A program made the position numbers and the translations under genes. DNA of 64,000 nt from Deltaproteobacteria bacterium (lineage in GTDB: Bacteria; Desulfobacterota_D; UBA1144; Nemesobacterales; JAJCZQ01): the NCBI GenBank assembly GCA_029262335.1, contig JAJCZQ010000003.1:1-64000 (forward strand), read 5' to 3'. The notes under the pieces were generated by a model. It ran no database searches, was not told the DNA's origin, and saw nothing but the letters and a program-made list of their open reading frames with translations. The first letter of the stretch is position 1. Every line of letters begins with the position of its first letter. This document shows, in pieces, positions 1 through 64,000 of the stretch.

Positions 1-96
1 ATGACCATCCCGTGGCGTGAGAGATTAATTGTATATCCCCTGTGCTGGGATTTTTTATTTCCGTACTTTATGAGCTTCCTGAATGGAAGCCTGTGA
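1..96 (+). CDS. possible C-terminal end of a gene entering from upstream
   Basis: Frame 1 is open from the first base to a TGA at 94-96 and encodes 31 hydrophobic, aromatic-rich residues; the other two plus-strand frames stop within the first 20 bases. It could be the tail of a gene that begins before the window, or chance. I recognise no family. Confidence 0.2.
   Translation: MTIPWRERLIVYPLCWDFLFPYFMSFLNGSL
74..90. terminator. small hairpin, possible terminator
   Basis: GCTTCC (74-79) and GGAAGC (85-90) form a 6-bp stem with a 5-nt loop just before the TGA at 94-96, followed by a T-rich stretch (about 101-110). No clean U-tract follows directly, so this is a weak call. It lies downstream of the minus-strand PilZ gene and could serve either strand. 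Confidence 0.25.
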
Positions 97-170
97 GATC
101 TTCTTTTATTATGTGAGTTTAATTCAGACAAAGTAATTAAAATTATATAGATAAATTAGAATGAATACAA

Positions 171-503
171 TCAGTAGGAAACGTTTTCATACTCATTCTC
201 AATGTCTTTACATTGAGTTAGAAACTCAATTCCCATTGTGCTTGTGTTTGATATACCCCTTGTGGCCCATACAACTTTTCCAATAAAAGTGATCTGGCTT
301 GTGTTTGAATCTGAAAATGAAAGCCGGTCAAGTATCTCTATGACCAGTGGAGTACCCGGGTTAAAAACCTTGGAAGATTCAATCTGGATACCAAATTTTG
401 AAAAATTCATGGTATGCCCGATATGATCGGCAGTTTTCGGTCCGAATTTAACCCTTTTTCTGAAAGGGAATCTTTTAGAACGTCTAAGTTTTTTTGGGTC
501 CAT
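171..503 (-). CDS. PilZ domain protein (candidate c-di-GMP receptor)
   Basis: A 110-residue single-domain PilZ protein. The two signature pieces are visible: an N-terminal RxxxR (R7 to R11) and the (D/N)xSxxG box as N33-F-S35-K-F-G38. PilZ domains bind cyclic di-GMP and commonly control motility, exopolysaccharide or biofilm functions; which one is not readable here. It is the last minus-strand gene before the left edge, 47 bp downstream of the M42 peptidase gene. The sequence before the ATG lacks a clear Shine-Dalgarno but holds the short inverted repeat ACTATAA/TTATAGT at 508-531. Confidence 0.85.
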   Translation of the reverse strand: MDPKKLRRSKRFPFRKRVKFGPKTADHIGHTMNFSKFGIQIESSKVFNPGTPLVIEILDRLSFSDSNTSQITFIGKVVWATRGISNTSTMGIEFLTQCKDIENEYENVSY

Positions 504-550
504 AATACTATAACTCTATAAAATTATAGTATTTTTTTCATATTTATCTA

Positions 551-1624
551 TCAGTCATTTGTTAAATTGGTAACTGTCCTTTTATCCAGTTTCTTAATTA
601 CCTTTACTACAAGGTCAATAGTATCATCAATGTCTACACGTTTTAATATGGAATTATGGCTGTGAATGTGCCTTGTGGGTACTCCAATTACAACAGTAGG
701 CACCCCATGTTTATGCAGGTGTATTATAGATCCATCAGTAGCGCCACCTTCCATAGTGGTAAACTGAAGTGGTATTTTTTCTTTCTTTGCGGTATCTATT
801 ACGAGGTCCCTAAGCTTGAGGTTAGGGATCATCCTTGCATCGTACATGAGAAGGGACGGCCCTTCGCCCATCTTCGTGGAAGATTCATCCGGTCTTATAC
901 CGGGTACGTCACCTGCAATATCTGATTCAAGAATAATGGCTACATCCGGGTCAACCATTTCAACACTTGTTGTCGCTCCCCTTACACCTACTTCTTCCTG
1001 TACGGTAGTTGCACCGTAAACACTGTTTGGTGTTTTGGTATTTTTTATTTTTTCCATTACAGACACAAGTACTGCACATCCAATCCTGTCATCAAAGGCT
1101 TTTGACATATAGGTGTTTGGTATAGATAGCTCTGTGAATTCACTTACAGGAATTATCGGGTCACCTATCCTGATACCCGCTTTTTCTATTTCTTTGTCTG
1201 ACTTGGCCCCAATGTCTATATACATATTCTTTTTATTAACGGTTTTTGACCTTTCTTCCTGGGGTATGAGGTGAGGGGGCTTTGCACCAATGACGCCGAT
1301 AATATCTCCCTTTTTTGTTTTTATTCTTACCCTCTGGGTCAGCAGCACCTGGTCCCACCATCCGCCAAGCGGAGTAAATCTTATAAATCCATCAGTACTA
1401 ATGTGCTTTACCATGAAACCAACTTCATCCATATGGCTTGCAAGCATAATTTTAGGGCTGTTTACAGAGCTGACACTTTTGCAAATAAGGCTTCCCATCT
1501 TGTCACGGCTGACTTTGCCGAGTCTTTTTAAATGTGCATCAAGGACTTTTCTGATTTCACTTTCATAACCTGGTACTCCATCTGCTTCTGTCAGTTCTTT
1601 TAGAAGTTTTTCTAGTTTATCCAT
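551..1624 (-). CDS. M42 family metallopeptidase (FrvX/TET-like aminopeptidase)
   Basis: A 357-residue M42 (clan MH) cytosolic aminopeptidase, the usual family length. Visible ligands and catalytic residues are H64 and D66 (ASHMDEVGF), the bridging aspartate in AFDDRIG (around 178), E210/E211 (VQEEVG), D235, and a histidine near 321 (RHIHSH). The family forms large dodecameric TET aminopeptidases or acts as an endoglucanase-like peptidase; the substrate cannot be told. A strong Shine-Dalgarno (AAGGAGAT) lies just before the ATG. It is co-oriented with the upstream secreted-protein gene and the downstream PilZ gene. Confidence 0.9.
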   Translation of the reverse strand: MDKLEKLLKELTEADGVPGYESEIRKVLDAHLKRLGKVSRDKMGSLICKSVSSVNSPKIMLASHMDEVGFMVKHISTDGFIRFTPLGGWWDQVLLTQRVRIKTKKGDIIGVIGAKPPHLIPQEERSKTVNKKNMYIDIGAKSDKEIEKAGIRIGDPIIPVSEFTELSIPNTYMSKAFDDRIGCAVLVSVMEKIKNTKTPNSVYGATTVQEEVGVRGATTSVEMVDPDVAIILESDIAGDVPGIRPDESSTKMGEGPSLLMYDARMIPNLKLRDLVIDTAKKEKIPLQFTTMEGGATDGSIIHLHKHGVPTVVIGVPTRHIHSHNSILKRVDIDDTIDLVVKVIKKLDKRTVTNLTND

Positions 1625-1651
1625 CTGATCTCCTTCGCTGGTTTTTTCAAA

Positions 1652-2080
1652 TTATAATACGGGCACAGCAGAAATGACTTCGATACTTTTTCCTGTCATG
1701 TTTACTGAACCACCACCAATCGGATAACCCGATTTCAGGTATTCACCTGTGCTGTTGGGTGGCAGTGTTATTTTTAGTACCGCCTGTTCAAAACTTACAG
1801 TATTACCGTATGTGCTTGGACTTGTAGAGCCATAATTTACCTTAATTTTTATATCTTTGTAGGGGATAGATGCATTATTCTTAATTTTTAGGTGATGAAC
1901 AATAGCAACTCTCGCAGCAACGTAGAAACCCCATTTTTCAATTTCGATATATCGCTGCGGGTTTTTTTTCATATCCTGAATGTTTGCTTCCTGTGAACTA
2001 ACACCCGTTGGAAAAATGAACAACAATGAAATTAATAATACAAAAAAACATGTCGGTTTTATTTTGTTTTGAGTCATCAT
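1652..2080 (-). CDS. small secreted protein of unknown function
   Basis: About 142 residues with a clear N-terminal signal sequence (basic start, hydrophobic core, then a VSS-Q cleavage-like site) and a beta-rich remainder that may be an immunoglobulin-like extracytoplasmic domain; I recognise no named family. I place the start at the ATG at 2078-2080 rather than the upstream TTG, because a perfect TATAAT (2088-2093, minus strand) lies 7 nt before it and no Shine-Dalgarno is present, suggesting a leaderless message. The M42 peptidase gene follows 27 bp downstream on the same strand. Confidence 0.6.
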   Translation of the reverse strand: MMTQNKIKPTCFFVLLISLLFIFPTGVSSQEANIQDMKKNPQRYIEIEKWGFYVAARVAIVHHLKIKNNASIPYKDIKIKVNYGSTSPSTYGNTVSFEQAVLKITLPPNSTGEYLKSGYPIGGGSVNMTGKSIEVISAVPVL

Positions 2081-2093
2081 AATCAATATTATA
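2081..2093 (-). promoter_or_regulatory. -10 element directly before the start codon (leaderless-type promoter)
   Basis: On the minus strand a perfect TATAAT (2088-2093) is followed by 7 nt and then ATG. No Shine-Dalgarno is present. The -35 is not obvious. Transcription would start at or next to the start codon. Confidence 0.5.
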
Positions 2094-2150
2094 CTGACAA
2101 AATCATTATTACTTGTAAATGATTTGAGTTGGAGTAGTTTTACTCCCGCT

Positions 2151-3125
2151 ATGTGTGAAGTGATCTACAATGAGGGTATTCAGCTCAAAGGTACAGACCT
2201 TTGGTTTGATGCTAAAAAGAAAGTAAATCTCTCCTTCATATCAAATGCAAATATCCAGGCACTCCCCCCTCACGATAGGATAATAGCAACTCCCGAAACA
2301 CTAAAACTTATTGAAACTAAAACATCAGACTCTATTGCACTTTCGTGTCCTTACAACAGGCCATTTGCCCTGGGAAATGCAAAGATCGAACTTATTCCGT
2401 CAGGATATTCTCTGGGTGCTTCTCAGATAGTGGTGGATATAAATAACAAAAGGATTGTTTATACGGGTGATCTGAAAATAGGAGATTCACCAACTTCAAA
2501 GTTTATTGAAATCAGAAGATGCGATGTTCTGATTATGAAATGCAGGTACGGAGATCCGGAATTTAATTTTCCGCCCCGTGAAGATGTTTGCAGGCAGTTA
2601 TTTGAATTTGCAAAAGAGTCGCTTTATTTTAACTATACACCTGTAATTTTTATCGATATTTTTGGTAAATCCATGGACCTTATTCAATACCTTGGTAATA
2701 AAAATCTGAAACTCGGGATACATAAATCCATATACAGGTATTTGCAGTTGTATGAAGAACTGGGATTTGAATTTAATAATGCAGAGAGGCTAAAGACAAA
2801 AAATATTAGAAAAAAAGTGCTTCTTTTGCCTCTTCATGCAAGGACTGCTAAACAGTTAGAGCTGCTAAATAAGAAAAGAACATGTGTAGTTACAGGCCTT
2901 GCAAAGGGTAATGAAAAAATTGTAAAATCAAGTTTTAATGTGGATTTGGCATATGCTATGAGCAATCATGCGGGTTACGACGAGCTTATACAGTATGTTG
3001 AAATTGTGAAGCCAAAAGAGATTTACCTCCTGGAAGGACAAAGTGTAGAGTTTGCAAAAAGTCTCAAAAGCCGTGGATATAACGCAAAACCTATTGAAAA
3101 CCAGATCCAGTTAAAGCTACTATAA
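2151..3125 (+). CDS. metallo-beta-lactamase-fold protein with lost metal site
   Basis: About 324 residues resembling the exonuclease / mRNA 3'-end-processing-factor branch of the MBL superfamily: ATPETL at 47-52, IVYTGDLKIGD near 102-112, and SNHAGYDELIQYV in the C-terminal part where functional relatives have SDHADWDDL-type sequence. The catalytic HxHxDH motif is replaced: where SHAHxDH is expected this protein has SNANIQA (31-37), and the later GHxLGA motif is GYSLGA (84-89). Only the TGD aspartate (D107) remains. It should therefore be a pseudoenzyme or a binding protein. The ATG at 2151 fits the family N-terminus better than the in-frame TTG at 2124; a GGAGTA/TACTCC hairpin lies just before it. 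YjbQ follows 5 nt downstream. Confidence 0.7.
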   Translation: MCEVIYNEGIQLKGTDLWFDAKKKVNLSFISNANIQALPPHDRIIATPETLKLIETKTSDSIALSCPYNRPFALGNAKIELIPSGYSLGASQIVVDINNKRIVYTGDLKIGDSPTSKFIEIRRCDVLIMKCRYGDPEFNFPPREDVCRQLFEFAKESLYFNYTPVIFIDIFGKSMDLIQYLGNKNLKLGIHKSIYRYLQLYEELGFEFNNAERLKTKNIRKKVLLLPLHARTAKQLELLNKKRTCVVTGLAKGNEKIVKSSFNVDLAYAMSNHAGYDELIQYVEIVKPKEIYLLEGQSVEFAKSLKSRGYNAKPIENQIQLKLL

Positions 3126-3130
3126 ATTAT

Positions 3131-3550
3131 ATGCCTGTAGAAACTAAGTATTTTGAAATTAATACCGAGGGTAACTGTGATGTGCTTGATATCACAGACT
3201 ATATATCTGATGCACTTGATGAATCCGAGATAAGTAATGGTACCATTACAGTATTTGTACCGGGTTCGACGGCCGGGGTAACTACTATTGAGTATGAAAG
3301 CGGAGCAGTTCGTGACCTCAAAGAGGTCTTTTCAAGGCTGGTCCCGGAAAATGAGTATTATGCTCATAATGCGAGATGGGGTGACGGGAATGGCCATTCA
3401 CACATCAGGGCCTCAATACTAGGGCCATCTCTTTCAATACCATTTAGTTCCTCAAGACTAATCCTTGGAACCTGGCAGCAGGTAATTTTAGTGGATTTTG
3501 ATAACAGGCAAAGAAAAAGAGAAATTATCCTCCAGATCATTGGAGAATAA
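3131..3550 (+). CDS. yjbQ: YjbQ/UPF0047 family protein
   Basis: A 139-residue single-domain YjbQ family protein, the typical length. Recognisable blocks are the VPGSTAGVTTIEYE segment (about 44-57), the HNARWGDGNGHSHIRASILG block (about 79-98) with its histidines, and the C-terminal GTWQQVILVDFDNR motif. Relatives have been reported to have weak thiamine-phosphate synthase activity, but the physiological role is unsettled. It begins 5 nt after the stop of the degenerate MBL-fold gene, so the two are likely cotranscribed. No Shine-Dalgarno is apparent. Confidence 0.9.
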   Translation: MPVETKYFEINTEGNCDVLDITDYISDALDESEISNGTITVFVPGSTAGVTTIEYESGAVRDLKEVFSRLVPENEYYAHNARWGDGNGHSHIRASILGPSLSIPFSSSRLILGTWQQVILVDFDNRQRKREIILQIIGE

Positions 3551-3564
3551 TTTCCCTGTAAGTT

Positions 3565-4221
3565 TTACACAAATTTTACTGAAAAATGGTTCTTAAGCCT
3601 AACATTCAGACTTACAATCAGTGGTGTGATAGCTTCAATCATTGGTGATACAGAAAGTGGTCCTGCATCAAGGACTCTAAGGTTCTTCATCTCTTCTGTA
3701 AGGTTTTTTACTACTTCCTTTGAATCTTCATCATCGCCGCAAATAACCACATCGTAATCCATATCCTCATGAATCAGAGCAAGCTCTTTTGCAGGAAGGT
3801 TGTGATATGCGGACACAAGTTTTGCTGTCTCCGGAAGTACCTGTCTTATTTCTTCAGCAGAAGATCCCTGTGATGGCGGGTCATAAAGAAAAGTCTTACC
3901 CTCTTTTTTCATGGAAACCACTGGGGTTACAACAATCTGGTCTGTTATGCTGTCTGCACATCCTTCGATTGTAGAAGCAGCATATTCAGGTGGGATACTA
4001 ATAATAATTACTTCAGAATGTTTTGCCGCATCGGCATTGGCCATGCCGTGGATTTTTGGCTCAATGCCAAGTTCCTTTAATTTTTCGATATATTCAGCAG
4101 CTATACCTTCTGCTTTTTCCTGGCTTCTTGATCCGATAAAAATTTCATGTCCTTTCTGGGACCATCTAAGAACAAGGCCCTCTGCAATATCACCGGTTCC
4201 GCCTAAAAGTGAGATTCTCAT
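3565..4221 (-). CDS. npdG: F420-dependent NADP reductase (NpdG/Fno-like)
   Basis: A 218-residue protein matching the F420H2:NADP+ oxidoreductase family along its length: an N-terminal Rossmann GGTGDIAEGL (7-16), the GSRSQEKAE segment typical of NADP-binding members, VVISxxPPEY-type middle, CGDDEDSKE, DAGPLSVSPMIEAITPLIVSLN, and the usual C-terminus. The enzyme exchanges hydride between reduced coenzyme F420 and NADP+. A strong Shine-Dalgarno (AGGAGGA) precedes the ATG. It is convergent with yjbQ and stands alone. Its presence suggests the organism makes or scavenges F420, though no F420 biosynthesis gene lies in the window. Confidence 0.85.
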   Translation of the reverse strand: MRISLLGGTGDIAEGLVLRWSQKGHEIFIGSRSQEKAEGIAAEYIEKLKELGIEPKIHGMANADAAKHSEVIIISIPPEYAASTIEGCADSITDQIVVTPVVSMKKEGKTFLYDPPSQGSSAEEIRQVLPETAKLVSAYHNLPAKELALIHEDMDYDVVICGDDEDSKEVVKNLTEEMKNLRVLDAGPLSVSPMIEAITPLIVSLNVRLKNHFSVKFV

Positions 4222-4348
4222 ATTATTCCTCCTAATTTAAGGTCAGATTATTTTAACAAATGTTTTAAGTGAGTAAAGGCAGAATGGAGGAATAAATAAA
4301 ATCGTTTAAATTCCGCAAAAAGATAAATCTGTAAATTTAGGTGTTTAT

Positions 4349-4729
4349 TTAGAACTTCTGCTTGAAGTAAAGCAGCACGGAAACACTTTTTTGAAACAGC
4401 CCTTTGTCTTCTGTGCTCGCATCAATATTGGACCTTATAGGAATCATTGGAAGAACTCCGCCTACAAGGATTGTGTTTCTTGGTTTGTAATTTGGTTTAT
4501 TTCCCGTTGAGTAAAAATCAATACTCGTAAGGTCAAGCTCTGTGGATTTAAAAGGGTTTTCTTCCCTGAGAAACATACCCGTATCTTTATTTCTCATTGT
4601 TACCATTATAGGCTCACCAGGGTCGGAAACCTCCTGGGACACTCTATAGTCAGTGTTATCAGTGTTCTCCTCAGCCATTAAGCCCTGAGTAAACAGTAAA
4701 ATAAATGCCAAAATTGCTAAAATCTTCAT
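4349..4729 (-). CDS. small secreted hypothetical protein
   Basis: 126 residues with an obvious signal peptide (MKILAILAFILLFTQGLMA, then acidic sequence) and no recognised domain; the end (VSVLLYFKQKF) has the aromatic-terminated beta-strand look of an outer-membrane or periplasmic protein, but that is speculation. Upstream on the minus strand are TTGATT (4765-4770), a 16-nt spacer and TATACT (4743-4748), 13 nt before the ATG, giving a predicted leader of only about 6 nt and no Shine-Dalgarno. Confidence 0.55.
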   Translation of the reverse strand: MKILAILAFILLFTQGLMAEENTDNTDYRVSQEVSDPGEPIMVTMRNKDTGMFLREENPFKSTELDLTSIDFYSTGNKPNYKPRNTILVGGVLPMIPIRSNIDASTEDKGLFQKSVSVLLYFKQKF

Positions 4730-4742
4730 TTTTCAGTCGTCT

Positions 4743-4770
4743 AGTATATTTTGATTAAACCAAAAATCAA
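4743..4770 (-). promoter_or_regulatory. sigma70-like promoter of the 4349-4729 gene
   Basis: TTGATT (4765-4770), 16-nt spacer, TATACT (4743-4748) on the minus strand, with the ATG 13 nt further on. The predicted 5' leader is very short. Confidence 0.5.
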
Positions 4771-4796
4771 TAGGTAATCATAAATAGCTATAAATA

Positions 4797-5570
4797 TTAT
4801 AAAATATTTAGGAAATTTATCACGGATTTATTAAACTCATCTGGTTTTTCCAGCATAACAAAATGTCCTGCACCTTTTATAATCTCCATTCTTGAATTAT
4901 CTATCAAATTCTTTAGACGTAAAGAATTCTTAATGGGTGCAAGTTTTTCTTCTTCTCCGGTGATTATGTAGGTAGGGACTTTTATTTTCAATAAAATATC
5001 GGTTGTATCAAATTCATTACATGCTGCAAGGTCATTAGCCGCAGTTTCCGGATTGGATTTCAATAGCAACTCTTTAAATTCAGCTTTTAATTCCAAAGGT
5101 GATGACTTTGAAAAAGAGTTTTCCGCTGCCATATCTGCAAAATCCTTAAAACTCTTTCTTGCAAGTTCTATCGCATGCCTTGTAACCCTAATTCTTGGCC
5201 CTGTGCCTACAAGTACCGAACCGATTACATTCTGAGGGTAATCAACAAGACTTACCTGCGTGATTCTGCCGCCCATTGAATGTCCTACGAGTACATATTC
5301 TTTTATCTCCATCTTCTTTATAAAAGAGTGAATAAAATCTGAATACTCTTTTATTGTTTTAAATCCTGTACTATCCGATTTCCCATGCCCCGGCAGGTCA
5401 ATAAATATAAAATTATAATTGTCTAATTTTTCGGATAATCTGAACTGGTACTTCCAGCAGTGAGAACTTTGCCCTGCGCCGTGTATAAAAATCACAACAG
5501 GCAAATCTTTTTCTAATGTGCCGAATAAATGGAAATGAGTTTTTATTCCATCAATAATTTCAAAAGGCAT
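4797..5570 (-). CDS. alpha/beta hydrolase
   Basis: A 257-residue alpha/beta-hydrolase-fold enzyme. The oxyanion-side HGAG motif is near residue 30, the nucleophile elbow GHSMGG near 97-102, an acid-strand region TYIITGEEEKLAP near 202, and the catalytic histidine in GAGHFVMLEKP near 237. The substrate is not predictable; relatives include esterases, lactonases and C-C hydrolases. It is the last gene of a minus-strand run that starts at maf and begins 5 nt after the yggT stop. Confidence 0.85.
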   Translation of the reverse strand: MPFEIIDGIKTHFHLFGTLEKDLPVVIFIHGAGQSSHCWKYQFRLSEKLDNYNFIFIDLPGHGKSDSTGFKTIKEYSDFIHSFIKKMEIKEYVLVGHSMGGRITQVSLVDYPQNVIGSVLVGTGPRIRVTRHAIELARKSFKDFADMAAENSFSKSSPLELKAEFKELLLKSNPETAANDLAACNEFDTTDILLKIKVPTYIITGEEEKLAPIKNSLRLKNLIDNSRMEIIKGAGHFVMLEKPDEFNKSVINFLNIL

Positions 5571-5575
5571 TTCTA

Positions 5576-5863
5576 TTAAAAGAAGTTATTTGCCAGATTG
5601 ACAAATAGTGTGTTTAGGAATCCCCTTAAAAGAAAGATTAGTAAGAGGACTATTATAGGCGATATATCAAGCGTACCGCCAATTGGGGGAATAATTCTCC
5701 TTGCCACACTCATTACCGGTTCGGTTGCGGTATAGAGAAACCTGACAATTGGATTATATGGATCGGGATTTACCCATGAAATAATTGCGCGTCCAATAAT
5801 CAAGTATGTATAGACATTTAACAATAGGTCAAGAACACCTGCAACGGCCTGTAGTAATGGCAT
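5576..5863 (-). CDS. yggT: YggT family integral membrane protein
   Basis: A 95-residue membrane protein with two hydrophobic segments (about 5-27 and 65-90) flanking the family block RAIISWVNPDPYNPIVRFLY and the PVMSVARRIIPPIGGTLDISPI stretch. YggT proteins are widely conserved next to proC and yggS and have been linked to ion homeostasis and cell division; their biochemistry is not settled. It follows proC after 2 nt, the classical arrangement. Confidence 0.9.
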   Translation of the reverse strand: MPLLQAVAGVLDLLLNVYTYLIIGRAIISWVNPDPYNPIVRFLYTATEPVMSVARRIIPPIGGTLDISPIIVLLLIFLLRGFLNTLFVNLANNFF

Positions 5864-5865
5864 TT

Positions 5866-6681
5866 TTATTCATCCTCCGATGATAGTTCCCTGGATTTTA
5901 ATGTCGCTGATTCAACAGCGGCTATTGATGCATTTCTGAAACCATGTTTCTCAAGTTCGTGAATTCCTGCAATCGTCGTCCCGCCTGGTGATGAGACCAT
6001 GTTTTTTATATCCGATGGGTTCATTCCTGTCTCTAAAATCAGTTTTGCAGTTCCGAGCATTGTCTGCGCAGATAGCTTTATTGCAGTTTCCCTGCTGAGC
6101 CCCATCTTTACCCCTCCGTCTGCAAGGGCTTCTGCAAATACTGCGGCAAAGGCAGGCCCGCTTCCGCTAAGCCCCGTTACAGCATCGATCAGTTTTTCGT
6201 CATGTACAATTTCTACAATTCCAAGGTTACTAAATAATTTTACAATTGATTCTCTTTCTTCCGGTGTATTTAAGGTGTTGAAATATATTCCAAATGCACC
6301 TTCCTGAACCACGGCCGGTTTGTTTGGCATAATCCTGGTTATTTTAAGTTCTTTATTAAGAGTTTTTTGAATAAATGATGTTTTTATTCCTGCCGCTATG
6401 GAAACGTAAAGTTTTTTTCTACTGGTAATATTTTTTATTTCCTTCAGAACATGTTCAATGTGGCCGGGTTTGACTGCAAAAATTATAAGATTGCAGGATT
6501 CAGCAAGTTCTTTGTTATCAGAAGTTATATCAATACCGTATTTTTTCTTAATATTTTGAAGTTTCCCCGGATCAACATCACTTACGGTAATCTCTTTTTT
6601 TCTGTAAATACCGGCATTTAAAACACCTTTTACCAATGCTTCTGCCATTTTTCCTGCGCCGATTATTCCAAGCTTATCCAT
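5866..6681 (-). CDS. proC: pyrroline-5-carboxylate reductase
   Basis: A 271-residue ProC, the usual size, catalysing the last step of proline synthesis (pyrroline-5-carboxylate to proline with NAD(P)H). The N-terminal Rossmann GAGKMAEALVKG (8-19) and the C-terminal dimerisation/catalytic block LSGSGPAFAAVFAEALADGGVK and SPGGTTIAGIHELEKHGFR are intact. It sits between yggS and yggT with gaps of only 2 nt, so it is cotranscribed with them. Confidence 0.95.
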   Translation of the reverse strand: MDKLGIIGAGKMAEALVKGVLNAGIYRKKEITVSDVDPGKLQNIKKKYGIDITSDNKELAESCNLIIFAVKPGHIEHVLKEIKNITSRKKLYVSIAAGIKTSFIQKTLNKELKITRIMPNKPAVVQEGAFGIYFNTLNTPEERESIVKLFSNLGIVEIVHDEKLIDAVTGLSGSGPAFAAVFAEALADGGVKMGLSRETAIKLSAQTMLGTAKLILETGMNPSDIKNMVSSPGGTTIAGIHELEKHGFRNASIAAVESATLKSRELSSEDE

Positions 6682-6683
6682 AT

Positions 6684-7382
6684 TTAATAGTCCTTCTTCT
6701 GTCTTTCTCCGAATATTGCAGTCCCGACCCTCACAATAGTAGCCCCTTCTTCAACTGCAATTTCAAAATCCCCGCTCATGCCCATGGAAAGCTCTTTTGC
6801 CTGCGGGTGTTTGTTTAGGATTTTATCCCTGTATTCTTTTAACTTTCTGAAATAAGGCCGTGCTTTTTCAGTATCTTCAAAATACGGGGCCATTGTCATA
6901 AAACCATTAATATTTAAGTTCTCAAACTCTTTTGCTTTTTCAAGCAGTTTATCTGATTCTTCAAAAGTCATACCGGTTTTCGATTCTTCACCTGATGTGT
7001 TGATTTCTAATAGCATATTTACTGATATTCCAAGTATACCGGCTCTTTTGTTCATCTCTTCAGCAAGACTTATGCTGTTTAATGAATGAAATAGGGCAGT
7101 TTTACCAATAACATATTTAATCTTATTCTTTTGTAGGTGTCCAATAAAATGCCAAATTATTTCATTACAATCCGGGTTTAGTATTTCGTATTTATCCCTG
7201 AAGTCCTGGGCATAGTTTTCCCCCAGGTTTAATAACCCTGCCCTGACTCCCTCAATAATTAAATCGTTGCTGATTCTTTTTGATACGCCGACAAGTGTGA
7301 TTTCATCCGGATTTCTTCCTGATTTCTCAGAGGAAGCTGCAATTTTGGCTTTTACATGTTCAATGTTTTTTTGTATTCCCAT
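6684..7382 (-). CDS. yggS: YggS family PLP homeostasis protein
   Basis: A 232-residue single-domain alanine-racemase-fold protein of the YggS/PROSC family. The PLP-binding lysine is in VGVSKRIS (about residue 35); GENYAQDF, WHFIGHLQKNK, and the C-terminal LSMGMSGDFEIAVEEGATIVRVGTAIFG phosphate-binding region are all present. These proteins bind PLP and maintain B6 pools and amino-acid balance without a known catalytic turnover. It overlaps the end of maf by one base and precedes proC. Confidence 0.93.
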   Translation of the reverse strand: MGIQKNIEHVKAKIAASSEKSGRNPDEITLVGVSKRISNDLIIEGVRAGLLNLGENYAQDFRDKYEILNPDCNEIIWHFIGHLQKNKIKYVIGKTALFHSLNSISLAEEMNKRAGILGISVNMLLEINTSGEESKTGMTFEESDKLLEKAKEFENLNINGFMTMAPYFEDTEKARPYFRKLKEYRDKILNKHPQAKELSMGMSGDFEIAVEEGATIVRVGTAIFGERQKKDY

Positions 7383-7972
7383 TATTTATCAAAAAGGTTT
7401 ATGACATTTAATTTTTGAAGATTGTTTACAACCCTTGCAACAGGCAGCCCCACAACATTGGTATATGACCCGCTAATACTGTGAATCATGAAAGAGCCTA
7501 TACCCTGGATTGCATATGCCCCGGCCTTGTCAAATGGTTCTCCGGTACTTATATATCCTTCTATTTCACTCTGGTTGAGTTTCTTAAATTTTACAAGTGT
7601 AGTGATAGCATCTGAATAAAATACCTTTTGGTCCTGGCTTGTTATTGCATAACCGGTGATTACCTTGTGAATCTGCCCTGATAGTAGTTTTAGCATTTTT
7701 TGCGCATCATACTGGTCGACAGGTTTGCCAAGTACTGAATCATTAATAACTACAATTGTATCGGCAGACAGAATAAATTCATTTTCATTGGCCTGGCTTA
7801 TGACAGAATTTGCCTTGATTTTAGCATTCCTTTTTACAAAAATGTCCGGTTTTACATCACCACGGTATTCTTGTTCACCGGTAGGTTCAATAACTCTGAA
7901 TTTAACACCAATATTCTCAAGTAAATGTTTTCTTCGCGGAGATGCGGAAGCAAGAATTAATTTATTTTTCAT
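7382..7972 (-). CDS. maf: Maf family nucleotide pyrophosphatase
   Basis: A 196-residue Maf/HAM1-fold house-cleaning nucleotide pyrophosphatase. The N-terminal LILASASPRRKHLL motif (5-18) and the middle SADTIVVINDSVLGKPVD motif with its catalytic aspartate are clear, as is the C-terminal YAIQGIGSFMIHSISGSYTNVVGLP block. It hydrolyses non-canonical or modified NTPs (dTTP/UTP-type in the closest subfamily) and can influence septation. It is the first gene of the maf-yggS-proC-yggT-hydrolase run and is divergent from prmC. Confidence 0.92.
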   Translation of the reverse strand: MKNKLILASASPRRKHLLENIGVKFRVIEPTGEQEYRGDVKPDIFVKRNAKIKANSVISQANENEFILSADTIVVINDSVLGKPVDQYDAQKMLKLLSGQIHKVITGYAITSQDQKVFYSDAITTLVKFKKLNQSEIEGYISTGEPFDKAGAYAIQGIGSFMIHSISGSYTNVVGLPVARVVNNLQKLNVINLFDK

Positions 7973-8053
7973 ATTTATTTTTAAATTAGCTTCACAGCTT
8001 TAAAAACCAGTCCGTAACGGATAAACTCTACACTTTTTGCGGATACAGGAAAA

Positions 8054-8899
8054 ATGGAATTAAGAGAATTATATATAAGGGGAAAAAAACTTCTATCGTA
8101 TGCGGATATTGAATCTGCAGATATAGAAGCTTCGTCTCTTCTTGCCGGATCAGTTGGGGTTGATAAAATGTCGATCTTTACCGAGCCTCATAAAGAGGTA
8201 AATGACTCGCTTATCGAAAAGTATAATGATTTTCTTAACAGAAGGATAAACGGGGAACCTTACGCTTATATTACAGGGACCAGGGAGTTTTATTCCCTTG
8301 AGTTTAATGTTAATAATGAAGTGCTTATACCAAGGCCGGAAACTGAGCTCATAATTGAAACCGTGCTGGATAAAATCCCTGAGGATATTGAGACTACATT
8401 GTATGATGCCGGGACCGGAAGCGGCTGTATCGCGGTTACGCTTGCAACATTAAGGGATAATTTAACAATAGTAGGGACAGATATTTCAAATGGTGCTATA
8501 AAAGTAGCAGACGGCAACAGCAAATTAAACGGCACTGAAAAAACCTGCAATTTTGTTAATGGTGATTTTCTTACTGTTTTTAAGGCTGGTTCTGCTGATA
8601 TAATTGTCTCTAATCCGCCTTATATAAAAGATAATGATTATGATGATCTTCAGACAGAAGTCAGAGATCATGAGCCGGTAATTGCACTGCTTGGCGGAGA
8701 AGACGGTCTTGACCATATAAGACGATTGACACTCTCTGCAAGAGAGCTGCTTAAATGTGAAGGCTGGCTTATATTTGAATTTGGAATTGGGCAGTCTGAA
8801 GAAATATTACAAATTTTATCATCAAACGGATTTAGCAGTATCGAAATAAAAAAAGACCTAAATGGTATAGACAGGGTTATAAGCGGACAATGGAAATAA
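8054..8899 (+). CDS. prmC: peptide chain release factor N5-glutamine methyltransferase
   Basis: A 281-residue PrmC/HemK. It methylates the GGQ glutamine of release factors RF1/RF2 using S-adenosylmethionine. The helical N-terminal domain is followed by the SAM-binding LYDAGTGSGCIAVTL segment (117-130) and the substrate-glutamine motif NPPY at 187-190, as well as the preceding IPRPETE (92-98). It starts a plus-strand prmC-murA-hisG run and overlaps murA by 10 bp. prfA is not beside it. Confidence 0.94.
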   Translation: MELRELYIRGKKLLSYADIESADIEASSLLAGSVGVDKMSIFTEPHKEVNDSLIEKYNDFLNRRINGEPYAYITGTREFYSLEFNVNNEVLIPRPETELIIETVLDKIPEDIETTLYDAGTGSGCIAVTLATLRDNLTIVGTDISNGAIKVADGNSKLNGTEKTCNFVNGDFLTVFKAGSADIIVSNPPYIKDNDYDDLQTEVRDHEPVIALLGGEDGLDHIRRLTLSARELLKCEGWLIFEFGIGQSEEILQILSSNGFSSIEIKKDLNGIDRVISGQWK

Positions 8900-10146
8900 T
8901 ATTAATTGAAGGCGGAAAAGGCCTAAAAGGCGAAATTAGGGTAAGCGGCGCTAAAAATGCGGTGCTACCCCTGATGGCGGCCTGCATATTAAACAGCGGT
9001 GTAAACAGTTTTACCAATGTTCCCGATCTGGCAGATGTAAGGACAATGGTAGAGCTTCTAGAAATAATTGGTGCAAAGATTGAGTTTGAAAACGGTGATA
9101 TGACCATCGACTCAACAAACATCAACAAATGGGAAGCACCTTATGATCTTGTAAAGACTATGAGAGCTTCTGTACTTGTACTCGGGCCATTAATTGCCAG
9201 ACTGGGAAAGGCGAGGGTGTCACTACCGGGCGGATGTGCGATAGGTGAGCGTCCTATTGACCAGCATATGAAGGGGCTTTCCATACTTGGTTCAAAAATT
9301 GATCTCGAAGAAGGTTATGTTGAAGCTACTGCCAAAGAACTCAGGGGAGGAATTATCCCATTCGATGTTTCAACAGTAACCGGCACTGAAAATATTATGC
9401 TGTCCGCAGTTATTGCAAAAGGCGAAACACTGATTCTCAATGCGGCATGTGAACCGGAGATTGTAGAGCTTGCCAACTTCTTAAACAACATGGGAGCAAA
9501 GGTCGAAGGAGCCGGCACTGATATTATAACTATTAACGGAGTTGATGAATTAAAACCGGTTGTAAATCATGAAGTTATGCCCGACAGGATAGAAGCAGGG
9601 ACTTTTATGGTAGCAGCGGCACTTAACCAGGGTGACTTAACAATAACCAACTGCAAATTTGAACATCTCGGAGCACTTAGCGGTAAGCTTATACAGACCG
9701 GTGCAGAAGTTATCAAAACTGAAAGTGGTATCAGGGTTGTTGGAGTTGACAGACCAAAGAGTATTGATTTTACTACTCTTCCTTATCCGGGTTTTCCTAC
9801 GGATATGCAGGCACAGATGATGACGCTTATGTGTTTATCAAATGGATTGAGTATTATCACTGAAACTATTTTTCCACAAAGATTTATGCATACGGGTGAA
9901 CTTAGAAGGATGGGTGCCCAGATTAAATTAGTAGGTAACAGTGCGGTTGTTAGAGGTGTCTCTGAGATATCGGCCGCTCCTATTATGGCAAGTGACCTCA
10001 GGGCAAGTGCATCATTAATTCTTGCCGGAATTGCAGCAAAAGGAAAAACAGAGGTCTCCCGGGTTTATCACCTGGACAGAGGCTATGATGGTATGGACAA
10101 AAAACTTGAACAGGTAGGTGCGAGGATTTGGAGGGAAAAAATTTGA
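8890..10146 (+). CDS. murA: UDP-N-acetylglucosamine 1-carboxyvinyltransferase
   Basis: A 418-residue MurA, which transfers enolpyruvate from PEP to UDP-GlcNAc in the first committed step of peptidoglycan synthesis. The loop with the PEP-reactive cysteine is present (GGCAIGERPIDQH, C116), so the enzyme should be of the fosfomycin-sensitive type. KNAVLPLMAA at the N-terminus and the C-terminal DLRASASLILAGIAAKG are typical. The ATG lies inside the end of prmC, and the stop overlaps the likely hisG start, so translation is probably coupled. Confidence 0.96.
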   Translation: MEIILIEGGKGLKGEIRVSGAKNAVLPLMAACILNSGVNSFTNVPDLADVRTMVELLEIIGAKIEFENGDMTIDSTNINKWEAPYDLVKTMRASVLVLGPLIARLGKARVSLPGGCAIGERPIDQHMKGLSILGSKIDLEEGYVEATAKELRGGIIPFDVSTVTGTENIMLSAVIAKGETLILNAACEPEIVELANFLNNMGAKVEGAGTDIITINGVDELKPVVNHEVMPDRIEAGTFMVAAALNQGDLTITNCKFEHLGALSGKLIQTGAEVIKTESGIRVVGVDRPKSIDFTTLPYPGFPTDMQAQMMTLMCLSNGLSIITETIFPQRFMHTGELRRMGAQIKLVGNSAVVRGVSEISAAPIMASDLRASASLILAGIAAKGKTEVSRVYHLDRGYDGMDKKLEQVGARIWREKI

Positions 10147-10766
10147 TTACGATTGCAATGTCACGTGGAAGGCTTCTCACGGAAGCTGTAGAACTTTTTG
10201 CTAAAGCAGGAATAGATATTCAGGCAGTAACCAAGGACTCAAGAAAGCTTATTTTTGATTTTGAAGACCTGGGGCTCAAGATCCTTATTACAAGGCCGAC
10301 TGATGTGCCGTCCTATGTAGAATACGGGGCAGCGGATTGCGGGATTGTGGGTAAAGACACATTACTGGAATCAAGTTCAAACCTTTATGAACCTCTTGAT
10401 CTTAAAATTGGCAAATGCAGGCTTGTAGTTGCTGCTCCAAACGGGTTTAGCATGGAGAACAGGACCAGCCTTAGGATCGGGACTAAGTATCCAAAGGTTT
10501 CAAGTGAGTTTTTTGTTGCAAAGGGAATAAGTGCTGAAATTGTGAAGCTAAACGGATCCGTGGAGCTTGCTCCGCTTGCCGGGCTTTCAGATGTAATTGT
10601 GGATCTCACAGCTTCAGGTGAAACTTTAAAAACAAACAATCTGTTTGAAATAGAATCAATTGCTGAGATTACAGCGAGAGTTGTTGTTAACAAAGTAGCC
10701 CTCAAAGTTAAGTCCAAAGAGATACGCACTTTAATCGAAAAGTTGAAAAAACAAAGAATGCGCTAA
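10143..10766 (+). CDS. hisG: ATP phosphoribosyltransferase, short form
   Basis: A short-form HisG (about 207 residues) that joins PRPP and ATP in the first step of histidine synthesis. MSRGRLL near the N-terminus, the RPTDVPSYVEYGAADCGIVGKDTL block and the PRPP loop DVIVDLTASGETLKTN are clear. Short forms lack the C-terminal regulatory domain and normally need HisZ, which is not in the window. I choose the TTG at 10143, which overlaps the murA TGA, because GGAGGG (10130-10135) sits at Shine-Dalgarno distance; an in-frame TTG at 10128 would overlap that site. The stop shares four bases with the convergent transporter gene. Confidence 0.93.
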   Translation: MITIAMSRGRLLTEAVELFAKAGIDIQAVTKDSRKLIFDFEDLGLKILITRPTDVPSYVEYGAADCGIVGKDTLLESSSNLYEPLDLKIGKCRLVVAAPNGFSMENRTSLRIGTKYPKVSSEFFVAKGISAEIVKLNGSVELAPLAGLSDVIVDLTASGETLKTNNLFEIESIAEITARVVVNKVALKVKSKEIRTLIEKLKKQRMR

Positions 10767-12028
10767 CTGCTGCATTGTCCTGCTGAATCTTTTTCATTTA
10801 CAAATGATAAAAGTATCATTCCTGCAATAAAGAAAATAATTATTGAGAGAATGCTGTATCTGCTGCTTCCCGTCATAGTGCCAACAAGTGCAAATATTAA
10901 CGGGCCAAAAATGCCTGCAAATTTTGAACTCATTCCGTAAAAACCGAAAAATTCTGCTGATTTTTCCTTAGGTACCATTGAACAGAAATATGACCTGCTT
11001 AGAGCCTGGGTGCCGCCCTGCACAGTCCCCACCATTAATGCAAGTATCCAGAAGTGAAGAGCAGTTGTTATGAAAAAAGCTGTTATGGAAATAAGTGTGT
11101 AAACAATAAGTCCAATAAAAATAGAGTTCTTAGTCCCTATTCTGTGGGCAAGCCGGCCGAAAAGCAGTGTAAAAGGAATTCCGATTAATTGCGTCGCAAG
11201 TAGTGCCCCAAGCAGTGAAGTCGAGCTAATTCCAAGCTCTGCACCATAGATCAGAGCTAGTTTGATTATTGTACCAATCCCATCGTTGTATACCCAGAAT
11301 GCAAGTAAAAAGAAAAATACCTGGCGATATTTCCTTATTTCCCTAAAAGTATTTATTGTCCTTGAGAAACCTACTTTTATATAGTTTATATTTCCGGGGC
11401 CGGAATTTGTATTAGGCTCTTTTACATATCTTAAAATGGGAATACTGAAAAATGCCCACCAGATTGATACAGAAATAAAACAGAGTTTTGCAGCAAACTG
11501 TGAGTCCTTTATAAATAGAAACATTAAAAGGTTAATGCCGAGAAGAAGTCCGCCCCCAAGATAACCGATGGCATATCCTATTGTAGATACATGGTCTATA
11601 TCGTCTGACCTTGCAATAAATTTTAACAATGAATTATAAAATATTTCTGCGAGTGCAAAGCCAACGTTGGCCAGTATGAAAATGAATGACGCATAAACCC
11701 AGTCACCGGAATTAACAAAATAGAGGAGTGCTGTGAATAATATGCCTATTGCGGCAAATATCTTGAGGAAAGTTTTCTTATTGTTTGAATAATCTGAAAT
11801 TGCTCCAATTACGGGGGCGAGAAAAGCAATAATAACCAGTGCTATTGTGAGTGTATAACTCCAGTATATAGTTGCAGTGTTTGGGTCAAGGCTCGATGCC
11901 GCTACCCTGCTGTAATATATTGGCAGAATCCCGGCAAGGATGCTGGTGGCAAATGCCGAGTTTGCCCAATCGTACATTGCCCAGCTGTAAATCTGTTTTT
12001 TATAGCCTTTTTCATTTATATTCGGCAT
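10763..12028 (-). CDS. UMF1/Atg22-like major facilitator transporter
   Basis: A 421-residue integral membrane protein with about twelve predicted transmembrane segments. The N-terminal motif SWAMYDWANSAFATSILAG is the hallmark of the UMF1 group of MFS transporters, related to the yeast vacuolar amino-acid effluxer Atg22. The bacterial substrate is unknown. The MFS signature-like segment GRLAHRIGTKNS appears in the loop between helices in the second half. It is a single gene facing hisG, and the two stop codons share the tetramer CTAA (10763-10766). Confidence 0.85.
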   Translation of the reverse strand: MPNINEKGYKKQIYSWAMYDWANSAFATSILAGILPIYYSRVAASSLDPNTATIYWSYTLTIALVIIAFLAPVIGAISDYSNNKKTFLKIFAAIGILFTALLYFVNSGDWVYASFIFILANVGFALAEIFYNSLLKFIARSDDIDHVSTIGYAIGYLGGGLLLGINLLMFLFIKDSQFAAKLCFISVSIWWAFFSIPILRYVKEPNTNSGPGNINYIKVGFSRTINTFREIRKYRQVFFFLLAFWVYNDGIGTIIKLALIYGAELGISSTSLLGALLATQLIGIPFTLLFGRLAHRIGTKNSIFIGLIVYTLISITAFFITTALHFWILALMVGTVQGGTQALSRSYFCSMVPKEKSAEFFGFYGMSSKFAGIFGPLIFALVGTMTGSSRYSILSIIIFFIAGMILLSFVNEKDSAGQCSS

Positions 12029-12064
12029 TGAGGTTAATTAAACCTGAGTTTTTGAATAAATTGT

Positions 12065-12166
12065 ACCCCCATCCTAACCTTCCCCCTTTTTTAGGGGAAA
12101 GGAATTTTTTACATTTTCATTATTACTTTCCTCCTCCCCATTGCAGGGGGAGGATCAAGGTGGGGA
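12065..12166. repeat. imperfect inverted C-rich/G-rich intergenic repeat with two inner hairpins
   Basis: A C-rich left arm starting at 12066 (CCCCC-ATCCTAACCTT) is mirrored by a G-rich right arm ending near 12165 (GATCAAGGTGGGG). Inside are two hairpins: CCTTCCCC with GGGGAAAGG (about 12078-12102) and a perfect TCCTCCCC (12132-12139) / GGGGAGGA (12147-12154). The cloverleaf-like layout resembles dispersed palindromic intergenic elements (REP/MITE-like) seen in many environmental genomes. No coding potential is visible. Confidence 0.5.
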
Positions 12167-12280
12167 CCTCATATTTATTAATTGAATTTCTCCCTGACAA
12201 ACCATAGAACTTGGGAAAAAATACCAAAATATAAATTTAAACAAGCTTCATATACATTATTTATAGATTGCCGTAGTTAA

Positions 12281-12317
12281 TCTCGAAATGACAACTATTC
12301 TGTCATCTCGAACGCAT
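12281..12317. repeat. inverted repeat of the GTCAT-CTCGA intergenic type
   Basis: TCGAAATGACA (12283-12293) and TGTCATCTCGA (12301-12311) pair with one mismatch around a 7-nt loop. The following ACGCATATGAGAGAT pairs partly with the second arm. Sequences of this kind recur between genes in several bacterial lineages, but only one copy is in this window. The rest of 12029-12367 holds nothing I can identify apart from this and the C-rich repeat. Confidence 0.4.
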
Positions 12318-12367
12318 ATGAGAGATCTTGTTTTAAATTTATAATGAAAAACTAAAAAATATGAGAA

Positions 12368-13423
12368 CTAAAATAGTTTCTCCTGCTTATCCTCAGGGTT
12401 CCTGAAATGCTTTGTTGAGAGTAATAATTTTTTGTTTGTTAAACCATTTCGTTTGCATGCAAGTTTAAACATATCTTTAACCTGCTCTGCAAAAATCCCG
12501 TCGCCAACCATGCGGTTGCCAAATTCTGCGCTGTTAAGTTTGCCTTTCCTTAGGGATTTAATTCTGTTTAAGATTTTGTTTTTTCTGTTTGGATAGTGTG
12601 TTTCTATCCACTCAACAAACAGATCAGATACCGAGTATGGAAGCCTGAGCATTACATAGGCGGCCCTTTTGGCCCCTGCATTAACAGCGGCTTCAATAAT
12701 TTTTGGCATTTCATGGTCTGTTAAACCCGGAATTACCGGGGCAACCAGTGCCATTACAGGTATTCCGGCATTTGTTAGTTCTTCTATGGCTTTTAACCTG
12801 AGAAATGGCCTGGATGTCCTGGGTTCCATAAGTCCTGCGAGTTTTTCGTCAAGAGTAGTCACCGAGATAACTGCAAGCACAGCATTAAATGATGCAAATT
12901 CTTTGAGCAATTCTATATCGCGTGTTATCAGGTGGTTTTTTGTAATTAGCCCGACCGGGTTTCTGTAATCGAGCAATACTTCAAGACATTTCCTGGTTAT
13001 TTTGAAATGTTTTTCTGCAGGCTGGTAACAGTCAGTGTTTCCGCTGATAGCAACTGTCTGTGGTTTCCATTTCTTTTTACCCAGTTCATTTCGTAATAGT
13101 TCAGGGGCATTTTGTTTTACAAAAATCTGAGTTTCAAAATCAATTCCTGCCGATAATCCTAAGAATTCGTGCGTTGGACGGGCATAGCAGTATACACATC
13201 CATGCTCACACCCCCTGTATGGATTAATCCCTGCATCAAATCCGGTATCGGGACTGTCATTGTAAGTGATTATGGATTTTGATGTGTCATTGTAAAAGAG
13301 GGTTTTAGGTTTTTTCTCATTTCCTAATTCTTCCTCTGCAATCTCAAATTCGAGTTTCTCAAACCGGTTTAACGGGTTTGAGCCTGCCCCCCTTCCTTTG
13401 AGTTTCTTTCCGGTTTTTTTCAT
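12368..13423 (-). CDS. PA0069/Rv2578c-type radical SAM protein (SPL-like)
   Basis: A 351-residue radical SAM protein of the PA0069/Rv2578c family, related to spore photoproduct lyase. It carries the three cluster-binding cysteines at C72, C76 and C79 (CEHGCVYC) preceded by GINPYRG, and continues with the ISGNTDCYQPAEKHFKITR and LITKNHLITRDIELL blocks typical of the family. The reaction is unknown; DNA repair has been suggested by similarity only. A perfect TATAAT (13432-13437) lies 8 nt upstream of its ATG with no Shine-Dalgarno. It is divergent from the arsR-type gene. Confidence 0.88.
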   Translation of the reverse strand: MKKTGKKLKGRGAGSNPLNRFEKLEFEIAEEELGNEKKPKTLFYNDTSKSIITYNDSPDTGFDAGINPYRGCEHGCVYCYARPTHEFLGLSAGIDFETQIFVKQNAPELLRNELGKKKWKPQTVAISGNTDCYQPAEKHFKITRKCLEVLLDYRNPVGLITKNHLITRDIELLKEFASFNAVLAVISVTTLDEKLAGLMEPRTSRPFLRLKAIEELTNAGIPVMALVAPVIPGLTDHEMPKIIEAAVNAGAKRAAYVMLRLPYSVSDLFVEWIETHYPNRKNKILNRIKSLRKGKLNSAEFGNRMVGDGIFAEQVKDMFKLACKRNGLTNKKLLLSTKHFRNPEDKQEKLF

Positions 13424-13431
13424 CGTACTGA

Positions 13432-13437
13432 ATTATA
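13432..13437 (-). promoter_or_regulatory. -10 element 8 nt before the radical SAM gene start
   Basis: TATAAT on the minus strand, 8 nt from ATG (13421-13423), without a Shine-Dalgarno. Predicts a leaderless or nearly leaderless transcript. Confidence 0.5.
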
Positions 13438-13475
13438 AATTAACACCAAATTAATTTTATACATTTAGATTTTTA

Positions 13476-13504
13476 TTGACACTTTTATTCCAGCAATTTA
13501 TATT
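13476..13504 (+). promoter_or_regulatory. near-consensus sigma70 promoter giving a leaderless arsR-type mRNA
   Basis: TTGACA (13476-13481), a 17-nt spacer and TATATT (13499-13504), then only 7 nt to ATG at 13512. Transcription should begin at or next to the start codon. An apparent in-frame TTG start at 13476 is simply the -35 element. Confidence 0.75.
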
Positions 13505-13511
13505 AAACCTT

Positions 13512-13862
13512 ATGGTTAAATATAATGAGGCACAGCTTGATAGCTTGTTCGGAGCATTGTCGGACGGCACAAGACGAAAAATTATACAGAAACTTTCAAA
13601 AGAGGACTTAATTGTGACAGAGATCGCTTCTGATTTTGATATGTCGCTTCCGGCCGTATCAAAACACATAAAAGTTCTGGAAAGAGCGGGACTTGTTAAC
13701 AGGAAAAGGGACGGAAAAATCCACAAGATAAGTTATGAAAAGGAAGCTGTAAAAACTGCATGGTCCTGGATCAACCAGTACAGGGAGTTTTGGGAAAACA
13801 GTTTTGATTCACTTGAAGAATATCTCGATAAAAAATCATCAGGGGAGAAAAAAAATGTCTAA
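13512..13862 (+). CDS. ArsR-family transcriptional regulator
   Basis: A 116-residue winged-helix repressor of the ArsR family (SdpR/YczG-like type that accompanies AHSA1 proteins). The block LFGALSDGTRRKIIQKL is followed by the recognition region MSLPAVSKHIKVLERAGLVNRKRDGKIH and a C-terminal helix ending WINQYREFWENSFDSLEEYL. No metal-binding cysteines are seen. I start it at ATG 13512, directly behind a TTGACA-N17-TATATT promoter. Its 3' end overlaps the next gene by 8 bp, so it probably regulates its own operon. Confidence 0.85.
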   Translation: MVKYNEAQLDSLFGALSDGTRRKIIQKLSKEDLIVTEIASDFDMSLPAVSKHIKVLERAGLVNRKRDGKIHKISYEKEAVKTAWSWINQYREFWENSFDSLEEYLDKKSSGEKKNV

Positions 13863-14307
13863 TACAGTGCATGCTCAATCATCAGAAAGCAGTCTTTGGT
13901 TTTTGAATTTAAACAGGGTCATTAATCACCCGGTGGAAGATGTATTTAATGCCTGGACAGACCCGAAGCTGTTAATAAAATGGTTTTGTAATAACGGGCA
14001 GGCCGAGTTTGATATTGTAAAAGGAGGTATGTTCCATGTCTTTTTACAGTGTGATTCAAACGATATTGCAGAGCTTAAGGGTGAATACCTTGAAATTATT
14101 AAAAATGAAAAACTTGTTTTCACATGGGTATGGCAAAATGAACCATACTCACATGCCGGAGAGACAGTTGTTACAGTAGAGTTTGTAGATCTTGATGGTA
14201 AAACAGAAATAAAACTGCTGCATGAAGGATTTTCAAACGAAGAGTTCAGCTGCAGGCATACAGAGGGCTGGACCGAAGCATTAGACAGGTGTGAAAGGGT
14301 TATATAA
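13855..14307 (+). CDS. SRPBCC/AHSA1-family protein
   Basis: About 150 residues with the START-like/AHSA1 fold: LNRVINHPVEDVFNAWTDPKLLIKWF at the N-terminus, KGGMFHVF and LKGEYLEIIKNEKLVFTWVW in the middle, and a C-terminal HTEGWTEALDRCERVI helix. Such proteins bind hydrophobic ligands; no specific function is known. The ATG at 13855 has AGGGGAG upstream and overlaps the end of the ArsR-type gene, the common pairing of an ArsR regulator with an AHSA1 partner. Confidence 0.83.
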   Translation: MSNTVHAQSSESSLWFLNLNRVINHPVEDVFNAWTDPKLLIKWFCNNGQAEFDIVKGGMFHVFLQCDSNDIAELKGEYLEIIKNEKLVFTWVWQNEPYSHAGETVVTVEFVDLDGKTEIKLLHEGFSNEEFSCRHTEGWTEALDRCERVI

Positions 14308-14327
14308 TTGAAATACAGGAATAATTA

Positions 14328-14699
14328 ATGCCGGATTCAAAAGTAATTACATGGTTTGATATACCAGCTAGTGATATCCATCGTGCTGTGGGTTTCTATA
14401 ATTCAGTGCTTGGTGTTTCCCTCGAAGTGGTAGAGAAAGGCGGGCATACAATTGCTCTATTTTCTGAAAACCCAAATGTTACCGGCGGTTCAATTCCGCT
14501 ATCGGAAACTAACATCCCGGCAAACGGTGGAACTGTAATATATTTCTTTGTTGATGACCTTGATGGGGTTTTGTCCAGGGTTGAACCGGCCGGAGGTAAA
14601 ATTGTTCAGCCAAAAGCGGAAATTATGGATGAACATGGTTATTTTGGAATAATAAATGACACAGAGGGTAATAGAATCGGTCTTCATGGGGATTTCTAA
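14328..14699 (+). CDS. VOC superfamily (glyoxalase/bleomycin-resistance-like) protein
   Basis: A 123-residue vicinal-oxygen-chelate protein. ITWFDIPASDIHRAVGFYNSVLG, VIYFFVDDLDGVLSRVEPAGGKIVQPK and DEHGYFGIINDTEGNRIGLH are characteristic of the YxeE/ PhnB-like VOC group. It lies 20 bp behind the SRPBCC gene with AGGA before the ATG, so it is likely the third gene of the ArsR operon. The substrate is unknown. Confidence 0.85.
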   Translation: MPDSKVITWFDIPASDIHRAVGFYNSVLGVSLEVVEKGGHTIALFSENPNVTGGSIPLSETNIPANGGTVIYFFVDDLDGVLSRVEPAGGKIVQPKAEIMDEHGYFGIINDTEGNRIGLHGDF

Positions 14700-15048
14700 G
14701 GGGAAATAAATCTTCATTTTCTTTATCTTGATATAAAACTATGGGAAAGCAGTAAGTACAATTAATGAAGTGAATTTAAATTTTTATTTAAAAGAAAGTA
14801 ATGCACCGAGATTATTGAAACTAAACATAAATATAGATTAAAACTAGCTATAATGCACGTTGAGTTTTTTTATCGTAGCTATAGGCTAGGCAATGAATTG
14901 AACTAAAAAAACAATTTAAAATCTAAAACGTATAATCCCGCCGCTACCCCTATACGTTTCTTTACGATTTTATATTATTTTTTCTTTACGTTCTTCATTG
15001 CAGGCCATTTTACAAATAAATATGTGTAAGGTTTTGGAGTAAATTACT
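14700..15048. other. AT-rich intergenic region with a 9-bp inverted repeat
   Basis: No gene is visible. AAACGTATA (14926-14934) and TATACGTTT (14951-14959) form a perfect inverted repeat around 16 nt, which might be an operator or weak hairpin. A TATAAT occurs at 14849-14854 without a convincing -35. The DUF2461 gene follows. Confidence 0.35.
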
Positions 15049-15747
15049 ATGGTATCAGATAATAATTTTAAAGGATTTTCAAAGAAAACAATTTCTTTTT
15101 TCAGAGGCCTTGAAAAAAACAACTCAAAAGAATGGTTTGATGAGAACAGGGAAATATACGATGAACACGTTATGAAAACCTCAGCTGAGTTTGTTGTTGA
15201 AATGGGACAAAAATTAAAAACAATTGCACCCGGGATTGTAGCTGACCCACGAAGAGACAAATCCATATTTCGCCTGAACAGGGATGTCAGATTTGGTGCA
15301 AATAAAGAACCATATAAAACACACCTTGGAATATATTTCTGGGAGGGGCAGGGTAAAAAGCTTGAAAACCCTGGATTCTATTTTCAGCTGGATAAATCAA
15401 AAATAATGTTTGGTGTAGGTATGCATGTTTTTCCAAAAGAAATGCTAAACCCTTACCGTGATGCTGTAACTGACCCGGTCATGGGAGGTGAGCTTAAAAA
15501 AATTATTACCAAAATTTCTAAAAATAAAGACTATAAGCTCGGCTGGACCAAATATAAAAAAATCCCAAAAGGATACGATCCTGAGCATCCCAACAGCGAA
15601 TACCTGCTTTACGGTGGTATTGGTTATATGTTTGAAGAAAAAATTCCAGCCACTCTTTTTGGCCCGGAATTTTTGGATTACTCATTCAGTGTATTTAACG
15701 AGATGTCTCCCATCTTTAAGTGGGTCAGGAATATTAATAACCTTTAA
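15049..15747 (+). CDS. DUF2461 (TIGR02453) family protein
   Basis: A 232-residue DUF2461 protein, the usual size. Recognisable blocks are FKGFSKKTISFFRGLEKNNSKEWFDENRE, the DKSIFRLNRDVRFGANKEPYKTHLGIYFW stretch, and PGFYFQLDKSKIMFGVGMHVFPKEMLNPYRDAV. No biochemical function is established. GGAG precedes the ATG at Shine-Dalgarno distance. A TerC remnant follows directly in the same frame after two stops. Confidence 0.88.
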   Translation: MVSDNNFKGFSKKTISFFRGLEKNNSKEWFDENREIYDEHVMKTSAEFVVEMGQKLKTIAPGIVADPRRDKSIFRLNRDVRFGANKEPYKTHLGIYFWEGQGKKLENPGFYFQLDKSKIMFGVGMHVFPKEMLNPYRDAVTDPVMGGELKKIITKISKNKDYKLGWTKYKKIPKGYDPEHPNSEYLLYGGIGYMFEEKIPATLFGPEFLDYSFSVFNEMSPIFKWVRNINNL

Positions 15748-15768
15748 TATTCTTTATCTATCTATTAA

Positions 15769-15942
15769 CTTTTTATTAATTTTATCTATAAAGGGTTAAG
15801 ACTGTTTACGGAAGGGCTTGGTTTCCATATTCCAAAGGGATATATCTATTTTGCAATGGCGTTCTCTGTTGGAGTGGAGATGATTAATATTAAGCTGCGG
15901 TCAAGGATCAATAAACCAGTTAAATTGCACAAACAGTTGTGA
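15769..15942 (+). pseudogene. C-terminal remnant of a TerC-family membrane protein
   Basis: The frame from 15769 to the TGA at 15940-15942 has no start codon of use but encodes a segment with the TerC C-terminal signature: [20 protein letters not shown], then [13 protein letters not shown]. Intact TerC proteins are about 230-320 residues with 7-9 membrane helices; only the last roughly 55 codons remain. A TAA at 15766-15768 separates it from the DUF2461 stop. I read it as a relic of a deletion between DUF2461 and the next gene. Confidence 0.75.
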
Positions 15943-15948
15943 TATAAT
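15943..15948 (+). promoter_or_regulatory. extended -10 promoter 10 nt before the SRPBCC gene
   Basis: TGATATAAT gives an extended -10 (TGnTATAAT), with TATAAT at 15943-15948 and ATG at 15959. The predicted leader is about 3 nt and no Shine-Dalgarno exists. The promoter lies at the end of the TerC relic. Confidence 0.5.
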
Positions 15949-15958
15949 AAAATCTATT

Positions 15959-16489
15959 ATGCTTAAAATAATAAAATCACTTATAGTACTTTTAATAATT
16001 ATTATTGTCCTGTTTTTAGTAATTGGTATTTTTCTTCCAAAGGAGTACACAGTTTCAAGATCGGTAGTTATTGATGCTAATCCGCAGCAAATACATCCTT
16101 ACTTAAATGACCTTAATAACTGGCCCCAATGGTCTCCGTGGACAGAGAATGATCCAACTATGAAAATTACTTTAGGTGATATTACTTCAGGTGTGGGTGC
16201 TTCGCAGTCCTGGGTTGGTAAAGACGGGGATGGTTCCCTTTTATTTACACAAAGCAGTATTCAGGATGGCATTGATTATGATGTGGAATTTAATCAGGGC
16301 CAGTTTAAGTGTAAGAGTGCCTTTGAGTATTTACCCGAAGGCCAGCAGACAGATGTTATATGGGAAATGAAAGGCAAAGTGGATACTCCGGTCCTTGGAG
16401 GCTATTTTGCTGCCAAGATGGATTCCTGGGTCGGCCCTGAGTTTGAAAAAGGACTTCAAAACTTAAAAAAAGTGGTCGAGAGTAATTAA
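15959..16489 (+). CDS. membrane-anchored SRPBCC (polyketide-cyclase-like) protein
   Basis: 176 residues: one N-terminal hydrophobic helix (about 5-28) and a SRPBCC/START-like domain beginning YTVSRSVVIDANPQQIHPYLNDLNNWPQWSPW. The C-terminus GYFAAKMDSWVGPEFEKGLQNLKKVVE is typical of this group. The domain binds hydrophobic ligands; the role is unknown. The start is set by the promoter described just upstream. Confidence 0.8.
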   Translation: MLKIIKSLIVLLIIIIVLFLVIGIFLPKEYTVSRSVVIDANPQQIHPYLNDLNNWPQWSPWTENDPTMKITLGDITSGVGASQSWVGKDGDGSLLFTQSSIQDGIDYDVEFNQGQFKCKSAFEYLPEGQQTDVIWEMKGKVDTPVLGGYFAAKMDSWVGPEFEKGLQNLKKVVESN

Positions 16490-16621
16490 CTGGCCCTATT
16501 GTATTTAAATAATTCTTAAAATAACAAAACCAATAAACCCTGCTTCGTCGTAAGTTTAGATAAATTTGGAATTTATAGTAATTCCTGATTTATAAATTTA
16601 ATTGATGAAGGAGGCTGAATT

Positions 16622-17278
16622 ATGTTTAAGAAACAAATTTTTGGGTTTTTTATGATTTTAGGGACAGTGGGATTGTTAATTACTCTTGGTGCTTGTGATA
16701 GTGATAGCAGCACAACAGCGCAGGACCTTGATACCGCAACAGTTCGTGTACAGAACCTTACTGCAGGACAACCGTTTGGATCGACAGTAGTTATTGTGCA
16801 TAACTCTAATTTCAGGTTATTTGAAAATGGTCAGGCAGCATCCGATGGACTTAGGCAATTAGCTGAAGATGCATTTACAGATCCTATAATGATTGAAGCA
16901 GAGGCTAATCCGGATGTTTTACAGGTATTTGTCGGGTCAAGTGTTCCCCCTCTTCAATCTGACCAGGTCGAAATAGAGTTTACACCGGAATTTAACCAGG
17001 TAAGTGTTGCACAAATGCTTGTAAACACCAATGACGCATTCTATGCAGCAAGGAATATTAATATCCCTGCCACTGGATCCACTCTTGCAAGGGTACCTGC
17101 ATATGATGCCGGGACTGAAGTAGACGATGAAAACTGTCTGAATGTTCCGGGACCTGCATGCGTTGGTGGTAACAGGGGGCAGAATCCACAGAGTGGAGTT
17201 GTTTATATAAGTAACGGTGTGTTTGGAGAAGTAAACGGCATTACTACGGATCTGGATAATCAAAGTCTGTATGACTAA
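16622..17278 (+). CDS. spondin-domain lipoprotein
   Basis: A 218-residue exported lipoprotein. The signal peptide ends in a lipobox LGAC with the lipidated cysteine at C25. The mature part has a Spondin_N-like domain: VRVQNLTAGQPFGSTVVIVHN, FRLFENGQAASDGLRQLAEDA and VSVAQMLVNTNDAFYAARNI. Bacterial spondin-domain proteins are extracytoplasmic and of unknown role. A strong AAGGAGG precedes the ATG, and a good intrinsic terminator follows the stop, so this is a single-gene unit. Confidence 0.8.
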   Translation: MFKKQIFGFFMILGTVGLLITLGACDSDSSTTAQDLDTATVRVQNLTAGQPFGSTVVIVHNSNFRLFENGQAASDGLRQLAEDAFTDPIMIEAEANPDVLQVFVGSSVPPLQSDQVEIEFTPEFNQVSVAQMLVNTNDAFYAARNINIPATGSTLARVPAYDAGTEVDDENCLNVPGPACVGGNRGQNPQSGVVYISNGVFGEVNGITTDLDNQSLYD

Positions 17279-17318
17279 CCCGGTTGCGGACGTTTCAGTC
17301 TCAAGATAAATAAATTAT

Positions 17319-17352
17319 ATTGGGTGAGGTAATCTCTCACCCAATTTTTTTT
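17319..17352 (+). terminator. intrinsic terminator after the spondin gene
   Basis: ATTGGGTGAG (17319-17328) and CTCACCCAAT (17336-17345) form a perfect 10-bp stem with a 7-nt loop, followed by a T-run from 17346. The 3' arm overlaps the stop codon of the convergent oxyR-like gene (17337-17339). Confidence 0.9.
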
Positions 17353-18236
17353 ATTAGCTTCCCGTATTCCCTAATTACAGTATCTTCAAATTTGAGAGCA
17401 ATGGATTTTTTACTTCTGTCCATATAACTGACACTTACTACGGTCCTTGAAGGACGTTCTTCAATTTCTCTATATAAGGTTCCCTTTGGGCTGTTTGTCA
17501 GAGCGGTCATCAGTGGGATTATAGACACTCCAACATCTGAAGATACGCAGTTTGTAATTGTGCTGAGGTTCCAGGTTTTACATACAATGTCCGGGTTAAT
17601 GGAAGTCTGATAGCAAAAACTTTTTACCTGTTCTCCAAAGCAGTGTTCTTCGTCCAGTGCAATAAAAGGGAGGTCATCGAGGTCTTTTAACCTGATTTTT
17701 CGTGATTTACTTAGTTTGTGACTTTTGGGCATTGTCAGAACAAGTTTATCATTAAATAGTTCTCTACTGCTAAGCAGTTTGTTATTAATTGGCAGGCTCA
17801 TTATTCCAATATCAATCTGGAAATTTATAAGCATTTCGATCAGTCTGTCTGTCAGGTTTTCCTGCACCTTAATAACTGCGTCGGGGTTTTCTTTTTTAAA
17901 CGATTTAAGTGTGCCGGGAAGAATATAAGGGGCTATTGTGGGTATGATTCCTACAGAGAGAGTACCCAAATTGCCTGACCTTTCTTCTGACATTCTAAGT
18001 TTGATCTCTTTTGATTCATTTAAAATTCTTTTTGCACCAGGAAGAAGGGTATTCCCGGCTTCAGTAAGGACGACTTTTTTTCCGAGTCGGTCAAACAGTT
18101 TTGTACCAATTTCTTTTTCCAGTTTGATAATCTGCTGGCTAAGAGAAGGCTGGGCGACGAAGCACCTCTTGGCTGCTTTGCTGAAGCTGCCGGTTTCAAC
18201 TACTGCAATAAAATATTTTAACTGGTGAAGTTCCAT
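17337..18236 (-). CDS. oxyR: OxyR-type LysR family peroxide sensor
   Basis: A 299-residue LysR-type regulator with an N-terminal winged helix (GSFSKAAKRCFVAQPSLSQQIIKLE, 16-40) and a substrate-type sensor domain. Two cysteines, C199 and C208, lie in ALDEEHCFGEQVKSFC and fall at exactly the E. coli OxyR numbers for the peroxide-reactive and resolving cysteines. It is transcribed divergently from katG across an OxyR-like box. It should activate katG on hydrogen peroxide exposure and may control itself. Confidence 0.9.
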   Translation of the reverse strand: MELHQLKYFIAVVETGSFSKAAKRCFVAQPSLSQQIIKLEKEIGTKLFDRLGKKVVLTEAGNTLLPGAKRILNESKEIKLRMSEERSGNLGTLSVGIIPTIAPYILPGTLKSFKKENPDAVIKVQENLTDRLIEMLINFQIDIGIMSLPINNKLLSSRELFNDKLVLTMPKSHKLSKSRKIRLKDLDDLPFIALDEEHCFGEQVKSFCYQTSINPDIVCKTWNLSTITNCVSSDVGVSIIPLMTALTNSPKGTLYREIEERPSRTVVSVSYMDRSKKSIALKFEDTVIREYGKLIKKIG

Positions 18237-18251
18237 CTTCTTTGTTTGGAT

Positions 18252-18288
18252 ATAGTTAAAAACTATAGTTCATATTTGTAATATATAT
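18252..18288 (+). promoter_or_regulatory. OxyR binding site between oxyR and katG
   Basis: The OxyR recognition pattern is ATAG-N7-CTAT-N7-ATAG-N7-CTAT. Here ATAG (18252-18255) and CTAT (18263-18266) match perfectly with N7; the next two tetramers in exact register are ATTT (18274-18277, 2 of 4) and ATAT (18285-18288, 3 of 4). The site lies 68 nt before the katG ATG and 15 nt from the oxyR start. Confidence 0.7.
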
Positions 18289-18353
18289 TTGATTTCTATC
18301 CTTTAATATACAATTATATAAGTAGTATTAAAAGAGATATAACAGGAGACTAA

Positions 18354-20561
<2,208 letters not shown>

Positions 20562-20592
20562 TCAGATTTATAAATAAAAACAATAAAAATTG

Positions 20593-20627
20593 AAGAGGTG
20601 GCTAATTTAATTAGTTACCTCTTTTTT
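20593..20627 (+). terminator. intrinsic terminator after katG
   Basis: AAGAGGT (20593-20599) pairs with ACCTCTT (20617-20623), with an inner CTAAT/ATTAG stem, followed by a T-run (20622-20627). Confidence 0.9.
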
Positions 20628-20658
20628 ATTTTGGTTATATTATTGCTGGGTTAAAAAT

Positions 20659-21378
20659 ATGAATAAAGAAAATGATGATTTTATAGATATATCAGAGAAG
20701 GGAAGGGCAAAAGACGGCACAGTCCTTTCTAGTGATAACAGGCTGTTTTTCCAGTTTTTGGCATTCAGGGGCAGTTCTGATGAAAGTGAGCTGATAACCT
20801 CTTTAAGAAATTTCGGGCTTGATGGTGCATTGTATGCGGATATTAATGACCCTAATGGTTTCGGCCTTGTCGTTATGTCGCAAGACCCTGACTACTTCGT
20901 AACAGAGCTTAGAAGTTTCCTTGTTAACACCCCATTTGATAAATACAGGCAGAAAGATGAGCTAACAATGTTTGGCCGTACTTATTCCTTTGGCTATGAA
21001 AGTGACCTTGATCAGACATTAATACACGGGCCAAGAAAAAAAATACTGGACGATCTTCTAAAATGGGTAATCTGGTATCCTCTCAGGAGGTCAAAGGAGT
21101 TTGAAACTCTCTCCCCTGATGAACAAAGGTCTATTCTTGGTGAGCATGGCAAGATAGGATTTAAATTTGGAAAATCCGGGTTTGCCACTGATATAAGACT
21201 TGCATGCCACGGCCTTGATAAAAACGACAATGATTTTGTAATAGGGATCCTTGGCAAAGAGCTTTATCCTTTGTCAGCGGTAATACAGACGATGCGCAAA
21301 ACAAGGCAGACTTCGCTCCATCTTGAAAGCCTTGGGCCATTTTTTATTGGCAAAAAGATATGGCAGTCTGATTTATAA
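20659..21378 (+). CDS. chlorite-dismutase (Cld/HemQ) family protein
   Basis: 239 residues with a C-terminal half typical of the Cld family: KWVIWYPLRRSKEFETLSPDE, LGEHGKIGFKFGKSG, GLDKNDNDFVIGIL and TSLHLESLGPFFIGKKIW. Members bind heme or act as coproheme decarboxylases (HemQ); true chlorite dismutases are a minority. The axial histidine expected a few residues before GLD appears displaced (CHGLD), so I cannot say that heme is bound normally. Its position after the oxyR-katG pair hints at heme or oxidant chemistry, though a terminator separates them. Confidence 0.75.
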   Translation: MNKENDDFIDISEKGRAKDGTVLSSDNRLFFQFLAFRGSSDESELITSLRNFGLDGALYADINDPNGFGLVVMSQDPDYFVTELRSFLVNTPFDKYRQKDELTMFGRTYSFGYESDLDQTLIHGPRKKILDDLLKWVIWYPLRRSKEFETLSPDEQRSILGEHGKIGFKFGKSGFATDIRLACHGLDKNDNDFVIGILGKELYPLSAVIQTMRKTRQTSLHLESLGPFFIGKKIWQSDL

Positions 21379-21398
21379 ACAATCTGTCTGGAATGTTA

Positions 21399-21426
21399 TT
21401 GAAAACATCCCTTCAAAAAGTATATT
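21399..21426 (+). promoter_or_regulatory. promoter immediately before ftsY
   Basis: TTGAAA (21399-21404), a 16-nt spacer, TATATT (21421-21426) and then 9 nt to the ATG at 21436. No Shine-Dalgarno lies in that interval, so ftsY is predicted to be leaderless or to have a 2-3 nt leader. Confidence 0.6.
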
Positions 21427-21435
21427 AATCATCTC

Positions 21436-22737
21436 ATGAACAGCTTATTAAACACAATCAACAGTTATCCCGCGGTATATGCAGATATATTTGTAGTTTT
21501 TGTATTGGCATTAATACTGTATTTATTAACTCTTTTTATCTCGAAAATCTTATCCGGCAAAGATGCCGAAACTGTAGAAACTGAACCAGATAAACAGATC
21601 AGTGCAACAGACCTCGAAGAAATAAAGACTGAAGTACCTCCACCGCCGGTTGAGGCCGATGATATTCAGGATGCATTTAAATCATCCGGGCCCGTGGTCC
21701 GGGAAACAGTTGTAACAGAAGAAATACTAACTGAAGAACCAATTGCCGAGATTCCTCCGGAACCCGAACAAGTAGTTGAGGAAGTTGTTGAAGAACCCGC
21801 ACCTGCTCCCGCTGAACCTGAAACAGTAATTTCAAGATTAAGAAAAGGGCTCTCTAAAACCCAGACCGGACTGTTTGGCAAACTTGACGGCATATTCTCG
21901 AGGAGTGAGATTGACCAGGAGACCTGGGATGAGTTTGAAGAATCTTTAATTTCATCCGATATAGGTGTTAATACAACAATGAAACTCAGGGAAGTTATTT
22001 CAGGCAGTAACCTCAATGACCCCTCTGAGATTAAGGATGCTTTAAAAGAAGAAATACTGAAAATATTAAAAAATGCTGAAGGCGGCATTTCGGAATTTAA
22101 GGCAAAACCAACGGTGATGATGGTTGCAGGTGTAAACGGTGTGGGTAAAACAACCACAATTGGCAAACTTGCCAACAAGTTTATTAAAGATGGCAACAAA
22201 GTAATGGTTGCTGCAGCTGATACCTTCAGGGCCGCAGCAATTGAACAGCTTGAGGTATGGTCACAAAGGGTAGGAAGCGATTTTATAAAGGGCAGTCCAG
22301 GTGCAGACCCGTCTGCTGTAGCTTTTGATGCTGTTCAGGCATCGCAGGCAAGGGGTATAGACCTCTTAATTGTTGATACTGCCGGAAGACTTCATACAAA
22401 AACCAACCTCATGGACGAGCTTAAGAAAATTAAACGTATACTTGGAAGAGAAATCAGTGATTCCCCACATGAAGTACTGATAGTGCTTGATGCTACTACA
22501 GGGCAGAACGCAGTACAGCAGGCAAAGTCTTTTAACGAAGCTATAGATATAAGTGGTATAGTCCTTACTAAACTGGATGGTACTGCAAAAGGCGGCGTTA
22601 TTATTGCAATAGCAGATGAACTAAATATCCCGGTAAAATATATTGGAATAGGCGAAGCACTCGAAGACCTGAGGGAGTTTAATGCAGAAGAGTTTGTTGA
22701 AGCACTCTTTGCAGAGGGTGATTCGACTGTTCATTAA
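21436..22737 (+). CDS. ftsY: signal recognition particle receptor FtsY
   Basis: A 433-residue FtsY with an unusual N-terminal transmembrane helix (about 16-36) and an acidic, proline-rich A region before the NG domain. The GTPase motifs are intact: G1 GVNGVGKTTTIGK, the ADTFRAAA box, G3 DTAGRLHT and G4 TKLDGTAKGG. It receives SRP-ribosome complexes at the inner membrane. It starts the ftsY-ribD-nadD-rsfS run directly behind a promoter with almost no leader. Confidence 0.96.
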   Translation: MNSLLNTINSYPAVYADIFVVFVLALILYLLTLFISKILSGKDAETVETEPDKQISATDLEEIKTEVPPPPVEADDIQDAFKSSGPVVRETVVTEEILTEEPIAEIPPEPEQVVEEVVEEPAPAPAEPETVISRLRKGLSKTQTGLFGKLDGIFSRSEIDQETWDEFEESLISSDIGVNTTMKLREVISGSNLNDPSEIKDALKEEILKILKNAEGGISEFKAKPTVMMVAGVNGVGKTTTIGKLANKFIKDGNKVMVAAADTFRAAAIEQLEVWSQRVGSDFIKGSPGADPSAVAFDAVQASQARGIDLLIVDTAGRLHTKTNLMDELKKIKRILGREISDSPHEVLIVLDATTGQNAVQQAKSFNEAIDISGIVLTKLDGTAKGGVIIAIADELNIPVKYIGIGEALEDLREFNAEEFVEALFAEGDSTVH

Positions 22738-22789
22738 TCAAAACCGGCTTACTTTCAGATTTGCATACTCAAACTATTAAAAAAACAGT

Positions 22790-23905
22790 ATGGATCAAAA
22801 CTCAAAAATAAAATTTATGGAGCTTGCATTAAAACTTGCCAAAAAAGGTGAGGGGATGACAAGCCCAAACCCGCTTGTTGGTGCTGTCCTGGTCAAAAAC
22901 GGCAGGATAATCGGTATGGGGTTTCATAAAAAGGCGGGGCTTCCTCATGCCGAGATTGAAGCATTTGAAGATGCGGTTAAAAGAGGAAATAAAATTGCAG
23001 GGTCTGACCTTTTTGTAAATCTCGAACCATGCTGCCATACAGGTAAGAGGACCCCTCCATGCACGGATGCTGTCATTCGTGAAAAAATATCCAGGGTTTT
23101 CGTAGGAATGACTGACCCAAACCCAAGGGTAAGCGGGCTTGGAATAAAGAAGCTAAAAAAAGCCGGGATAAAAGTTGAAAGCGGATTGCTTGAAGAAAAA
23201 TCAAAGAAACTAAACAAAGTATTTATCAAACATATTACGACAGGGTTTCCATATGTTGTTTTAAAGATGGCTGTAACACTTGACGGCAATATTGCCACTA
23301 AATCAGGGGATTCAAAATGGATTGGAAGTGAGACCCAGAGGAAATATGCCCATGAATTAAGGAATAAACTGGACTCGGTACTGGTTGGCATTAATACAGT
23401 ATTAAGTGATAACCCGAGTCTTAATGTGAGAATTAATAAAAAGAATATTTCCCAGCCGGTCCCCCTTGTACTAGATAGTAAATTAAGAACACCGGCAGGT
23501 TCCAATATTATTAAGATTCATGAGAAGGCAATAATAGCCTGTAGTAAAGAGGTCAAACAGGTGAAGGTAAACAAACTTGAAAATGCAGGGGCAATAGTAC
23601 TTCCAACGGCCACGGACAAGAACGGGCATATAAGGATTAAGCCTTTTTTTAAAAAACTTGTTAAGATGGATATCACAAGTGTTCTTCTCGAAGGAGGAAG
23701 TAAAGTTGCATCATCTGCTATCAGTGAAGGGCTTGTTGATGAGCTTAATATTTTTTATTCCCCAAAAATTGTTGGCGGTGACGGAATAAATATGATTGCC
23801 GGTCTGGGCATTGATAAAATGTCTAAAGCTATACCTGTAAACAATATAAATATAAAAAAAATAGGCCAGGAATTTATGGTTGAAGGATATATTAATAACA
23901 AATAG
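22790..23905 (+). CDS. ribD: bifunctional riboflavin biosynthesis protein RibD
   Basis: A 371-residue fused pyrimidine deaminase/reductase that performs the second and third steps of riboflavin synthesis. The deaminase zinc site is clear: HAEIEAF in the N-terminal part and PCCHTGKRTPPC about 25 residues later. The reductase half begins near KMAVTLDGNIATKSGDSKWI. It lies 52 bp after ftsY, 2 nt before nadD; ribE/ribAB/ribH are not in this cluster. No FMN riboswitch is visible upstream. Confidence 0.95.
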   Translation: MDQNSKIKFMELALKLAKKGEGMTSPNPLVGAVLVKNGRIIGMGFHKKAGLPHAEIEAFEDAVKRGNKIAGSDLFVNLEPCCHTGKRTPPCTDAVIREKISRVFVGMTDPNPRVSGLGIKKLKKAGIKVESGLLEEKSKKLNKVFIKHITTGFPYVVLKMAVTLDGNIATKSGDSKWIGSETQRKYAHELRNKLDSVLVGINTVLSDNPSLNVRINKKNISQPVPLVLDSKLRTPAGSNIIKIHEKAIIACSKEVKQVKVNKLENAGAIVLPTATDKNGHIRIKPFFKKLVKMDITSVLLEGGSKVASSAISEGLVDELNIFYSPKIVGGDGINMIAGLGIDKMSKAIPVNNINIKKIGQEFMVEGYINNK

Positions 23906-23907
23906 CT

Positions 23908-24576
23908 ATGGGTGCTAAATTAAAGGTGGGATTATTTGGGGGCAGTTTTAACCCCCTGCATATCGGACATCTAAGAGCTGCTGATGAGGTCAGGGAAATT
24001 CTGGATCTTGATAAAGTTGTTTTTATTCCGTCCTCTATTCATCCAATTAAAAATAAAAAAAATATTGTAGATGCCAGGTACAGGCTCAAAATGCTTGAAT
24101 TAGCAACCAGTGATACAGGGGAATTTGAGGTATCCGATGTTGAAATGAAACGTCCCGGCCCTTCATATACAATTGACACATTAAAACATTTTAAGAACAA
24201 GTTTAAGAATTACAGGCTGTTTTTTATTCTCGGTACTGAGAACCTTGCAAAGATTGATACATGGAAGGACTGCAGAGAGCTTTTTAACTATGCAGATTTT
24301 GCTGTAATAAGCAGGCCGGGCTTTAATTTTAAAAATATAAGGGATATAATTCCCCGCGGCCTGGCAAAAGAGTTTACTTTCTTGGAAAATAAGGAAGGTA
24401 AAACTGTTTATAAACATACCAGTGGTAATAAACTGATATTTTTTAAGATCAGTGGAATAAGAATTTCTTCAACAACATTAAGAAATTCTGTAAAAAACGG
24501 TAACTCAATTAAATATTTTGTACCGGATAGCGTAAATAAGTATATTCTAAAAAATAAGCTGTATTTGGGAGAATAA
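23908..24576 (+). CDS. nadD: nicotinate-nucleotide adenylyltransferase
   Basis: A 222-residue NadD, which adenylates nicotinate mononucleotide in NAD synthesis. The N-terminal nucleotidyltransferase motif GGSFNPLHIGH (residues 11-21) and the C-terminal ISSTTLR motif are present, and the middle has FILGTENLAKIDTWKD. It is followed closely by rsfS, the common nadD-rsfS pairing. Confidence 0.95.
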   Translation: MGAKLKVGLFGGSFNPLHIGHLRAADEVREILDLDKVVFIPSSIHPIKNKKNIVDARYRLKMLELATSDTGEFEVSDVEMKRPGPSYTIDTLKHFKNKFKNYRLFFILGTENLAKIDTWKDCRELFNYADFAVISRPGFNFKNIRDIIPRGLAKEFTFLENKEGKTVYKHTSGNKLIFFKISGIRISSTTLRNSVKNGNSIKYFVPDSVNKYILKNKLYLGE

Positions 24577-24577
24577 G

Positions 24578-24925
24578 ATCGAAGCAATAGATAAAGCCTT
24601 AATGATAGCAGAAGCGGCAATGGATAAAAAAGCAGAAGAGCCGGTAATAATTGATGTCTCAGAGCAAAGTGATGTTACGGACTATTTTGTAATATGCGGT
24701 GCAAATTCTGACAGAGGGGTAAAAACAATTGCTGACAATATAGAGGATGTCCTCAAAAAGGAAAAGGTGCAGATACTTGGTATAGAGGGGACACAGAAAA
24801 TGAACTGGATTTTAATTGATGCGGCAAACGTTGTAATACATATTCTGTACAGTCCATTAAGGGAGTTCTATGACCTTGAAGGCCTGTATATCGACTCTCC
24901 AAGAATAGCTCTCCCTCAGAACTAA
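24578..24925 (+). CDS. rsfS: ribosome silencing factor RsfS, probable AUC start
   Basis: RsfS binds L14 of the large subunit and blocks subunit joining in starvation. The core KKAEEPVIIDVSEQSDVTDYF, GTQKMNWILIDAANVVIHI and REFYDLEGLY is typical. The first ATG (24602) has no Shine-Dalgarno and cuts into the first helix. Eight codons upstream, in frame, an ATC at 24578 sits 6 nt after GGGAG (24567-24571, inside the nadD end) and gives the family's normal N-terminal length. I therefore prefer the ATC start; the ATG start gives 107 residues. Confidence 0.85.
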   Translation: MEAIDKALMIAEAAMDKKAEEPVIIDVSEQSDVTDYFVICGANSDRGVKTIADNIEDVLKKEKVQILGIEGTQKMNWILIDAANVVIHILYSPLREFYDLEGLYIDSPRIALPQN

Positions 24926-24944
24926 AAAATTATTCAATAATTTT
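24926..24944. terminator. AT-only palindrome between rsfS and ftsZ
   Basis: AAAATTATT (24926-24934) and AATAATTTT (24936-24944) form a perfect 9-bp inverted repeat with a single-base centre immediately after the rsfS stop, in the gap between convergent rsfS and ftsZ. It may be a weak bidirectional terminator. Confidence 0.3.
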
Positions 24945-24989
24945 AATTTTCAAACTTATAAAAAACTGTCCGGTAAATAATGCTGAGTT

Positions 24990-26057
24990 TTACTTAACTC
25001 CGCGTCTTCTTATAAATGCCGGAATTTCAAACTCATCTTCTTCATCAAGATCAGATGGGACAGTTGTGACAATGTTTTCAACTCTTTCCTGCATACCACT
25101 GTCGATACCTGTAGCAATAACCGTAATTCTTACAGTATCCTGGGTGTTCTGATCAAAGACCAGTCCAAATATGAGGTTTACATCGTCATGTGCCCTTTCC
25201 CTGATATAGTTGCAGGCATCATTTAACTCTTCAATGCCAAAATCAGGTGAGGCAGTTACGTTAAGTAATATGCCTTTTGCACCATCAATAGAGATATCTT
25301 CAAGCAGTGGGCTGGTAATTGCCATCTCTGCTGCTTCTATACCCCTTGTTGATCCCTGAGCAAAACCGGCACCCATAAGGGCCTTACCGCCATTTTCACT
25401 CATTATATTTTTAACATCGGCAAAATCGACGTTAATATAACCAGTGCCTGTGATAATATCCGAGATGCCCCTTACGGCCTGATACAATACTTCATCGGCC
25501 TTTTGGAAAGCATCAAGGATGCTGATTTTGTGAACTGCAGCAAGCCTGTCGTTTGGTACGACAATCAGGGTATCGACCTGCTTCTCAAGCTCCCTTATAC
25601 CTTCAAGAGCCTGCTTGTTCCTTTTGGGTCCTTCAAAACCAAAAGGTTTTGTTACTACGCCCACTGTAAGTGCGCCAATTTCACGGGATGTCTGTGCTAT
25701 AATCGGGGATGAACCTGTGCCGGTCCCTCCTCCCATGCCCGCGGTTACAAAGACCATGTCTGAACCTTCAAGTGCTTCTGCAATCTTGGATTGATCTTCA
25801 AGTGCAGCTTCTCTTCCAACGGAAGGGTCGCCTCCTGAACCTAATCCTTTTGTAACTCTCCCACCAAGCTGGATCTTGGTAGGTGCTGCAGATTTCTTTA
25901 GATCCTGTGAATCGGTATTGGCTGCTATGAATTCGACTCCGTTTAACCCTTTGTCGATCATTGCATTGATAGCGTTTCCGCCTGCACCGCCTGTACCGAT
26001 AACCTTGATCTTGGCCTTATTTTCAACTGAAGGAAATTCAATTTCAAAGTTTGCCAT
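24990..26057 (-). CDS. ftsZ: cell division protein FtsZ
   Basis: A 355-residue tubulin-like GTPase that forms the Z ring. The signature GGGTGTGSSP, the T7-loop NVDFADVKNIM and the conserved C-terminal peptide EIPAFIRR that binds FtsA are all present; the linker before it is short. It is the last gene of the dcw cluster with its own Shine-Dalgarno (AGGAGGAG) and a 34-bp gap from ftsA, which fits a higher translation rate than the upstream genes. Confidence 0.98.
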   Translation of the reverse strand: MANFEIEFPSVENKAKIKVIGTGGAGGNAINAMIDKGLNGVEFIAANTDSQDLKKSAAPTKIQLGGRVTKGLGSGGDPSVGREAALEDQSKIAEALEGSDMVFVTAGMGGGTGTGSSPIIAQTSREIGALTVGVVTKPFGFEGPKRNKQALEGIRELEKQVDTLIVVPNDRLAAVHKISILDAFQKADEVLYQAVRGISDIITGTGYINVDFADVKNIMSENGGKALMGAGFAQGSTRGIEAAEMAITSPLLEDISIDGAKGILLNVTASPDFGIEELNDACNYIRERAHDDVNLIFGLVFDQNTQDTVRITVIATGIDSGMQERVENIVTTVPSDLDEEDEFEIPAFIRRRGVK

Positions 26058-26091
26058 ATTTTATACTCCTCCTGGATAAAAACATTTTAAC

Positions 26092-27324
26092 TTAAAAAAA
26101 CTCTTGAAACCAGTTTTTCATTGAATCAAAAACTTTTTTAAATATATTTTCATCTCTTATTCTTATTTTCCTGACACTGTTATCAGGATTTGATGCACCA
26201 TACTGCACCAGTCCGACACCCGTTGAGTAGATAGGATTGGCAATAATGTCCTTAAGACCGCCAACTTCCATTGGAATTCCAAGCCTTACCGGCATCCCGA
26301 GGATCCTTTCCACAAGATCAACACTTCCTTCCATTATGACAGAGCCGCCCGTAATAACGGCACCTGCAGGAAGTAAGTTCTGATGGCCTGATTTGATTAT
26401 TTCTCTTTTTACAAGGCTGAAAATTTCTTCCATCCGTGGTTCAATGATCATTGAAAGCTCTTTTCTTGAAATTTGCCTCTGCCTTCTTCCCCCAACGCTG
26501 TCTATCTGAATTGTTTCTTCACTCGATACAAGCTCGGATAAAGCAACGCCGTATCTTTCCTTGAGTTTTCTGGCTTCCGAAAGAGATACGGACAGCCCGA
26601 GGGCTATATCCTTATCAAGGTGGTCGCCGCCAAGTGTGAGGTTTTCTGTATACCTTATGCTGCTGCCGGAAAAGATTGCTATATCTGTGGTCCCGCCACC
26701 ACAATCAATTATTACTACGCCTATTTCTTTTTCATCATGAGTAAGTACCGCCTTGCTGGAAGCAATCTGCTCAAGTACAACATCAGATACGTCCATTCCT
26801 GCAAGATGTATACATTTTATAAGGTTTTGTGCGGCAGTCACCTGGCCGGTCACTATATGAACATTGGTTTCAAGTTTAATTCCGCATATACCTACAGGGT
26901 CTTTAATACCGGTTTCACCATCTACTGTATATTCCTGGGGTATTACATGGATTATTTCCCTGTCCGCCGGAATCATCAGTGCATTTGCCGATTCAATGAC
27001 TCTTTCAATGTCCCTTTTTGTAACTTCCCTGTTTCTAAGGGTTATCATCCCGTGCCCGGTAATGCCTTTTATATGTCCGCCGGCAATTCCTACGTGGACA
27101 CTCTGAATCTCGCAGCCTGCCATTCTCTCTGCTTCTTCAACAGCTACTTTGATCGAATCAACTGTTTCATCGATATTTACAACAACACCCCTTTTTAAAC
27201 CATGAGAAGGGTGTATGCCAACGCCAACAATCTCAAGCTCGTTGTTGTTAAATTCTCCAACAATAGCACAGATTTTTGTTGTTCCGAGGTCAAGGCCTAC
27301 AAATACATTTTGATTATCAGACAT
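26092..27324 (-). CDS. ftsA: cell division protein FtsA
   Basis: A 410-residue actin-like ATPase that tethers FtsZ to the membrane. GLDLGTTKICAIVGE at the N-terminus, DCGGGTTDIAIF and GAVITGGSVIMEG are the phosphate-binding motifs. A C-terminal amphipathic segment (FDSMKNWFQEFF) is the membrane-targeting sequence. It follows ftsQ after 2 nt. Confidence 0.97.
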   Translation of the reverse strand: MSDNQNVFVGLDLGTTKICAIVGEFNNNELEIVGVGIHPSHGLKRGVVVNIDETVDSIKVAVEEAERMAGCEIQSVHVGIAGGHIKGITGHGMITLRNREVTKRDIERVIESANALMIPADREIIHVIPQEYTVDGETGIKDPVGICGIKLETNVHIVTGQVTAAQNLIKCIHLAGMDVSDVVLEQIASSKAVLTHDEKEIGVVIIDCGGGTTDIAIFSGSSIRYTENLTLGGDHLDKDIALGLSVSLSEARKLKERYGVALSELVSSEETIQIDSVGGRRQRQISRKELSMIIEPRMEEIFSLVKREIIKSGHQNLLPAGAVITGGSVIMEGSVDLVERILGMPVRLGIPMEVGGLKDIIANPIYSTGVGLVQYGASNPDNSVRKIRIRDENIFKKVFDSMKNWFQEFF

Positions 27325-27326
27325 AA

Positions 27327-28043
27327 TTATATTTTAAAATCTACAATCCCCATATTTTCTGAACTTATGTTTATATACTCTTCCGTCAGGTTTATTTCCC
27401 TGGAACGGCCGATAATTTTTTCGACTTTATACCATTTGCTTATCAGGTTTCCGGTTCCAAAATCTATATACCTTTGATCATTTGTAAGAAGCCTTATTCC
27501 AAATCTGTTCGAAATTTTAACTTCCGAGATTTCTTCCCAGGATAAAATACTGCTTGTTTTAGAAAGTTTTAATAATTGAATTGCTTCGCCGATAAGTGAC
27601 TCATCATGCCTTCCATCCATTGTGATTACAGGGTAATCAAGGCCTTCTCTGTGGTTTATTTCTCCCAATTTCTTGCCGGTTTCACTCAAATACAGATAAA
27701 TTCCTTCTTCAAATGCAGCGATACAGAACGGTTCATATTCATCAATGCTAATTACTACTTTGCTTGGGTATTCCTTAACTATTGTTACTTCTTTGATCCA
27801 GGGATTTTTTAAGAGTGAATCCTTTGCACTATTTTCATGGAAGAAAACTGTACTCATCCCTGCCCTAATTCCGGATCTCTTTATAATTTCAGCATTGGTA
27901 ATTCTGTTTGTGCCCTTTATTACTATCTCGTCTACGAGAAATGATGCAGAACTAAACAAGTATATGCAAAAAGAAATTGATACAACTATTATACCGAGAA
28001 TTATCAATGCCCGAAAGGCTTTATGATTATTTTTTTCCTTCAT
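27327..28043 (-). CDS. ftsQ: cell division protein FtsQ
   Basis: A 238-residue bitopic protein: one N-terminal transmembrane segment (about 10-32), then a POTRA domain starting LVDEIVIKGTNRITNAEIIKRSG and an FtsQ domain. It recruits FtsB/FtsL in the divisome. Its start overlaps the murB stop by 4 bp. In many relatives ddl lies between murB and ftsQ; here it does not. Confidence 0.93.
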   Translation of the reverse strand: MKEKNNHKAFRALIILGIIVVSISFCIYLFSSASFLVDEIVIKGTNRITNAEIIKRSGIRAGMSTVFFHENSAKDSLLKNPWIKEVTIVKEYPSKVVISIDEYEPFCIAAFEEGIYLYLSETGKKLGEINHREGLDYPVITMDGRHDESLIGEAIQLLKLSKTSSILSWEEISEVKISNRFGIRLLTNDQRYIDFGTGNLISKWYKVEKIIGRSREINLTEEYINISSENMGIVDFKI

Positions 28044-28933
28044 GATTGCTCTATAATTTTGACCTCGGTCTCAAGAGTTATTCCTCTTTGTTCGAGGGCC
28101 ATTTTTTGTGCTTTTTTTATTAATTCAATTACATCCGATGCGTGTGCATTGCCGCCGTTTACTATAAAATTTGCATGAAGCTCGGAAAAACGTGCACCGC
28201 CTATCTCCGAACCTTTTAGTCCAAGCTCTTCAAGGAGCCTGCCAGCCGCTATATTTTCAGGGTTTTTAAATATTGAACCTGTATTTGCCAGGTTAACAGG
28301 CTGTGTGATGTTTCTGTACTCGAGATATTCTTTTATGTTTTTCTCACTTTGCTCTTTATTGCCAACTTTGAGACTGAAAGTAGCATTTGTAATAATTGAT
28401 CCCTCGGGAAGGTGGCATTTTCTGTATTCAAAGCTTAGTTCATTACGGTGAAGTTTCCGGACTTTGCCGCCATGCCAGATTGTTACTTCTTCAACCACAT
28501 CCTTGATTTCGCCTTTGTTTGCGCCTGCGTTCATAAATATTCCGCCGCCGACAGTACCTGGTATTCCGGCTGCAAACTCAAACCCTTTGAGGTTTTCCTT
28601 CACGGTATTTTTCATAATGGTTGATAGCATTGCTCCGCACTCGGCATGTACAAAGTTGCCGGATATTGTGAAATTCCGCAGTTTTTTTGTGCTTATTATC
28701 ACACCATTAAATCCGGCATCCTGAATTATGGTGTTTGAACCGGCGCCCAGGATAAGGAAATTAACACCTGACTCATAAACGTTATTTAGAATATTTGTGA
28801 ATTCGATTATACTTCTGGGGTACACTACGGCTTCAGCATTTCCACCAACTTTCAGAGTTATATACCTGTTCATTGGAAATTGCTTTTCAATTTCACAGTC
28901 ATTGCTGCTTAATTTGGTTAAAAGCTCACTCAT
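28040..28933 (-). CDS. murB: UDP-N-acetylenolpyruvoylglucosamine reductase
   Basis: A 297-residue FAD enzyme that makes UDP-MurNAc from the MurA product. TLKVGGNAEAVVYP, the FAD-binding LILGAGSNTIIQD, the EFAAGIPGTVGGGIFMNAGA stretch and the C-terminal GGARFSELHANFIVNGGNA are clear. The absence of a tyrosine-loop insertion and the short length suggest the type II form. It overlaps murC and ftsQ by 4 bp each. Confidence 0.96.
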   Translation of the reverse strand: MSELLTKLSSNDCEIEKQFPMNRYITLKVGGNAEAVVYPRSIIEFTNILNNVYESGVNFLILGAGSNTIIQDAGFNGVIISTKKLRNFTISGNFVHAECGAMLSTIMKNTVKENLKGFEFAAGIPGTVGGGIFMNAGANKGEIKDVVEEVTIWHGGKVRKLHRNELSFEYRKCHLPEGSIITNATFSLKVGNKEQSEKNIKEYLEYRNITQPVNLANTGSIFKNPENIAAGRLLEELGLKGSEIGGARFSELHANFIVNGGNAHASDVIELIKKAQKMALEQRGITLETEVKIIEQS

Positions 28934-30297
28934 TGAAGTTCTTTTAATAACTCTTCTCCGTGTTTCCAGACATTTCCCGCACCTGAGGTAAGGATTATGT
29001 CCCCTGAATTAACGTTCTTTTTTATATGTTGAAAAAGTTTATCAATGTCACTTATATAATAAGCGCTGTTTGACCCTGAACGGTTTATTTCCTCTACTAA
29101 CAGCTCGGAATTTATTCCCTCAATTGGTTTTTCTCCTGCTGGGTATATGTCAAGTACGTAAAGTTTTGCTATGTCACTGAGCACGGTAACAAAATCATTA
29201 AACAGCATCTGTGTTCTCGTATATCTGTGAGGCTGGAATATAACAACGGGTTTTTTCTGAAAAGCTTCTTCAATTGATCTGAGTGTGGTTTTTATTTCTA
29301 CAGGGTGGTGGCCATAATCATCAATTATCAGTATGTCGTTTACTTCGCCTTTTAGCTGAAGCCTTCTTTCTATACCGTTGAATTCACTTAATCCGGTTTT
29401 AATGTCATCAAAACTTATTCCAAGCTCTAACCCCACACCAATTGCTGCCAGAGCATTTAGTGCGTTGTGTTTGCCCGGTATCCCAAGTTCTACCAAACCG
29501 AGGTTTTTGTTTTTGTATCTAACCTCGAAAGTTGTTTTAAATCCCTCGGCTACAAAGTTGTCAAAATAAAGGTCTGCTTCATCCGTAAAACCATATGTAA
29601 GGGCCCGCTTTTCGTAATGATTTGCTATCTCTTTTACTTTTGGGCAATCAATGCAAAGGACGGCAAGCCCGTAAAACGGGATTTTATCTATAAAACTACG
29701 GAACGAATTAATAAGGTTTTCCATAGAACCGTAATGGTCGAGGTGTTCTTCATCAATGTTGGTAAGTACCGAAATAACAGGAGAAAGCATCTGGAAAGAC
29801 CCGTCACTCTCATCTGCTTCAACTACCATAAAATCACCCTTGCCAAGATGAGCATTTGTACCAAGAGACCTGACTCTTCCGCCCACAACTATTGTAGGGT
29901 CAAGATGTCCTGCCCGAAGAACAGCAGATACAATTGATGTAGTAGTTGTCTTTCCGTGGCTTCCCATTATTGCTATGCCGTATTTCAGCCTCATTAGTTC
30001 AGCAAGCATTTCTGCCCTTGCAATTACAGGGATATTCTCTTCATGGGCTTTTACAAGTTCCGGGTTGGTTTTACCAATAGCAGATGAAATGACTACAACA
30101 TCAGTATCATTAATATTTGAAGCATTGTGGCCCAGATATATCTTTATTCCGAGTTTCTGGAGTCTTCTTGTGGCAATGGAATCATTGATATCAGAGCCTG
30201 AGATCTCATATCCCATATTTACAAGGACTTCGGCGATACCACTCATGCCGATTCCGCCAATTCCCACAAAGTGAATTCTTCTTATTTTTCCGTACAT
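28930..30297 (-). CDS. murC: UDP-N-acetylmuramate--L-alanine ligase
   Basis: A 455-residue Mur ligase that adds L-alanine to UDP-MurNAc. IHFVGIGGIGMSGIAEVL (8-25) is the MurC-type N-terminal Rossmann; the ATP P-loop is GSHGKTTTT; EADESDGSFQ and DDYGHHPVEI follow. It begins 2 nt after the murG stop and overlaps murB by 4 bp. Confidence 0.97.
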   Translation of the reverse strand: MYGKIRRIHFVGIGGIGMSGIAEVLVNMGYEISGSDINDSIATRRLQKLGIKIYLGHNASNINDTDVVVISSAIGKTNPELVKAHEENIPVIARAEMLAELMRLKYGIAIMGSHGKTTTTSIVSAVLRAGHLDPTIVVGGRVRSLGTNAHLGKGDFMVVEADESDGSFQMLSPVISVLTNIDEEHLDHYGSMENLINSFRSFIDKIPFYGLAVLCIDCPKVKEIANHYEKRALTYGFTDEADLYFDNFVAEGFKTTFEVRYKNKNLGLVELGIPGKHNALNALAAIGVGLELGISFDDIKTGLSEFNGIERRLQLKGEVNDILIIDDYGHHPVEIKTTLRSIEEAFQKKPVVIFQPHRYTRTQMLFNDFVTVLSDIAKLYVLDIYPAGEKPIEGINSELLVEEINRSGSNSAYYISDIDKLFQHIKKNVNSGDIILTSGAGNVWKHGEELLKELQ

Positions 30298-30299
30298 TA

Positions 30300-31370
30300 T
30301 TATTTACCTACAAGGGAGTATAACTGCTCCACAATTTCCTTTGCTGCATCTGGTTTTGCAAGTTTTTTTGAAGCTTCAGACATTAAAGTAAGCCTGTTTT
30401 CTATTAATATTTCATCAATTTTTTTCAATAAGTAATCTTCTGTTAAAACTTCTTCTTCAATTACAACGGAAGCGCCCGCATTTTCCATAAACCTGGCATT
30501 AAGAGACTGGTGGTTGTGTGCCGCATAGGGGTAGGGTACGAGGATGGACGCTTTTCCAAAAGCTGTAATCTCGGAGATAGCACCTGCACCGGACCTGGAT
30601 ATTATAAGGTCAGATTTTCTGTAATATTCGGCAATATCATTGATAAAGGTATGTACATCTGCGTCAATTCCGCGTTTTTTATAGCTCTTTTTGACGGATT
30701 CCACGTCGTTCTTACCTGTTTGATGTACAACCTTAAGGTTTTTAATTTCCGAGTTCCCAAGTGCACCGGGAATAACTGTATTCAGGTTTGCCGCACCCTG
30801 GCTCCCACCCATAATAAATATATTAAACCCCTTACTGCTTTCATCACGGATTAAGGCTTTTTCCAGCAAACCGCTTCTAAGAGGGTTTCCGGTAATTACT
30901 ACTTTGCTTTCAGGAAAATAGTTGATACTGTCCCTGAAAGTTACAAATATTTTTTTTGTAACTTTTGAAAGGATCCTGTTCGTAACTCCGGGTACGGTGT
31001 TTTGCTCACAAATAGCTGTTGGAATAAAATTAAGATAAGCCGAAAGCACTGTTGGGCCGGAGACATATCCTCCAACACCCAGTACAATATCGGGTTTAAA
31101 GCTCCTAAGAATTCTGATTGAAGCAAAGATGCCGCTCAGCGCTGATATCATTGACTTTATTTTATACATTAAACCTTTTCCGATAATCCCTCTTGAATTA
31201 ATTAACTTTAAGTTAAAACCCAGAGCGGGGACCAGGTCTTTTTCCATTCCGTGATTTGTACCCACGAACAGTATTTCATTGTCATCGGACCGCCTCATAA
31301 ACTCTTGTGCTATTGAGATGGCAGGGAATATATGTCCACCCGTGCCTCCTCCGGCAATTACAATCTTCAT
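30300..31370 (-). CDS. murG: undecaprenyldiphospho-muramoylpentapeptide beta-N-acetylglucosaminyltransferase
   Basis: A 356-residue GT28 glycosyltransferase that forms lipid II from lipid I. The start MKIVIAGGGTGGHIFPA is unmistakable and is at 31370; a longer open frame upstream only overlaps ftsW. GVGGYVSGPTVLSAY, ICEQNTVPGVTNR, GGSQGAANLN and ISRSGAGAISEI are the expected motifs. Start and ftsW stop overlap as ATGA. Confidence 0.97.
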   Translation of the reverse strand: MKIVIAGGGTGGHIFPAISIAQEFMRRSDDNEILFVGTNHGMEKDLVPALGFNLKLINSRGIIGKGLMYKIKSMISALSGIFASIRILRSFKPDIVLGVGGYVSGPTVLSAYLNFIPTAICEQNTVPGVTNRILSKVTKKIFVTFRDSINYFPESKVVITGNPLRSGLLEKALIRDESSKGFNIFIMGGSQGAANLNTVIPGALGNSEIKNLKVVHQTGKNDVESVKKSYKKRGIDADVHTFINDIAEYYRKSDLIISRSGAGAISEITAFGKASILVPYPYAAHNHQSLNARFMENAGASVVIEEEVLTEDYLLKKIDEILIENRLTLMSEASKKLAKPDAAKEIVEQLYSLVGK

Positions 31371-32479
31371 TTTACCTCTGCTTTTGAAACGCTTAGTACT
31401 ATGCCCATTGCTGTAAGACAGCATACCAGAGAGCTTCCGCCATAACTTATAAACGGCAGTGTCAGCCCCTTTGTAGGGAATAGCCCCACTGATACGGCCA
31501 TGTTCAAGACTGCCTGCACTGCAATTAATAGGGTGAATCCGCAAACTAGGTAGCAGCCAAAAAGATCAGGGGCTTTTACCCCGATTCTGATACTCCTGTA
31601 TAAAATGAATAAAAAGAGTGCTATTACAAGTGCAACGCCTATAAAACCAAGTTCTTCCCCAATAATTGAAAAAATAAAGTCTGTATGTGCCTGGGGGAGA
31701 AAAAACAGCTTTTGTGTACTGTCTCCAAGTCCCATACCGTAAATACCGCCTACACCAAAAGCAATAAATGACTGGACGGCCTGGTATCCGGACCCAAGGG
31801 GGTCTTTCCAGGGGTCAAGAAAGGAAAGAAACCTGTCCATTCTGTATCCCCTTGTGGCAATCGCCACAGCGGCAAAAGCCCCGGTAAATAGTACCAGAGG
31901 CAAAATGTACCTGATTCTTACATTGCCAATAAACATCATAAAAATGAGCATTATAAGCAGAATTGCTGAAGTACCAAAATCCGGTTCAATAAAAATCAGG
32001 CCAATTAATAGTCCTGATACAAGAAGGTGGGAAAGAAACCCAACTGAAAAACTTTCTATTTTATCTCTTTTTTTATCAAGTGAATGCGCGAGGTAAAGGA
32101 GAACTACAAACTTGGCAATTTCGGACGGCTGAAAAGTAACAGGCCCGAATGTAAGCCACCTGTATGCACCGCTTACCTTCTTTCCTATGCCGGGAATCAG
32201 CACTATTATCAGCAGTATAAGGCAGATTATGTATGCCGGGTAAACAAATTTTCTTAGAATCCTGTAATCAATATTCATAAAAAGTATCATGGAGCTGATA
32301 CCAATCATTAGATACACCATGTGTAGTTTTAGAAACCTTGAGGGGTCGCCGTATTTTTCCATAGCATAAACGGAGCTTGTACTGTAAACCATCAGCAGTC
32401 CGAAGCATGAAATAAGTATTACTGCGGTAAGTAAAAGAAAATCGGGGCTGTTTTCACGGGAGTTAAAAATTTTGAACAA
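31367..32479 (-). CDS. ftsW: peptidoglycan glycosyltransferase FtsW
   Basis: A SEDS-family polymerase of about 370 residues with ten membrane helices. DFLLLTAVILISCFGLLMVYSTSS at the N-terminus, the catalytic-region WKDPLGSGYQAVQS and FIFSIIGEELGFIG, and GLTLPFISYGGSSL near the end are typical. I start it at a TTG (32477-32479) with GGGGAGG upstream; the open frame continues to 32569 but that part lies inside murD and is unlike FtsW. Overlap with murD is then 17 bp. Confidence 0.92.
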   Translation of the reverse strand: MFKIFNSRENSPDFLLLTAVILISCFGLLMVYSTSSVYAMEKYGDPSRFLKLHMVYLMIGISSMILFMNIDYRILRKFVYPAYIICLILLIIVLIPGIGKKVSGAYRWLTFGPVTFQPSEIAKFVVLLYLAHSLDKKRDKIESFSVGFLSHLLVSGLLIGLIFIEPDFGTSAILLIMLIFMMFIGNVRIRYILPLVLFTGAFAAVAIATRGYRMDRFLSFLDPWKDPLGSGYQAVQSFIAFGVGGIYGMGLGDSTQKLFFLPQAHTDFIFSIIGEELGFIGVALVIALFLFILYRSIRIGVKAPDLFGCYLVCGFTLLIAVQAVLNMAVSVGLFPTKGLTLPFISYGGSSLVCCLTAMGIVLSVSKAEVK

Positions 32480-33794
32480 TTTTTTTAAACACCTCCCCTC
32501 TTTCTTCGTAAGATGAAAACATATCGAAGCTTGAACATGCAGGTGATAAAAGGATTGAATCATCTTCATCTGAATTTGAAAAAGCTTTTTCTACAGCTTC
32601 TTCGAGGCTGTCTGCCATAGTTGTATCCACTGATGTTCCAAGCTGCTGATTCATTATTTTTTTTGCTTCACCAAACAAGACAAGATGTTTTACTTTATTA
32701 TGTAACGGCGCGGTAAGGATTTTGTAGTCAGTGCCTTTGTCTTTCCCGCCGGCAAGTAAGATTATTGGCGGTGAAATACTGTCGAGGGCCTTAATTGTGG
32801 CTCCAGGGCTTGTGGACTTGGAATCATTGTAAACATTAACCCCGCGATGTTTCCCAATGAACTCAATTCTGTGGGGAAGGGGGGTGAAATCAAGTATAGT
32901 CTTTTCTATAACTTCTTTCCTGCAGCCCGCTATTACCGTAGCAGCTATTGCACACATTGCATTATCCAGGTTGTGGCCGCCTATTAATTTAATTGAGCTC
33001 AAATCATATTCTTCATCTCTGAACTCAACAGTATTACCCTTAAGCTTTATGTCCTCATGTTCGGTGGCTATGCCGAAACTTACTATTTTGGAACTAATAT
33101 TTTCCGAATATTCTTTTATCTTTTCATCACCTGAATTAATTATGGCCCAGTCACTTTTTGTCTGGTTTTTAAAAATATTGGTTTTGGATTGAAAATATTC
33201 ATCAAAATCAATATGGTGGTCAAGATGATTTGGAGTAATGTTCAGAAATATTGATATATAGGGCCTGAATTTTTCAGTTGCCTGCAGCTGGAAACTGCTG
33301 GTCTCCAGCACTATAAAGTTGTATTCATCTGCTTTTTCCAAAGCTGTAATCAGGGGAGTTCCAATATTGCCGCCTGTAAATATGTTAAATCCGCTATTTG
33401 TAAGTATTTCCGATATAAGGGTTGTGGTAGTTGTTTTTCCGTTTGACCCTGTAATTGCTATAATTGGAGTATTAATGAATGTAGTAGCAAACTCTATTTC
33501 ACTAACTATTTTCTTTTCAAGTTCTTTTGCCCTGAGAAGGTAAGGTGTATTTACGCTTACTCCCGGACTTATAACCAGGATGTCGGCCCACTCAAGATAA
33601 CTTTGCGAATGGGAACCAAACTCTATCTCAATTCCCAAGGCAGATATGCTGTCTATTTCTATATTATTAAATTTACTTTTTGGGGAACTGTCTGTTCCGC
33701 GGACGTTGAATCCCCGCTGCCCCAGGAACTTAATGGTTTCTATTCCTGTTTTGCCAAGTCCGACAACCAGATAGTTTTTATTTTCAATTTCCAT
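32463..33794 (-). CDS. murD: UDP-N-acetylmuramoylalanine--D-glutamate ligase
   Basis: A 443-residue Mur ligase that adds D-glutamate. The N-terminal Rossmann VVGLGKTGIETIKFL, the P-loop ITGSNGKTTTTTL, HNLDNAMCAIAA, and YNDSKSTSPGATIKAL are present. It sits between mraY and ftsW, 2 nt after mraY. Confidence 0.96.
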   Translation of the reverse strand: MEIENKNYLVVGLGKTGIETIKFLGQRGFNVRGTDSSPKSKFNNIEIDSISALGIEIEFGSHSQSYLEWADILVISPGVSVNTPYLLRAKELEKKIVSEIEFATTFINTPIIAITGSNGKTTTTTLISEILTNSGFNIFTGGNIGTPLITALEKADEYNFIVLETSSFQLQATEKFRPYISIFLNITPNHLDHHIDFDEYFQSKTNIFKNQTKSDWAIINSGDEKIKEYSENISSKIVSFGIATEHEDIKLKGNTVEFRDEEYDLSSIKLIGGHNLDNAMCAIAATVIAGCRKEVIEKTILDFTPLPHRIEFIGKHRGVNVYNDSKSTSPGATIKALDSISPPIILLAGGKDKGTDYKILTAPLHNKVKHLVLFGEAKKIMNQQLGTSVDTTMADSLEEAVEKAFSNSDEDDSILLSPACSSFDMFSSYEERGEVFKKIVQNF

Positions 33795-33796
33795 TG

Positions 33797-34909
33797 TTAT
33801 CTCAGTTTAAGGGTCGATAGAGCTATTATCGACAGTACTATTGATATGATCCAAAACCTTACAACTACTTTTGACTCCGACCATCCCTTAAGTTCAAAAT
33901 GATGGTGTAGCGGGGCCATCCTGAAAATTCTTTTGCCGGTCATTTTATACGAACATACCTGTAGGATTACGGATAGTGCTTCCATAAGAAAAAGCCCGCC
34001 TACTATAATTAAAAGAAGTTCCTGTTTGATTATAAGGGCAGAAAAACCAATGGCTGCACCAAGCGAGAGTGAGCCAACATCCCCCATGAAAATTTGTGCG
34101 GGATGGGAATTGTACCAAAGAAATCCCAGGCATGCACCCCCAATTGCAGAGAGGAAAACGGCCAGCTCCCCGCCGGAGGGAATATAAGGTATCTGTAGAT
34201 AACTTGAAAATTCAGTGTTCCCGGATAGGTATGCAAAAATAATATAAGTCGAAGCGGCAACTGCAATTGCCCCTATCGCAAGACCGTCCAGTCCGTCTGT
34301 AAGGTTTACGGCATTTGATGATCCGACCACAACAAGCAGTGCAAACGGCAGATAAAGAAGCCCAAGGTTTATAATTGCTTTCTTAAATACGGGAAATACC
34401 ACTGTTGAAAATGAATATAGCTGCGATTCATCGAGCCTTAGTGACATAGTAAACCCGCTTTTCTGGTCGATCATAAGCAGGATTATAAAAAACGCGCCCA
34501 CAACTATCTGAAGCAGAAATTTCACCTTTGCCCTCATCCCACTGCCTTTACTGAGTTTTAGCCAGTCGTCCGTAAACCCGATGATGGCATAACTAATCAT
34601 AAAAAACATCGCTATTATTATTGTTGTATTGCTGAGGTTAACCCATAGTACTGTAGAAAATATTATTGCCAGAACTATAAATGTACCGCCCATTGTGGGG
34701 GTGCCTTCCTTTGCAATATGACTTGCCGGGCCGTCAGATCTGATATTTTCCCTGAACTGTTTGTCCTTTAGAAAATTGATAAACCTTTCCCCCAGAAAAA
34801 GGCATATTAGAAATGCCGTTACCCCGGCGCCAAAGGAGCGGAATGTAATGTACTTGAATACATTAAATAAAATAAACTCGTCTTTTAGATAAAATAAAAA
34901 ATAAAGCAT
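33797..34909 (-). CDS. mraY: phospho-N-acetylmuramoyl-pentapeptide-transferase
   Basis: A 370-residue integral membrane enzyme with about ten helices that transfers phospho-MurNAc-pentapeptide to undecaprenyl phosphate (lipid I). KEGTPTMGGTFI, TDDWLKLSKGSGMRAK, NAVNLTDGLDGLA and the MAPLHHHFELKGWSE motif mark the active site. It starts 3 nt after the murF stop. Confidence 0.97.
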   Translation of the reverse strand: MLYFLFYLKDEFILFNVFKYITFRSFGAGVTAFLICLFLGERFINFLKDKQFRENIRSDGPASHIAKEGTPTMGGTFIVLAIIFSTVLWVNLSNTTIIIAMFFMISYAIIGFTDDWLKLSKGSGMRAKVKFLLQIVVGAFFIILLMIDQKSGFTMSLRLDESQLYSFSTVVFPVFKKAIINLGLLYLPFALLVVVGSSNAVNLTDGLDGLAIGAIAVAASTYIIFAYLSGNTEFSSYLQIPYIPSGGELAVFLSAIGGACLGFLWYNSHPAQIFMGDVGSLSLGAAIGFSALIIKQELLLIIVGGLFLMEALSVILQVCSYKMTGKRIFRMAPLHHHFELKGWSESKVVVRFWIISIVLSIIALSTLKLR

Positions 34910-34912
34910 AAC

Positions 34913-36283
34913 TTAGTATAAAAACTTAATAGTATTCTCCATTTGCATGCCCCTTGAACCCTTGAGCAGTACTATGTCATTTGTACCCGCACTTTCTATC
35001 AAAAGCTTTGCGGCCTCCTCATGAGTTTCAACATGCAGATTTTTTATGTTGCTGTTCAGGCTTTTATTTATATTCTTTGAAAGCTCGCCATATGTAATCA
35101 CCATATCAATTTCCAGGTTCTTTATATACTCGCCAATATTTTTATGCTCCAGTGAACTGTTTTCGCCAAGTTCGAGCATATCCCCAAGGACGGCAATTGT
35201 CTTATTGTTATCTTTAAGGGATGACAGCTCTTTAAGTGCGCTGGACATTGAGTCAGGGTTGGCATTATATGAATCATTAATAATCTTAAATCCCTGCGGT
35301 GTTTCAATTACCTCCAGCCGCATATTTACGGGTTTGTAGTTTTCAAAACCGGCTTTTATCTCCTCCAGGGTATAATCTAGTGAATAAGCAATGCCTGATG
35401 CACAAAGTGCATTCATCACATTATGTTTTCCAATCCCTTTTAAAATGATTGGTATCGATTTACCCTTAATCACAAGATCAAACTTAATTGATTCCAGTTC
35501 ATCACTGTTTATATTTTCTGCATGAATATCAGCATCGGTGTTATTAAGGCTGTAGCTGAGCTGTTTGCAATTAATACTGCCGGCTAGTGCTGCAAGATGC
35601 TTATCATCCATGTTAACTATAAATGTATTTTCCCGGCCAAAATCCTTAACCAGCTCACCCTTGGCTTTTGCCACGCCTTCTACTGTAATAAGTTTTTCGA
35701 GATGGGCCCTTCCGATATTTGTAATTGCACCAATGTCCGGCTCGGCTATCCCTTTTAGGTAATCGATCTCGCCAAAATCATTCATCCCGATTTCAGACAC
35801 ACAGAGTTTGTGCTGCTTATCCAGCTTTAAAAGGGTTAGCGGAAGTCCAATCTGGTTGTTAAGATTGCCTGTATTTTTAAGGGTTTTGTTCCTGACTGAA
35901 AGGAGGTTGTATGTCATTTCCTTGGTGGTTGTTTTGCCGTTTGAGCCCGTAATGCAGATTACTTTTAGCTTAGGAAAACTTTTTCTCCATGCATTTGCGA
36001 TTTTGCCGAGTGCAACAGTTGTAGAACTTACCTTAATAATATTTTTATTATTAAAGTCTTCTGAATTATTTGTGGTTTTATCAATAACTGCTCCGGCGGC
36101 ACCATTGTCAAAGGCTTCATTTATAAATTCATGGCCATCGTGGTTTTCGCCTTTAATAGCAATAAACAGATCATCTTTCTTAACCCTTCGGCTGTCTATG
36201 GATATACCCTGGAACTCCGTGTCGCTGCTTCCGGATATGAGGTGACCGCCAGTAGATTTTAAGATAAATTCTGTATTAATCAT
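34913..36283 (-). CDS. murF: UDP-N-acetylmuramoyl-tripeptide--D-alanyl-D-alanine ligase
   Basis: A 456-residue Mur ligase that adds D-Ala-D-Ala. SIDSRRVKKDDLFIAIKG, the P-loop ITGSNGKTTTKEM, EIGMNDFGEI, NDSYNANPDSM and LLKGSRGMQME are the expected motifs. It overlaps murE by 4 bp. Confidence 0.97.
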   Translation of the reverse strand: MINTEFILKSTGGHLISGSSDTEFQGISIDSRRVKKDDLFIAIKGENHDGHEFINEAFDNGAAGAVIDKTTNNSEDFNNKNIIKVSSTTVALGKIANAWRKSFPKLKVICITGSNGKTTTKEMTYNLLSVRNKTLKNTGNLNNQIGLPLTLLKLDKQHKLCVSEIGMNDFGEIDYLKGIAEPDIGAITNIGRAHLEKLITVEGVAKAKGELVKDFGRENTFIVNMDDKHLAALAGSINCKQLSYSLNNTDADIHAENINSDELESIKFDLVIKGKSIPIILKGIGKHNVMNALCASGIAYSLDYTLEEIKAGFENYKPVNMRLEVIETPQGFKIINDSYNANPDSMSSALKELSSLKDNNKTIAVLGDMLELGENSSLEHKNIGEYIKNLEIDMVITYGELSKNINKSLNSNIKNLHVETHEEAAKLLIESAGTNDIVLLKGSRGMQMENTIKFLY

Positions 36284-37776
36284 TGTAACTTTCTTTTATT
36301 ACTCAAATAGTTTTTTGCTTCTATCCTGTCATCAAAATCTATTTTATCTTTACCAATAATTTGATAATCTTCATGCCCTTTTCCTGCCAGAAGTACGATG
36401 TCACCGGAGTCAGCATTTTTTAGTGCCAACTCAATAGCCTCTTTCCGGTCAGATATTTTTATATATTTTGCAACATCAATATTGTTGCCGGTAAGTCCTT
36501 CTTCAATTTCATCTAAAATTGTTTCCGGGTCTTCGGTCCTGGGATTGTCAGAAGTAATTATTACAAAATCAGAAAATCTTTCTGCAATAATAGCCATTTT
36601 AGGCCTCTTGCCCCTGTCCCTGTCACCGCCGCATCCAAACAATGTAATAATCCTTCCTTTTTTAATAGGAGTTAATGCTTTTAATACATTCTCAAGTGCA
36701 TCAGGTGTATGTGCATAATCAACCAGGACATCTATGCCGTGATCATTTTCGACTCTTTCAAGCCTTCCCGGCACATTTATAAGCCCGGAAAGTGCTTCCT
36801 GTATTATCTCAATTGGAGTGTTTAGTTCAAGTGCAATCCCAATTGCTGATAACATGTTGTAAAGATTATGTTCACCAATGAGGTTTGAATTTATATTAAT
36901 CTTCCCGCCAGGGGTGACAATCTCTGCCTTTATTCCACCTGAAGAAATTTCATATTCAGATGGGTATATATCTCCAAAGCCGGATTTAAGTGAATATGTA
37001 ACTGTTTTGCAATCTATTTCACCTGCAAGTCTTGAACCAAATTCATCATCTGTGTTTATAACTGCAACTTTTCCTTTTTTTTCACTTTTAGTTAGCAGTT
37101 CTGTGAACAGTTTTTTTTTAGAATTGTAATAGTTCTCAAGATTGCCGTGATAATCCAGGTGGTCCTGAGTCAGGTTTGTGAATATTGCTCCGTCAAAATG
37201 ACAGCCGTCAACCCTGTTTCGGTCAAGAGCATGAGACGATACTTCCATAGTTACCGTATCTACATTACTCTCACTCATTTCACTCAAAATCCTGGTTAGT
37301 TCAATTGAATCGGGTGTTGTCATAGAAGAGCTTTTTTTCTCTCCATTATATGAAATTTCAATAGTCCCTATAATTCCTGAATTCAGACTGTTTTTTTTCC
37401 AGATGCTGTCAAGTATATAGGATGTTGTGGTTTTACCGTTGGTCCCGGTAATACCAATCAGTTTAATGTTCCTGGTGGGATTGCTGTAGTAGTTTGCGGC
37501 AACAAGCGGGGTTGCCTGCATTGAATTCTCAACTTCGATACATGTAACATTTTTCGAAATATTTTCAGGAATATTTTCAACCAAAAGTGAGTTTGCCCCA
37601 TTTGAGACAGCGGATTCTATATAGTTATGCCCGTCGGTGTTGTCTCCCCTGACGGCGCAGAATAAATATCCTTCTCCAGCATGGTTTGAGTTTGATGTGA
37701 TGCCTCTTATTTCTATGTCGGGGTTCCCGGTCATTTTCCTGATATTAATATTATTAATTATTTCGCTGAGTTTCAT
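36280..37776 (-). CDS. murE: UDP-N-acetylmuramoyl-tripeptide synthetase, meso-DAP type
   Basis: A 498-residue Mur ligase that adds the third stem-peptide residue. The P-loop is GITGTNGKTTT (108-118). The specificity motif is DNPR (410-413), the signature of meso-diaminopimelate-adding enzymes (lysine-adding ones differ here), so the wall is A1gamma-like. Overlaps of 4 bp on each side keep it tightly coupled to ftsI and murF. Confidence 0.97.
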   Translation of the reverse strand: MKLSEIINNINIRKMTGNPDIEIRGITSNSNHAGEGYLFCAVRGDNTDGHNYIESAVSNGANSLLVENIPENISKNVTCIEVENSMQATPLVAANYYSNPTRNIKLIGITGTNGKTTTSYILDSIWKKNSLNSGIIGTIEISYNGEKKSSSMTTPDSIELTRILSEMSESNVDTVTMEVSSHALDRNRVDGCHFDGAIFTNLTQDHLDYHGNLENYYNSKKKLFTELLTKSEKKGKVAVINTDDEFGSRLAGEIDCKTVTYSLKSGFGDIYPSEYEISSGGIKAEIVTPGGKININSNLIGEHNLYNMLSAIGIALELNTPIEIIQEALSGLINVPGRLERVENDHGIDVLVDYAHTPDALENVLKALTPIKKGRIITLFGCGGDRDRGKRPKMAIIAERFSDFVIITSDNPRTEDPETILDEIEEGLTGNNIDVAKYIKISDRKEAIELALKNADSGDIVLLAGKGHEDYQIIGKDKIDFDDRIEAKNYLSNKRKLQ

Positions 37777-39692
37777 ATGTCCTGTGTAAGTTCAAATGAA
37801 CAAATTGTATCCTCTTTTATTTCCTCTCCGGCGATAGGAGTCTGCGTATCGGAAAAACCGCTTCCGTTAAACTTTACTTCGACTCCGTTTTCATCAGCCC
37901 ATCTTAGTATGTCCCTTGTACTTTTGCCCTTAAAATTAGGCATTAGTTTTGTGCCTGTAAACCCGCTTCTTGTAGGAGTGTTAAGATAAAAAAGTACTTT
38001 TTCAGTGATTGCTTTGAATATAGGGGCCGATACTGAACCTCCGTATATACTTTTCCTTGGGTTTTCAACAACCACTATGAGTGTAATTTTAGGATCATCT
38101 ACGGGCGCGAATCCTACAAAAGATGCCATATACTTTTCTTTATAATATCCGCCGGTGTTGGGGTTGGGTATTTGTGCGGTACCTGTCTTTCCGGCAACGC
38201 TGTAACCTGATATCTGTGCATTCTTGCCGGTACCGTTGTCTACAACACCTTCCATTATTGATGCAACCTGTTTTGCAGTGTCGTAAGATACGACCCTCTT
38301 TATTATTTCCGGTTTATTGTTTGTAACTATTTCCCCATTAGGGGTCGAAATTTTCTTTACTATGTATGGTTTCATCAGGTATCCGCCGTTTGCTATTGAT
38401 GACAAAGCGGAAGCAAGCTGAAGAGCGGTTACGGAAATACCCTGGCCAAATGAAATGGTGGCTAGTTCCACAGGACCCCATTTCTTTGTTTTCTGCAATA
38501 ATCCGCCGGGTTCACCCGGGAGGTCAATTCCAAGTTTTTCTCCAAAACCGAAATCTGTTAAATATTTATATAAACTTTTTTTACCTAATGTCTCTCCCAT
38601 TTTTGATGCACATATATTACTGGATACTTCTATTACTTCAGCAACAGTCAATATGCCGTGCGGATGAGTATCTTTTATGACTTTTGGGCCAACTTTTCTT
38701 TTGCCGTTTTCACAGTCGTATTTTGTATTTGAATTTGCAAGCTTTTCTTCAATAGCTGCAGCAGCCAGGAATATCTTTAGGGTCGAACCCGGCTCAAATG
38801 TATACCATACAGGAAGGTTTCTCCTCGTTTTATTTGGAAATTCACTAAATCTGTTTGGATTGAAAAACGGGTAAGAAGCCATTGCCAGAATTTCTCCGGT
38901 ATTTGGTTCCATAAGAAGGGCCATGCCTGCATCTCCGCCCATCTTTTCGACTCCGTCACGGAGTTCTTTTTCTACAATGTGCTGGACCTGTGAATCTATT
39001 GTGAGTTCTACATCAAAACCCCTCGTTTTTTCTTCTATATCAACGGGGCTGTACATTATCTGTTTACCCCTGGCATCTCTTTTAAGATTTATTTTCTGAG
39101 GTTTACCGGCAAGTACACCATCAAGATTGTACTCTATTCCCTCAATCCCTTTTGAATCGATGTTGGTAAATCCAAGTACCTGCCCTATAAGATAATCATT
39201 GGGGTAAATTCTCTTGGGTTCCTGTACAAAGCCGATGCCATCCACGTCCATTTCTTTTAATTTTTTTACTGTGTCAGGATTGGCAAGCCTGTCCAGCCAG
39301 ATAAAAGACTTGTTTGAGACTGCATCAGACAGCAGCTCTTTGTAACCAAACTTTGTATTGTCAGAAACTACTGTGGCAAATTTCTTAGGGTCTTTAATAA
39401 GTCTGGGATTTACATAGATAGAAGTTGTATCAACACTTGTGGCCAGATATGTGCCTTTTGTATCGAGGATATTTCCTCTTTTTGGAAGAAGTGTTAGGGA
39501 ACTTGAGTGCTGCCTTTTTGCTATCTTAAAGGATTTGTCCCTGTCCAGTACCTGAAGACTAAGTGCTTTGTAACTGACTGATATAAAAAGAAGGAAAACA
39601 ATTAAGGTCGCAAAATATATTCTCCACTTGGGTTTAGTGGAATCTCTGTTGTACTGTAGGTGAAGTTTATTTTGTTTTTTAACCCGTTTCAT
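37773..39692 (-). CDS. ftsI: penicillin-binding transpeptidase FtsI with C-terminal PASTA domain
   Basis: A 639-residue class B PBP: N-terminal membrane helix (about 24-47), PBP dimer domain, transpeptidase, then one PASTA domain (about 576-639). Catalytic motifs are S303-T-L-K306, S357-S-N359 and K502-T-G504. It crosslinks septal peptidoglycan with FtsW. The PASTA tail (LMPNFKGKSTRDILRWADENG) is common in Gram-positive and delta-group FtsI but absent from the E. coli protein. Confidence 0.96.
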   Translation of the reverse strand: MKRVKKQNKLHLQYNRDSTKPKWRIYFATLIVFLLFISVSYKALSLQVLDRDKSFKIAKRQHSSSLTLLPKRGNILDTKGTYLATSVDTTSIYVNPRLIKDPKKFATVVSDNTKFGYKELLSDAVSNKSFIWLDRLANPDTVKKLKEMDVDGIGFVQEPKRIYPNDYLIGQVLGFTNIDSKGIEGIEYNLDGVLAGKPQKINLKRDARGKQIMYSPVDIEEKTRGFDVELTIDSQVQHIVEKELRDGVEKMGGDAGMALLMEPNTGEILAMASYPFFNPNRFSEFPNKTRRNLPVWYTFEPGSTLKIFLAAAAIEEKLANSNTKYDCENGKRKVGPKVIKDTHPHGILTVAEVIEVSSNICASKMGETLGKKSLYKYLTDFGFGEKLGIDLPGEPGGLLQKTKKWGPVELATISFGQGISVTALQLASALSSIANGGYLMKPYIVKKISTPNGEIVTNNKPEIIKRVVSYDTAKQVASIMEGVVDNGTGKNAQISGYSVAGKTGTAQIPNPNTGGYYKEKYMASFVGFAPVDDPKITLIVVVENPRKSIYGGSVSAPIFKAITEKVLFYLNTPTRSGFTGTKLMPNFKGKSTRDILRWADENGVEVKFNGSGFSDTQTPIAGEEIKEDTICSFELTQDI

Positions 39693-39982
39693 TTTTTCTG
39701 GCCGACTATTGTTGCTTTCTCAATATAAAAAATGTCGTTTTGAGTCGGGTATTTAAACCCTAGTTTGTCAGCTATAAGTTCTAACCTCTCCGGGGATTTG
39801 AGTTTCATGAATTTGGCTCTTAGATCCTGTCTTTCCTGAATAAGGGACTTTTCCAGTTTGTTGTTTCTGGAAATTTCGTAACCTATTCTTACATGCTCTA
39901 CTTTAATACGCACGTACAGGATCGAAATTACTGAAATAATCACCAACAATATTATTGATTTAACCGGAGTTTTTTTATTCAT
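39689..39982 (-). CDS. ftsL: cell division protein FtsL
   Basis: A 97-residue bitopic protein: a transmembrane segment (about 9-25) followed by a predicted coiled coil and the block LKSPERLELIADKLGFKYPTQNDI, typical of FtsL/DivIC-like proteins. It lies between rsmH and ftsI, its standard place, and overlaps ftsI by 4 bp. Confidence 0.88.
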   Translation of the reverse strand: MNKKTPVKSIILLVIISVISILYVRIKVEHVRIGYEISRNNKLEKSLIQERQDLRAKFMKLKSPERLELIADKLGFKYPTQNDIFYIEKATIVGQKK

Positions 39983-39993
39983 TGCTCTATCCG

Positions 39994-40953
39994 TCAGATT
40001 CTTTCCACAACCCTCATTTTTGAACTCCTGGCTCGGGGATTTTCCAAAATTTCTTCTTCCCCGGGTTTTATAGGAGATCTTGTTATTATTTTTACGGTAC
40101 TTTCCTTTTCACACCTGCAAACCGGTAAGTCGGTCGGGCAAATGCAGCTTGAGTGAAGGTCTTTGAAATAATTTTTCACTATCCGGTCTTCAAGTGAATG
40201 AAAAGATATAATTACCAGTCTGCCGCCGACTTTTAAAAGTTTTACAGCTTTTTCAATAAATGTTTTTAGATTTTCAAGTTCATTGTTTACTGCAATTCTA
40301 AGTGCCTGAAAAGTTTTCGTCGCAGGATGAATTCTCTTTGGATGAAATTTTCTGGGTATTGAATTGGAAATAAGTGCCGCAAGTTCCTTTGAAGTCTGAA
40401 GGGGTTTTTGCTCTCTCGATTTAATTATTGATTTTGCAATTTTCCTGGAAAAGCTTTCTTCTCCATAGTCCCTGAAAAGGTTGCTTAGTTCTTCAACGCT
40501 CATTTCATTAACAAGGTCATAGGCTGTAAACTGCAGTTTTGCATCCATCCTCATATCAAGGGGCTCATTTTTCATAAAACTAAAACCCCTTTTGCTGTGC
40601 TCAAGCTGAAAGGAAGACATGCCCAGATCGGCGATAATGCCATCTACTTCAGTCAGATTAAGTTCCGAGGATATACAGTCAATTTCATAAAAATTCTTAT
40701 TCATAAAATGTATATTGTCTCTGAACCCGGAAAGTCTGTCCCTCGCTATTTTGATGGATTCTTCATCTACATCAAATCCAATTACCCTTGAGTTGAGATT
40801 TGTAGATTCAAGCAGGTGCCTCGTATGACTGCCGAGACCTAAAGTGGCGTCAATATAAACCCCATCCTCTATAGGGCGTAAATATTCAATCGCTTCCTTT
40901 AGTAAAACGGACTTATGTGTAATATTCTCAACTTCATGAGCAACTTTATTCAT
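39994..40953 (-). CDS. rsmH: 16S rRNA m4C1402 methyltransferase
   Basis: A 319-residue RsmH (MraW) that N4-methylates C1402 of 16S rRNA. THKSVLLKEAIEYLRP near the N-terminus, the SAM site YIDATLGLGSHTRHLLE, IADLGMSSFQLEHSKRGFSF and the C-terminal RSSKMRVVERI are present. It starts directly after the mraZ stop. Confidence 0.97.
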   Translation of the reverse strand: MNKVAHEVENITHKSVLLKEAIEYLRPIEDGVYIDATLGLGSHTRHLLESTNLNSRVIGFDVDEESIKIARDRLSGFRDNIHFMNKNFYEIDCISSELNLTEVDGIIADLGMSSFQLEHSKRGFSFMKNEPLDMRMDAKLQFTAYDLVNEMSVEELSNLFRDYGEESFSRKIAKSIIKSREQKPLQTSKELAALISNSIPRKFHPKRIHPATKTFQALRIAVNNELENLKTFIEKAVKLLKVGGRLVIISFHSLEDRIVKNYFKDLHSSCICPTDLPVCRCEKESTVKIITRSPIKPGEEEILENPRARSSKMRVVERI

Positions 40954-41400
40954 TTATAATCCGTGTTCTGCTAAGATTTCCCTGCTCTTTTTAAACTGTT
41001 CATAAGAACTTATGGACTCTTCCTTGTCCCATGTTTCTTTTGACCAGATCTCTATTTTTTTTAACATCCCTATCATTACAACTTCTTTTTGTATATTTGC
41101 ATGAGTTCTCAGGGACTGCGTAATAAGAACTCTTCCCTGGCTGTCAATTGGACAGTCAACCGCCCCGCCCATCAGGTAGCGCATAAATGCTGATACATCC
41201 TGACGGAACTGCGGGAGTTCCGAAATCTTGTTTTCGATTTCGTTCCACTCCTTTAATGGATACGCAACCAGGCACTTGTCAAAGTTGGTAATGACAAATG
41301 TTTCTTCACCGTATTTGTCCCTGCAAACCTCGCGAAATTTCGAAGGAATGCTGACTCTTCCGGTGTTGGTTACGGTGTGATCATATCGTCCTCTAAACAT
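40954..41400 (-). CDS. mraZ: transcriptional regulator MraZ
   Basis: A 148-residue MraZ with two AbrB-like swapped-hairpin half-domains: GRYDHTVTNTGRVSIPSKFRE (3-23) and the second DSQGRVLITQSLRTHA. It binds tandem repeats in front of its own operon and represses dcw transcription. The ATG at 41398-41400 has no Shine-Dalgarno; an extended -10 sits 10 nt upstream and three 10-bp-spaced TGG boxes overlap it. Confidence 0.95.
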   Translation of the reverse strand: MFRGRYDHTVTNTGRVSIPSKFREVCRDKYGEETFVITNFDKCLVAYPLKEWNEIENKISELPQFRQDVSAFMRYLMGGAVDCPIDSQGRVLITQSLRTHANIQKEVVMIGMLKKIEIWSKETWDKEESISSYEQFKKSREILAEHGL

Positions 41401-41450
41401 AGTTAACCAAATTATACCACTTTATGCCAATTTATATAGCTTTTATGCCA
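41401..41450 (-). promoter_or_regulatory. dcw promoter with tandem MraZ boxes
   Basis: Read on the minus strand, TGG triplets recur at exactly 10-bp intervals (complements at 41427-41429, 41417-41419 and 41407-41409), with a fourth TGGCATAAA one further two-turn step upstream (41448-41450). MraZ binds such tandem TGG-containing repeats. The middle box forms an extended -10, TGGTATAAT, with TATAAT at 41411-41416. Initiation is predicted about 4 nt before the mraZ ATG. Confidence 0.7.
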
Positions 41451-41575
41451 TTTGATAACTATATAAAAATTAGGTTAGAATGTCAATGTAAGTTAAAGGA
41501 AATATTAAGTTTTTTGTAATAGACTTAAATTTTTAGCAAATGTATAGTCATTTAGGTAACTTAAAAGAGTAAATC

Positions 41576-41794
41576 ATGCCATCATTTTATATAAAACTCA
41601 GGCATAAAAGCCAAAATATCCTTTTGCAGTCCCTTCTTGGCACATATTCACACTTAATGTGGGTACGCACCGAAGACCCTAAAGAAAATATAGTAAGAAT
41701 TGCTACAACAGATGATCTGCTTGAAGAAGCAAAGAATGTTCTGGATTCAATAGCAGATGATGTAGAGTTTGACTATCTCCCTGAAAATGTATGA
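41576..41794 (+). CDS. DUF4911 family small protein
   Basis: A 72-residue protein matching the DUF4911 pattern (KLRHKSQNILLQSLLGTYSHLMWVRTEDP). The fold looks like a small alpha/beta domain; no function is known. It overlaps murJ by 4 bp and is the first gene of a plus-strand run divergent from the dcw cluster. Confidence 0.75.
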   Translation: MPSFYIKLRHKSQNILLQSLLGTYSHLMWVRTEDPKENIVRIATTDDLLEEAKNVLDSIADDVEFDYLPENV

Positions 41795-43353
41795 GTACAG
41801 ATAAAAAGATTGCAAAAAACTGGGGCCTGGTCGGGCTATTAACTTTTATCAGCAGGCTCATTGGTTACCTGAGGGACGTGGTTGTTGCATACTTTTTTGG
41901 CGCATCTTACCAGACAGACGCATTTTATGTTGCCTTCAGGATCCCAAATCTTTTAAGACGGCTTTTTGCTGAAGGCTCAATTACTGTAGCCTTCGTCCCA
42001 ATATTTACCGAGTATCTGAATGAAGGTTATGAGGAAGCCAAAAAAGCATTAAACTCAATTTTTACGGTACTTTTTTTTGTAATATGTATTGTGTCCGTGC
42101 TGGGTATTATCTTTTCTCCTCTTATCGTAAAACTCTTTGCATACGGTTTTGATGAAAAAACCTTTAACCTTGCTGTTGAACTCAACCGGATTATGTTTCC
42201 CTATATTGTCTTTATATCGCTCGCAGCACTTTCAATGGGGATACTCAATACACTCAAACATTTTTTTGCCCCTGCTTTTTCCCCGGTCCTTTTTAATGTC
42301 GCAATAATAGTAAGCATAGCGGCACTGTATAATGTGTTTGACACCCCGATAAAGGCACTTGCGGTGGGGGTTTTAATTGGTGGAGTAATTCAGCTTGCAA
42401 TAAATATCCCGTTTCTTTTAAAGCATAATTTTTTGTTCAGTGTGTCAAGAAACCTAAGGCATCCTGCAGTAAAGGGCCTTATCATACTTGTGACTCCCCA
42501 GCTCTTTGGCCTGGCTGTATACAACTTTAATATCCTTGTTAATACACAGTACGCCTCTTTTATGCCTGACGGAACTATTACCTATCTTTATTTCTCTGAA
42601 CGTTTGATTGAATTTCCCCTTGGTGTGATAGCTGTGTCAATTGCCACAGTAATGCTTCCAAAACTTTCTGCCGAGGCGGCGAATAAGAATTTTGATGTAT
42701 TCAGAAAGGATTACCTTTTTTCACTACAGATGATGCTTTATATACTTATCCCTTCACTTATGGGGCTGATTGCACTCAGGGTACCTCTTTGTACTGTACT
42801 CTTTCAAAGGGGTGAATTTTCTGATGCAGCAGTATTAAATACCGCCCAGGCAGTACTCGGTTATGCAATAGGGCTTTGGGCAATAGGGGGGCTTAGAATT
42901 ACAGTCCCTGCATTTTATGCATTAAAGGACACTAAAACACCTGTGATGATTGCGTTTATTGCATTCATAGTGAATATCATTTTTGGTTATGTCCTTGGGA
43001 TCTATTTTTCCATGCACCAGCTGGGACTTGCAATCGCGAGTTCTATATCCGCGACAATAAATTTTATCCTCCTTTTCTATATCCTGAACTCGAGGACTAA
43101 GAAGCTATTTACCAAACCATTCATCAATTTCTTAACCCGTATTATCCCTGTTGCATTTCTCATGGGGATCACCACATGGTTTCTTGCCCGTTATATTCAG
43201 TGGAACGACAACGAATCCCTTACTAATTTTGCCGCACTTGCGGGGATAATCATGGTTTCGTTTGTTATCTATTTTGGTATTACAAAATTAATGAAGGTAA
43301 GAGAAGCAGACCATTTAATAAACATTCTAAGAAGAAAAGATATTAATCCATGA
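41791..43353 (+). CDS. murJ: lipid II flippase MurJ
   Basis: A 520-residue MATE-like membrane protein with about fourteen helices that flips lipid II to the periplasm. GYLRDVVVAYFFGASYQTDAFYVAFRIPNLLRRLFAEGS (assembled from the first 80 residues) is the MurJ signature region, and FPLGVIAVSIATVMLPKLS follows. It supplies the substrate for FtsW/FtsI encoded in the divergent cluster. Confidence 0.96.
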   Translation: MSTDKKIAKNWGLVGLLTFISRLIGYLRDVVVAYFFGASYQTDAFYVAFRIPNLLRRLFAEGSITVAFVPIFTEYLNEGYEEAKKALNSIFTVLFFVICIVSVLGIIFSPLIVKLFAYGFDEKTFNLAVELNRIMFPYIVFISLAALSMGILNTLKHFFAPAFSPVLFNVAIIVSIAALYNVFDTPIKALAVGVLIGGVIQLAINIPFLLKHNFLFSVSRNLRHPAVKGLIILVTPQLFGLAVYNFNILVNTQYASFMPDGTITYLYFSERLIEFPLGVIAVSIATVMLPKLSAEAANKNFDVFRKDYLFSLQMMLYILIPSLMGLIALRVPLCTVLFQRGEFSDAAVLNTAQAVLGYAIGLWAIGGLRITVPAFYALKDTKTPVMIAFIAFIVNIIFGYVLGIYFSMHQLGLAIASSISATINFILLFYILNSRTKKLFTKPFINFLTRIIPVAFLMGITTWFLARYIQWNDNESLTNFAALAGIIMVSFVIYFGITKLMKVREADHLINILRRKDINP

Positions 43354-43395
43354 TGGTTTTCAAACTCATTTACTGATAAAATCATCTTTATTGAT

Positions 43396-44070
43396 ATGAG
43401 TAAGAGTGAATATTTAGAGAGCCTTGAAAAAAAGTACAATAGCCAGCTTCAAAACGACCCTGCATCCAACTGCTTTGTTTTGCTGGCAGAAGTATTAATT
43501 AAACTCAGGAAATCTGATAATGCACTGAAGGTGCTTGTAAACGGGTTAAGGCATAATAAGCACAATATCACGGCCAGGTTTTTACTGGGTAAAATATATT
43601 TTGATAGATGGTTAATTGACGGGGCAAAGAAGGAGTTTGAGAAAGTTATAAAACTTGCCCCTGATAATATTGCCGTATCAAAAATACTGCTCCAGATTTA
43701 TACATCTGAGGGAAATGAAGAAAGAGTAGGGGAAATATCAAAGAATATACTTTTTTTTCACCCCGATAATCAGGAACTGATGAATTTCCTGGACGATGTT
43801 AAGTCCGGCAGTAATGTAGTCGAGTTAAAAGACATAGTTGATGAGTATTCGGATTTTAAGTCGGGAGTATCAAATGTCAGTGAGATGATGAGGTCTGGTA
43901 ATGAAGAGGAAATTGTCTCAAGTACTCTTGCCGAGCTGTATTACGAGCAGGGACATTACAAGGATTCGCTTGAACTATATAATAAGCTGCTTTTAAATAA
44001 TCCTGCAGATCAAAGTATAATAGAAAGAATTGAAAAAATAAAAAGTCTGAGTGTAAGGTCAGACGGGTAA
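43396..44070 (+). CDS. tetratricopeptide-repeat protein
   Basis: 224 residues made of TPR-like helical repeats, clearest at [46 protein letters not shown] and a C-terminal [21 protein letters not shown]. There is no signal peptide or membrane helix, so it should be cytoplasmic and mediate protein contacts. It lies 42 bp after murJ and 10 bp before aroQ. Confidence 0.8.
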
Positions 44071-44080
44071 GGAAATATAT

Positions 44081-44524
44081 ATGAACATATTAATTATAAA
44101 CGGGCCTAACCTGAATTTTCTTGGAAAAAGAGAACCGGAAATATACGGCAGCAATACACTTGAAGACATTAACAAACTGCTTGAGAAAGAGTCTGCACTC
44201 CTAAGTAAAGACCTAAACCTTGAATTCTTCCAGTCTAATTCCGAGGGAGAGCTTGTAAGCAAAATTCAGGAAGCGTTCGGGAAATACGACGGGATTATTA
44301 TAAACCCCGCTGCATATACACATACCAGCGTTGCAATAAGAGATGCTTTGCTGTCAACCGGGATCCCAACTGTAGAAGTTCACTTATCCAATATATTTAA
44401 AAGAGAAGAATTCAGGCACAAGTCATACGTGTCCGGTGTTTCTGTTGGGGTTGTGTCAGGTTTTGGGATAAACAGTTATGTGCTTGGCCTAAGAGGAATC
44501 TTCGAAACAATTAAGAGTCTTTAA
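44081..44524 (+). CDS. aroQ: type II 3-dehydroquinate dehydratase
   Basis: A 147-residue type II dehydroquinase of the shikimate pathway. [18 protein letters not shown] carries the catalytic arginine and tyrosine; [16 protein letters not shown] and [21 protein letters not shown] hold the histidine and substrate-binding residues. A Shine-Dalgarno-like AAGGAAA precedes the ATG. aroE, another shikimate-pathway gene, lies 5 kb downstream on the same strand. Confidence 0.96.
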
Positions 44525-44529
44525 CAATT

Positions 44530-46230
44530 ATGAAACCAAACTGGGTACTTGCCGCTCAAAACAATAAACTCAGCAATATGATTTCCGGCAGCCTAAGTAT
44601 CAATCCAATAACAGCCCAGGTGTTGATTAACAGGGGCGTGAAAAACGAATTAGAAGCCGAAGCATTTCTTAACCCAAAACTCTTTGACCTTCCTTCACCC
44701 AACTTAATGAAAGATATGGATAAGGCCGTTGAGCGTCTGGATGCGGCCCTAAAAGGGAATCAAAAAGTTGCAATATATGGTGATTACGATGTAGACGGCG
44801 TGACTTCAACTTCTCTTTTTTATAAATTCCTAACCGGACTTGGTATGGAAGTGGTTACATATAATCCCGACAGAATAGATGAAGGTTACGGTATCAATAC
44901 AGGTGCCATAGACAAACTCCACAAACTAAAAACTGAGCTGATAATATCATGCGACTGCGGAATTACGGCATATGATGAAGTTGAATATGCAAAGACGCTT
45001 GGTATTGATTTTATTATTACCGACCATCATCTTCCGCCTTTGAAAGTGCCACTGGCGGTTGCAGTATTAAATCCCAATCAGAAAGGCTGCAGCTATCCGG
45101 ACAAGGATATCACTGGTGTTGGAGTCATATTTAATTTTGCTATCGCGTTTAGAAGATATCTCCGTGACAATGAATATTTTAAGGATGACGAGCCCAACCT
45201 GGGGGAATTTCTTGACCTTGTCGCCCTTGGGACGGTTGCTGACTGTGCCTCGGTAAAAAATACAAACAGGATATTTATTAAAGAAGGAATAAAAAGAATG
45301 CAGCAGCCCAAAAGGGTAGGTGTGAGGGCATTAAAGGAAGTAAGCGGTATAAAAGGCACTGTTAGTTCATTTGATATAGGTTTTAAACTTGGCCCCAGAA
45401 TAAATGCAGCCGGACGGCTTGATGACCCGGGCGTAGCTGTTGAACTCCTTATTGCAGATGATCTGAAAAAAGCAGGGCAAATTGCAGAAAAACTTAATAA
45501 CGAAAATATAAAACGGCAAAATATAGAAAAAGATATTCTTAACGAGGCCGCAGCTATTGTGGACGGTTCTTCAGAATTTCAAAAGTTGAGTGCAATTGTC
45601 CTCGGCTCTTCCGGCTGGCACCAGGGGGTAATAGGCATTGTTGCATCGCGGTTGTGTGAAATGTACGGGAAACCCACCTTTCTTATTGCTATAGATAAGG
45701 ACGGCACGGGTAAAGGGTCGGGCAGAAGTATAGATGGTGTGGACCTGCACAGGATACTTACGGACAATAAAGATTTATTTGAGGCATTTGGAGGCCATAA
45801 GATGGCGGCAGGCATAACAATAAAAGAGGAAAAGATTGATCTTTTTCGTGATGTTCTTTCCGAGCAGGTTTCTAAACTTAACTTGAAAAATACAGGTAAA
45901 AAAATTGAAATTGATATAAAAGTGGATTTTGATGACATTAACTTTGAACTTGTAAATGAAATTGAGCAGTTGTCACCGTATGGTATTGGAAATAATGAAC
46001 CTGTTTTTTTAATACAAACTGCAAATATTAAATCTCAAAAAGTGTTTAAAAATAAACATTTGGGTATAACCTTTAGTAAAGACGGCAATACATACAGCGG
46101 TATGTGGTTTAATTTGAGAGAGATTGTAAGTTTGCCCGAAGTTGTTGATATTGTTTTCAGCCTTCAGATAAACGAATGGCAGGGAAAAAAAGAAATAAGA
46201 TTTAATATAAAGGATGTTTACTGGCAATAG
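44530..46230 (+). CDS. recJ: single-stranded-DNA-specific exonuclease RecJ
   Basis: A 566-residue DHH-family 5'-3' exonuclease. The metal motifs are YGDYDVDGVTST, CDCGITAYDEV and the DHH of ITDHHLPP; DHHA1 motif GGHKMAAGITI follows, then an OB-like C-terminal domain. It acts in recombination and mismatch repair. It begins 5 nt after aroQ. Confidence 0.95.
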   Translation: MKPNWVLAAQNNKLSNMISGSLSINPITAQVLINRGVKNELEAEAFLNPKLFDLPSPNLMKDMDKAVERLDAALKGNQKVAIYGDYDVDGVTSTSLFYKFLTGLGMEVVTYNPDRIDEGYGINTGAIDKLHKLKTELIISCDCGITAYDEVEYAKTLGIDFIITDHHLPPLKVPLAVAVLNPNQKGCSYPDKDITGVGVIFNFAIAFRRYLRDNEYFKDDEPNLGEFLDLVALGTVADCASVKNTNRIFIKEGIKRMQQPKRVGVRALKEVSGIKGTVSSFDIGFKLGPRINAAGRLDDPGVAVELLIADDLKKAGQIAEKLNNENIKRQNIEKDILNEAAAIVDGSSEFQKLSAIVLGSSGWHQGVIGIVASRLCEMYGKPTFLIAIDKDGTGKGSGRSIDGVDLHRILTDNKDLFEAFGGHKMAAGITIKEEKIDLFRDVLSEQVSKLNLKNTGKKIEIDIKVDFDDINFELVNEIEQLSPYGIGNNEPVFLIQTANIKSQKVFKNKHLGITFSKDGNTYSGMWFNLREIVSLPEVVDIVFSLQINEWQGKKEIRFNIKDVYWQ

Positions 46231-46286
46231 TTTTGCTTCGCATATTCTCAAACTACTAATGATCAACTTCCCGGAGGAATAATAAA

Positions 46287-47045
46287 TTGTATCCCACACT
46301 CATAAAATTTGGATCGGTATCAATCTCTTCATTTTCTGTAATGGTCCTGATCTCTTTTTTTGCAGCTTATTTTCTTTGTGAAAGAGACCTTATAAAAAAA
46401 GGTGAAGACAGGCTGCTTGCTGATGTTTTAATGATAGGCAGCGTAATAGGTGGCCTAGGTGGTGCCAAGATTCTTTTTATTCTTCAGAATGCAACTTTTT
46501 CTGAAGTCTTCAATGATCCAATGCGTTACCTTTCCTCCGGATATACATTTCTGGGCGGTTTTATTGGTGCATTGATCTGTATTTACATTATATCTATTTA
46601 TAAAAAAATCAGCTTCTGGCATCTTACGGATTTGTGTTCTGCCCCGCTTATTATCGCATACGCAATAGGCAGGATCGGATGCTTTCTCGTGGGTGATGAT
46701 TACGGCGTGCCGACGGACCTTCCATGGGCTGTTTCATTTCCTAATGGTTCACCTCCCACTATACAGGAAGTACATCCAACACAGATCTATGACTCTATTT
46801 TTATGTTTATTTTCTTTTTTGTATTATGGAAACTCAAGGACAAAAACAAGCCTGTTGGGTGGCTCACATCTATAACAATTATTGTGCTTGGAGCGGAAAG
46901 GTTTGTTGTAGAGTTTATCAGGGATACAACACCAAGTTTTATTGAAGGGCTTTCACAGGCTCAGTTAATCTCACTGGGACTTGTATTTATTGGTATAATA
47001 AAACTGATTTATATCTATTCCAGGCAGAATAAGGTTAATTCTTAG
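46287..47045 (+). CDS. lgt: prolipoprotein diacylglyceryl transferase
   Basis: A 252-residue membrane enzyme that attaches diacylglycerol to lipobox cysteines. The signature GRIGCFLVGDDYGVPTDLPWAVSF and the HPTQIYDSIFMFIFF block are present, with about seven helices. The start is a TTG at 46287, preceded by GGAGGA. Two predicted lipoproteins in this window (spondin-domain and cyclase-family) are likely substrates. Confidence 0.94.
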   Translation: MYPTLIKFGSVSISSFSVMVLISFFAAYFLCERDLIKKGEDRLLADVLMIGSVIGGLGGAKILFILQNATFSEVFNDPMRYLSSGYTFLGGFIGALICIYIISIYKKISFWHLTDLCSAPLIIAYAIGRIGCFLVGDDYGVPTDLPWAVSFPNGSPPTIQEVHPTQIYDSIFMFIFFFVLWKLKDKNKPVGWLTSITIIVLGAERFVVEFIRDTTPSFIEGLSQAQLISLGLVFIGIIKLIYIYSRQNKVNS

Positions 47046-47056
47046 GCAGGGATAAT

Positions 47057-48379
47057 ATGAGAATAGTAATTATTGGAGCCGGACAGGTCGGATCTTTTTT
47101 GGCAAGAGAGTTGTCAAATGACCATGATGTTGTAGTTATTGAAAACAACAAGGAAAGGTCTGAGAAGATCAGGGACAGCCTTGATGTATTATCGATACAC
47201 GGTGAAGGCGATGACCCTGAAATACTAAAGCAGGCCGGACTGGACCAATCGCAGATATTACTTGCCGTATCCGGTGATGACAGGACAAATATTTTATCCA
47301 CCCTTTATGCAAATAATCTTAATCTGGACAACATTATATGCAGGGTAAGAAACTCTACTTATGTTGAATACCCGGGCCTTCTTAAAAATGAGAATATTTC
47401 CCTTGTAAGCCCAAGTGAAATTATTTCTGAAAAACTCTCAATACTTATCAGTGCGCCTTTTGCATGGAAGGCAGAAACCTTTGCGGACGGAAAGGTTGAA
47501 CTATTTAAACTTCGAGTGGAAGAAGGAACAGAAATTGTTGATAAACAGCTAAAAGACCTTGAACCTGCAAGTTCATGGATTTTTGTTGGGATTGCCCGCG
47601 GCGGCAGTATTCAGATACCATCGGGTGAAACCATGATAAGGGCAGGGGACTATGTATATGCACTTGGAGACCCTGCTGTACTTAAAAGACTGAAGAAACT
47701 GTTTAACCTTAAAATAGAAAAAATTAATTCAGCCATTATTGTTGGCGGCGGCAGGCTGGGGAGGAGAGTAGCCAGGACCCTCCTTGATCTTGGTATTTCC
47801 GTTAAGTTAATTGAGAATGACCCGGAGAGGGCAGAACTTGTTGCTGAAGATATACCGGAAATTACGGTTTTCAGGGGTGATGCCACAGATGCCGAGACGC
47901 TGAAAGAAGCCGGAGTGGAATCTGCAGACTACCTTGCAGCCCTTACAGGTGATGATGAAGAAAATGTACTAAGTGCTCTGCTTGCAAAAAACCTTGGAGT
48001 AAAAAGGTCCACTGTCCTATATACAAACCCGGACTATATTGATGTGCTTGAAGCAATTGGTGTTGACCGTGCTATTAGTGTTCGTCTTGCCGTTGCAAAC
48101 GAGATACTTAGTATGCTTCATATTGGGGGCGTTGCTAATATCGCACTTGTTGAAGAAGGCAGGGGGGAAGTACTGGAATTTGACCTTGAAGAGAGTTCAA
48201 ATTTAATAGGCAAAAAACTTATGGATGTGCATATGCCGCATGAAGCAATAGTTGGAATCTGCCTTCGCAACGGAGAAATCATCATTCCACGCGGAGATTT
48301 TGTTCCACAGGTTAATGACCGCATAATTATCTTTACTTTGCCAACTGCTGTTAAAATGGTTGAAAAAATTATTGGCTAA
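47057..48379 (+). CDS. trkA: Trk system potassium uptake regulator TrkA
   Basis: A 440-residue peripheral membrane protein with two RCK repeats: Rossmann segments VIIGAGQVGSFLAREL (4-19) and AIIVGGGRLGRRVARTLLDLG (about 228-248), each followed by a TrkA_C domain. It binds NAD(H) and gates TrkH/TrkG; no trkH is in the window. AGGGA precedes the ATG, 11 bp after lgt. Confidence 0.94.
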   Translation: MRIVIIGAGQVGSFLARELSNDHDVVVIENNKERSEKIRDSLDVLSIHGEGDDPEILKQAGLDQSQILLAVSGDDRTNILSTLYANNLNLDNIICRVRNSTYVEYPGLLKNENISLVSPSEIISEKLSILISAPFAWKAETFADGKVELFKLRVEEGTEIVDKQLKDLEPASSWIFVGIARGGSIQIPSGETMIRAGDYVYALGDPAVLKRLKKLFNLKIEKINSAIIVGGGRLGRRVARTLLDLGISVKLIENDPERAELVAEDIPEITVFRGDATDAETLKEAGVESADYLAALTGDDEENVLSALLAKNLGVKRSTVLYTNPDYIDVLEAIGVDRAISVRLAVANEILSMLHIGGVANIALVEEGRGEVLEFDLEESSNLIGKKLMDVHMPHEAIVGICLRNGEIIIPRGDFVPQVNDRIIIFTLPTAVKMVEKIIG

Positions 48380-48533
48380 AAAACAGGAATTTATGAATGA
48401 AATTCAGGTCTGTTTCATTAGTGAAAATTATTTATTTATTCTTGCTAACTTGCCATAGAATGATATCTTAATATTTCGAATTTCAATTTTTAAATACAAC
48501 TGTTTGTAAATCTAATATTCCCTCAAATTTAAA

Positions 48534-49454
48534 ATGGAAGTAATTGTCGATCCACAAAAACCTGTAGATTTTTCAACATCAGCGGCTATCGGAAATTTTG
48601 ACGGTGTCCATCTGGGACATAAAGAGATAATCAGCCTGATAAACAGTATTGCAAAGCAAAAATCTGCCAAATCATGCTTATTGACCTTTGATCCGCATCC
48701 CCAGAAAGTGCTTGCAGGAAAGGATGTGTCATTAATTGTGCCTGTAAAAGAAAAATTAACACTGCTCGAGCAGGCCGGGGTTGATTGTGCAGTCTCACTA
48801 AAATTTACCAAAGAGCTTTCACAGCTAAGTGCCGAAGAGTTTGTAGAGAAGGTACTGATAAAAATCCTTAACATAAAAGACATTGTAGTAGGCCCGGACT
48901 TTATGTTTGGCAAAAACCGCTCAGGAAATGCTGCTCTGCTTAAGGAAATGGGTGAAAAATACGGTTTTGAAACCCATGTGATAAACCCCAGAAAATTAGG
49001 TGAAGAAGTAATAAGCAGCAGTCTTATCAGGCAAAAAATATCAGACGGTGAAATTACAAAGTTAAACAATCTCCTTGGTTATAACTATTTCCTCAAGGGG
49101 ACAATAATAGAAGGTGAAAAAAGAGGCAGGCAGATAGGATTTCCTACAACTAATATAGATACCCAGTGGGAGCTTTTGCCAAAACCCGGAGTATATGCAA
49201 CGATGGCGGTACTTAAGGGATCGCGTTATAAGAGTATCACCAATATTGGCTACAGGCCTACATTCGGCCATAATAAACTTTTGATAGAAACTCATTTGTT
49301 TGATTTTTCAGAATCTGTGTACGGAGAGGAAATAAAGGTCGAGTTTTACCAAAGGTTAAGAGACGAAAAGAAATTTGAAAGTGTTGATGAATTAATAGCA
49401 CGTATAAAAATTGATGTTGAAGAAGTGAAAAATATTTTAACAAATAGCGAATAA
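48534..49454 (+). CDS. ribF: bifunctional riboflavin kinase/FAD synthetase
   Basis: A 306-residue RibF that makes FMN and then FAD. The FAD-synthetase half has AIGNFDGVHLGHKEII (18-33) and TFDPHPQKVL; the kinase half has KRGRQIGFPTTNID and KPGVYAT. It follows a 154-bp gap after trkA and precedes aroE by 28 bp. Confidence 0.96.
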   Translation: MEVIVDPQKPVDFSTSAAIGNFDGVHLGHKEIISLINSIAKQKSAKSCLLTFDPHPQKVLAGKDVSLIVPVKEKLTLLEQAGVDCAVSLKFTKELSQLSAEEFVEKVLIKILNIKDIVVGPDFMFGKNRSGNAALLKEMGEKYGFETHVINPRKLGEEVISSSLIRQKISDGEITKLNNLLGYNYFLKGTIIEGEKRGRQIGFPTTNIDTQWELLPKPGVYATMAVLKGSRYKSITNIGYRPTFGHNKLLIETHLFDFSESVYGEEIKVEFYQRLRDEKKFESVDELIARIKIDVEEVKNILTNSE

Positions 49455-49482
49455 AGACCTTATTGTTATACAGGAATTAATT

Positions 49483-50352
49483 ATGGAAGTTAAATCAACA
49501 ACCAGTTTATACGGCATTTTCGGACATCCCGTGGATCACAGTTTATCTCCTGTTATGCATAATAACGGGTTTAGCGAACTTGAACTTGACTGCGTCTATG
49601 TTGCTTTTGATATTTTACCGACGAATATCGGGGAAGCCGTGAACGCTATAAGGGCACTTGGCATTTCAGGTGTAAATGTAACTATCCCCCATAAACAAAG
49701 GATTATGGCTTACCTCGATGAGATTTCATCTGATGCAATGCTTGTAGGTGCTGTGAATACAGTAAGTAATGTTGATAAGAGACTGGTTGGATTTAATACA
49801 GATGTTGGCGGACTATTAAGGGCATTAAAATCCGACCTCGATTTTACTCCCGAGGGGACAAAGGTGTTTTTGATTGGGGCCGGCGGCGCTTCACGGGCTG
49901 TAATAGTAGGACTTGGAAGGAACTATGTTTCGGAAGTGGTTATTGCAAACCGAACACTTTCTAAAGCCGAAGACCTTGCAAAGGAGTTTGGTGACCATTT
50001 TCCAAAAGTAGAATTTACGGCAGTAATGCTAAGTGACGAAGAAAGAATTAAGAAAAGTATTGTTGGCAGTGATATTGTTATTAATTCTTCATCAGCCGGT
50101 ATGAAAAGAGAAAACCCTCTTGACCTCCCCCTTTACCTCCTGCCGAAACATGCAGGGGTTTATGACCTGGTCTATGACCCAACTGATACGCCTCTTGTAA
50201 AAGATGCCAAGAAACTTGGCTTGAAGGCACATTCGGGCCATAGCATGCTCCTCTATCAGGGAGTAGAAGCTTTTGAGATCTGGACCGGTCTGAATGCTCC
50301 TGTAGAAACCATGAAAAAAGCACTGGATCTTTACAAGTTAATTAATCATTAA
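49483..50352 (+). CDS. aroE: shikimate dehydrogenase
   Basis: A 289-residue NADP-dependent shikimate dehydrogenase. GHPVDHSLSPVMHN (14-27) binds shikimate, NVTIPHKQRIM contains the catalytic lysine, and GAGGASRAV with ANRTLSKAEDLA forms the NADP site of the AroE (not YdiB) type. AGGA precedes the ATG. Its stop codon lies in an AT-rich hairpin (50335-50355). Confidence 0.96.
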   Translation: MEVKSTTSLYGIFGHPVDHSLSPVMHNNGFSELELDCVYVAFDILPTNIGEAVNAIRALGISGVNVTIPHKQRIMAYLDEISSDAMLVGAVNTVSNVDKRLVGFNTDVGGLLRALKSDLDFTPEGTKVFLIGAGGASRAVIVGLGRNYVSEVVIANRTLSKAEDLAKEFGDHFPKVEFTAVMLSDEERIKKSIVGSDIVINSSSAGMKRENPLDLPLYLLPKHAGVYDLVYDPTDTPLVKDAKKLGLKAHSGHSMLLYQGVEAFEIWTGLNAPVETMKKALDLYKLINH

Positions 50353-50355
50353 CTT
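50335..50355 (+). terminator. AT-rich hairpin spanning the aroE stop codon
   Basis: AAGTTAAT (50335-50342) and ATTAACTT (50348-50355) form a perfect 8-bp inverted repeat with a 5-nt loop; the aroE TAA is in the 3' arm. No T-run follows, so terminator function is uncertain. Confidence 0.3.
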
Positions 50356-50415
50356 TCAATTCCCAACTATTTATTTACAATTATCTTTAATTAAACCATA
50401 CCAGGGGTGGCTAAT

Positions 50416-50625
50416 ATGAAAGTAGTAAGTCCTGCAGGAGATTTTGAAATAACCGTAAATGAATCCACAGTGGAAGATGACATGATCGTAATTAAAGGAC
50501 AGATGGGTGTGTGGGATTCCAAAATTTATATGAGCCCTACGGATGTGCTTCAGTTTGGGAAAATATTTTTGAATCCAAGTGTTATTTTATACCTGATCAA
50601 AGCACCGTTTAAATCATTATTCTAA
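50416..50625 (+). CDS. small hypothetical protein
   Basis: 69 residues from the ATG at 50416, with AGGGG at Shine-Dalgarno distance; a GTG at 50407 is inside that site. The N-terminal half is beta-rich (VVSPAGDFEITVN, DDMIVIKGQMG) and the end is a hydrophobic segment (NPSVILYLIKAPFKSLF), perhaps membrane-associated. I recognise no family. Its stop shares the tetramer CTAA with the convergent gene. Confidence 0.55.
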   Translation: MKVVSPAGDFEITVNESTVEDDMIVIKGQMGVWDSKIYMSPTDVLQFGKIFLNPSVILYLIKAPFKSLF

Positions 50626-50969
50626 ATTACCATGTATCCAAAGTTTGTTAGTGACTGTTCTGCGTAGTTAATTCTCTCAGTAAGTAAATAAAATACTTCC
50701 GTGTATTCTGGTTCGACTGCTCCCCTGTTCTCCGGTATTCCCCTGTAAACCGGGTAGCCGGGATCAATGTTGTAGCCGATGCTTTCAAGAGTCCCAATAT
50801 TCATATCAACGACCATACTGTTATATAGCTCTCCTATATATTCCCCTGAAATTTTATAAACGTGTGTTTCCCTGACCTGGCCAATAGGCTGGCCTGAAAG
50901 TGAGTGGATAAAACTGACTTCTATAAAAGCTACGCCGTTTCCGCGGCTGTCATAGATAAAACCGGACAT
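50622..50969 (-). CDS. 4-fold-beta-flower-like protein
   Basis: 115 residues. The first half is a run of short beta repeats (IYDSRGNGVAFIEVSFIHSL, then SGQPIGQVRETHVYKISGEY, then IGELYNSMVVDM), spaced by about 12-14 residues with G-V/I-x-x-I endings, resembling the small 4-fold beta flower domain. The second half is helical. The function is unknown. It lies 68 bp downstream of higA on the same strand and could belong to that operon. Confidence 0.45.
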   Translation of the reverse strand: MSGFIYDSRGNGVAFIEVSFIHSLSGQPIGQVRETHVYKISGEYIGELYNSMVVDMNIGTLESIGYNIDPGYPVYRGIPENRGAVEPEYTEVFYLLTERINYAEQSLTNFGYMVI

Positions 50970-51037
50970 AGTTATTTCCCCAAATGAATTATGAATCTAA
51001 TATAATTTTACAACCGGTTTTAGAATAATTGAAAACA

Positions 51038-51385
51038 TTATATTAAAGATTCTGCAGGGATATTTAACTCCTGATTCAATGATTTAATCATTTTAACGGT
51101 AAGGTTTCTTTTACGGTTAAGAATTTCACTTACTCTGTTTCTCCCGCCGAGAATTGGTATAAGATCAGAATTGTTTAGTCCCATCTGCTCCATTCTGAAT
51201 TTTATGGCTTCAACCGGATCGGGCGGGACTATCTTATAATTATTTTCTTCATAGGCTTCAACCAGTGTGGTCAGTACATCTAGTTCGTCGCCTTCCGGTG
51301 TGTTCTTTTTTGCACTCCATAAATCATCAATTCTTTTAAGTGCATCTTCATAATTTTTTTTGTTTTTAATTGGTTTGATATTCAT
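51038..51385 (-). CDS. higA: HigA-type antitoxin
   Basis: A 115-residue HigA antitoxin. The C-terminal helix-turn-helix reads AIKFRMEQMGLNNSDLIPIL, GGRNRVSEILNRKRNLTVKM, IKSLNQELNIPAESL; the N-terminal part (LTTLVEAYEENNYKIVPPDP) is the typical toxin-binding region. The ATG directly follows the higB stop. It neutralises HigB and represses the operon, most likely via the palindrome at 51695-51713. Confidence 0.88.
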   Translation of the reverse strand: MNIKPIKNKKNYEDALKRIDDLWSAKKNTPEGDELDVLTTLVEAYEENNYKIVPPDPVEAIKFRMEQMGLNNSDLIPILGGRNRVSEILNRKRNLTVKMIKSLNQELNIPAESLI

Positions 51386-51685
51386 TTAAATATCCCCGGC
51401 ATTAATATTGTCATATTGTTTATGTGTGCCAATAAACCTAATATAAACAATTTGAAACTCATATTTTATAGCTACTACTAATCTGTAATCGTTACCTTTT
51501 ATGTTAAATACAACACGGTTCTTTGCAAGAAAACTGGCATTTTTGTATTTGCTCTTTATATCACTGGGTTTTTTCCAGGTTGCTTTTTTAACCTCAGAGT
51601 ACCAAGCCCTAAGAGGTTGCTCTGAATTTCTGTAGTTAGGATTATTCCAAAAATCCCTGAGCTTTTTTATGGCAATGATTCTCAT
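51386..51685 (-). CDS. higB: HigB-type mRNA interferase toxin
   Basis: A 99-residue HigB toxin of the RelE fold: MRIIAIKKLRDFWNNPNYRN at the start, the LRAWYSEVKKATWKKPSDIK helix, then NRVVFNIKGNDYRLVVAIKY and the C-terminal VYIRFIGTHKQYDNI. HigB cleaves mRNA on the ribosome. The toxin-first order with higA following immediately is the HigBA norm. A consensus promoter places the mRNA start at or near the ATG. Confidence 0.9.
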   Translation of the reverse strand: MRIIAIKKLRDFWNNPNYRNSEQPLRAWYSEVKKATWKKPSDIKSKYKNASFLAKNRVVFNIKGNDYRLVVAIKYEFQIVYIRFIGTHKQYDNINAGDI

Positions 51686-51690
51686 AAATC

Positions 51691-51719
51691 ATGTTATTCC
51701 CATAATGGGAATATGTCAA
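51691..51719 (-). promoter_or_regulatory. higBA promoter with HigA operator in the spacer
   Basis: On the minus strand TTGACA (51714-51719), a 17-nt spacer and TAACAT (51691-51696), then 5 nt to ATG. The spacer and flanks form a perfect 9-bp palindrome with a single-base centre (51695-51713), TATTCCCAT/ATGGGAATA. HigA bound there would block RNA polymerase. Confidence 0.8.
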
Positions 51720-51734
51720 TATGATTTTAATTAA

Positions 51735-53045
51735 TTATTTTTCGCCAAACGGGTCTTCAAGGTCCGGGTGCCATAGTTTAAAATGGTTCTTATGTGATTC
51801 GGTATATGCACCCGGCGGATAGTACTTATCGTAAAAATCCAGATCGAGATGATGCGCCTGTACCATAAATCTAAGAAACATAGGGTCTGAAAAAGCTGGG
51901 AACCTTCCATATGTATCATATACGTAGTTGCAGATATCTTTTACAATTTGCACCTCTTCTTTGGAAGGACGTTCTATTTCCGCGGTTACTGCCTCGGGGT
52001 TCTTATAAGGCATTGGGTGTTTGGACCAGTTGCTCCACTTCATATCGTTAAAGGCTTCTACAGCTTCACCCATATCCTTGTAGTATGGCGGACAAAAAGC
52101 ATGAAAAAGGTCATCTCTGCCTACTGCAACGGGATTTGGATTTCCCGTGTCCCCTTTTGTTTCAGGTGTGATAAACCTGAATCCAAGTCCCTTATTAAAA
52201 GGTGTGCCTCCAAGCATAAACATGCTGGCAAATCCGCTAAAAAGCCATCCCCCAAGCCCAAGCGTCTGGAGGGTAAGTACCATATTCTGGCCCATAAAGG
52301 CCTGCTCGGCAATATAGCCGTTGGCAAACCTTAGTTCTGCTTCCACAAGAGGCATTCTCTTGCCTTCATCAATAAAACCTTTTTTTACCCATTCCGAAGT
52401 ACCTGGATGTCTTAATCCATGAAGCTCATCTACAAAATTAAACCTGTGGTCTGCTCGCATATAGAAGAAATAGAGGTTAATAATACAGGCAGAAAGGTCA
52501 GTTACGGGCATAAACAGTGTTGTTCCCGGTTTATTTACGTTCCACAAATTATGTGCTGCAATCCCGGGAGGCTGGGAAGGAAGGTCAGCCCGTCCGTCCT
52601 GGAGTTTTATTCTTGATTTTCTAAACATCTCAAGGATCGCATCCACGCGCTGGGTCCTTGTCATCTTCTCAAGTCCCTGAAACTCTTCTGCTACCTGGTC
52701 GTGCATCTTGACCATGTAGAGGCCGTCATCGTTTGTATAAAACAGTTCAGTCCTGTGGACATCTCCGAGTGCCGGGATTGTTTTACTTGTAAACTGCATT
52801 TCAAGGTCAAGCCCTACATGAGGGGGAAAATCAGAAAGGTTAATGTTTTTTATGCCAAGTCCGTTCCAGACAAGAATTGCTTCTTCAAGTTCTGAAAGGG
52901 GTACTGGTTTGTGTTTTGATTTATACTGCAGAGGCCCTTTGTCAATTTCCATTCCCAGGCCAAATCTTCTGGAACGCCTCTGGTAAACTGCATCAAAAAA
53001 TTTATGGTCTATCGCTGCATCAAGTCCGGGTGGGTATTTGCTCAT
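51735..53045 (-). CDS. large nitroreductase-like protein, function unknown
   Basis: A 436-residue cytosolic protein. The N-terminus FFDAVYQRRSRRFGLGMEI resembles the RRS motif of FMN nitroreductases, and LFYTNDDGLYM and the glycine-rich LGLGGWLFSGFASMFMLGG resemble later parts of that fold, but it is about twice the usual nitroreductase length. I cannot assign a substrate or confirm FMN binding. AAGGAT precedes the ATG. The neighbours (higBA and a cyclase-family lipoprotein) give no functional hint. Confidence 0.5.
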   Translation of the reverse strand: MSKYPPGLDAAIDHKFFDAVYQRRSRRFGLGMEIDKGPLQYKSKHKPVPLSELEEAILVWNGLGIKNINLSDFPPHVGLDLEMQFTSKTIPALGDVHRTELFYTNDDGLYMVKMHDQVAEEFQGLEKMTRTQRVDAILEMFRKSRIKLQDGRADLPSQPPGIAAHNLWNVNKPGTTLFMPVTDLSACIINLYFFYMRADHRFNFVDELHGLRHPGTSEWVKKGFIDEGKRMPLVEAELRFANGYIAEQAFMGQNMVLTLQTLGLGGWLFSGFASMFMLGGTPFNKGLGFRFITPETKGDTGNPNPVAVGRDDLFHAFCPPYYKDMGEAVEAFNDMKWSNWSKHPMPYKNPEAVTAEIERPSKEEVQIVKDICNYVYDTYGRFPAFSDPMFLRFMVQAHHLDLDFYDKYYPPGAYTESHKNHFKLWHPDLEDPFGEK

Positions 53046-53120
53046 TGAGTTATCCTTTGATTAGATTGAATAATAATTTTAGCTAATTAACGTTCATTCT
53101 CAAAATTATAGGTTACATAT

Positions 53121-53921
53121 TTACTTTTTTTGGGGGACTATTGCCACAATCCTTAGTGGTGCGCCGCTTCCGTCTTTTATTTTCATCGGAAGGGCTATTA
53201 CATAAGCACCTTTTGGTGGAAGTTTGTCGAGATTGGCAACATTTTCAAATGCCGGGATATTTTGTTCAAAAAGTATCTGATGGCTTTTAAAGTATTGCGA
53301 CTGTCCGTAATCAATACTCGGCGTATCAAGCCCTATGGCATTAATATTCCTGTTCTCAACAAGCCATTTTGCTGCATCCGGGCCAAGTCCGGGGAAATGG
53401 AGTTTTGCTACTGCGTCTGCGCCCCTTTCGGCTGTGCCCATATACTTCTTTCTGTTCGGCCAGAACTGTGCAAAACCAGTATTTAGTAGTACAATCGAGC
53501 CATCTTTTATTCTTCCGTGCTTTGTTTCCCAGGATTTAAAATCGTCTATACTAACCTCGTAGTCCCTGTCCTTTAATGCCTTTTCCGAAACATCTATTAC
53601 AACGGCTTCCCCTGTAAGCTGACTAAGGGGTATTTCATCTACCGTCTTTCTTTCATATGCAAAGTGGTTTGGGGCATCAATGTGAGTGCCGCCGTGCTCG
53701 GAGGCCATGTAGTTATTGGAAAAGTAAAAAAATCCTTTTTCTGTCGGCCCTTTGAATACAGTTGTAAGTTTAAACCCTTCTGCAGTGGGCCAGTATATAG
53801 TCTCTGATGAAAGGTCATGAGTAAGGTCTATCCAGTTGCCGTCTGGAAAACTGTTTTTCTGGCAGGAACTTAAAGCAAATAATAAAAAGAAAATAAAAAT
53901 AAGTGATAAATTCTTATTCAT
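53121..53921 (-). CDS. cyclase-family (kynurenine-formamidase-like) lipoprotein
   Basis: About 266 residues of the PF04199 metal-dependent hydrolase family, exported as a lipoprotein (signal ending ALSSC, C20). The metal motif HxGTHxDxPxH is intact: H76, H80, D82 and H86 in SEHGGTHIDAPNHF, and GLDTPSIDYGQS follows. Relatives hydrolyse N-formylkynurenine or cyclic amides. Start: ATG at 53919-53921 with AGGAAC before it; an in-frame ATG at 53936 is possible. It overlaps the end of def. Confidence 0.82.
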   Translation of the reverse strand: MNKNLSLIFIFFLLFALSSCQKNSFPDGNWIDLTHDLSSETIYWPTAEGFKLTTVFKGPTEKGFFYFSNNYMASEHGGTHIDAPNHFAYERKTVDEIPLSQLTGEAVVIDVSEKALKDRDYEVSIDDFKSWETKHGRIKDGSIVLLNTGFAQFWPNRKKYMGTAERGADAVAKLHFPGLGPDAAKWLVENRNINAIGLDTPSIDYGQSQYFKSHQILFEQNIPAFENVANLDKLPPKGAYVIALPMKIKDGSGAPLRIVAIVPQKK

Positions 53922-54453
53922 CTTCCTGTTCCTCAAAAAGCTTCATATATTCCTTATCGGTAATTATGTCCATACTGCTCTCAAGACGGTCGAGAAAGAC
54001 TATTCCTTCCAGGTGGTCAAACTCGTGCTGGAATACCCTTGCAAGGAAATCATTTAGTATTTCCTTTTTATTATTGCCGAATCTGTCCATATATTTTACT
54101 TCGATTTCAATGTGCCTTGGGACTATCCCCCTTATCCCGGGGATACTAAGGCATCCTTCCCAGTCTTCTTCCATCTCTTCTGATACCGATATTATTTCAG
54201 GATTAATTACTTCATATGGGTCTATTTCCGGGGCGTCAGGGTATCTGGGGTTTGGGTATGAAGCCATCACAAATATTCTTAGTGAATGATCTACCTGAGG
54301 TGCAGCGAGGCCCACGCCGTTTGCTTCAGTGACAGTAATCAGCATATCGTCTATAAGCTTCTGTACTTCGTCGTCTGCAACGTCGTTTACTTCTTTTGCA
54401 ACTTCACGCAGAATTGGGTTTCCAAGCTCTGTTAGTTCAAGTATTTCAGACAT
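53914..54453 (-). CDS. def: peptide deformylase
   Basis: A 179-residue peptide deformylase. The three motifs are GVGLAAPQ (46-53), EGCLS with metal ligand C101, and HEFDH (H143, E144, H147). It removes the formyl group from nascent proteins. I start at ATG 54451-54453; a longer frame to 54522 runs beyond the family N-terminus. TAAAAT (54462-54467) lies 8 nt before this ATG and no Shine-Dalgarno is present. fmt is not adjacent. Confidence 0.95.
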   Translation of the reverse strand: MSEILELTELGNPILREVAKEVNDVADDEVQKLIDDMLITVTEANGVGLAAPQVDHSLRIFVMASYPNPRYPDAPEIDPYEVINPEIISVSEEMEEDWEGCLSIPGIRGIVPRHIEIEVKYMDRFGNNKKEILNDFLARVFQHEFDHLEGIVFLDRLESSMDIITDKEYMKLFEEQEDE

Positions 54454-54461
54454 GGAATATG

Positions 54462-54467
54462 ATTTTA
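54462..54467 (-). promoter_or_regulatory. -10 element 8 nt before the def start
   Basis: TAAAAT on the minus strand, 8 nt from ATG, no Shine-Dalgarno between. No good -35 is visible. Fits the leaderless pattern seen at other first genes here. Confidence 0.4.
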
Positions 54468-54575
54468 CACGAGAAATAAGAGCAAATGAATTACAAGATA
54501 AAATATTTGCCTGCCTTGCCATTTTTTATAGATATTATATAATTAAATATAGAAACACTAAAATAGGAGATTCCT

Positions 54576-54806
54576 ATTAGTAACCCCGTAAGCCAGATAT
54601 TTAAGAAAATAATATTCAATCTTGAAGACGAGAACGTCGAGGGTAGTAAATGGCAGCATGTAGAAAACGGGGACTCTCTAATTATTGTCAACCTTAGCAG
54701 GGTGAACTACATAAAGTATGACCATAACAAACTGAGTTTTCATTTCGGAAATAACCACAAAATTACTATTTCAGATGAAGTCGTATTAAAAGACGAAATT
54801 ACATAA
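54576..54806 (+). CDS. 76-residue hypothetical protein with an AUU start
   Basis: An open frame without any ATG, GTG or TTG near its beginning: after an in-frame TAG (54563 region) the first plausible initiator is ATT at 54576, exactly 6 nt after AGGAG (54565-54569). It encodes an ordinary-looking soluble protein (SNPVSQIFKKIIFNLEDE at the start, HVENGDSLIIVNLSRVNYIK in the middle) ending in ISDEVVLKDEIT. I recognise no family. The SpoVG-like gene follows 48 bp downstream with its own Shine-Dalgarno. A conventional gene caller would miss it. Confidence 0.6.
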   Translation: MSNPVSQIFKKIIFNLEDENVEGSKWQHVENGDSLIIVNLSRVNYIKYDHNKLSFHFGNNHKITISDEVVLKDEIT

Positions 54807-54854
54807 AAGTTATTAAGAATTATGATAAATATTATTTTCACGGAGGAAAGAGAG

Positions 54855-55190
54855 ATGACAGGTAACAAAAACTTTGAAATAAGGGACGTGAGAGAAGGGA
54901 CAGGAATTTACCAGCCTGCTTTTATAGATGTTCTTATAGGCAATGTACTTGTAAAAGGGATTGAAGTATACCTCGATGATAATGAAAATCCCCGTATAAA
55001 ATTTCCAGTCCATGAAATTAAAACAAGGTACGGCATATCTGAGATTGAAATTGTCACAATTTCTAAGGAACTAAGGGAAAGTATAGTATCCGAACTTATG
55101 GATAATTTTGAAGAACAAATATGCCCAAAGTTAACTAATGGTATAAAACCCATAGAGAAGAATGGTTACCACGAATTTTTACCAAGATAA
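54855..55190 (+). CDS. SpoVG-like small protein
   Basis: 111 residues from ATG 54855, which has GGAGG at ideal spacing; an upstream in-frame ATG at 54822 lacks one. The pattern FEIRDVREGTGIYQPAFIDV, LIGNVLVKGIEVYLDDNENP, RIKFPVHEI then VTISKELRESIVSELMDNF resembles the SpoVG fold (short beta sheet, then helix), though distantly. SpoVG proteins bind nucleic acids and affect division and regulation. The assignment is tentative. Confidence 0.5.
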   Translation: MTGNKNFEIRDVREGTGIYQPAFIDVLIGNVLVKGIEVYLDDNENPRIKFPVHEIKTRYGISEIEIVTISKELRESIVSELMDNFEEQICPKLTNGIKPIEKNGYHEFLPR

Positions 55191-55284
55191 TTTACACTTA
55201 ATATATTTATTTCTTCTATTTACAAGAGCCTAACCGTAATTATTATAGAATTATATGATATAATTCTTTGTTCAGAGTTCTATT

Positions 55285-56466
55285 ATGGCAAATAACGGTA
55301 AAGGACAAAACATTAGATACGGCCCGGATATGAAGGTGCTGATAATAGGTGCCGGAGTAGCGGGACTTACACTTGCCGGTCTTCTTGAGAGAAGGGGGTT
55401 TACTCCAAGAGTTGTGGAGAGGGCACCTGCCTTTGGTAAGGTCGGTTATGTAATTGTAATCTGGCCCTCCGGGAGCAGGGTACTTAAAGGCCTCGGTGCT
55501 TATGAAAAACTGCTCGAAGAAGGCTGCCAGTTTACAAACTACTATATATCAAATTATAAGGGTGAGGTTATTAAGACCTATACAATTGACCCTGTTGCAG
55601 AGAAATACGGCCCGATTATAAGTATTTACCGTCCGGAACTAATAGATACCCTGATAGATGCTGTAAATCCCGAATTTATTAATATGAATATGACTGTTGA
55701 TAAGATCGACCAGGGCCCTGATACGGCCGAGGTGCATTTTAGTGACGGTTCAACCGAACAGTATGATCTGGTAATCGGCTGTGATGGAGTAAGGTCTAAA
55801 ACAAGGGAGCAGATATTCGGCCATATTCCACTTACCTACAGCGGTATGTCTGGATGGGGTTTCTGGATTGACCCCGATCTTTCAAAACCCGACGGTATCG
55901 TAGAGTACTGGGGTAAGGGCAAATTCATTGGTGTCTGGCCTACAAAGGGAAGGCTCTCGGTATTTACAAGTGTAAAGATGGAAGAAAAAACCGTAGATCC
56001 CGTTGACACCCGGATTGACCGGATTAAAGAATGTTTTAAAGAGTTTGGCGGTGTTGTTCCCGATATGCTGGATCAGTTAAATGACCCAAATGAAATATAC
56101 TATGATACATATAACGATATGCAGATAGACAGCTGGTCAAAGGGTAGGGTTGTGCTTGTTGGAGATTCTGCACATGCGATATTACCGAATGCCGGTGCCG
56201 GGGTCTCGATGGCAATGGAATCAGCAGCGGTTATAGCCGAAGAGCTTTGCAGGGCGGATTCAAAGTATGTTGAGCATGCTCTTAAACAGTATGAATCCAG
56301 AAGAAGGCCCAGGGTCAAAAAAGTACAGAACCAGTCTCGAATGATGGGTAAACTCGTATACTCCAACAGCAGTATTCTTTCCACTGCAAGGGACTATTTC
56401 CTTAAAGTGTATTCAAATGACCTGGTTTATAAATACTGGGACAGTATGTTAAAAGACCCTATTTGA
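55285..56466 (+). CDS. FAD-dependent monooxygenase
   Basis: A 393-residue class A flavoprotein hydroxylase. The FAD Rossmann is VLIIGAGVAGLTLAGLLERRG (about 19-39, with GxGxxG), the DG motif is GCDGVRSKTR, and the GD motif is VVLVGDSAHAILPNAGAG. Relatives hydroxylate aromatic or polyketide-like substrates or act in quinone metabolism; the substrate is not predictable. It is a single gene between the small proteins and htrA. Confidence 0.88.
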   Translation: MANNGKGQNIRYGPDMKVLIIGAGVAGLTLAGLLERRGFTPRVVERAPAFGKVGYVIVIWPSGSRVLKGLGAYEKLLEEGCQFTNYYISNYKGEVIKTYTIDPVAEKYGPIISIYRPELIDTLIDAVNPEFINMNMTVDKIDQGPDTAEVHFSDGSTEQYDLVIGCDGVRSKTREQIFGHIPLTYSGMSGWGFWIDPDLSKPDGIVEYWGKGKFIGVWPTKGRLSVFTSVKMEEKTVDPVDTRIDRIKECFKEFGGVVPDMLDQLNDPNEIYYDTYNDMQIDSWSKGRVVLVGDSAHAILPNAGAGVSMAMESAAVIAEELCRADSKYVEHALKQYESRRRPRVKKVQNQSRMMGKLVYSNSSILSTARDYFLKVYSNDLVYKYWDSMLKDPI

Positions 56467-56584
56467 AACATTTTCGAAATCCTGATGTTAAATAATTTAG
56501 TGGTTCAGATTAAAAGATTTACTAAATTGAAATACCAGACGAATCTTGTTCAATTATCAAAACATATACAAGGAGTATAAAAAG

Positions 56585-58000
56585 GTGCAAAGTCTTATTT
56601 TACGCTCATTTATTCTGTTTTTTGCAGTTTCTTCGGTACTGGCTATAGGCAGTGTTGATTCCCATTCACAGGTCAATGATCCCAAGTATTTATCAAGGCT
56701 TGTAAAGAGCCTTAGCCCTTCGGTTGTTAATATAAGTACTACAAGTGTTACTAAAAGCAGGGGTTTCGGATTTAACAGCCCCAATAACGATCCAAATGAC
56801 CCTTTTGAGCAGTTCTTTGACAGGTTCTTTGGTGAAAACAGCCAGCAAAGAGAGTTTAGGAGAAGGGGGCTCGGCTCGGGATTTATTATCAGTAAGGATG
56901 GATACATAATTACAAATAATCATGTTGTAAGAAAAGCAGATGAGATAAAGGTAATACTTGAAAATGAAGATGAGTATTCCGCAGTAATAATCGGGACCGA
57001 CCCCAAAACAGACCTGGCACTTCTTAAAATAAAACCAAAAACCTCACTTGTACCAGTAAAAATAGGTAATTCCTCTGCACTTGATATAGGTGACTGGGTA
57101 GTTGCAATTGGTAATCCATTTGGACTTGGCAATACCGTTACGGCAGGGATTGTGAGTGCTAAGGGCAGGTCACTTGGCCTGGGGGCTTACGATGATTTTA
57201 TTCAGACCGATGCGGCAATTAATCCCGGCAACAGCGGGGGGCCTTTATTTAATTTTAAGGGTGAAGTAATAGGAGTAAACACAGCTATCATAGCAGGCGG
57301 ACAGGGTATAGGGTTTGCAATCCCAATGAATATGGCCAACCGGATTGTTAATCAGCTTCAGGCAAGTGGTAAAGTGGTAAGAGGCTGGCTCGGGGTCCAT
57401 GTACAGCAGATAACTCCTGAAATCGAACAGGGCCTTAATCTGCCAAATGATAATGGTGCACTTATTTCTGATATAGCTCCGGACAGCCCGGCAGAAAAAG
57501 GCGGCTTAAAAAGAGGGGATGTGATAGTTGCAGTTAACAGTATGCAGATAATGGATGAAGACGATCTGCCAAAGTATGTAGCTAATCTTGCCCCGGGAAC
57601 TAAGGCAGATATTAAAATTATAAGAGACAATAAATATAAAACACTTGGCGTAAAACTCAGTGAATTTCCCGAACAGCAAAGCGTTAGTGCCGCTAAAAAA
57701 TCTACAAATAAAACTGATACCGCTATAGGGCTTATTGTGGATGAGATTACACCACAGATACAAAGAAGTTATAAATTAAAAGACAATAATGGTGTAATAG
57801 TAGTTAAGGTACTCCAGGGAAGTGCAGCACAGCAGGCCGGAATAAAAGCCGGGGACATTATACTTGAAGCCAACAGGAAAAAGATCAGGAATGTACAGGA
57901 TATTGAAAACGAATTTTCCAAACTTACCAAAGGGACTTCAGTGCTTCTTTTAATAAACAGGGCGAACCAGACAATATATGTAGGTTTAAAATACAGTTAG
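56585..58000 (+). CDS. HtrA/DegP-type periplasmic serine protease
   Basis: A 471-residue trypsin-like protease with signal sequence (about 1-29) and two PDZ domains (about 265-355 and 375-470). The catalytic triad is H113 (ITNNHVV), D143 (PKTDLAL) and S217 (NPGNSGGP). It degrades or refolds damaged envelope proteins. I start at GTG 56585, with AAGGAG upstream; an in-frame TTG at 56546 is inside a poor context and would add 13 residues before the signal peptide. ridA follows 10 bp later. Confidence 0.93.
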   Translation: MQSLILRSFILFFAVSSVLAIGSVDSHSQVNDPKYLSRLVKSLSPSVVNISTTSVTKSRGFGFNSPNNDPNDPFEQFFDRFFGENSQQREFRRRGLGSGFIISKDGYIITNNHVVRKADEIKVILENEDEYSAVIIGTDPKTDLALLKIKPKTSLVPVKIGNSSALDIGDWVVAIGNPFGLGNTVTAGIVSAKGRSLGLGAYDDFIQTDAAINPGNSGGPLFNFKGEVIGVNTAIIAGGQGIGFAIPMNMANRIVNQLQASGKVVRGWLGVHVQQITPEIEQGLNLPNDNGALISDIAPDSPAEKGGLKRGDVIVAVNSMQIMDEDDLPKYVANLAPGTKADIKIIRDNKYKTLGVKLSEFPEQQSVSAAKKSTNKTDTAIGLIVDEITPQIQRSYKLKDNNGVIVVKVLQGSAAQQAGIKAGDIILEANRKKIRNVQDIENEFSKLTKGTSVLLLINRANQTIYVGLKYS

Positions 58001-58010
58001 AAGGTGAACA

Positions 58011-58472
58011 TTGAATATAGAAGATAAATTAAAAGAACTAGATATTTTACTGCCTGAAATTGCAACGCCGCTCGGATCATACAGGCCATGCGTTGTATCC
58101 GGCAACCACATATATGTATCAGGGCAGCTGCCTTTAAAAGAAGGGGAGTTATTATCTAAAGGCATAGTTGGAGATGATGTATCTCTCGAAGAAGCTGTGG
58201 AAGCAGCAAGACTATGTGCAATTAATTCACTTGCCGTACTTAAAAATGAGACCGGGGATTTAAACAAAATTAAAAAGATTGTAAAGGTAACCGGCTATGT
58301 CGCAAGCTCCGGGAATTTTTATAAACAGGCTGATGTTATTAACGGCGCTTCAAATCTTTATTTTGATGTTTTTGGGGAAAAGGGAGCTCATGCAAGGGCC
58401 GCAGTTGGTGTATACAAACTTCCCATAAATGCGCCCGTAGAAGTAGATTTAATTGCAGAAATTGCTACATAA
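58011..58472 (+). CDS. RidA family protein
   Basis: A 153-residue RidA (YjgF/YER057c) protein. GDxxxSGQLPLKEGELLSKG, AINSLAVLKNETGDL and KGAHARAAVGVYKLPINAPVEVDLIAE hold the active-site region including the arginine that binds imine/enamine intermediates. It deaminates reactive enamines and protects PLP enzymes. The start is a TTG at 58011 with AGAAGG upstream, 10 bp after htrA. Confidence 0.9.
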   Translation: MNIEDKLKELDILLPEIATPLGSYRPCVVSGNHIYVSGQLPLKEGELLSKGIVGDDVSLEEAVEAARLCAINSLAVLKNETGDLNKIKKIVKVTGYVASSGNFYKQADVINGASNLYFDVFGEKGAHARAAVGVYKLPINAPVEVDLIAEIAT

Positions 58473-58486
58473 GAAATAATTATCCA

Positions 58487-59227
58487 ATGATAAATATATA
58501 CATTTATCAGGACGAGCCGTCCAAGTCCGTTGATATCGACCGGATATCACAATTCCTTAATACTTTTAAATTTGAAACTGAAATAAGAGACAACCTCATT
58601 GATCCCGCTGATAAAGATTTTTCAGATTATCTGGGTTCAATAAAAATCAAAGATATTGAAGTACCTTTAGACAAAAGACATAATGCAGAGACATTAATTA
58701 TGCCTTCACAAAATTCAGGCGAAGTAAGAGAAAACTTTTATGACGGATTCTGGCTACAGCGAAAGCTTGCTTCATATTTATATTTAAATTATCCTGACGA
58801 AAAAACTGACGACTGTCTTCATATAGTGCTTACCGGGAAACTATTCGGGACTTTTGGTACAAGAAGATATCACGCAAGAGTGCTTCTTGCCGGAGAGCCA
58901 TGCCTGCTTTCAACTTCGGGGATTGTGGAAGCACCTGCAAGACCGAGGGAGTACTATTTTGCCAAAGCAAAATTCCTGGCCGAAGGCATGGATTTGTCAG
59001 AGCTGGATGATGTATTTAAGGGAAGTTTCGTGGAGTATGACAGTCCTCTTATCACTGATATCCTATGCTCGTATATTCTTCAGCTCGTAAGATACAGGTA
59101 TACAGGGGAACCATTCTGCTCAAGTGATAAATGCTGCATGTATAACTCTCACTGGCAGAAAGATGTCCTGGATTTACAGTATAAAAAAGATATGTGTGTT
59201 GAATGCTCTAAAATTCTGAAGATTTAG
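58487..59227 (+). CDS. archaemetzincin-like protein without HExxH (DUF6775-like)
   Basis: A 246-residue protein containing LHIVLTGKLFGTFG and CLLSTSGIVEAPARPREYYF, resembling proteins annotated as putative metallopeptidases. Its C-terminus carries C211-x4-C216-x-M218-x18-C237-x2-C240 and a G207 four residues before C211, which fits the archaemetzincin consensus HExxHxxGx3C-x4-C-x-M-x17-CxxC in register. But the positions of the three zinc histidines and the catalytic glutamate hold L200, V201, R204 and F210. The structural zinc site seems kept and the catalytic one lost. It starts 14 bp after ridA with no Shine-Dalgarno. Confidence 0.6.
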   Translation: MINIYIYQDEPSKSVDIDRISQFLNTFKFETEIRDNLIDPADKDFSDYLGSIKIKDIEVPLDKRHNAETLIMPSQNSGEVRENFYDGFWLQRKLASYLYLNYPDEKTDDCLHIVLTGKLFGTFGTRRYHARVLLAGEPCLLSTSGIVEAPARPREYYFAKAKFLAEGMDLSELDDVFKGSFVEYDSPLITDILCSYILQLVRYRYTGEPFCSSDKCCMYNSHWQKDVLDLQYKKDMCVECSKILKI

Positions 59228-60030
59228 TCCATATCTTCAAGAATATTTATAGCAACTTCGGCTGCTCTTTTTCCTGAAAGAAGCATTCCGCCAAATGTTG
59301 GCCCCATTCTTGGCAGTCCGAATGTAGTGTTTACTGACATTCCGCATGCGATCAGTCCGGGATGTACTTCCTGTGTGTATTCAACAAGTGCTTCTTCCGA
59401 TTTTTCTACCCACATTGAACCGTGTCCGGGAAGTTTTTTATAAAGTCCCTGCTGTGAAAGTCTTGATACGCAGTAAGCGTCATGACCTGTCGCATCAATT
59501 ACAAGCTTGGATTCAATAGCAATTGGGTCAAGGCAAGTAATTTCTTTTGGCATGTTTGCAATCGGGGTCCAGTTAATTACGATCCCTGCAACACGTCCGT
59601 TTTCCCTGATTACAAGGTCATCAAACATTGTCATATTTCTGATTACTGCCCCTGATTCACATGCAGTTGCAATAAGTTTGGAACATGCATAAGGGCCGTC
59701 TGATACAAAAAGGCCGTCTGATACTTCTTCATATGGTACTTCAATCTCGTCAAGTACAGTCTGACCCGGGGCCCTGACTGTTACCTTATTCATTAAATAA
59801 CCACCTATCCAGAAACCGCCGCCCAGGTAGTTCATTCTTTCTACAAGTAGTACTTTATATTTTTTCTTTGCAATATCTTTTGCCGCTACAAGTCCGCTTG
59901 GTCCGGCACCTACAATTATTACATCACTATCAATATATTCGGTAAACTCTTTGGAGAATCCTTCAACAATCGCACGTGTTACCTCTTTTTCTCCTACTGG
60001 GGCAAATTCTATTTTTTTATTATCAGGCAT
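59224..60030 (-). CDS. thi4: Thi4-type thiazole synthase with sulfur-donor cysteine
   Basis: A 268-residue Thi4 that builds the ADP-thiazole moiety of thiamine from NAD and glycine. FAD/NAD motif IIVGAGPSGLVAAKDIAKKK (38-57), GGGFWIGGY, and the C-terminal NTTFGLPRMGPTFGGMLLSG are typical. At the sulfur-donor position, ENGRVAGIVINWT is followed in register by KEITCLDPIAIE with C166 (59533-59535), matching the yeast C205 position. Most archaeal and anaerobic bacterial Thi4 proteins have histidine there and use free sulfide. A Shine-Dalgarno (GGAGG) precedes the ATG. No TPP riboswitch is visible upstream. Confidence 0.9.
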   Translation of the reverse strand: MPDNKKIEFAPVGEKEVTRAIVEGFSKEFTEYIDSDVIIVGAGPSGLVAAKDIAKKKYKVLLVERMNYLGGGFWIGGYLMNKVTVRAPGQTVLDEIEVPYEEVSDGLFVSDGPYACSKLIATACESGAVIRNMTMFDDLVIRENGRVAGIVINWTPIANMPKEITCLDPIAIESKLVIDATGHDAYCVSRLSQQGLYKKLPGHGSMWVEKSEEALVEYTQEVHPGLIACGMSVNTTFGLPRMGPTFGGMLLSGKRAAEVAINILEDMD

Positions 60031-60204
60031 CTGATTTTTTCCTCCGAATTTTTAAAAGCTCTTTACTTTATCACACAGCAGTTATACGTCAATATTATTA
60101 GGTTGTTTGATATTGAAAATTAAAAAAAATGCTGGAAAAATTTTAATAAATCAGTAATTTTAGAATTACTGGCTTAAAAATAATACCAAAGGAATATTAT
60201 CTTC

Positions 60205-61029
60205 ATGAATAAATTATCATTAATATTTATCCAGATTTTTCTGGCATTAATACTTTTCACAGGGACTTCATACTCAGGAATTGTTATGGAACAGATGAGA
60301 TATGAATTAAAATCACCGGATAAAAAAGACAAGGGTGTTCTCCTGATTCAGGACAACAAAATGCTTTTTAAAGATACTACTAACAATGTTTCTACTTTGT
60401 TTGATTTTGACCGTGACCAGATGATAGTGCTTGACCACAACAACCAGACATTTACCGTGATTGATCCGCAGGAATTTGTAAAAGCGGTTGAAGAATACAC
60501 AAAAAAAGCAGAAGAAATGCGCAAAAAACATCTAGAGAGCCTTCCTCCCGAACAGCGCGAAATGGTTGAAAAGCTCATAAAGGAACGGGAACAGGAATCC
60601 GGTAAAAACACAACCGGGAAAATTGTAATCAGCATAAAAAATTCAGAGGTATCGGAAGACATATCAGGTTACAAGGCAAGTAAGTACGAAGTTTTTCATA
60701 ATGATAAGTTAAATGAAGAACTCTGGCTTACAAATGACCTTGATATACAGAAGGAACTTGACCTTGAAAAGATGTCCAACCTCATGACAGAGTTCAAAAA
60801 AGTAAACAAGAGGCTTGGGGATGATACGGTAGTAAATGAGGACGCATTTATTAACCTGTTTGCAAACGGCGGCTTCCCGCTTAAGACTGTAGACCGGTCT
60901 TTTGGAGAGACGGTATATATTGAAGAGGTTGTGGATATTAAAAAAGAGGATATTCCTAAAGAAAACTTTAAACTTCCATCAGGATACAAGGAAAAATCAG
61001 TTAATGAACTGTTAAAGGGTGCTTTTTAA
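60205..61029 (+). CDS. exported DUF4412/LolA-like protein
   Basis: A 274-residue secreted protein: signal peptide (about 1-24, cleaved near SYSG), then a DUF4412-type region with KGVLLIQDNKMLFKDTTNN, VLDHNNQTFTVIDPQEF, a charged helix (FVKAVEEYTKKAEEMRKKHL) and ISGYKASKYEVFHNDKLNEELWL. Such domains resemble the lipoprotein chaperone LolA fold; the role is unknown. It converges with rplI, and its stop lies in an AT-rich hairpin (61009-61032). Confidence 0.7.
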   Translation: MNKLSLIFIQIFLALILFTGTSYSGIVMEQMRYELKSPDKKDKGVLLIQDNKMLFKDTTNNVSTLFDFDRDQMIVLDHNNQTFTVIDPQEFVKAVEEYTKKAEEMRKKHLESLPPEQREMVEKLIKEREQESGKNTTGKIVISIKNSEVSEDISGYKASKYEVFHNDKLNEELWLTNDLDIQKELDLEKMSNLMTEFKKVNKRLGDDTVVNEDAFINLFANGGFPLKTVDRSFGETVYIEEVVDIKKEDIPKENFKLPSGYKEKSVNELLKGAF

Positions 61030-61032
61030 CAG
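61009..61032. terminator. AT-rich hairpin between convergent DUF4412 gene and rplI
   Basis: CTGTTAAA (61009-61016) and TTTAACAG (61025-61032) form a perfect 8-bp inverted repeat with an 8-nt loop, containing the DUF4412 stop (61027-61029) and lying 10 bp from the rplI stop. It may be a shared weak terminator. Confidence 0.35.
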
Positions 61033-61042
61033 TCCATTAAGA

Positions 61043-61492
61043 TTATTCTTCTTCTTTAACAACATCAAGTTTGATGTTGGCTGTGACTTCTGGGTGAAGC
61101 TTTACAGGAATGTCATAATTTCCAAGAGTCTTAATTGCTTCGGACAGTAAAATTGTTTTCCTGTCTACTTCATAACCCTTTTCTTTAAGAGCGTCTGATA
61201 TGTTCTGGGTTGTAACGGAACCAAAAAGTTTATCTTCCTCGCCAGCTTTTACCGCGATAGAAATTTCAACTGTGTTTAAAGTGTCTGCAATTGCCTGTGC
61301 ATCTTCGACAATCTTGGCATCTTTCAGCTTAAGGGAGTTTAACCTGCTTTCCCAGGCTTTAATGTTATGATCTGTTGCCCTTAGAGCAAGTTTCTTGGGT
61401 AAAAGGAAATTCCTGGCAAGCCCGTTTTTAACTTCTTTTACATCACCGCGCTTTCCTATGTTTTCTATGTTGTCCAGTAAGAGTACTTTCAT
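61043..61492 (-). CDS. rplI: 50S ribosomal protein L9
   Basis: A 149-residue L9. MKVLLLDNIENIGKRGDVKEVKNGLARNFLLP spans the N-terminal domain and its start of the long connecting helix; the C-terminal domain contains FGSVTTQNISDAL and IKTLGNYDIPVKLHPEV. GAGG precedes the ATG. It is the last gene of the rpsF-rpsR-rplI operon, 23 bp after rpsR. Confidence 0.97.
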   Translation of the reverse strand: MKVLLLDNIENIGKRGDVKEVKNGLARNFLLPKKLALRATDHNIKAWESRLNSLKLKDAKIVEDAQAIADTLNTVEISIAVKAGEEDKLFGSVTTQNISDALKEKGYEVDRKTILLSEAIKTLGNYDIPVKLHPEVTANIKLDVVKEEE

Positions 61493-61515
61493 TGTTTTAA
61501 CCTCTTTTTATGATA

Positions 61516-61752
61516 CTAGTGCAATACTGTGTATGGAAGCAATGCCATAAAACGTGCTCTTTTAACTGCTACAGCAACCTTGGCCTGCTCTTTCGAATTC
61601 AGTCCGGTACTTCTGCGGGGCTGAATTTTTTTCCTTTCAGTTATAAACTGAGACATTAATTCAACATCTTTATAATCTATTTTTTTGCCTTCTTTTGCAA
61701 GATTACGGGCCCTTCTTTTTTTAACAAAAAACTTTTTCCCTGATCTTTCCAT
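61516..61752 (-). CDS. rpsR: 30S ribosomal protein S18
   Basis: A 78-residue S18. [36 protein letters not shown] is the rRNA-binding core; the zinc cysteines found in one S18 paralog class are absent. S18 binds 16S rRNA with S6, encoded just upstream (2 bp gap). Confidence 0.97.
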
Positions 61753-61754
61753 TT

Positions 61755-62396
61755 TTATTTTTCGCCTCCACTTTCTTTATCATCTGTGCTGCTTAGTGGT
61801 GGAGCAGCTGTAAAACCTGAAGAACTGTCTGATGCTGAATTATCTTCTTCAGGAGCACTCTCCGGCGGTGTCTCCGTTTTTGGAGTACTTTCGGGAGCAG
61901 GTGCACTTTCTTTAGCCGGTGTATCTGCAGGTGCTGCACTTGGAGCCTCCGGTGTACTTTCTGCTTTAGGGCTGGCTGCAGCAGGAGCACTTGGTGGGGT
62001 GCTTGGTGCAGGTGCGCTCGGAGCAGCGGGCGTACTTTCCTTTGGAGTTGCTTTAGGAGCAGCAGGTGCGGGAGTATCAGCAGCTTTTGCCGATGGTTCC
62101 TCTATACTTACCGTCATAAATCTTAAAACATCTACGTTATGAAATGCAAGATGCTTTTCAATGTTGGCAATTACATTAGGTAATGCCTTGAATTCAACTA
62201 TGTAGTAAGTTCCCCTGGTGTAATCGTCTATGGGGTAAGCAAGGTCTCTTTCAGCCCATTTCTCGTCTCTGGTTATTTCACCTTCACCCGAGTTTATAGC
62301 TTTGGTTACCTTGTCCTGAATTATTGTAAGATCATCCGAATTTATGTCGGGCCTTACCAAATATAAAGTTTCGTAATAATTTGGCTGTATCGCCAT
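61755..62396 (-). CDS. rpsF: 30S ribosomal protein S6 with long Ala/Pro/Ser tail
   Basis: A 213-residue S6. Residues 1-100 are a normal S6 domain ([37 protein letters not shown]). Residues from about 101 to 213 are a low-complexity extension rich in Ala, Pro, Ser, Thr and Glu, roughly doubling the usual length. E. coli S6 also has a short acidic tail (polyglutamylated by RimK), but this is much longer. The start is ATG 62394-62396 with AGGAGG before it; the open frame extends to 62447 without one. Confidence 0.95.
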
Positions 62397-62421
62397 TTTT
62401 ACCTCCTGCCTTGGACTTTTG

Positions 62422-62442
62422 ACCCTGGGCCTATCCCAGAGT
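62422..62442 (-). promoter_or_regulatory. hairpin in the rpsF leader
   Basis: In the minus-strand leader, an 8-bp stem (one G-U pair) with a 5-nt loop forms from 62435-62442 and 62422-62429, about 25 nt before the rpsF ATG. S6:S18 complexes are known to regulate rpsF operons through leader hairpins; this is a candidate, without a checked match to that motif. Confidence 0.4.
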
Positions 62443-62555
62443 GACAAATCGATAAATAAAGGACTAGTATATTAACACAACTATTTGATTTTAAAACAAT
62501 ATTTAATAATGCAGGATAAGGCCTCACACCTTATCCCGCAGATTGTTATTTTTGA

Positions 62556-64000
62556 CTATAAAAGAAGTGGTGCGATTACAAGTGACACAATGGACATAAG
62601 TTTAATAAGAATGTTCATTGCCGGCCCTGATGTATCTTTAAACGGATCACCAACTGTATCTCCAACCACTGCTGCTTTATGTGCCTCTGAACCTTTTCCG
62701 CCCAGGTTACCTTCTTCAATATACTTCTTAGCATTATCCCATGCACCACCGGCATTTGCCATCATAAGTGCAAGCATAACGCCTGATACAACTGCCCCGG
62801 CGAGGAAACCACCAAGAGCTTCTGCACCAAGTATAAATCCAATTAGAAGAGGTGCAACTACGGCTATTACTCCGGGAACAATCATTTCCCTGATTGAAGC
62901 GTCAGTACTGATTGCAACACATTTTGCATAATCAGGCTTTGCATCACCTTCAAGCAGTCCTTTGATTTCCCTGAACTGTCTTCTTACTTCTTCAACCATC
63001 TTCTGTGCTGATCTTCCGACTGCACCCATTGTCAATGCACCGATTAGAAAAGGAATTGTACCGCCGATTAACATACCGGCTACAACCTTACTTTTTGTAA
63101 TGTCTATTAAATCAAGTCCGACTGCATTTGTGTAAGCTGCAAAAAGAGCCAGTGCTGAAAGAGCAGCTGATCCGATTGCAAAACCTTTACCAATAGCAGC
63201 TGTTGTATTTCCAAGTGAATCGAGTTTATCAGTAATTGTTCTGACCTCTGGTCCAAGTTCAGCCATTTCAGCGATACCGCCTGCGTTATCTGCTACAGGG
63301 CCGTATGCATCGACTGACATTGTGATACCGATAGTTGCAAGCATACTTACAGCAGCAATACCAATACCGTAAAGTCCTGCAAACATATGGGAGAAACCGA
63401 TTGCAACTGCGATTGTAATAACAGGGCCTGTGGTACTTATCATACCAACTGCCATACCCTCAATGATGTTTGTAGCTACACCGGTCTGAGAAGCGTCAGC
63501 AATCTTTTTAACTGGAGCACCTGAAGTATAGTATTCTGTAATCCTTCCAATAAGTATTCCGCATGCAAGTCCAAGAACTGATGCACCAAAAATACCCATA
63601 ATCTGTTTTCCACCGATTCCGTCAACAAGACCGGTAACAAGCAGAATGACAAGTGAAAGTACCACGTATGATACTCCGGCAAACATAGTTGCTTTTCTTA
63701 GTACCAGATGAGGCTCGAGATTTTTATACCATTCAACTGTTTTAGCGCCCACAAGTGATGCCAGGCTGCCGGTAGCAATCAATATTACAGGAATAGCCAT
63801 AAGGGCCACCTGGTTTTCTTCCATACTTGCAGCAATTACGATTGTTGCGATTACGGCACCTACATAGGATTCAAAAAGGTCTGCACCCATACCGGCCACG
63901 TCACCTACGTTGTCACCAACGTTATCTGCGATTGTGGCAGGGTTTCTGGGGTCATCTTCCGGAATACCGGCTTCGACTTTACCAACAAGGTCAGCACCAA
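62556..64000 (-). CDS. hppA: membrane-bound K(+)-dependent-type pyrophosphatase, 5' truncated
   Basis: The C-terminal part (about 480 residues) of a membrane pyrophosphatase that couples PPi hydrolysis to H+ or Na+ pumping. The frame stays open through the window edge: upstream of an internal ATG at 63899 it encodes [20 protein letters not shown], a core motif, so the start lies outside. [16 protein letters not shown] has alanine where K+-independent enzymes have lysine, so it should be K+-dependent. The pumped ion cannot be decided here. The stop is about 160 bp from the rpsF start. Confidence 0.92.

Follow-up and report, generated by a model that had tools for sequence, protein, structure and literature searches.

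Two probable modes of translation initiation, Shine-Dalgarno-led and near-leaderless, in a genome from an uncultivated phylum

In this study, we found that the positions of promoters relative to start codons fall into two groups in a genome from an uncultivated bacterial phylum, which is likely to use two start modes, one led by a Shine-Dalgarno (SD) sequence and one leaderless or near-leaderless; the transcript 5′ ends and the ribosomal mechanism are inferences. An earlier note on the window (the whole stretch of 64,000 nucleotides analyzed here) had proposed these two modes, and they are supported by a bimodal promoter position, 5–13 nt before the start in SD-less genes and 25–44 nt in SD-led genes, that is common to relatives. 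The same note had called leaderless initiation at first genes widespread. An excess is indeed detectable, but that wording is too strong: it amounts to about 34 of 334 first genes (about 10%), at least one of the named examples (mraZ) has a leader, and two others (def and ftsY) are doubtful. The figure of about 10% is a minimum, since only −10 boxes near the consensus were detected.

From the 51 contigs of the same genome (2.09 Mb in total), we sampled about 714 kb and called genes with a coding-score gene finder, using neither SD sequences nor −10 boxes to choose starts. The 334 first genes were split by the presence of an SD 4-mer 4–20 nt before the start into 178 SD-less and 156 SD-led genes, and −10 matches were compared with local shuffles and with the same block read on the reverse strand. 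The signal is visible only after this split; counted together, the first genes show no useful excess (47 −10 boxes near the ATG versus 44). In SD-less first genes, 62 of 178 have a −10 at 5–13 nt, whereas local shuffles give 28.0 ± 5.2 and the reverse strand gives 30, so that the genome-wide enrichment of start-adjacent −10 boxes foreseen in the earlier note holds for this class and is lacking in the unsplit set. A −10 hexamer alone is nevertheless weak evidence: at a false-discovery rate near 45%, chance would account for nearly half of these calls. The window does not stand out from the rest of the genome, with the layout in 6 of its 16 SD-less first genes and in 56 of 162 elsewhere.

Composite −35/−10 promoters separate the two classes cleanly. 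Among SD-less first genes, 13 lie at 5–13 nt, where 2.2 ± 1.4 are expected (Poisson 6e-7), and no composite excess was found at 14–64 nt. The 156 SD-led first genes have none at 5–13 nt and 19 at 25–44 nt, with 4.8 expected. Moreover, TTGACA-like hexamers in front of the start-adjacent −10 boxes peak at spacers of 16–17 nt (16 versus about 4.8), a register that chance hexamers would not show. The two composite excesses, about 11 for the near-leaderless and about 15 for the SD-led genes, suggest a near-leaderless share near 40% of first genes, a value drawn from small numbers. Operon-internal genes gave no composite peak; their surplus of −10-like hexamers at 5–14 nt (19 versus 9.4 expected by the model) is put down to AT-rich start regions.

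The genes of the window to which the earlier note had assigned a start-adjacent −10 and no SD were then read letter by letter, with the following features.

13476–13481, plus strand: −35 TTGACA of the arsR-type gene
13499–13504, plus strand: −10 TATATT of the arsR-type gene, at a 17-nt spacing from the −35 and 7 nt ahead of the ATG at 13512
13512–13862, plus strand: arsR-type regulator (PF01022, 6.7e-13) without SD, predicted leaderless
13432–13437, minus strand: TATAAT, 8 nt before the radical SAM start at 13423, with a weak −35
12368–13423, minus strand: radical SAM gene (PF04055), divergent from arsR, a leaderless candidate on its −10 alone
2088–2093, minus strand: TATAAT, 7 nt before the start at 2080 of gene 1652–2080, with no good −35
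15940–15948, plus strand: extended −10 TGA-TATAAT, 10 nt before the SRPBCC gene 15959–16489 (PF10604)
51714–51719, minus strand: −35 TTGACA of higB
51691–51696, minus strand: −10 TAACAT of higB (PF09907, 4.2e-34), 5 nt before the ATG at 51685
51697–51711, minus strand: palindrome TTCCCATTATGGGAA filling the spacer between the higB −35 and −10
4743–4770, minus strand: TTGATT-N16-TATACT, 13 nt before gene 4349–4729, with a short leader predicted
21399–21426, plus strand: TTGAAA-N16-TATATT, 9 nt before the ftsY start at 21436, a doubtful case
54462–54467, minus strand: TAAAAT, 8 nt before the def start at 54453, weak and doubtful
41458–41486, minus strand: actual mraZ promoter TTGACA-N17-TATAGT, 57 nt before the ATG, conserved in 26 of 30 genomes
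41407–41450, minus strand: MraZ-operator-like repeats (TGGYATAAAG family), found by upstream comparison and containing the TATAAT previously taken for a −10

The SD-less layouts described for arsR (TTGACA-N17-TATATT-N7-ATG), higB (TTGACA-N17-TAACAT-N5), the radical SAM gene, gene 1652–2080, and the SRPBCC gene are all present, and the short leader given for gene 4349–4729, likewise SD-less, fits its promoter. The best candidates are arsR, higB, and gene 4349–4729, which have complete promoters; that of arsR ties for the top score 4–13 nt from the start among the sampled SD-less first genes. The TTCCCATTATGGGAA palindrome in the higB spacer is a probable operator for autoregulation by HigA. Gene 1652–2080, the radical SAM gene, and the SRPBCC gene are candidates mainly through their −10, a kind of call of which about 45% would be expected by chance. 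For ftsY, the −10 and the missing SD are as described, but a co-directional gene precedes it by 57 nt, so that ftsY may not be a first gene. For def, TAAAAT-N8 without SD is likewise present, but the −10 is non-consensus and there is no evident −35. Several more first genes of the window (4797–5570, 48534–49454, and 54822–55190) lack both an SD and a near −10, so that a third class of leadered non-SD genes, with members besides mraZ, may exist.

The case of mraZ turned out differently. The TATAAT-N10 reported for it is there, without SD, yet a conserved promoter lies 57 nt upstream of the ATG: TTGACA-N17-TATAGT precedes the mraZ ATG by 38–59 nt in 25 relatives. Between this promoter and the ATG are 10-bp-periodic TGGCATAAAG repeats that contain AAAGTGG, and the hexamer is part of them, so that it was rejected as a −10. 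With the promoter at 57 nt and the TATAAT inside the repeats, mraZ is leadered without SD and thus of the third class. In Mollicutes, MraZ sites are AAAGTG[T/G] direct repeats (PMC8475190). The likeness extends to direct AAAGTGG repeats with a 10-bp period between promoter and mraZ, whereas here the repeats are part of the leader and include the TATAAT mistaken for a −10. The whole control region, the promoter followed by the TGGCATAAAG repeats, is conserved phylum-wide (loci L236–L265 and window positions 41407–41486). Its promoter–ATG distances differ mostly by multiples of about 10 bp (38–39, 48–49, and 57–59), as if repeat units had been gained or lost. As a caution, mraZ demonstrates that a consensus −10 adjoining an ATG is insufficient without a −35 or conservation.

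The proposed mechanism combines two routes. Many operons would be transcribed from a sigma-70-type promoter 25–45 nt upstream and carry an SD read by a ribosome with a normal anti-SD. A sizeable minority of first genes would instead have a −10 at 5–13 nt before the ATG and no SD, so that the transcript would begin with the start codon itself or no more than about 7 nt ahead of it. By analogy with Deinococcus or mycobacteria, such near-leaderless mRNAs might be read through recognition of the 5′-terminal AUG, a ribosomal property that we infer from other bacteria. The SD mode is intact: the 16S rRNA ends of relatives keep CCTCCT, and the genome encodes S21 and a multi-domain S1 protein. As this assembly yielded no 16S rRNA, the anti-SD was read from the relatives.

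How short the leaders are bears on the most serious alternative, in which the promoters are real, the mRNAs have leaders of about 3–12 nt and are translated by an SD-independent route through unstructured leaders, and strictly leaderless mRNAs are rare. We regard this as possible, if the less probable reading. The spacing of start-adjacent −10 boxes is broad (39 matches at 5–9 nt and 27 at 10–14 nt), spacings of 9–13 nt imply leaders of a few nucleotides rather than strictly leaderless mRNAs, and typical start-site choice would place many 5′ ends a few nucleotides before the ATG. In addition, mraZ and its relatives show that leadered genes without SD exist, and the S1 and S21 proteins are present. 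However, the best-supported orthologue pairs have their −10 at 8–10 nt, which is compatible with leaders of 0–4 nt, and the promoter excess of SD-less first genes does not extend to 14–64 nt.

Comparison with other genomes points in the same direction. When relatives from five families were pooled, the composite signal was 14 versus 2.0 expected; it was absent from pooled samples of E. coli, Bdellovibrio, and Paenibacillus (2 versus 0.6). A sample of the same genus (G009) was too small for use, with only 18 first genes, and samples of Deinococcus MP1 and of the Thermus plasmid pTT27 likewise had too few first genes to act as a positive control. In the AT-rich family f8, the −10-only count equaled the reverse-strand control (24 versus 24), and therefore the composite signal alone was used for that family. 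In three genes, mutS (compared with family f2), trpE (compared with f8, of another order), and a Sir2 gene (compared with family f4), a −10 lies 8–10 nt before the ATG in both orthologues, and the protein starts align although the surrounding bases differ. Overall, 6 orthologous pairs of first genes, including the false mraZ case, were leaderless on both sides; with about 2 expected, the enrichment is modest.

These comparisons make it improbable that chance produced the pattern, that is, that an AT-rich genome yields TATAAT-like hexamers near ATGs and that choosing SD-less genes mimics leaderless ones. Upstream of first genes, the G+C content is about 25%, shuffles account for about half of the −10-only matches, the plain count has no excess, and mraZ is exactly such a false case. 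Against this stand the twofold −10 excess over both local shuffles and the reverse strand, the −35 boxes in register with a sixfold composite excess, and the conservation of the layout in orthologues of less AT-rich relatives, together with controls without signal. Misassigned start codons, with true starts downstream behind normal leaders and a −10 only seemingly adjacent, are very improbable: def does have two candidate ATGs 69 nt apart, each preceded by a −10-like hexamer, but the start at 54453 is the one that fits peptide deformylase, the protein starts of orthologues align, radical SAM homologues align from residue 2–8 and put that start about right, the signal-peptide-like N-terminus of gene 1652–2080 supports its start, and the N-termini of arsR (fitting an ArsR protein), higB, and the signal-peptide proteins are typical of their families.

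The phylum is probably Dadabacteria. By FtsZ, the closest relative with a name (73% identity) carries the label Deltaproteobacteria bacterium. Genomes of the phylum's second order measure about 1 Mb, and 6 of 14 carry a rhodopsin gene; pelagic Dadabacteria have genomes of about 1.22 Mb, and of their two marine clades only one has rhodopsin (PMC8115339). Family f8 (G044–G057), the branch with genomes of about 1 Mb, has 1–4 S1-domain matches per genome versus 6–11 in the rest of the phylum; in one member (G052), the two matches fall in open reading frames of 701 and 435 aa, the sizes of PNPase and NusA. Multi-domain ribosomal protein S1 may have been lost or have strongly diverged in this family. 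It is a tentative thought, one that we would not favor at present, that near-leaderless initiation is an old, phylum-wide trait of this deep lineage, serves as many as about 40% of first genes, and persists in a streamlined marine branch in which S1 seems lost or reduced.

Leaderless genes have so far been mapped mostly in cultivated groups. Our literature search returned no report on leaderless genes in Dadabacteria; a single hit, on sponge microbiomes, mentions both words. The presence of SD-led and probable leaderless genes side by side in an uncultivated phylum has consequences for the annotation of start sites and promoters in its assembled genomes, as start calling based on ribosome-binding sites will misplace near-leaderless starts. 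The question of whether leaderless initiation is ancestral can also be put to one more lineage.

The design itself is already known from other bacteria; what is new is the lineage. Zheng et al. 2011 (PMC3160421) reported TA-led (leaderless) genes in 8 of the 33 delta-proteobacterial genomes, with a mean share of 15.8%. These genes share with those described here a TATAAT-like box about 10 bp upstream and the lack of an SD, and they are mainly single or operon-proximal, a bias that may hold here too; that survey used the genomes available in 2010 and apparently cannot cover this uncultivated phylum. In Deinococcus-Thermus, a −10 box 6–7 bp before the open reading frame replaces the ribosome-binding site, alongside GGAG-led genes (PMC12340547). 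Both systems thus combine a −10 adjoining the open reading frame, in place of a ribosome-binding site, with coexisting SD-type genes. However, in Deinococcus-Thermus the motif is TANNNT and concerns about one-third of all genes, whereas here it is nearer to consensus TATAAT, the detectable share is smaller, and the system is predicted from sequence.
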